Source of the DNA: Ectocarpus siliculosus
Taxonomy: Eukaryota > Sar > Phaeophyceae > Ectocarpales > Ectocarpaceae
DNA length: 28,300 bases
Reading direction: 5' to 3'
Assembly: GCA_000310025.1 (NCBI GenBank)
Contig: FN649751.1
Location: forward strand, 6,332,944-6,361,243
The notes below the pieces were generated by a model. It was not told the origin of the DNA, searched no databases, and saw only the letters and a list, made by a program, of their open reading frames with translations. Position numbers and translations under genes: made by a program. This document shows positions 1-28,300 of the stretch, in pieces (position 1 is the stretch's first letter; every line of letters begins with the position of its first letter).

Positions 1-675
1 AAGGGACCCGCGGTCAAGGGCAAAAGGAAAAGGGAATCCAAAATGAGGGGCCCCCCCCCCCCCCCCCCCCCCCCTTGGTGTTTGCCATCGGCGGGATTGG
101 GTTTTCGTCGCTTGGCAACGACGTTGTAAAACAAGTCATTTCACTTCGTGAACTCGGCAACCAGGTCATCGTTTTTATGTTTTCCCTCTGTTTTTTTTTG
201 GCGGTAACCATGATGGTGATCGAGTAGAAAATGTTGTGCGGGGTCGAGAACCCTCACTCCGCGCAAGGGGGATGAGCGCACCACGTTGGTTAAAATGGTC
301 AAGCATCCTCGAGGCAGTTACACAGTGTTTTTAGTTGTCTCTGGAAGGGAAAGAGCACCAGAAAATAGATTAAGTCATACGCAGCTGTCATCCGTACGCA
401 AGGAAGTAAGCACAAGATGGCAAGGAAGTAAGCACAAGATTCCGAACACCCTTGGCAGGATGCAGCGCACCCTCCATGCGACTCGCCGAATACCTCACGG
501 CGCTTCGCGCTTGGTGATGTCAGAGCCTGGTCCGGTGAGAACCCGGGCGTTCTCCGTCCCGGCTTTGTAGGGATGCGAGGTCAATGGTCTAACGACTATG
601 GCATGCACGACTATGAGTACCCCCCCCCCCCCCCCTCGCGGCGAAAACACGAATTGTCAGGGTCCAGCTCAACAG
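1..675. other. Left-edge region upstream of the MYB exon; probably intron
   Basis: No gene is recognised here. The stretch contains a run of 24 C at 51-74, a 22-bp direct duplication at 399-440 and a run of 16 C at 620-635. The last 40 or so bases, between the second C run and the MYB exon, resemble the sequence just upstream of the homologous exon of MYB copy 2 (about 23158-23205). In copy 2 that sequence is the end of a 3-kb intron. I therefore infer that most or all of this stretch is the first intron of MYB copy 1, and that its first exon lies beyond the left edge. Short ORFs here (for example 286-570) show no recognisable domain. Confidence 0.4.
399..440. repeat. 22-bp tandem direct duplication
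   Basis: The unit at 399-420 is repeated directly at 421-440, with 20 matching bases. Each unit contains GGAAGTAAGC, which looks like a splice donor (AG/GTAAGC). I cannot tie either to an exon. Confidence 0.75.
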
Positions 676-1853
676 TGGAAGGTGGACGGACGAGGAGCAC
701 CAAGGATTTCTCCGCGGTCTCGAGGTGTACGGTCATGGTAACTGGAACGCTATCGTGGTCTTCGTTCCCTCTCGCAGCCCGTCCCAGATCGAAGCCTACG
801 CCCAGCAGTACTTTGCGCAGGGTGGGGCGGTCCAAAACCTGCAGCAGGTACATACGTCCACAGGCACACGCGGGGTGTGAGCCACGAGAGCTTTGGTGTT
901 TATGGCGTTGGAGAACGTGGGTTTTGTCAATTCGTTGGGACAAATAGCTCGTTTTTTTCCTTCTTCCCTCCTCTCGATATTTTTGCTCTCGTCTGTTTCG
1001 TTGCTCCAGCGGTGTAACGGGTGGTGTATCGGGCTCATGCTCTCTTTATTCTCGTCTCTTGTCTTCTTGGCCGTTCCGTGTGTGTGCCGATACCCGCGTT
1101 GGTTTCTCTCGTTTCTGTGCTCACGCGGAAGCAGATGTGTAGTCGAATTGCAATGCATGACACCTGGTGCTTGTAACTGTGACGCTGCCCGGAAATCCGT
1201 TCCCCGCCCAACCGATGGGGATCGAATTCGGTTGGTGGGCAGTTGGTATGCACCCAACAAGGAGAAGCAACAACATACCTGTACAACGGGTCGTGCCAAC
1301 ACACATTCATCCTGATCATACATCCTAAATTCGATATCCTACATTGTCGCGAGGGATAGACCAGCTGGGTAGGTACTCCACGGAGAAAATGAAGCACCAC
1401 GTAGTAGGCGACATTTCACAGATGTCGGGGCCTGGGATGTTATATATTTGCGGCCACGCTATAGGTCTCACTGTTTTCATCTCTCATCAACGGTCCCGGT
1501 GCCGTGTAGTCATTCCCGATTCCTCTCACATTATCCCCTACAAACACTCTGACCACACCGACCGTTAGACTCACCCCCTCGCCCCACATGCTTACATCAT
1601 CAATCTCCGAATATTGCAGGTAGTTGGCGGAGTGCCACAGCAGCAACAGCCCCCGCCGCAGCAACAGTATCAGCAGCAGCAGCAGCAGCAGCAACAACAA
1701 CAGCATCAAGCGCAGTCGCAGGTGGAAGAACAGCAACAACAGCATCAGGTGTGGAGCCGCGCGGGTCTGGTACCCGACCCGAACGACCCCGACAGCGAAG
1801 AAGCGTTGAGGCGCCATCTCGCTACAAATGGCATTTGTTACGGCATGCTATAG
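676..1853 (+). CDS. MYB-like (SHAQKYF-type) protein, copy 1, 3' part: exons 676-847 and 1620-1853
   Basis: This is a putative nuclear DNA-binding protein with a single MYB/SANT repeat. Exon 676-847 is entered through an AG acceptor at 674-675 after a C-rich tract. It reads GRWTDEEHQGFL, then GNWNAI, then PSRSPSQIEAYAQQYF, the order of a plant-type SHAQKYF MYB repeat with two tryptophans and the third-helix motif. The donor is CAG/GTACAT at 848, at a codon boundary. The last exon starts after TTGCAG at 1617-1619, also at a codon boundary, so the frame is kept. It encodes a Gln-rich stretch with 11 consecutive Gln, then the tail VWSRAGLVP ... NGICYGML and TAG. The paralogue at 20017-24426 has the same exon and intron plan. 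The 5' exon is not in the window, so the gene is partial here. The motif reads AYAQQYF instead of SHAQKYF. Family assignment is firm; the exact exon ends are inferred. Confidence 0.75.
848..1619 (+). other. Intron of MYB copy 1 (772 bp)
   Basis: The stretch has a GT donor at 848-849 and an AG acceptor at 1618-1619, preceded by a C/T-rich stretch. Its length is almost the same as the matching intron of copy 2 (776 bp). Blocks of it are recognisably homologous to that intron, for example around 1205-1290 versus 23745-23822 (both have GGATCGAA, GCACCCAACA and ACATACCTGTAC), and around 1480-1550 versus 23965-24055. Open frames inside it, on both strands, have no recognisable domain. Confidence 0.7.
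1671..1711 (+). repeat. CAG/CAA polyglutamine microsatellite in the last exon of MYB copy 1
   Basis: This is an interrupted run of CAG and CAA codons giving 11 consecutive Gln. Gln-rich stretches are common in transcription activators. Copy 2 has a shorter, more interrupted Gln region at the same place, so repeat length differs between the paralogues. Confidence 0.85.
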
Positions 1854-1922
1854 GCACCCTGCTTCTGGCTTGACCGTTGCCGCCGCCGCTGCTGATGCCA
1901 TGTTTCCAGTAGTACCCGATCG

Positions 1923-1928
1923 AATAAA
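1923..1928 (+). promoter_or_regulatory. Candidate polyadenylation signal AATAAA of MYB copy 1
   Basis: AATAAA lies 70 bp downstream of the TAG of MYB copy 1, on the same strand and in an otherwise non-coding stretch. The hexamer is common by chance, so support is positional only. Copy 2 has no exact AATAAA at the matching place. Confidence 0.4.
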
Positions 1929-2978
1929 TATCGATAAGACGCTGGTGCCTCAGCAGAACCACGAAACACACACACACACTGATCGAATGGACAAGAAATG
2001 TAGGCAGTTAACGGGGGCGGATGGTTGGTGAGCCTCCTACTGTCAATTAGCCGTCGACGAGGCTTGGCGAAATGCACCGCAATTGCAGTATTGTAATACT
2101 CTGCGTAGGATGTTTTTCGCAGTGCAATGCCCACAAACAAGCGGGGAGGTGGAGCACGCATCGTGCGGTGGTTTTCCCGGTCAGTGCAAGATTATGCATG
2201 TACGTTGTAAGTAAGTCCATGTGGTCTTCGCTCACCCGACGAAGCCTTTGGACAGAGACTGTCGGTGCGAGACTTGAGACGTTTGCCCATTCTTCGTTTT
2301 TACAGGGAGTTGGATACGGCAGAACCGAAACACTCCCACTCGTTTTTAAGACTTCCAATCTGTGTGGCATTGTATACAGTCGTGATTTTACAAGGAGGTT
2401 CCGCCTCCCGGGTTTCGAGCTGCACCAAACGTTTCAACTCGTTGTTGTCAAGGATTTCAATCCATGTGGCGATGACTCATTCTTGTTCTAGATTTTTGTA
2501 GGGGGTTGACGGGACGGTTGTCATGAGTGGGCCAGCAATCGATCTGCAAACAATACTTAGGCTTTGGGAAACCTCAATACCTGAGACTGTTTTCAACGAG
2601 TGCGACACCGGCGGGCAGTGCTTGGTTTTCAAATACGAGCTACGTGTAGGACTTTAGGTCTTGGGTTTTGTGCCTCGACTTCACTGATGGGCAGCGGTGC
2701 AGGTTGTGGCAGGTTGGATCCCAACTACACACTGTTGAAGTTTCGGGGGGAAGCTTTTGTAGACTGGATCGACCTGAGATTTTCTTCGTTTTTTGCGGCC
2801 ACCCCGCCGTTTTTGGTTGGATCAATGAGACAATCCCCGATGGCGTGACGTGCTGCATTCGGTTTGGTGTGCAACCGTGAGGTTTGGCCAGTTATTGTTG
2901 GTGCTACCACAAGCCGGTGCCTCTGGCCACCGGTGCTTCACACAGCGATACCTCGGGCAGGCTTCGTGGTACAAGACC
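1929..2978. other. Intergenic stretch between MYB copy 1 and copia copy L
   Basis: About 1 kb with no gene I can recognise. It holds a short CA microsatellite at 1966-1979. Open frames here (for example 2072-2491) are short, lack any known domain and carry no matched splice signals. The first bases after the MYB stop resemble the 3' flank of MYB copy 2, so this is probably 3' UTR followed by intergenic DNA. Confidence 0.5.
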
Positions 2979-2983
2979 AGCTG
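2979..2983. repeat. Target site duplication of copia copy L, left side (AGCTG)
   Basis: AGCTG lies directly before the TG of the element's left LTR and is repeated directly after the other end at 10045-10049. A 5-bp duplication is usual for Ty1/copia integrases. The exact match fixes the element ends at TGAAAGG and ATCTAACA (plus-strand reading). Confidence 0.92.
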
Positions 2984-3303
2984 TGAAAGGTAAACTACGC
3001 GGGGTGCAGCAAGCACGTTCTGGACGTTACTTGGAGCACTGGGTAGGCGGCCGTGTTAGGCCGAGAGAGAGAGATTGAGAGAGAGTTGGAGAGAGAGTGG
3101 GAGAAGGAAACTTGATTGGAGAGAGACGGTGGTGGTGGTGGAGAGAGAGAGGAAGAGAGCTGCACGCACGCAAGCCTCATCACATCCGCCACGCCAAAAG
3201 GGTCCCCGTGACTGCACCGGTGGTACCCCACAACACACGAAATTCCCAACACGTATCCCCCTGGGATCCTCACGACCAGATACTGCTGCGAGTATATCTA
3301 ACA
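2984..3303 (-). repeat. 3' LTR of copia copy L (320 bp)
   Basis: The plus-strand reading starts TGAAAGGTAAAC and ends TATATCTAACA. It contains a GA-rich (CT-rich in element sense) low-complexity block at about 3061-3160. It pairs with the LTR at 9723-10044, with very few differences. Confidence 0.95.
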
Positions 3304-3313
3304 TCCCCCCTGC
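3304..3313 (-). other. Polypurine tract of copia copy L
   Basis: In element sense GCAGGGGGGA lies directly upstream of the 3' LTR. This is the expected plus-strand primer site. Copy R has the identical sequence at 17652-17661. Confidence 0.85.
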
Positions 3314-3521
3314 TCGCAACAGTTTCTCACTGAAAACTTCGCCAACATCTGATATCTCAACCAAAAGACGTCTTTTCCAGAATAATATGCCATCAAGATC
3401 ATGCCAAAATATGAGAGAGAAAAACAATTCAAAGAAACAAATATGCCATCGCGCGTAGCGAATACTTGGCGCGGAAAACGAAACAAAACCAAAATAAACT
3501 CATCAGACACACAATGAACAC

Positions 3522-3879
3522 TCATGCCAAATTCATCACAAAATCACGGTGAGACTCAAAAGCATCCTTCGACAAACTCTTCGTGAGAAAGTCTGCACGC
3601 TGGTACGGTGACGGCACGTGGATTACCGAAATTTCCTTCCTCTCTACCAGTTCCCGGAGAAAATGGTGCCTTACATCTATGTGCTTCGAGTTCGAGTTCG
3701 AGATGGGGTTCTGCGCTAGTTGAATCGCCCCCTGGTTGTCCTCGAATATTGGGATGCACGGCATGCCAACCTGTGGCAGCATGAAACGCCAAACCTGCCT
3801 CAAAAACAAAACCTCCTTCACTACATCACCAAGCGCGACGTACTCTGCTTCTGTCGTCGAAAGCGTAACGCACTTTTCG
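3522..3879 (-). pseudogene. RNase H C-terminal part of copia copy L, out of frame with its RT
   Basis: This frame carries the second half of the copia RNase H domain: TLSTTEAEYVALGD, then EDNQGAIQLAQNP, KHIDVRHHFLREL and a C-terminal ADFLTKSL. These are all standard features of this family. A 1-bp insertion near 3878 (minus-strand AACGCGAAAAG versus AACGCAAAAG in copy R) separates it from the RT frame upstream. In copy L the RNase H therefore cannot be made joined to RT. Confidence 0.9.
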
Positions 3880-4944
3880 CGTTCTGGAAAACCAAGACAC
3901 GGCGCCTCCTCCACACGTCACGATCCCTCCTGATACTGACCTACGGTCTTCTGCCTTGCTTGCAAAGTCCGCATCAGCGTACCCCTGCAAGCTGAATCCT
4001 TCTACTGTACCTCTCTGAAACGAAATACCAAAGTGACTCGTCCTCCTCGCATAGCCTAAAATATCCATCGCTGCATTCCATTGCACCAGCTTCGGAGATG
4101 CGCAATACCTAGCTACTGCCCTTACAGCATTCGCAATGTCTTGCCTAGTTTGAGTCGCCAGCCACATCAACGATCCTACCAGCTCACGAAACGGAAAGTC
4201 TGTCGCCATCTCATCCGCATCAAAATCAGAAAGCTTCACTCCCGAAGACATCGGAACGCTCTTACCCCCGACTACTCCATACTCTGCTGCTAGCTCATCC
4301 GTGAAAGTCTGCTGAGAAATTCTCAACCTACCAGTATCCTTGTTCCTCTCGTAAAAGCAGCCAGAATACCATCTCAACTCTCCCAGGTTCTTCACCGGCA
4401 CAGACTTGTTGAGGTCAGCGGCAAACTTGTCCCATCTCTCCCTCTCTCCGACAGCAAAAATATCATCTACATGTACTACCAAGATCAACACAACACACCC
4501 ATCCTCAATCAATCGAAACACACAAGCATCGGCCAAACACTGCTCAAATCCCAATGCTATCAAACACCTCTTTAGCATTGCATGCCACTGCCTAGATGCC
4601 TGCCTCAAGCCATACAGACTCTTGCCTAGTTCTACAATCATTCCAGATAGAGCTCCACATCCCTGCGGTAGGCGCATGTACACGTCTTCCTCCAACTCCG
4701 AACGCACAAAAGCTTGCTCAATATCGAAATGACACAGGTCGAGGTTCAACTCGCACGCCAACGCAGCCAACATCCTAACACACGAAACAGAAACGGTAGG
4801 CGCGTACAGCTCTCCAAAGTCAATGTACTCTCTCTGCATATCACCTCTCGCTACAAGTTTCGACTTCACCTTAGTGGGCCATCCAAACTCATCTGCCTTC
4901 CAATCGAATACCCACTTAGCGTTAATTGCATTCTCCACTAATTG
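3826..4944 (-). pseudogene. Reverse transcriptase and RNase H N-terminus of copia copy L
   Basis: The frame runs from the codon after the UAG at 4945-4947 into the frameshift near 3878, then on to a stop at 3826. It shows the copia RT series: KWVFDWK, KLVARGDMQREYIDFGELYAPTVS, the catalytic Asp in CHFDIEQAF, SLYGLRQASRQWH and the VDD catalytic pair in VHVDDIFAVG. The RNase H start YADADFAS follows. The KLVARG motif is the standard form, unlike RPVARG in copy R. No ATG precedes the first conserved blocks; the first in-frame initiator-like codon is GTG, so expression would need readthrough of the UAG. Confidence 0.92.
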
Positions 4945-4947
4945 CTA
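4939..4947 (-). promoter_or_regulatory. Leaky stop context UAG CAA UUA in copia copy L
   Basis: On the minus strand the integrase-side frame ends in TAG (4947-4945), followed at once by CAA TTA and then RT sequence in the same frame. UAG CAA UUA is the well-known tobacco mosaic virus readthrough context, and CARYYA is the general consensus. The homologous site in copy R is UAG CAA CUA. Readthrough itself is inferred. Confidence 0.75.
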
Positions 4948-7653
4948 CTTTGCCGGAGTAAAAGTCCCCGCTTCCAACAAGCCGTAAAACTCCCTTTGCA
5001 TGGAGTCGCTCCAGAGGTGTCGGTGCTCCGACGCCATGGCCTCGTTGTAGCTCTTTGGAACACGAAGGTCGCTAGCCTGGCAGTGCGGAAGGTCAGGGCG
5101 TTGCTCCGGCGGGCGCTGGTCTCGCAGCGTGGCGTCGATGTCTTCCCGGTTGGCGAGGAGCGTGGCAAGTTCGAGTGGAAAGCCCGCTCCTCCAGCCCCC
5201 GGGTCCACCGCTGCGAGTGCTCCCGCCTGTTTTCCGGCCCCCGCTCCCCCCGACTCTCCGGCCTCCGCCCCCCCCAGCTCCCTGCGCTCCTCATCCACCG
5301 CGCTCCGAGCCTCCAGCATCGACACCAGAGTGTTCTTGTCTAGCATCGAGATGAGTCCTGTGCTGTGCCTCGTGCCCGATCTCGTACGGCTTGGCAGTCG
5401 CGGGTCTGCCATACCCTCGGCCTTTGACGGGCGAAGCAGCCGCATGGCGTGAGCCGTAAGCGGGGGCATCGCGGGGTCCGGCGGCGGCGGCTGGTCTGGA
5501 TCGAGGGTCGCCGACGGTGACGGCGAAGAGGCAGAAGACGGCTGGCCAGGGGCGGGGGTCGCCGACGGTGGCGGCGAAGTGGCAGAGGGCGGCTGTGAAG
5601 GCGTGGAACCGGACGGCGGCGTGGTCGCTGGCGGCGGCGTTGCGGCAGGTGGCGTTGCGGCAGTCGAAGGCGTCGGTGCTGGGCCAAAGTTGAACGAGAC
5701 GACCGGCGGCGTGAACGGGGGGGGTGTCGGTGCAGCGGTGACACCAGCGGAACCCCCCTCGCCGGCTGGCGCCGACGTCACCCACGGCACGTTGTTGGTG
5801 TAGACGACGCGACCGGTGGACGCCTTGAGGACCTTGACGGTGCCGCTCGGGTGATTGTCGCCACCGTTCAGGTAGAAGCAGAGGGTGGCCTGGTCGTCGA
5901 GCTTGGTGCGGCGATCCTCGCGCATGAAGCCGGGCTGGAAGAACGGAAGCACGCGGATCGGCCCTTGCTCGCCGGTGAACATCTCGTGCGGCGAGCGCCG
6001 CCCGGGGTTGGCCTTGGTCGCCGACTGGTTAAGAGCGTCGGCGGCCCACTTCGCCGATTCCATCCAAAGACGGTCACCGCGCTCGTCGAGGCCGGGGAAG
6101 GAGGCGAAGTCGACGTTGAACACACGGCTAGCCCTGCGGCGGGCGGCCATGCCGGCCTTCATAATCCGCCAGATGGCGCTCTCCACGACGCCGTTGTACT
6201 TCGGAGTGCCAGGCGGGGTGAACTCGACGCCGATGCCGTTGTCGTCGCAGAATTGCCGGAAGTCGCCACGGGTCCACTCGGTGCCGTTGTCGACGCGGAA
6301 ACACTCGATGCGCCCGAGGTCGTACCGCCCCACGTCCGCCAGCAGCCTTTTCGTTGCCGCCAGCGCGTCGGACTTCCGCCGGAGACCGTAGACCTTGTTC
6401 CACCGCGAGGCGCTGTCGACGGCGACGAACAGGTAGAGGTTGCCGCCCAGGGAAGGCACCAGCGGTCCACACAAGTCCAGGTGAACACGCCCGAGTGGCT
6501 TGGACGCCCGCGCTCCCGGCCCCCGCGGCACCGACCCTCGCCTGCCCTTCGCCTTCATGCAGTCCGTGCACGGTTCCAGCTTGCCGGTGAGCACGATGCC
6601 TCTCTGCTGGGCGGTTTCTCTCAAAAGAGGCTCGCAAGCGTGGGCAAGGGAGCGGTGGAAGCGGTTGATGTCAACGGACTTTTCAGTCGAACCAAGAGCA
6701 AACGGGGACGCACCAGGGTCAAGAGCGGCCGCACCCAAGTCAAAATCAGCACCCCCATCAATGCTATCCAAAACAGCAGCCACACGCGCAGCATCAGTTT
6801 CAGGGATAAACGCGGGGAAAAACTCTTGATACGGGGTGTCATCATAGCCATCCATGAGCTGCTCGTCGGTGAGCACACTCGTATCTCCAAGATCCATACC
6901 CGGAAAAGTACCCACACACACAAACTCGGACGCCGAAGAAGGTACTACGCCGGCAGAGCCGGCGGGCGGGACGTTCTCACTCGCAGGTACTACACTGGTG
7001 GGACCAGTGGGCGTGACGCTATGAGTCGAAGGTACTACGCTGGTGGGACCAGCGGGCGTGACGCTCTCACTCGAAGGTACTACGCTAGCAGAGCCAGCGG
7101 GAGGGAAACGCAACACGGACACCAATGATTCCGCGGAGCCCCCTTTTTGGGAAGGGGAACGCGTGGAGCCAACGGCGGGGGCGGAATCGGGGGCAGTCAC
7201 GAATGCAGGCAAAGCAGAAGAGTCTACTATAGTCGCAGATGGGTCGTATGGTAACCGCATGGCATATGCTGCAGACGCTTTTTCCTCCCTAGCAAATAGC
7301 AGTCCATTTTGGAGGGTTGCACCACGCTCGTCGTGCAGGATTTGTTGCTTTCGAGAAACTGCATGCGTTGAAAACAAATTGAAGCTCAGGCTCTCTACTA
7401 CAGACACGTCAGTCAGCTTAACACACATCGTCGTTTTTTCACCGTTCTCATCCTCCTGAAAGAAACTAAGGTTGATGCTACCGATAGCTTGCACTTCTAG
7501 CAGTCGACCATCACCTACGACGACATACTTCCTATTTGCGGGGATCTCCTGCAGATCGTACATGTGTAGGCTACTGTTGGTAAAACTGTTGCTTGCACCT
7601 GAATCAGCTACCCATCTCTTCGCTACCAGGCGGCCCCTCACTAGATTCCACAC
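4945..7653 (-). pseudogene. Protease-integrase region of copia copy L (open frame, cut off from gag)
   Basis: The open frame holds WVADSGASNSF (aspartic protease, D-S-G) and three 45-bp repeats. It continues with a HRSLAH...CTDC zinc finger and the integrase core D...DNGTEW...VVESAIW (DD35E spacing as in copy R). A long Pro/Ser/Thr/Ala-rich linker then leads to the UAG. A 1-bp insertion near 7620 (GCGAAGAGA versus GCGAGAGA in copy R), just before the protease, puts it out of frame with gag. The first residues of the open frame are therefore not native. The domain order integrase-then-RT is the Ty1/copia arrangement. Confidence 0.92.
6941..7095 (-). repeat. 45-bp tandem repeats between protease and integrase, copy L
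   Basis: About 3.4 imperfect 45-bp units encode a 15-residue Val-Val-Pro-Ser motif (SVVPS....TP.GPT). The same array is present in copy R at 13833-13991, so it predates both insertions. Confidence 0.85.
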
Positions 7654-7709
7654 TCAGCAAAGACGAAGCAGACGCAGCAGACTCGACTCCAATCGTCACT
7701 CCTATCCTA

Positions 7710-9627
7710 TCAACACAATCTTCGGGGTGAGACTTGCCTAGGGGCACCGATTGTGCCGTGCAGAGGTGGAGGTAGCCCGAAGATGGAGGCGCGCCAAGAG
7801 AAGGGGCAGAGGACGAGGAGGAAGCGGTGCTGCTGCTGCCCGCGGGGGGGGGGCTGACGTGGCTGCTCGGATGATGAATCTTGACCGGCGGGAGGGTAGT
7901 AGACGTAGTGGATCCCGCCGTCAGATGAACGGCTGTCTTCGCACCCGGAGGAGTAGCTGTAGCTGTCCCCGCCGCCGGCGTAGTGGGCGTACCCGGCGTC
8001 GTGGTAGCCGTCGTCGTAGGAGTAGCCTTCGTCGTAGTCGCCGTAATCTTCGTAGTTGCCATCATCATCGTGGGCGTAGTACACAACGTACGCCTGCTCT
8101 CTTCCGTGGCCAGAACGCGCGTGCCCCGGGCCTCTCCCTGCCCGATCTCTCTCGGCACGCCCGTCGCTGCTGTGGCGTCCCGCGGGCCCACGACCCCCCG
8201 GGTGACGCCCCAGACGACCACCAGGCCCACGTCCACGAAGAGGTCGCGGGGGCGAGGCTTGGCTCCAGCCACCGCCACCATGACCGGTGTGGTGCTGCTG
8301 CTCTATCCTCACCCATCGCCCGCCACCGCGGCCGGGTCCCAGCGGCGGTCTACCCCCTCGCTGGCTACCGCCGCCACCGCGGCTGCCGCCGCCCGAGCGA
8401 CGTTCCTCGGCGCCCTCTCTCGAACGCGCACGCCGCAGTTGCTGCTGGAGACGACACTGCTCGTTGGTGTGAAGCTCGGACTGGTGGTAGCGGCAAAATC
8501 CGCCGGGGTCGTCGTTGAACACGTCACTATTTTTCTTCTCGCCGTCACGATTTTGGCCGCCAGCTGCTGCCTGACCGCCGTCTTGACCCCCGGATGCCCC
8601 CCCACTGCCCCCGCCGCGCCGGCCCATGCCGGACGCGGCGAGAGCGAGCTTCACCTCGCGCCTCTCCCCCTTGCTCCTCTCGCGCTCCACCTCCACGTGG
8701 GCGTCCCTCACCACAGTCTCAAGGGTACGCAACGTCCGGACATCATGGGCAAGCAGTATTCCTTTTTGCACGGCATACAACGAAGAGGGAAGGCCACGAG
8801 CAATGTCTTTGTTGGCATCTGTTTCATCCTTAATCGTGCCTACAGATGCGAGATGCAGGCGAAGGGCCTCTGAGCGGGCAATGTAATCCTGTGGACTCTC
8901 GGACTCTTTCATCTCCAACTCCTTCCAGTCCTGCTCCAACCTTGACTTTTCTGACTGCTTTTTCTCCTGATAGAACTCGGTCACTATTTTCCAGCCCTTT
9001 TGGGGACTCTCACACGCCAGAATCAAGCTCTGAATCGGGGGATACAAAACCTTGCTGATGAGGATATTCCACAGTTTGAAATACTTGTCTACCACTTCAT
9101 TTCCAAAAAGTCTCCGAAGGTCTCCTACATTCACACCCCTCTTCCCGACCTTGACCTCGACCTCCAGTTCCAACGCATCATGCACACCCTCCTCCTGAAA
9201 ATATGAAATCATCTTACCACGAAAAATATCATACATAATGTATAAGTCCTGCTCCTTCTTTACACTACCAAGCCAAGGTTCGATTTCTGAGCCCGGATTG
9301 ACACGTAACGTGCCTGAGCGGGCAAAGCCCTGTTGTTGAGCGATGGCCTCAGCTGTCACCTTGGCCGCTTGCGCCACGATGTGTGCGACGCTGCTAGGGT
9401 CGTTGAATGTGGCTGGTGTACCCTGGCTGGAGGGTGATGGTTGGTTGCCAGTAGGTGGGACTGGGTTGCCGGTTGGAGTGGCTGGGTTGCCGGCTGGTGG
9501 TTGGGCAATGGTGACCCTCGTTGATCCTGTTGGCTTCGAGTTCGGCTTGCACTCGTTGCTGGACGATCTCCTCCACTTTTTGTTGTAGCTCTTCCCCGCT
9601 GAGGGCGGAGAGGTCGATGTCCTCCAT
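7710..9627 (-). pseudogene. gag of copia copy L, frameshifted
   Basis: The native start is the ATG of MEDIDLSALSGEEL at 9627. A 5-bp loss near 9514 (copy R has GAGGGTGAAGTCACC, copy L GAGGGTCACC, with GT microhomology) shifts the frame after about 38 codons. The capsid-like region, the C-x2-H-x4-H-x4-C knuckle, the RGG-rich stretch and the Tyr/Asp/Gly-rich stretch then continue in another frame. A G run at 7844-7853 has 10 G where copy R has 9 C on its sense strand, so it is shifted again before the protease. Either indel is enough to disable normal Gag-Pol in this copy. Confidence 0.9.
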
Positions 9628-9722
9628 GATGTTTGGTGTTGTGGGAGTCTACCGATTGCGCGTGACTGCACAACCCCCGGATGGCTACGCCCGCGCGCAG
9701 ATACCGTGATATCGCACTAGTG

Positions 9723-10044
9723 TGAAAGGTAAACTACGCGGGGTGCAGCAAGCACGTTCTGGACGTTACTTGGAGCACTGGGTAGGCGGCCGTGTTAGGC
9801 CGAGAGAGAGAGGTTGAGAGAGAGTTGGAGAGAGAGAGTGCGAGAAAGAAACTTGATTGGAGAGAGACGGTGGTGGTGGTGGAGAGAGAGAGGAAGAGAG
9901 CTGCACGCACGCAAGCCTCATCACATCCGCCACGCCAAAAGGGTCCCCGTGACTGCACCGGTGGTACCCCACAACACACGAAATTCCCAACACGTATCCC
10001 CCTGGGATCCTCACGACCAGATACTGCTGCGAGTATATCTAACA
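9723..10044 (-). repeat. 5' LTR of copia copy L (322 bp)
   Basis: In element sense it runs TGTTAGATATAC...CCTTTCA. Relative to the 3' LTR at 2984-3303, by eye it differs at three bases, plus a 2-bp change in a GA run. It should contain the promoter. No clear TATA box is visible; the CT-rich block with CCAATCA is the most likely control region. Confidence 0.95.
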
Positions 10045-10049
10045 AGCTG
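10045..10049. repeat. Target site duplication of copia copy L, right side (AGCTG)
   Basis: It exactly repeats 2979-2983 and directly follows the terminal TAACA of the LTR. Confidence 0.92.
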
Positions 10050-10867
10050 TGTAGATGGTACTGAGACAGCGACGTCCGTCACTGGGGTGGTGTTCGTTTG
10101 GTGTTTCTACCCTGGGTGGGCGTCTACTACTGTAACACCCCGTCTTGTTCCCTGTTGTCCAGCCCGTACATGTTGCTTATGACTATATGGCTGTGTGGAA
10201 TCGAACGCGCGCTGCGATTGGTAATACGGTGTCGCGAGTCAGTCGTGGATGATGCTTCATCGCCCGACGAGTAGGAGAGTTGTTTCGTGGTGTACTTATG
10301 TGTGATTCTCCTGATGTACAAGGTTGCTGCGTGAATAGGTATCGAATTCGGGCTGTGGTCGCGGAAGCGCATGTTTCTAGCTGATGAATGTTTCTTGTCT
10401 CATGCCTGCTGTACAAGATTCGAGAACGTCCAATCTACTGCTGTATGTGGTAAACCTGTAAAGTATGGAATGTTCCTTGGTTGACAATGAAGCCGCGGAC
10501 AAACGAGTAACGCGACGTGTGAGAGCGATGGCAACGGGTCATCCATCGACAACGTTTGCTGTGATCGTTCATGTTGTTATGTGCGTGCCAGTGTTGGGGG
10601 CGGAAGTAGAGTGTCATCGACAGTGATGGTGGATGCTCTGTATCTGGGGAAAGCTCGGGGGAGAGAGGTTAGAAGAACATATGATCCGCCCTCTCTGCTG
10701 CTTCATGAAGAAGTTTTCTGTTTGCCAGTGCATACGCACTACACTTCGAGTGAAGTTTATCAGCGCAGGCCGGTCAACGCAAGATTGACTAGGGGGCAAT
10801 GGTCGTGTAAACAACGCGCTACCCGTTTTATTCAGATGTTCCATGCACTACCCCACGCGCGTGTATG
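10050..10867. other. Spacer between the two head-to-head copia elements
   Basis: About 0.8 kb with no recognisable gene. It is flanked on both sides by inverted copies of the 5' LTR and leader, so both elements are transcribed away from it. The first 90 or so bases resemble 25127-25215, downstream of MYB copy 2 (shared blocks include TGTGTAGA, GTTTGGTG and CTGGGTGGG). This suggests the spacer is the original 3' flank of MYB copy 1. An open frame at 10581-11156 runs into the LTR and is not a credible gene. Confidence 0.5.
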
Positions 10868-10872
10868 CCTTT
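10868..10872. repeat. Target site duplication of copia copy R, left side (CCTTT)
   Basis: CCTTT directly precedes TGTTAG of the 5' LTR and is repeated at 17987-17991. It differs from the AGCTG of copy L, so the two elements inserted independently. Confidence 0.92.
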
Positions 10873-11199
10873 TGTTAGATATACTCGCAGCAGTATCTGG
10901 TCGTGAGGATCCCAGGGGGATACGTGTTGGGAATTTCGTGTGTTGTGGGGTACCATCGGTGCGGTCACGGGGACCCTTTTGGCGTGGTTGGTGCGATGAA
11001 GCTTGCGTGCGTGCTGCGCTCACTTCTTCCTCTCTCTCTCCACCACCACCACCGTCTCTCTCCAATCAAGTTTCCTTCTCGCACTCTCTCTCCAACTCTC
11101 TCTCAATCTCTCTCTCTCTCGGCCTAACACGGCCGACTACCCAGTGCCCCAAGTGACGTCCAGAACGTGCTTGCTGCACCCCGCGTAGTTTACCTTTCA
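10873..11199 (+). repeat. 5' LTR of copia copy R (327 bp)
   Basis: It runs TGTTAGATATACTC...GTTTACCTTTCA. It contains CCACCACCACCACC, a CCAATCA block at 11052 and a long CT-rich tract to about 11120. No clear TATA box is seen. It pairs with 17662-17986. Confidence 0.95.
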
Positions 11200-11294
11200 C
11201 ACTAGTGCGATATCACGGTATCTGCGCGCGGGCGTAGCCATCAGGGGGTTGTGCAGTCACGCGCAATCGGTAGACTCCCACAACACCAAACATC
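11200..11294 (+). other. Leader of copia copy R with a possible offset primer binding site
   Basis: The bases directly after the LTR (CACTAGTGCG) do not start with the usual TGG. CGGTATCTGCGC at 11216-11227 resembles the TGGTATCAGAGC type of initiator-Met primer site but is offset by 16 nt and imperfect. The leader is identical in its first part in copy L. The primer tRNA is therefore unresolved. Confidence 0.35.
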
Positions 11295-14200
11295 ATGGAG
11301 GACATCGACCTCTCCGCCCTCAGCGGGGAAGAGCTACAACAAAAAGTGGAGGAGATCGTCCAGCAACGAGTGCAAGCCGAACTCGAAGCCAACAGGATCA
11401 ACGAGGGTGAAGTCACCATTGCCCAACCACCAGCCGGCACCCCAGCCACTCCAACCGGCAACCCAGTCCCACCTACTGGCAACCAACCATCACCCTCCAG
11501 CCAGGGTACACCAGCCACATTCAACGACCCCAGCAGCGTCGCACACATCGTGGCGCAAGCGGCCAAGGCGACAGCTGAGGCCATCGCTCAACAACAGGGC
11601 TTTGCCCGCTCAGGCACGTTACGTGTCAATCCAGGCTCAGAAATCGAACCTTGGCTTGGTAGTGTAAAGAAGGAGCAGGACTTGTACATTATGTTTGATA
11701 TTTTTCGTGGTAAGATGATTTCATATTTTCAGGAGGAGGGTGTGCATGATGCGTTGGAACTGGAGGTCGAGGTCAAGGTCGGGAAGAGGGGTGTGAATGT
11801 AGGAGACCTTCGGAGACTTTTTGGAAATGAAGTGGTAGACAAGTATTTCAAACTGTGGAATATCCTCATCAGCAAGGTTATGTATCCCCCGATTCAGAGC
11901 TTGATTCTGGCGTGTGAGAGTCCCCAAAAGGGCTGGAAAATAGTGACCGAGTTCTATCAGGAGAAAAAGCAGTCAGAAAAGTCGAGGTTGGAGCAGGACT
12001 GGAAGGAGTTGGAGATGAAAGAGTCCGAGAGTCCACAGGATTACATTGCCCGCTCAGAGGCCCTTCGCCTGCGTCTCGCATCTGTAGGCACGATTAAGGA
12101 TGAAACAGATGCCAACAAAGACATTGCTCGTGGCCTTCCCTCTTCGTTGTATGCCGTGCAAAAAGGAATACTGCTTGCCCATGATGTCCGGACGTTGCGT
12201 ACCCTTGAGACTGTGGTGAGGGACGCCCACGTGGAGGTGGAGCGCGAGAGGAGCAAGGGGGAGAGGCGCGAGGTGGAGCTCGCTCTCGCCGCATCCGGCA
12301 TGGGCCGGCGCGGCGGGGGCAGTGGGGGGGCATCCTGGGGTCAAGACGGCGGTCAGGCAGCAGCTGGCGGCCAAAATCGTGACGGCGAGAAGAAAAATAG
12401 TGACGTGTTCAACGACGACCCCGGCGGATTTTGCCGCTACCACCAGTCCGAGCTTCACACCAACGAGCAGTGTCGTCTCCAGCAGCAACTGCGGCGTGCG
12501 CGTTCGAGAGAGGGCGCCGAGGAACGTCGCTCGGGCGGCGGCAGCCGCGGTGGCGGCGGTAGCCAGCGAGGGGGTAGACCGCCGCCGGGACCCGGCCGCG
12601 GTGGCGGGCGATGGGTGAGGATAGAGCAGCAGCACCACACCGGTCATGGTGGCGGTGGCTGGAGCCAAGCCTCACCCCCCCCGCGACCTCTTCGTGGACG
12701 TGGGCCTGGTGGTCGTCTGGGGCGTCACCCGGGGGGTCGTGGGCCCGCGGGACGCCACAGCAGCGACGGGCGTGCCGAGAGAGATCGGGCAGGGAGAGGC
12801 CCGGGGCACGCGCGTTCTGGCCACGGAAGAGAGCAGGCGTACGTTGTGTACTACGCCCACGATGATGGTGGCAACTACGAAGATTACGGCGACTACGACG
12901 AAGGCTACTCCTACGACAACGGCTACCACGACGCCGGGTACGCCCACTACGCCGGCGGCGGGGACAGCTACAGCTACTCCTCCGGGTGCGAAGACAGCCG
13001 TTCATCTGACGGCGGGATCCACTACGTCTACTACCCTCCCGCCGGTCAAGATTCATCATCCGAGCAGCCACGTCAGCCCCCCCCCGCGGGCAGCAGCAGC
13101 ACCGCTTCCTCCTCGTCTTCTGCCCCTTCTCCTGGCGCGCCTCCATCTTCGGGCTACCTCCACCTCTGCACGGCACAATCGGTGCCCCTAGGCAAGTCTC
13201 ACCCCGAAGATTTTTTTGGTAGGATAGGAGTGACGATTGGAGTTGAGTCTGCTGCGCCTGCTTCGTCTTTGCTGAGTGTGGAATCTAGTGAGGGGCCGCC
13301 TGGTAGCGAGAGATGGGTAGCTGATTCAGGTGCAAGCAACAGTTTTACCAACAGTAGCCTACACATGTACGATCTGCAGGAGATCCCCGCAAATAGGAAG
13401 TATGTCGTCGTAGGTGATGGTCGACTGCTAGAAGTGCAAGCTATCGGTAGCATCAACCTTAGTTTCTTTCAGGAGGATGAGAACGGTGAAAAAACGACGA
13501 TGTGTGTTAAGCTGACTGACGTGTCTGTAGTAGAGAACCTGAGCTTCAATTTGTTTTCAACGCATGCAGTTTCTCGAAAGCAACAAATCCTGCACGACGA
13601 GCGTGGTGCAACCCTCCAAAATGGACTGCTATTTGCTAGGGAGGAAAAAGCGTCTGCAGCATATGCCATGCGGTTACCATACGACCCATCTGCGACTATA
13701 GTAGACTCTTCTGCTTTGCCTGCATTCGTGACTGCCCCCGATTCCGCCCCCGCCGTTGGCTCCACGCGTTCCCCTTCCCAAAAAGGGGGCTCCGCGGAAT
13801 CATTGGTGTCCGTGTTGCGTTTCCCTCCCGCTGGCTCTGCTAGCGTAGTACCTTCGAGTGAGAGCGTCACGCCCGCTGGTCCCACCAGCGTAGTACCTTC
13901 GACTCATAGCGTCACGCCCACTGGTCCCACCAGTGTAGTACCTGCGAGTGAGAGCGTCCCGCCCGCCGGCTCTGCCGGCGTAGTACCTTCTTCGGCGTCC
14001 GAGTTTGTTTGTGTGGGTACTTTTCCGGGTATGGATCTTGGAGATACGAGTGTGCTCACCGACGAGCAGCTCATGGATGGCTATGATGACACCCCGTATC
14101 AAGAGTTTTTCCCCGCGTTTATCCCTGAGACTGATGCTGCGAATGTAGCTGCTGTTTTGGATAGCATTGATGGGGGTGCTGATTTTGACTTGGGTGCGGC

Positions 14201-15986
14201 CGCGCTTGGCCCTGGTGCGTCCCCGTTTGCTCTTGGTTCGACTGAAAAGTCCGTTGACATCAACCGCTTCCACCGCTCCCTTGCCCACGCTTGCGAGCCC
14301 CTTTTGAGAGAAACCGCCCAGCAGAGAGGCATCGTGCTCACCGGCAAGCTGGAACCGTGCACGGACTGCATGAAGGCGAAGGGCAGGCGAGGGTCGGTGC
14401 CGCGGGGGCCGGGAGCGCGGGCGTCCAAGCCACTCGGGCGTGTTCACCTGGACTTGTGTGGACCGCTGGTGCCTTCCCTGGGCGGCAACCTCTACCTGTT
14501 CGTCGCCGTCGACAGCGCCTCGCGGTGGAACAAGGTCTACGGTCTCCGGCGGAAGTCCGACGCGCTGGCGGCAACGAAAAGGCTGCTGGCGGACGTGGGG
14601 CGGTACGACCTCGGGCGCATCGAGTGTTTCCGCGTCGACAACGGCACCGAGTGGACCCGTGGCGACTTCCGGCAATTCTGCGACGACAACGGCATCGGCG
14701 TCGAGTTCACCCCGCCTGGCACTCCGAAGTACAACGGCGTCGTGGAGAGCGCCATCTGGCGGATTATGAAGGCCGGCATGGCCGCCCGCCGCAGCGCTGG
14801 CCGTGTGTTCAACGTCGACTTCGCCTCCTTCCCCGGCCTCGACGAGCGCGGTGACCGTCTTTGGATGGAATCGGCGAAGTGGGCCGCCGACGCTCTTAAC
14901 CAGTCGGCGACCAAGGCCAACCCCGGGCGGCGCTCGCCGCACGAGATGTTCACCGGCGAGCAAGGGCCGTTCCGCGTGCTGCCGTTCTTCCAGCCCGGCT
15001 TCATGCGCGAGGATCGCCGCACCAAGCTCGACGACCAGGCCACCCTCTGCTTCTACCTGAACGGCGGCGACAACCACCCGAGCGGCACCGTCAAGGTCCT
15101 CAAGGCGTCCACCGGTCGCGTCGTCTACACCAACAACGTGTCGTGGGTGACGTCGGCGCCAGCCGGCGAGGGGGGTTCCGCTGGTGTCGCCGCTGCACCG
15201 ACACCCCCCCCGTTCACGCCGCCGGTCGTCTCGATCAACTTTGGCCCAGCACCGACGCCTTCGACTGCCGCAACGCCACCTGCCGCAACGCCGCCGCCAG
15301 CGACCACGCCGTCGTCCGGTTCCACGCCTTCACAGCCGCCCTCTGCCACTTCGCCGCCACCGTCGGCGACCCCCGCCCCTGGCCAGCCGTCTTCTGCCTC
15401 TTCGCCGTCACCGTTGGCGACCCTCGATCCAGACCAGTCGCCGCCGCCGGACCCCGCGATGCCCCCGCTTACGGCTCACGCCATGCGGCAGCTTCGCCCG
15501 GGTACAAAGGCCGAGGGTATGATAGACCCGCAGCTGCCAAGCCGTACGAGATCGGGCACGAGGCACAGCACAGGACTCATCTCGATGCTAGACAAGAACA
15601 CTCTGGTGTCGATGCTGGAGGCTCGGAGCGCGGTGGATGAGGAGCGCAGGGAGCTGGGGGGGGCGGAGGCCGGAGAGCAGGGGGGAACGGGGGCCGGAGA
15701 ACAGGCGGGAGCACTCGCAGCGGTGGACCCGGGGGCTGGAGGAGCGGGCTTTCCACTCGCATTTGCCACGCTCCTCGCCAACCGGGAAGACATCGACGCC
15801 ACGCTGCGAGACCAGCGCCCGCCGGAGCAACGCCCTGACCTTCCGCACTGCCAGGCCAGCGACCTTCGTGTCCCCAAGAGCTACAAAGAGGCCATGGCGT
15901 CGGAGCACCGGCACCTTTGGAGCGACTCTATGCAAAGGGAGTTTTACGGCTTGTTGGAAGCGGGGACTTTTACTCCGGCGAAGTAG
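11295..15986 (+). CDS. Gag-protease-integrase polyprotein of copia copy R (1563 aa, ends at a leaky UAG)
   Basis: The start ATG has a good context (CATCATGG) and gives MEDIDLSALSGEEL. Order: a capsid-like domain at about residues 118-330 (LYIMFDIFRGKM ... SPQDYIARSEALR), a C380-x2-H383-x4-H388-x4-C393 knuckle, RGG/Gly-rich 414-440 and a Tyr/Asp/Gly-rich stretch at about 515-565. The protease has D677 in WVADSGAS. The 45-bp repeats follow, then the integrase zinc finger H993...C1022-x2-C1025 and the DD35E core D1053, D1115, E1151. A Pro/Ser/Thr-rich linker occupies about 1285-1395. The frame ends at TAG 15984-15986 just inside the start of the RT region. No frameshift or stop separates gag from protease, unlike Ty1. 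In the cell the product would form particles, mature itself and integrate cDNA. Confidence 0.95.
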   Translation: MEDIDLSALSGEELQQKVEEIVQQRVQAELEANRINEGEVTIAQPPAGTPATPTGNPVPPTGNQPSPSSQGTPATFNDPSSVAHIVAQAAKATAEAIAQQQGFARSGTLRVNPGSEIEPWLGSVKKEQDLYIMFDIFRGKMISYFQEEGVHDALELEVEVKVGKRGVNVGDLRRLFGNEVVDKYFKLWNILISKVMYPPIQSLILACESPQKGWKIVTEFYQEKKQSEKSRLEQDWKELEMKESESPQDYIARSEALRLRLASVGTIKDETDANKDIARGLPSSLYAVQKGILLAHDVRTLRTLETVVRDAHVEVERERSKGERREVELALAASGMGRRGGGSGGASWGQDGGQAAAGGQNRDGEKKNSDVFNDDPGGFCRYHQSELHTNEQCRLQQQLRRARSREGAEERRSGGGSRGGGGSQRGGRPPPGPGRGGGRWVRIEQQHHTGHGGGGWSQASPPPRPLRGRGPGGRLGRHPGGRGPAGRHSSDGRAERDRAGRGPGHARSGHGREQAYVVYYAHDDGGNYEDYGDYDEGYSYDNGYHDAGYAHYAGGGDSYSYSSGCEDSRSSDGGIHYVYYPPAGQDSSSEQPRQPPPAGSSSTASSSSSAPSPGAPPSSGYLHLCTAQSVPLGKSHPEDFFGRIGVTIGVESAAPASSLLSVESSEGPPGSERWVADSGASNSFTNSSLHMYDLQEIPANRKYVVVGDGRLLEVQAIGSINLSFFQEDENGEKTTMCVKLTDVSVVENLSFNLFSTHAVSRKQQILHDERGATLQNGLLFAREEKASAAYAMRLPYDPSATIVDSSALPAFVTAPDSAPAVGSTRSPSQKGGSAESLVSVLRFPPAGSASVVPSSESVTPAGPTSVVPSTHSVTPTGPTSVVPASESVPPAGSAGVVPSSASEFVCVGTFPGMDLGDTSVLTDEQLMDGYDDTPYQEFFPAFIPETDAANVAAVLDSIDGGADFDLGAAALGPGASPFALGSTEKSVDINRFHRSLAHACEPLLRETAQQRGIVLTGKLEPCTDCMKAKGRRGSVPRGPGARASKPLGRVHLDLCGPLVPSLGGNLYLFVAVDSASRWNKVYGLRRKSDALAATKRLLADVGRYDLGRIECFRVDNGTEWTRGDFRQFCDDNGIGVEFTPPGTPKYNGVVESAIWRIMKAGMAARRSAGRVFNVDFASFPGLDERGDRLWMESAKWAADALNQSATKANPGRRSPHEMFTGEQGPFRVLPFFQPGFMREDRRTKLDDQATLCFYLNGGDNHPSGTVKVLKASTGRVVYTNNVSWVTSAPAGEGGSAGVAAAPTPPPFTPPVVSINFGPAPTPSTAATPPAATPPPATTPSSGSTPSQPPSATSPPPSATPAPGQPSSASSPSPLATLDPDQSPPPDPAMPPLTAHAMRQLRPGTKAEGMIDPQLPSRTRSGTRHSTGLISMLDKNTLVSMLEARSAVDEERRELGGAEAGEQGGTGAGEQAGALAAVDPGAGGAGFPLAFATLLANREDIDATLRDQRPPEQRPDLPHCQASDLRVPKSYKEAMASEHRHLWSDSMQREFYGLLEAGTFTPAK
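13833..13991 (+). repeat. 45-bp tandem repeats between protease and integrase, copy R
   Basis: Three full and one partial imperfect 45-bp units encode a Ser/Thr/Pro/Val-rich 15-residue repeat. The array keeps the frame and sits in the linker between protease and the integrase zinc finger, a region free to vary in length. Confidence 0.9.
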
Positions 15987-15992
15987 CAACTA
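15984..15992 (+). promoter_or_regulatory. Leaky stop context UAG CAA CUA in copia copy R
   Basis: TAG at 15984-15986 is followed by CAA CTA, matching the CARYYA readthrough consensus. The frame continues directly into RT (Q-L-V-E-N-A-I-N-A-K-W). The downstream part has no in-frame ATG before conserved RT residues. Copy L keeps the UAG with CAA TTA. Functional readthrough is inferred from this conservation and from the known behaviour of the motif in tobacco mosaic virus and in the SIRE1 retroelement. Confidence 0.8.
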
Positions 15993-17408
15993 GTGGAGAA
16001 CGCAATTAACGCTAAGTGGATATTCGATTGGAAGGCAGATGAGTTTGGATGGCCCACTAAGGTGAAGTCGAGACCTGTAGCGAGAGGTGATATGCAGAGA
16101 GAGTACATTGACTTTGGAGAGCTGTACGCGCCTACCGTTTCTGTTTCGTGTGTTAGGATGTTGGCTGCGTTGGCGTGCGAGTTAAATCTCGACCTGTGTC
16201 ATTTCGATATTGAGCAAGCTTTTGTGCGCTCGGAGTTGGAGGAAGACGTGTACATGCGTTTGCCACAGGGATGTGGAGCTCTATCTGGAATGATTGTAAA
16301 ACTAGGCAAGAGTCTGTATGGCTTGAGACAGGCATCTAGGCAGTGGCATGCAATGCTGAAGAGGTGTTTAGTGGCGTTAGGTTTTGAGCAGTGCATGGCC
16401 GATGCTTGTGTGTTTCGTTTGATTGAGGATGGATGTGTTGTTTTGATTTTGGTAGTACATGTAGATGATATTTTTGCTGTGGGAGAGAGGGAGAGATGTG
16501 ACAAGTTTGGCGCCGACCTTAACAAGTCCGTGCCAGGGAAGAACCTGGGAGAGTTGAGATGGTATTCTGGGTGCTTTTACGAGAGGAACAAGGAGACCGG
16601 AAGGTTGACGATTTCTCAGCAGACTTTCACGGACGAGCTAGCAGCAGAATATGGAGTAGTGGGAGGTAAGAGCGTTCCGATGTCTTCGGGGGTCAAGCTT
16701 TCTGATTTTGATGCGGATGAGGTGGCGACAGACTTTCCGTTTCGTGAGCTGGTAGGATCGTTGATGTGGCTGGCGACTCAAACTAGGCCAGACATTGCGA
16801 ATGCTGTAAGGGCAGCAGCTAGGTATTGCGCATCTCCGAAGCTGGTACACTGGAACGCAGCGATGGATATTTTAGGCTATGCGAGGAGGACGAGTCACTT
16901 TGGTATTTCGTTTCAGAGGGGTACAGTAGAAGGATTCAGCTTGCAGGGGTACGCTGATGCGGACTTTGCAAGCAAGGCAGCAGACCGTAGGTCGGTATCA
17001 GGGGGAATCGTGACGTGTGGAGGAGGCGCTGTGTCTTGGTTTTCCAGAACGCAAAAGTGCGTCACGCTTTCGACGACAGAAGCAGAGTACGTCGCACTTG
17101 GTGACATAGTGAAGGAGATTTTGTTTTTGAGGCAGATTTGGCGTTTCATGTTGCCGCAGGTCGGCATGCCGTGCATCCCCGTCTTCGAGGACAACCAGGG
17201 GGCGATTCAACTAGCGCAGAACCCCATCTCAAACTCGAACTCGAAGCACATAGATGTAAGGCACCATTTTCTCAGGGAACTGGTAGAGAGGAAGGAAATT
17301 TCGGTGATCCACGTGCCGTCTCCGTACCAGCGTGCAGACTTTCTCACGAAGAGCTTGCCGAAGGACGCTTTCGAGTCTCACCGTGATTTTGCAATGAATT
17401 TGGCATGA
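15987..17408 (+). CDS. Reverse transcriptase-RNase H part of Pol, copia copy R (readthrough product)
   Basis: The frame is in phase with the upstream polyprotein and ends at TGA 17406-17408. A GTG at 15993 is the first initiator-like codon, but readthrough from the UAG is the simpler reading. Residues counted from 15993: RT catalytic Asp72 (CHFDIEQAF) and the pair D158-D159 in VHVDDIFAVG, with SLYGLRQASRQWH between. RNase H starts at YADADFAS (D322), followed by STTEAEYVAL, EDNQGAIQLAQNP, KHIDVRHHF and ADFLTKSLP. This would be the complete RVT_2 plus copia RNase H set. It makes and finishes the element's cDNA. Oddity: it reads RPVARG where copy L and the family have K/R-L-V-A-R-G. That Leu-to-Pro change may weaken the enzyme. 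Confidence 0.95.
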   Translation, partial: QLVENAINAKWIFDWKADEFGWPTKVKSRPVARGDMQREYIDFGELYAPTVSVSCVRMLAALACELNLDLCHFDIEQAFVRSELEEDVYMRLPQGCGALSGMIVKLGKSLYGLRQASRQWHAMLKRCLVALGFEQCMADACVFRLIEDGCVVLILVVHVDDIFAVGERERCDKFGADLNKSVPGKNLGELRWYSGCFYERNKETGRLTISQQTFTDELAAEYGVVGGKSVPMSSGVKLSDFDADEVATDFPFRELVGSLMWLATQTRPDIANAVRAAARYCASPKLVHWNAAMDILGYARRTSHFGISFQRGTVEGFSLQGYADADFASKAADRRSVSGGIVTCGGGAVSWFSRTQKCVTLSTTEAEYVALGDIVKEILFLRQIWRFMLPQVGMPCIPVFEDNQGAIQLAQNPISNSNSKHIDVRHHFLRELVERKEISVIHVPSPYQRADFLTKSLPKDAFESHRDFAMNLA

Positions 17409-17651
17409 ACATTTTATTGTTTTTCTGATGGGTTGTGTTTTGGTTTGGTTTTGTTGCTCGTTTTGTTTCCCGTTTTCTTTCATTTCTCGCGCCAAGTATT
17501 TGTTACGCGCGATGCAGTGTTCATGTTCCTTTGAGTTGTTTTTCCCTCTTATGTTATTCTGGTCGAGTATTGATGGCATATATTATTGGAGAGATGTATT
17601 TTGGTTGAGATATCGAGTGTTGGCGAAGTTTTCAGTGAGAAACTGTTGCGA

Positions 17652-17661
17652 GCAGGGGGGA
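17652..17661 (+). other. Polypurine tract of copia copy R
   Basis: GCAGGGGGGA lies directly before TGTTAG of the 3' LTR. This is the plus-strand DNA primer site, identical to that of copy L. Confidence 0.85.
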
Positions 17662-17986
17662 TGTTAGATATACTCGCAGCAGTATCTGGTCGTGAGGATC
17701 CCAGGGGGATACGTGTTGGGAATTTCGTGTGTTGCAGGGTACCATCGGTGCGGTCACGGGGACCCTTTTGGCGTGGTTGGTGCGATGAAGCTTGCGTGCG
17801 TGCTGCGCTCACTTCTTCCTCTCTCTCTCCACCACCACCACCGTCTCTCTCCAATCAAGTTTCCTTCTCCCACTCTCTCTCCAACTCTCTCTCAATCTCT
17901 CTCTCTCGGCCTAACACGGCCGACTACCCAGTGCCCCAAGTAACGTCCAGAACGTGCTTGCTGCACCCCGCGTAGTTTACCTTTCA
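17662..17986 (+). repeat. 3' LTR of copia copy R (325 bp)
   Basis: It runs TGTTAGATATACTC...CCTTTCA. Against the 5' LTR I see TG to CA (GTTGTGGGG versus GTTGCAGGG), G to C at 17870, a 2-bp shorter CT run and G to A in AAGTAACG. It points towards MYB copy 2 on the same strand, about 2 kb upstream of that gene's TATA box. Confidence 0.95.
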
Positions 17987-17991
17987 CCTTT
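17987..17991. repeat. Target site duplication of copia copy R, right side (CCTTT)
   Basis: It exactly repeats 10868-10872 directly after the terminal TTTCA of the LTR. Confidence 0.92.
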
Positions 17992-19974
17992 GTTGCTTTC
18001 GGCCAGTTCCCGATACTCCCATCATGGCGGAGGTCGCATCTGCATGCATACAAGATGCGAGGACTCTCGAAAGCACCTACAAAACGCGTGTATGTGAAAT
18101 CTCCAACATGTCTTGACTACTGAAAAGCGAAGATCCACATCCTCCAACAGTGGCACTTCTTTCTATACGGACAACATTGATTTGTATTTGACCTTGCACC
18201 TCAAGATACCCATACCGTCATCGATACAAGCCTATTCTAAACACGGCGGTGCAAACCGCAAGGCCTAGGGCCTCCACTCGCATATACCGACGCACGTACA
18301 CCCGTGATGTGATGTGGCGACAACACCACTGCAGGGCCGTTACAATGTGAACCAGTATCCATACACACACCGGGAATTAATCATCTCATGCGCTAAACTC
18401 GTCTACAATCAACGAGGCAGCTGCTTGCGAAACTTGTCGCCAATCAAATTTCGAGAAATATCTTCGTTTTTCGTCGAGGAAACCAGCCATCGACGAGAGC
18501 GAGTAGATGGTCAAAGTTGCACGGGAGCTTCGCACCTTGAAGTTTCGTGAACCCATTTCCTTCTCGCTTCGTAGCACAGCCGAGCTACTCCTCTCCGAGC
18601 GTTGATCGGAGGTCGTGACGAGCTTGCTTCCTATCGGCCCGCGAACAAAATGAGTGCACGGGGGGGGTGTTGTGTGATGGACTGCTGGTGTGTACAAATC
18701 GCAACGCAACACTTCAATAGCTCTGCATAATATGTAGCCCAAGGACGATCACAGCAATGGCAAATCGGAGCGCTAGTATTGTATCCTTTCGCCCCTGGAA
18801 GATTAAACGGTGGGACCCGCCCAGAGCACCCGGCTCTATGCTGCTGCCGCCGCTGTTGCTGCACCTGCCTCTGTCGAAGTCACACTGAATTTTCGACCGC
18901 TTCCTCCAGACGTTTGATCGCGTGTGAAATCCTGTGGTTCAGACACATTTGCTTCTCGTTTTTTATACATGGGATGCACCGTGTGTGTGCTTCTTCCCGT
19001 CTGCACCAACCACACGCTAGCCGGTAGTTCATACCACATTAGAGTCTCGAGGAAAAATTCCCGGTCACCCGAAGGTACTTCCAAGGAAGAACATCGATAT
19101 TTTCAAGCATCGCCGACGAGATTTGTCCAAACCCCGGCCCGAACATTAGGTGCACACGTACGTGCGTGTGGAGCGAAAGCCAACTAGACACCAGCGCTGT
19201 TTTTTCTTACTGGTGTACGCGTGTCAAAGCACGCTCACTCGCCCGGCCATATGCAATCCCCTCTCCGGTACTACTAAATACTAGCACAACCACCGAGTGT
19301 TGGCTGGGATTCGTCCTACCGAGGGGGTGGTTTGTGGAGGATGCAGTGCTGGGCAAAGGATTGTAGCGCTTGGAGGTTAGACTACCGTTGGGTGCAAGAA
19401 TTAGAAACAAAACCACACCCGCCCGTGCGGGTTTATCGGCTGCTGCATCACAATGAATGAATGCCGTCAAGAAACGAGACCCCGACAGAGACTTTGAACA
19501 AGCAGAGAGCTTGCGCACACCAACATTATTACGAACATCTTGGGTAGCTTTATCGCAGCTCACTGTGCTCTTTGTCTCGCGGGCTTTCTAACCCAAAAAA
19601 TTCTCATGCGGAAGGACAAGATGAAATCAGCTATTATAGAGAAAAGAAGATACATTCTCCGGAAGAAAAAAGGAACAAGGCACGGGGAGTCTAGTAATGT
19701 GTTCAACAAATACTGTGGCTCAAATCATGCATTCCATACCTAACGCATACATGGCACGATTTGTCTGACACACACATCCTTCTTTTCTGGCTGCCGTACC
19801 CTGCACCAAGGCGTGGGCAGCAGCACGAAGATTACCTATTCACGGGCAAATATCTACGAAATTTGATTTCATCCAAGGGATATGTAGTCTATGGTCTAAG
19901 CGCTGTGCAAAAGGGCGCAGAACCGTGCAAAAATTCCAGGTCGCTCGGTCGAACCACGGAAACATTTTCTACCC
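17992..19974. other. Intergenic stretch between copia copy R and MYB copy 2
   Basis: About 2 kb in which I see no recognisable gene, RNA gene or repeat. Open frames are all under about 120 codons, occur on both strands and lack domains. The last part, upstream of the TATA box at 19975, should hold the promoter of MYB copy 2. Confidence 0.5.
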
Positions 19975-19984
19975 TATATATAAA
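19975..19984 (+). promoter_or_regulatory. TATA box of MYB copy 2 (TATATATAAA)
   Basis: A strong TATA element lies 42 bp upstream of the ATG at 20017. This would place transcription start near 20005 and leave a very short 5' UTR. The fit of TATA box, ATG in a GCCATG context and a phase-matched donor is the support. Confidence 0.6.
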
Positions 19985-20016
19985 GCAAGAAGACGGCCGC
20001 GTACACCACGTGTGCC

Positions 20017-23000
20017 ATGTGCAATGGCTCATCGGTTCACCGCGAGTATCCAGGTGTACCGCACGCAGCGCCAGACCGACAAGCAGCTGAAGTCATGCAG
20101 AGACAGCAACAGCAAGGGGATGGGCCAAGGGATGGGCCTAGTGGGGTTCTCGACACCTCCGGGTGAGTTTCTTTCAGCGATCAAAGATGCTTCGCCAGTG
20201 AACGGATTGGCAGGTGCTTATTACTCCGTACTATTTTTGCTCCGACGAGGTTTGATTGAAGAACGTATTCGAGATCTTGGGGACGGCGACATAAAGTACG
20301 GAGTTCTTCTTCAACGGTCGCGTGGATACCATTGAGTATACCATATGGAACCTTCCCTTCACGCGGGTCAACATCGCAACGAGTCGTCCATGTGATTTCG
20401 GGAACATGGATTCATGGCCTGCGACGGCTAACAGATACGCACACTCTACGTTGATGGGAATAACGAGGGGAACGCGTCACGAGCACTGAGCGCTGGGAGT
20501 ATTGGAATCTTCAGATCTCAGCTACAGCACTAGAAATATGAGCACCTACTGTAGGGGGGCGGCCAGAATGCGTGGAATGGCTGCTGCTGGGCTTCGAGAG
20601 GCACAGCAAGCAGAAACGCTGACGACTTTTGTTTTCGTTGCCGAAAATAATAGTAGAAGCGAAGTTGGGGGTCACGATATTGAGGGCCCCACGCCCGGTA
20701 CATTGATCTGTACTTCCTCGGCGTAAGCTCTGCTCTAATATCCGTGCGATGTTGCCGAACTTCGATTGTTGGAAAATAGAAATAACGAAAGCTGGCGTTT
20801 TCACAGTCTACAGTCCCGTCGGGATAACCAAAAAATTGCCTTGCAAGTTGCACGAAGGGCTTCGTCGGAGACTTGTAGGCACGAAAATCGTTGGATAGTG
20901 GGCTGACGTCTTGTCCCTTACGGTGGCATTACCACGTACAGGGTAGAACGACTGCGCTCCTAGGGTGGTCAAGGATTTGTGTAGAAAAACGAACGCACCA
21001 ATGTGCCAATGTCCCGAGAAACATGTATCCTGTTGTTCATCCGTCGTTAGGATCTCGGCAAGATGTCATAAGCCAGTGTTTCCATCGGATTGGAACAATG
21101 GGAAGAGTGTTCATTCCGGTGAATCTTTAAGTGGTTCCTCCTCCGTGTTCAACTGCTTTTACCCGCGTAGACGTGAATCTTAGGATCTTGGGCCAATAAG
21201 CCACACCCTCACACCACACCAGCACGCCTCACTCACACAAAAGATCGCGCCCACCTGTTCGCCGGACTTTGAGAGATACAACCTTGCACTAACGCACACC
21301 TGAAAGCACAAGGCTCAAGCAGGCAACAACAGGACCTTCACGACCGAGGCCCTGGCAAAAGATATTTGGTATAGTCTAGAGTCAACTTGCGGATATAGCA
21401 AAATATGAGGTGAGCTACTGTTTTGCTTCGCGCGAGACCACAACAGAATCTAGGCAGATCAGATGACGCCCCTCCGCTGCCAGACGCGTGCTCTCTTTGG
21501 CCAAGATGGTGATGATGCGCCAACCTGTTTGCGTGCGGGAATGTGTGCGTGCATGCATGCGTGTGTGTACGTATGTCAGCCGGTGGGTGTAGGTTGGGAC
21601 GTTGGCGTCGACCGTGTGGGTGCACCAAGCTGCAGAGCATCCTGCACATCAAGATATCTGAGCGGCTCCCAGGTGGCACAGGTTTCGTTGCACATCATGG
21701 CCAGCACAGCGCCCTAGACATGCGTGCGAGTGAGCAAAGAAAATCGTTCACAAGAGCATGACGTGCGCTGACTTATCGCGGTACGCGTCAGACTAGACTA
21801 TAGTCTATGCGATGTATGAATGTTCTTATGCATACGATCTTGTTCCCTTCAAAAATGTTCCCCCGTCGTTTTTCCCAAGCGCAAGCTTGGCATAGTACCC
21901 ACTTTATGACAGTGCATGCAGTGTTTTTTTTGCTCACGAATGAAACATTACTTGTCAGCCTACAGCATTTCGTCGAAACGAAGTAAAGACAACGCAACAC
22001 GGGGGACGCGACACGTGATCGGTACCGACACGTCTCTATAGACATCTCAGCATGCTTATCCATCACATCGTCGTCAAGACGACGCAAGTTTCTCAATTTT
22101 CGCCCCTTGCCAGTGTATATTTGCTGTCGTCGTACCCCTACCCGGAGATTTCCAAAGGATTAAATTGGCCATTCTTTATGTCTTTATACGGTAATTCTGA
22201 CTGTGGCATGCATCTCGCCGCCCGCATACCTAGTGCACATTACTCGGTCTGCCACGATTTGAGTTTTTGTCTAAATTGCAGCGGTGGAGTAAACACAAGT
22301 TTTTTCGTCTGTTCGCTATCGTTATCGTTTTATACATACGCCGTTGAGGATGTTCGACTAACAAGATGTTTCTGGACCCTACCCAGAGACGTGATGTGAA
22401 GGCTGGACTCATCATTTCAACGTTGGTAGCAACCAACGACGTCTCTGCACAATGAAAATGGTGGCATACACGGGAGACAGCGGCATTCTGTTTTGACAAT
22501 GCTTTCTTGACAACATTCAAATCTCCATGTACTGTACCACGAGTACCACCATCTGCTTGGCAGGGGAGCACAAACGAAAAGTAAACCCGTGTAAATCACA
22601 GCTGTTTGAATCCAGCTGGCAAGGGGAGTTGTTCTTCTCCAGCTGTGCTTGCGCGCTTTTGCCTGACATCTGCTTTGGCCGGAGAGACTGGCCACTTGTG
22701 AGCGTACACGCCCGCACGTACATCTCTAGACTGCTTCGTAGAGACGTCAGCCAGCAACGGACAGACAGGAGCAGATGGAATAGTCATGCACCATCAAAAT
22801 ATCATACGCTACTGAATTGCTTTCTCCCATATTTGTATAGATCGTACAGCTCATACCCAACTCGTACGCCAAGCACATCGTAAGCAGAGAACAGCGGTGG
22901 CCTACAATTCCGCCGAAAGAGGTTGCACCGCCTTGTGCGTTTCGTGATCTATCTGCTGATTGAAAATATGGCAATGTCTGGCCTTTTACCGAAAATGACG

Positions 23001-24426
23001 AAGGATATGGCGTACATAGACAGTCTTCGCAAGCTCCACAACGCAACCCCATTAAGGAGTACACTCATGATAACGCCGGGTATCCATCCCCCGACCGACG
23101 TCATGGTGGGCGCGGCTCTCCCACGCACATCAGTGATTCCGCCCGTCTATCTCTGATGTTGACCCTCGCTGGAAACCCGGAATGATATGGTCGCGCTCAA
23201 CGAAGTGGAAGGTGGACGGACGAGGAGCACCAAGGATTTCTCCACGGCCTCGAGGTGTACGGTTACGGAAACTGGGACGCTATCGCGGTCTTCGTTCCCT
23301 CTCGCAGCCCGCCCCAGATCGAAGCCTACGCTCAGCAGTACGTTGCGCAAGTACGTCCATACACACTCTTGGGTTGTGCCTAGAGCGCTTTGAAGGGGTC
23401 CTATTCGAAACAACGTTGTGCAATAGTTTCGTTCAAGGTGCGCTTGACCCGCCTTTCGGAGCGTGTCCCTCGTCTGCACATTGTTCCTGTGCAGAGAACC
23501 AGATCAGTCGAGAGTGTTGGGGCTCCAGCTGTGCATTCGTTGTCTTGTCGTCACCATTCCGTATGTGATCTACCCTTGAGAGAAGTCTAACAATAGCTCA
23601 TCTGCGCTCAATTGCATAAATTGTGTTGGCTGTTTTACCTTGTAGCGCATGACAGTTCTCATGCTGCAACGTTCGGGGTGCTTGTATTACCTATGAATAA
23701 ACCGTGTGAGATGCTATGCGAGGTTTCGTCCACCAGCCCTTAGGATCGAACTCGGTTGATGGGGAGGTGGTGAACATTCGGGTTGCACCCAACAGCGAGA
23801 ATCAACTACATACCTGTACTCATGTTTCTCACTTGGTTGCTATCCGATAGGCCAGGTGGGTAGGTCATATCGGAGATAATAATGAAATGCGATTCACTTA
23901 ATAGTCCGCGGTGATCAGGGCCGGTTTGTTTTTTGGGCGTCCACGGCACAGGTCACATTCTTCCTCTCTCTCACCAACGGTCCCAGTGCCCTGACATAAA
24001 CAGTCGCCGAACAGTTTTCCTCGACTCACCTCATGCTGCTCCCTACAAACACCCGGCCACCCATGGACTCAGGCCTCACCCACCCCCGGTCATATCTGCT
24101 TGCTCGTCATTGCGAATGATCCACAGGGAGTTCCACAAGGGCATGGTGGCGGAGCCGGCAGCGGAGGCAGTCATGGCGGCAGTAGCAGTAACGGCAGTGG
24201 CGCGGGTTCTCCCGGCGGTGCTAGCCCTTTCGCCGCGCAGCAGCAGTATCAGCACCAGGCCCAGTACCAGCAGCAGCATCAAGCGCAGCAGCAGCCGGAG
24301 GAGCAGCACCAACAACGTCAGGTGTGGAGCCGCACGGGACTGGTTCCCGTCGCAAACAACCCCGACAGCGAACAAGAGATGAGGCGCCAACTCGATACAA
24401 ACGGGGTTTGTTACGGCATGCTGTAG
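20017..24426 (+). CDS. MYB-like (SHAQKYF-type) protein, copy 2: exons 20017-20162, 23206-23350, 24127-24426 (196 aa)
   Basis: This is a putative nuclear DNA-binding protein. Exon 1 starts at ATG 20017 after a TATA box, encodes a short Gln/Pro/Gly-rich N-terminus (QRQQQQGDG) and ends TCC GG before GTGAGT. Exon 2 starts T GGA AGG TGG after an AG, so the junction codon GGT completes G-G-R-W-T. An in-frame TGA at 23183 shows that this exon must begin after it, and the AG at 23204-23205 is the only one available. The MYB repeat spans residues 50-97: W52, W72, R82 and AYAQQYV at 89-95. Donor CAA/GTACGT and acceptor CCACAG are both at codon boundaries. Exon 3 is Gly/Ser-rich, then Gln-rich, and ends VWSRTGLVP ... 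NGVCYGML, TAG. Total coding length is 591 nt, an exact multiple of three. The SHAQKYF motif is heavily altered. Exon 1 is the least certain part. Confidence 0.72.
20163..23205 (+). other. First intron of MYB copy 2 (3043 bp)
   Basis: The donor is GTGAGT at 20163 and the acceptor AG is at 23204-23205. I see no gene inside. There is a short alternating TG/CATG stretch at about 21540-21580. The open frames are short and lack domains. If exon 1 is misassigned, this stretch would instead be intergenic plus a shorter intron. Confidence 0.5.
23351..24126 (+). other. Second intron of MYB copy 2 (776 bp)
   Basis: The donor is GTACGT at 23351 and the acceptor CCACAG ends at 24126. Several blocks match the intron at 848-1619, and the length differs by only 4 bp, so the whole gene was duplicated rather than only its exons. 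Confidence 0.7.
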
Positions 24427-27400
24427 GCGCGGTGCTCCAGGCTGGACCGCGGCCACGGCCGCGGCTGATATCACCCTGAAGTACAGGATCGCGTGACCTT
24501 TCGGTGATAAGCTGGTATTCAAGCCGGCAGTACGAACACACACACGATGTCGAATACTAGTCGGCTGTGGTTAATGATTGTTTAGGTTACGCCGTATATG
24601 TCGGCATTGACATTAAGTTTTTTTTTGTGCTGGATAATCTTCCCACAACGCCGGAAACAAGCGCGGAGTTCACGCGCGCGATGTGCGGGTGTTTCTCTCG
24701 GGTCGTAGCAAGGCCTGTGCGTGTACTGTAATTTTTCACTTTGTTTTCAATTTTTGTCAAGTGTTTCTTGTTTCTTCATTGTAGGGAGACTGTTTTGCGA
24801 TACTCGACGATTGGAAGTTTCCATCTCGGATAGCATACTCAGTGTATTGATTTACGTGCTATACTCTAGCTACCAGAATCGCCTTCGGGACAAGAATGTT
24901 CATAGTTGTTGCTCGGGCGGGGAATAATACAGTATGGTGTTTGCAGTCCCGCGAGCGTGAATCCGGCAAGGCTCGGTCGTAAGGAAGAGGCTCTACAAGT
25001 AAATAAATGGAGACGTTGGAGTCGCTAGGCCAGGCAGACGTACGTTCTGCTATCGATGTAGACACAGATGAGACTCACGTTTGCTAGTTAGTTGGTGAAG
25101 AATATATGTGGCGCGTGATGCGGTACTTGTGTAGACGATACCAACAACAGAGGGGTCCATCCGCTTGCCGTTTGGTGCTCGTATACTCCCTGGGTGGGTG
25201 TCTTGCTCCCACTACATCGCCTCATTTCTATGGTATGCACGTTTTTTCGCTATTGCTGCATGTACGCGTACGCGCATGTCTGAGTTCGGCATAACGTTGC
25301 TGCTAGTCGCGGATGTTTCATGGGAAATTTTCTACATCTCTACAGAGAGGAGTTCGAGTTTTTTAATGCTGTCGATATTCCCCGTGAAACACAGAGTAAT
25401 GGTTGTGGTGCAACCGCTTGGCTGCTCTCCCCGATCGCTTTTGAAACTCAAAGGTACATGATGCAAATGTGCTTCTGTGACTCCATGCACGTACACACGT
25501 CCGGGCGTGATGAGTTAAGAAACCAACGCATATGGTCGGGTAGAAACGAGTAAAAGAGAAATCAGGATTAGGGCAAAGATTCTCAACGCCCAGGGTATTC
25601 TGCATTGTCCAGTGAAGTGGTACGTGTAGTACACGCCCAATCGCCCACACATGAGACGTAATCCATACCTACATCAAGCGCCACGTACAACTGCAGCCGA
25701 GGGGAGCAAATTCGTATGCCCAACATCATTTGATGCCGATTATGGCGTATTGCTCACGTTGGTTTCTGCTGTGTCTAGAGTCTGGCCGTGGTCTACGGCG
25801 GGCCTGGCGGGAACACAAATATTATGACTATGGCTCCAACGGGTTGGTGGTAACGTGACAATCACGTTCTCGTTCAGATGTGCAGCATAGCACCGTGACA
25901 CACGAACGTGGAGAGCCTGATACTACTCTCGGTCAGTCTAAGCCAGGCCATTCAAGGCGGGGGCCGCACCTGATACCACGAGATGGTGAAGATTTTCTAA
26001 GGCACCTACAATAGCAATACAAGTAATTTTATTCAAGAGATGTACCCGCAAAGGTGACAGGGTTCACGCCACAAAGAGTCATGTCTTCCGGCCGTGGTGT
26101 TGTTGCTTCGTTTGTCGCTGTGGTTGTGTTCTAAACAACGTCCGTCTAGATCGCTGCTCAGTACCTTCTTCCATCTGTACCAGTCCAGTTGACACGGACG
26201 TCTTCCGTGGGCGTCTGCCACAAAGGTCCCGAAACCCCAGATGCTAATGTTGATGTTGAGAAAAAAATAGTTGGAAGAGAATACAACATGGCCGTTCAGC
26301 GTTGCTTCAAGGGCACCACGTGCTCATTACGTCCTCACCACATAGTCATCGAGCAATGCGACCAACTTCCGAGTTTGCGGCGATTGATGTGCGTGTTGTG
26401 TATTTTTTTTTTGAATGTCTTTCTGTTGCGTTTCCTGCTGTACAACATGGTACAGCAAAACGCTGCACCTTGCCATCAGCTGTGTCAAACCGAACAACAG
26501 GCATATGACACCTGGAATGATGCAACACATGGACATTTTGAAGCAGTTCATTGCACCGACTGGGATACATCTCTGTACTCTGTTCGCTTCGTCTACTACT
26601 TGAACAAGTGTGGACGTTCGGTTTGTTCTTCTGATCTCCGGCACCATGTTTGTGCACCTTTGTTCATCCTGCGTTGAGCTGTTGTTCACACACACAGCAG
26701 GCAGCGGTATGGAAGGTGTTGGGCAAAGTTCACCACGTTACAGTCAGACGGAGATGAAAAGAACTAGGGTTAAGTGTTGGCCCCTTGGATCCCAATGGGG
26801 CGGGCGGCCATAACGAGACGGATAGCGGTGAGGGTTTGGGCGGAAATGAAGTACCATGATACTCGATCTTCGTATACCGACACATGTCATAAAAACAATC
26901 TTGAAGCCAGCTCTGTGGTCCGAATCCACATGGGCGCGTGTGTATGAAACAAGTAGATTTTTTCACAACAATATTCGGATTCTCGAAGACAGTTTCGAAG
27001 TAGTTTCGTTGGCCTCCCCACTGCCGACCCTATCCAGGCTCCTCTTCCGAACCTTCTTCACCCTCCCTTTCACGCACCCGCACCCGCTCAAAGCACTCTC
27101 ACTGGGTGTAGTCGTATATCTTCGGGCTTGTGAAATATGAACTGGAGTTAGCGGGTGGCCAGCACCTCGCATCATGGAGGGACGGTTACCGCAAGACAGG
27201 GATTCCATGGCATGCTGTCCATAGGGTCCTCGATAATTCCCGGGTGAGATACAATCAGATATGCATACTAGAGAACGAGACCAGCGCACGACTACTAGAC
27301 TACAGGGACAATGTTATTTTGATGTTGTTGTTCGTTTGCCACCCCTTTGGCGTCCGGTGTAAGGCAACTTTTTCGGGAGACCCTCCGTTGGAAACCACAT

Positions 27401-27950
27401 CCCCTTGTGTCATAACTCCACTCGAGCTTCGATGTGCAGCAGCAGAGCACGTTATACCTGTGCTCAGAAATAAGCCACGAATACCCACGCTGATACTAAA
27501 GAGTTTCATTCTGAGTGGGCTCACCTTTTCATGTCATATGATGAGAGCACGTCGCGGACACAAATCGCATATATATGCCACGGCGTTTGTGCCTCCCGCA
27601 GATGATGCGGGCGGCCCGTCCACAACGGGAATTCAAGTCCAGCACAGCAAAAAAGTAAGTGCAGAAACCTCGGTGCATTTAAAATAAAGGCAAACAACGC
27701 AGGGAGAGGGTGTTGGTCTATGTAACCTAAGAGAGAGAGGGGCTATTACCGTACGGTTGGGTAGAACTGAGCGACGGATGTAACATGTGACAAAGAGATT
27801 TAAGGAACGACGGTTTCGAGCGCGCATGTGTTGTGCGGATGCATTGTAGGAGACTTTTCAGGTTCCATCTCTCTGCGCGCATCTTTACACCCCCCTCTTC
27901 AATAATGTCGAAGAAAGCACGGGAGATCGCCAAGCGCACCAAGCATGCCG
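24427..27950. other. Downstream region of MYB copy 2 with no recognised gene
   Basis: The first 120 bp resemble the 3' flank of MYB copy 1, and 25127-25215 resembles the spacer at 10050. The longest open frame, 27130-27687 (185 codons, plus), contains a GTAAGT donor-like sequence at 27655 but has no recognisable domain. A second, 26189-26677 (162 codons, plus), is also unrecognised and overlaps open frames on the other strand. I see no tRNA, rRNA or mobile element here. Confidence 0.45.
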
Positions 27951-28300
27951 AGTCATAGATAGGTCGGGGTCGTGGTTGGCTGGTCGTGTTCAGACCCCCC
28001 CCCCCCCCCCCAAAAATGAAATAAGGAGTATGGGGTTTCCTCCCCAGTCCCCTGGGGAAAGGGACCCCTCTCCCGGGAGCTGGGTCCCGGGTGCAATTGA
28101 ATCTCCCCAAAGGGAAGTAAACAGCAAAACAGTGAGTTGGAGGGTGGGGCCTTACTCCCCCGTATTTCCAACCAACAGCAAGGGAATCTACTAAGCAGCG
28201 AGATCGGGAAGTGATGACCTTGCGAATTTCGTCTTGTTTAACACAAAATCCCCACAAAAAGTTGTCCCCTTGGGCGTCGGCGTTGTGAATTCCCCCTTAC
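27951..28300. other. GC-rich right edge with C run, nested hairpins and weak non-LTR-like motif
   Basis: It contains a run of 17 C at 27995-28011. A 6-bp stem follows, CCCCAG/CTGGGG (28042-28057, loop TCCC), then GGGACCC (28061-28067) pairing with GGGTCCC (28082-28088) around the palindrome CTCCCGGGAG (28070-28079). On the minus strand about 28085-28115 reads FGEIQLHPGP, similar to the GDIxLNPGP motif near the start of many non-LTR retrotransposon proteins. No endonuclease is visible next to it. The stretch continues beyond the window. Confidence 0.3.

Follow-up and report, generated by a model that had tools for sequence, protein, structure and literature searches.

The gag-pol frame of a Ty1/copia retrotransposon of the brown alga Ectocarpus siliculosus is interrupted by a single in-frame UAG, shortly upstream of the reverse transcriptase (RT) and RNase H. 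The question raised by this locus is whether the UAG is a defect of the copy, a codon that is removed, avoided or read as sense during expression, or a programmed stop that a minority of ribosomes would pass to produce RT.

Results

Two Copies with the Same In-frame UAG

The window, a stretch of 28,300 nucleotides of contig FN649751.1, contains two copies of one Ty1/copia family arranged head to head, copy R on the forward and copy L on the reverse strand (Table 1). Assignment to Ty1/copia is based on the LTRs of 320–327 bp and 5-bp target duplications of the two copies and, in copy R, on the Pfam domains Retrotran_gag_2, Pol_BBD and rve followed by RVT_2, integrase being 5' of RT. We take a DSGA motif in the Gag-protease-integrase frame of copy R to mark the protease, and its RNase H, which has no Pfam match, is presumed from its position. 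The two LTRs are 98.2% identical in copy R and 98.5% identical in copy L, and the closest named relatives of the copia proteins in the window are from Ectocarpus sp. CCAP 1310/34. Gag contains a variant zinc knuckle, C-x2-H-x4-H-x4-C (CRYHQSELHTNEQC, window 12432–12473), the usual form being CCHC. Outside both copies, two pairs of direct repeats (1665–1896/24238–24469 and 674–819/23204–23349) are 79% and 93% alike, with the members of each pair ~22.5 kb apart.

Table 1. Coordinates in the window of the features of the two copia copies
Feature	Position	Strand	Details
5' LTR, copy R	10873..11199	+	target duplication CCTTT
3' LTR, copy R	17662..17986	+	
5' LTR, copy L	9723..10044	-	target duplication CAGCT
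3' LTR, copy L	2984..3303	-	
Gag-protease-integrase frame, copy R	11295..15983	+	1563 codons; Pfam Retrotran_gag_2, Pol_BBD, rve
In-frame UAG, proposed readthrough stop, copy R	15984..15986	+	
CAACTA, 3' context of copy R stop, CARYYA type	15987..15992	+	
RT-RNase H frame, copy R	15987..17408	+	473 codons + TGA (17406–17408); Pfam RVT_2
UAG, copy L	4945..4947	-	
CAATTA, 3' context of copy L stop (tobamovirus hexamer)	4939..4944	-	

Read from its ATG, the copy R frame has 2038 codons, with TAG as codon 1564 and TGA as the last; the 2037 codons before the TGA thus comprise 1563 codons, the UAG and 473 more. An earlier note on this DNA had described the UAG as the sole interruption of the copy R frame, with a fully open RT-RNase H frame after it and with the same UAG, in a slightly different context, in copy L, and had regarded the two copies as independent insertions. 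All of this is borne out, the last by the different target duplications; in copy L itself, the RT-RNase H frame is broken after 372 codons. One uninterrupted pol frame is usual for Ty1/copia, although not strictly defining, and copy R departs from it at codon 1564. The note also placed the stop at the integrase/RT boundary, and this needs adjustment: the stop does follow integrase, but in copy R the RVT_2 match begins immediately after the stop, at profile column 14, and in five family-B copies it extends across the stop from column 8, so that the stop falls within the N-terminal margin of the RT domain and does not lie between domains.

The Stop and Its 3' Context in the Genome

The genome searched comprises 189 Mb in 492 contigs. 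A first DNA search for copies gave 40 matches, and the same stop was found in more distant families, giving 69 entries that represent 68 distinct insertions (entry L009 being copy R). These entries had been picked from the list of RVT_2 matches partly by their 472–473-codon frames, and for this reason two patterns were then run in which the stop and the hexamer after it were unconstrained, only the bases 3' of the hexamer and one loose base before the stop being specified; the patterns were built from families already known and so recover copies of those families. They gave 147 matches, of which 139 have TAG, one TAA and two a sense codon, while two are rearranged or truncated and three are chance matches. 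One of the chance matches (L132, C13:1557180) was recognized as such on checking and the other two were judged by eye. Two of the 139 TAG matches (L027 and L031) have a small insertion 3' of the hexamer, and 137 have it in place. The sense copies have AAG (L131, a family-B copy with a 709-codon frame) and TCG (L134). Excluding the two rearranged and three chance matches, the UAG is therefore kept in 139 of 142 copies, the outcome that the note's proposed alignment of all copies was designed to reveal, and this holds across families in which synonymous sites are saturated (see below).

Among the 137 TAG matches without insertion, the hexamers are CAACCA (55 copies), CAACTA (29), CAACGA (28), CAGCCA (12) and CAATTA (7), with CAGCGA and CAAGCA twice each and CAATCA and CAACGC once each. 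The first three bases fit CAR in all 137 copies and the final A is present in 136. Position 5 is C in 70, T in 36 and G in 31 copies, and position 4 is G in two. The leaky-stop consensus CARYYA suggested in the note is consequently matched in full by 104 of the 137; the fifth base is G in 31 others, and one of these, CAACGC, is also without the final A. Thus, its CAR and its final A stand but its fifth position does not, since families C and E carry CAACGA; the local consensus is CARYNA, with CAACGA or CAGCGA in two families. In a subfamily of B, designated B2 (G000, e.g. L133, C30:1684800–1684834), 28 copies with TAG CAACCA are identical over a stretch of 35 bases, which suggests a recent burst.

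It could be proposed that the nuclear code here reads UAG as an amino acid, since the frame continues past it, and 7 of 67 HSP70 stretches, taken with introns ignored, contain TAG. However, copy R has only one TAG in its 2037 codons, other copia matches in the genome are open for up to 1852 codons (at most ~1 kb of each of these having been read), and no stop occurs in four of the five strongest HSP70 stretches. A reassigned UAG is hardly credible.

Conservation between Families

The families were compared through one representative each of A to E, with two for A (A and A2), in 14 between-family pairs. The five families have RT identities of 56–79%. Values of dS are 1.9–3.4 in six of the 14 pairs and beyond the range of the formula in the other eight, and fourfold-site identity between families is 0.27–0.43, whereas RT dN is 0.14–0.39. 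Judged from these substitution patterns, the RT frame 3' of the stop is clearly under purifying selection. TAG, CAR and the A at the sixth base are common to families A–E despite the saturation of synonymous sites, and a neutral stop would not survive such saturation; the stop and its context therefore appear to have been kept by selection. The second codon after the stop encodes Leu, Pro or Arg; its last base is A in each of the six representatives, whereas A-ending codons make up only 9–15% of the codons for those amino acids in five of them and 18% in A2. The chance of six A endings would be about 2 in 100,000 if the families were independent, a figure that is overstated because of their shared descent. 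Set against the expectation of 9–18%, the A endings point to a constraint on the RNA.

Upstream of the stop, the stretch from AGTF (AETF in one family) to the stop is three to seven residues and varies in both length and sequence, as would be expected if the sequence mattered only at the stop and 3' of it. Within family A, the conservation of the stop is unremarkable, because 187 of 399 codons never vary.

These comparisons bear on the view that the stop is a defect of a source copy that intact elements complement in trans. In its favor, additional stops are present in copy L and in many other copies. Against it, a neutral stop would have been lost from five families at synonymous saturation and the RT frame 3' of a true terminator would not have stayed under purifying selection; moreover, in 38 family-A copies, a stop at any other compared codon is confined to a single copy. 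A rescued defect is, in our judgment, extremely unlikely.

Recent Copies

One copy (on contig C10) has LTRs identical at 327 of 327 bases and a target duplication of ATAGA; it carries the TAG, after which 473 codons are open, and the frame before the TAG is open for 547 codons, up to where the piece ends. Recent activity of a stop-bearing element is shown by this copy. Among the LTR pairs of 10 further copies, five aligned at 99.4–100% and five did not align. The note had named a sense codon in most recently active copies as an observation that would speak against readthrough. This is not what is found: sense codons occur in two of 142 copies, each of them alone, and TAG is present in the sole copy whose two LTRs were found to be fully identical.

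Relatives in Other Genomes

Bacterial and archaeal genomes were scanned for eukaryotic contamination, which yielded 30 relatives, 28 of which reach the site (L164 and L165 do not). One of them, L136, on a contig filed in a Robiginitomaculum metagenome-assembled genome (MAG), is 61% identical and has TAG CAACCA at the site, with 190 open codons upstream to the contig edge and 477 downstream; in the other 27, at 24–44% identity, the frame is open across the site. The same MAG holds L137 (JALZUP010000089.1), a member of a sense-codon family that groups with F83 (100/99), so that TAG and sense lineages occur together in another source. Two scans of viral contigs by tblastn found no relative.

In a tree of the rows read from DNA, the eight TAG rows form one clade (100/99) apart from 17 sense rows, with L136 outermost in the TAG clade (90/87) and the sense-codon copia families of the same genome outside it; the branching order of the sense families closest to it has weak support (85/72). 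This tree was limited to a part of the sense loci, many distant ones being excluded together with L131 and all protein-only rows. When L131 and the proteins P0003, P0089 and P0106 were included (and L136 was not), the tree required three changes instead of one; these three proteins have Q or W at the site, which in a protein record is compatible with either a sense codon or a recoded stop.

Ten predicted proteins (P0127, P0128, P0129 and P0145–P0151) end at the site or within a few residues of it, and four of these (P0128, P0129, P0147 and P0149) are from outside the Ectocarpus annotation. P0149 and P0005, both on contigs of length 7332, are probably the two halves of one element. Among the best 120 of 3970 RT hits, 99 of the 103 non-NCBI proteins begin 3' of the site, which offers weak support, it being noted that this search admits only proteins of 0.55–1.75 times the query length, so that fused proteins could not appear.

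RNA Structure, Splicing, and Internal Initiation

No stable RNA structure was detected 3' of the stop, five 120-nt pieces folding no better than their shuffles (z +0.1 to +1.7); the pieces start at varying distances, up to ~5 bases, from the stop, and the program used does not predict pseudoknots.

Drosophila copia makes its Gag RNA by splicing, a precedent for the proposal that the UAG is spliced out and that RT is made from the spliced RNA. Four gene models of Ectocarpus sp. CCAP 1310/34 (P0121, P0122, P0123 and P0126) do jump the stop, by one and the same junction, from TPAK to MLAALACEL. In family A, the GT of this junction consists of the base before the stop and the T of the stop itself (AA|GTAG), and its AG precedes RT codon 58. 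Nevertheless, the AG is present only in A and A2 among the six representatives and is absent in B–E; family C has A instead of G before the stop, and the G is found in 17 of 43 TAG copies from one pattern and is missing in most family-C copies. Use of the junction would also delete the first 57 RT codons, including residues that are invariant in ten relatives (such as Lys27, Arg29 and Val31–Gly34). Other gene models (P0124 and P0125) cut elsewhere, and the 330 nt upstream of the stop contain no GT common to the six representatives; four GC dinucleotides in this region are common to them. Splicing, which would in addition leave the conserved CAR..A unexplained, is thus unlikely, and it is probably the stop that led the annotation to place spurious introns over it.

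Separate translation of RT, with initiation at an internal site or on a subgenomic RNA, has some precedent in Tca2, in which a promoter in the gag-pol junction drove a downstream reporter in yeast (PMC2194720). In the present families, however, the first in-frame ATG is at codon 36 (A and B) or 119–128 (C, D and E), in the latter case 3' of a conserved HFDxxQAF motif at about codon 74, so that initiation at an ATG in the RT frame would lose essential parts of the protein. Furthermore, in the families read, the RT frame continues the upstream one without a shift. We regard separate translation as very unlikely. Because no stable structure, no early ATG and no shared splice sites were found, and because there is a recently active copy with the stop, readthrough is the best explanation of the UAG.

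Discussion

The comparisons suggest programmed leakiness of the UAG, as in the tobamovirus (type I) class of stops, a reading to which we assign a probability of roughly 0.87. Under this mechanism, most ribosomes would stop at the UAG and release Gag-protease-integrase, whereas in a minority a near-cognate tRNA, helped by the 3' CAR-Y-N-A, would decode the UAG, and these ribosomes would stay in frame through RT and RNase H to give a Gag-PR-IN-RT-RH extension. That readthrough takes place, the level it reaches and the part it plays in setting the ratio of RT to Gag-integrase are inferred from this arrangement, in which Gag-PR-IN would likewise be the abundant product. A single origin of the stop, at the root of one copia clade in brown algae or in a wider group, is probable, and selection would then have kept it.

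The type I context is UAG-CAR-YYA, of which the short 3' sequence suffices in tobacco mosaic virus; Providence virus has the hexamer CAACUA and tobamoviruses have CAAUUA (PMC3542737). The copia site resembles this type in its UAG, in having the same hexamers and a replicase-type extension, and in the lack of a stable 3' structure, but it differs in belonging to a chromosomal Ty1/copia element and in the CAACGA of two of the five families. In gammaretroviruses, the stop sits at the gag/pol boundary, and RT is likewise made by readthrough of an in-frame UAG. The signal there is UAG-G with a pseudoknot (PMC3542737). In the copia element, by contrast, protease and integrase precede the stop, C follows the UAG and no stable structure was found, so that it does not belong to the gammaretrovirus type.

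Stop codons have been encountered in other Ty1/copia elements, and the Candida element Tca2 is of the Ty1/copia type. Its in-frame stop is a UGA between gag and pol, and no readthrough in yeast was obtained with the junction by itself (PMC2194720); it thus differs from the present stop in both codon and place, and it indicates that a stop in a retroelement need not be bypassed by plain readthrough. SIRE1, a Sirevirus of the Ty1/copia group, has a leaky stop; it is reported to use suppression of a stop that separates pol from an env-like frame (PMC2829016), so that its stop follows pol and adds an env-like part, whereas the stop described here interrupts pol before RT. In copy R, no frame of at least 150 codons is present between 17408 and the 3' LTR, and the SIRE1 arrangement is therefore not that of this element. 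Searches of open-access papers returned no report of a stop between integrase and RT or of programmed readthrough in chromosomal elements of this lineage. A recent paper on Ectocarpus transposons lists 35 Copia families, and the words readthrough and stop codon do not occur in its main text (PMC12477816).

The mechanism is accordingly of a known kind, and the novelty lies in its place, in its persistence throughout a clade and in the CAACGA variant. One whole Ty1/copia clade, found in brown algae and probably present in further marine hosts, may well have moved its expression switch from gag/pol into pol, with UAG-CARYNA gained once and kept. RT-RNase H alone would then be the minor product, Gag, protease and integrase being made in excess over RT, the residue inserted by readthrough would lie in folded RT, and the active context would be wider than CARYYA. 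If this is correct, these chromosomal elements provide a natural and long-lasting example of programmed readthrough, at an unusual place, in which the dosage of integrase is separated from that of RT, together with a set of hexamers, including CAACGA, that has been tested by evolution. It would also account for the gene-model introns that jump the stop in these elements.

Base composition also changes across the stop. In copy R (window 13900–17408), GC3 is 0.78 over the 360 codons upstream and 0.56 downstream, and in the six representatives, it is 0.69–0.76 over the last 150 upstream codons and 0.55–0.63 downstream; when 360 upstream codons are taken, the drop is absent in families D and E. 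This drop could reflect the level of expression or a modular origin of RT.
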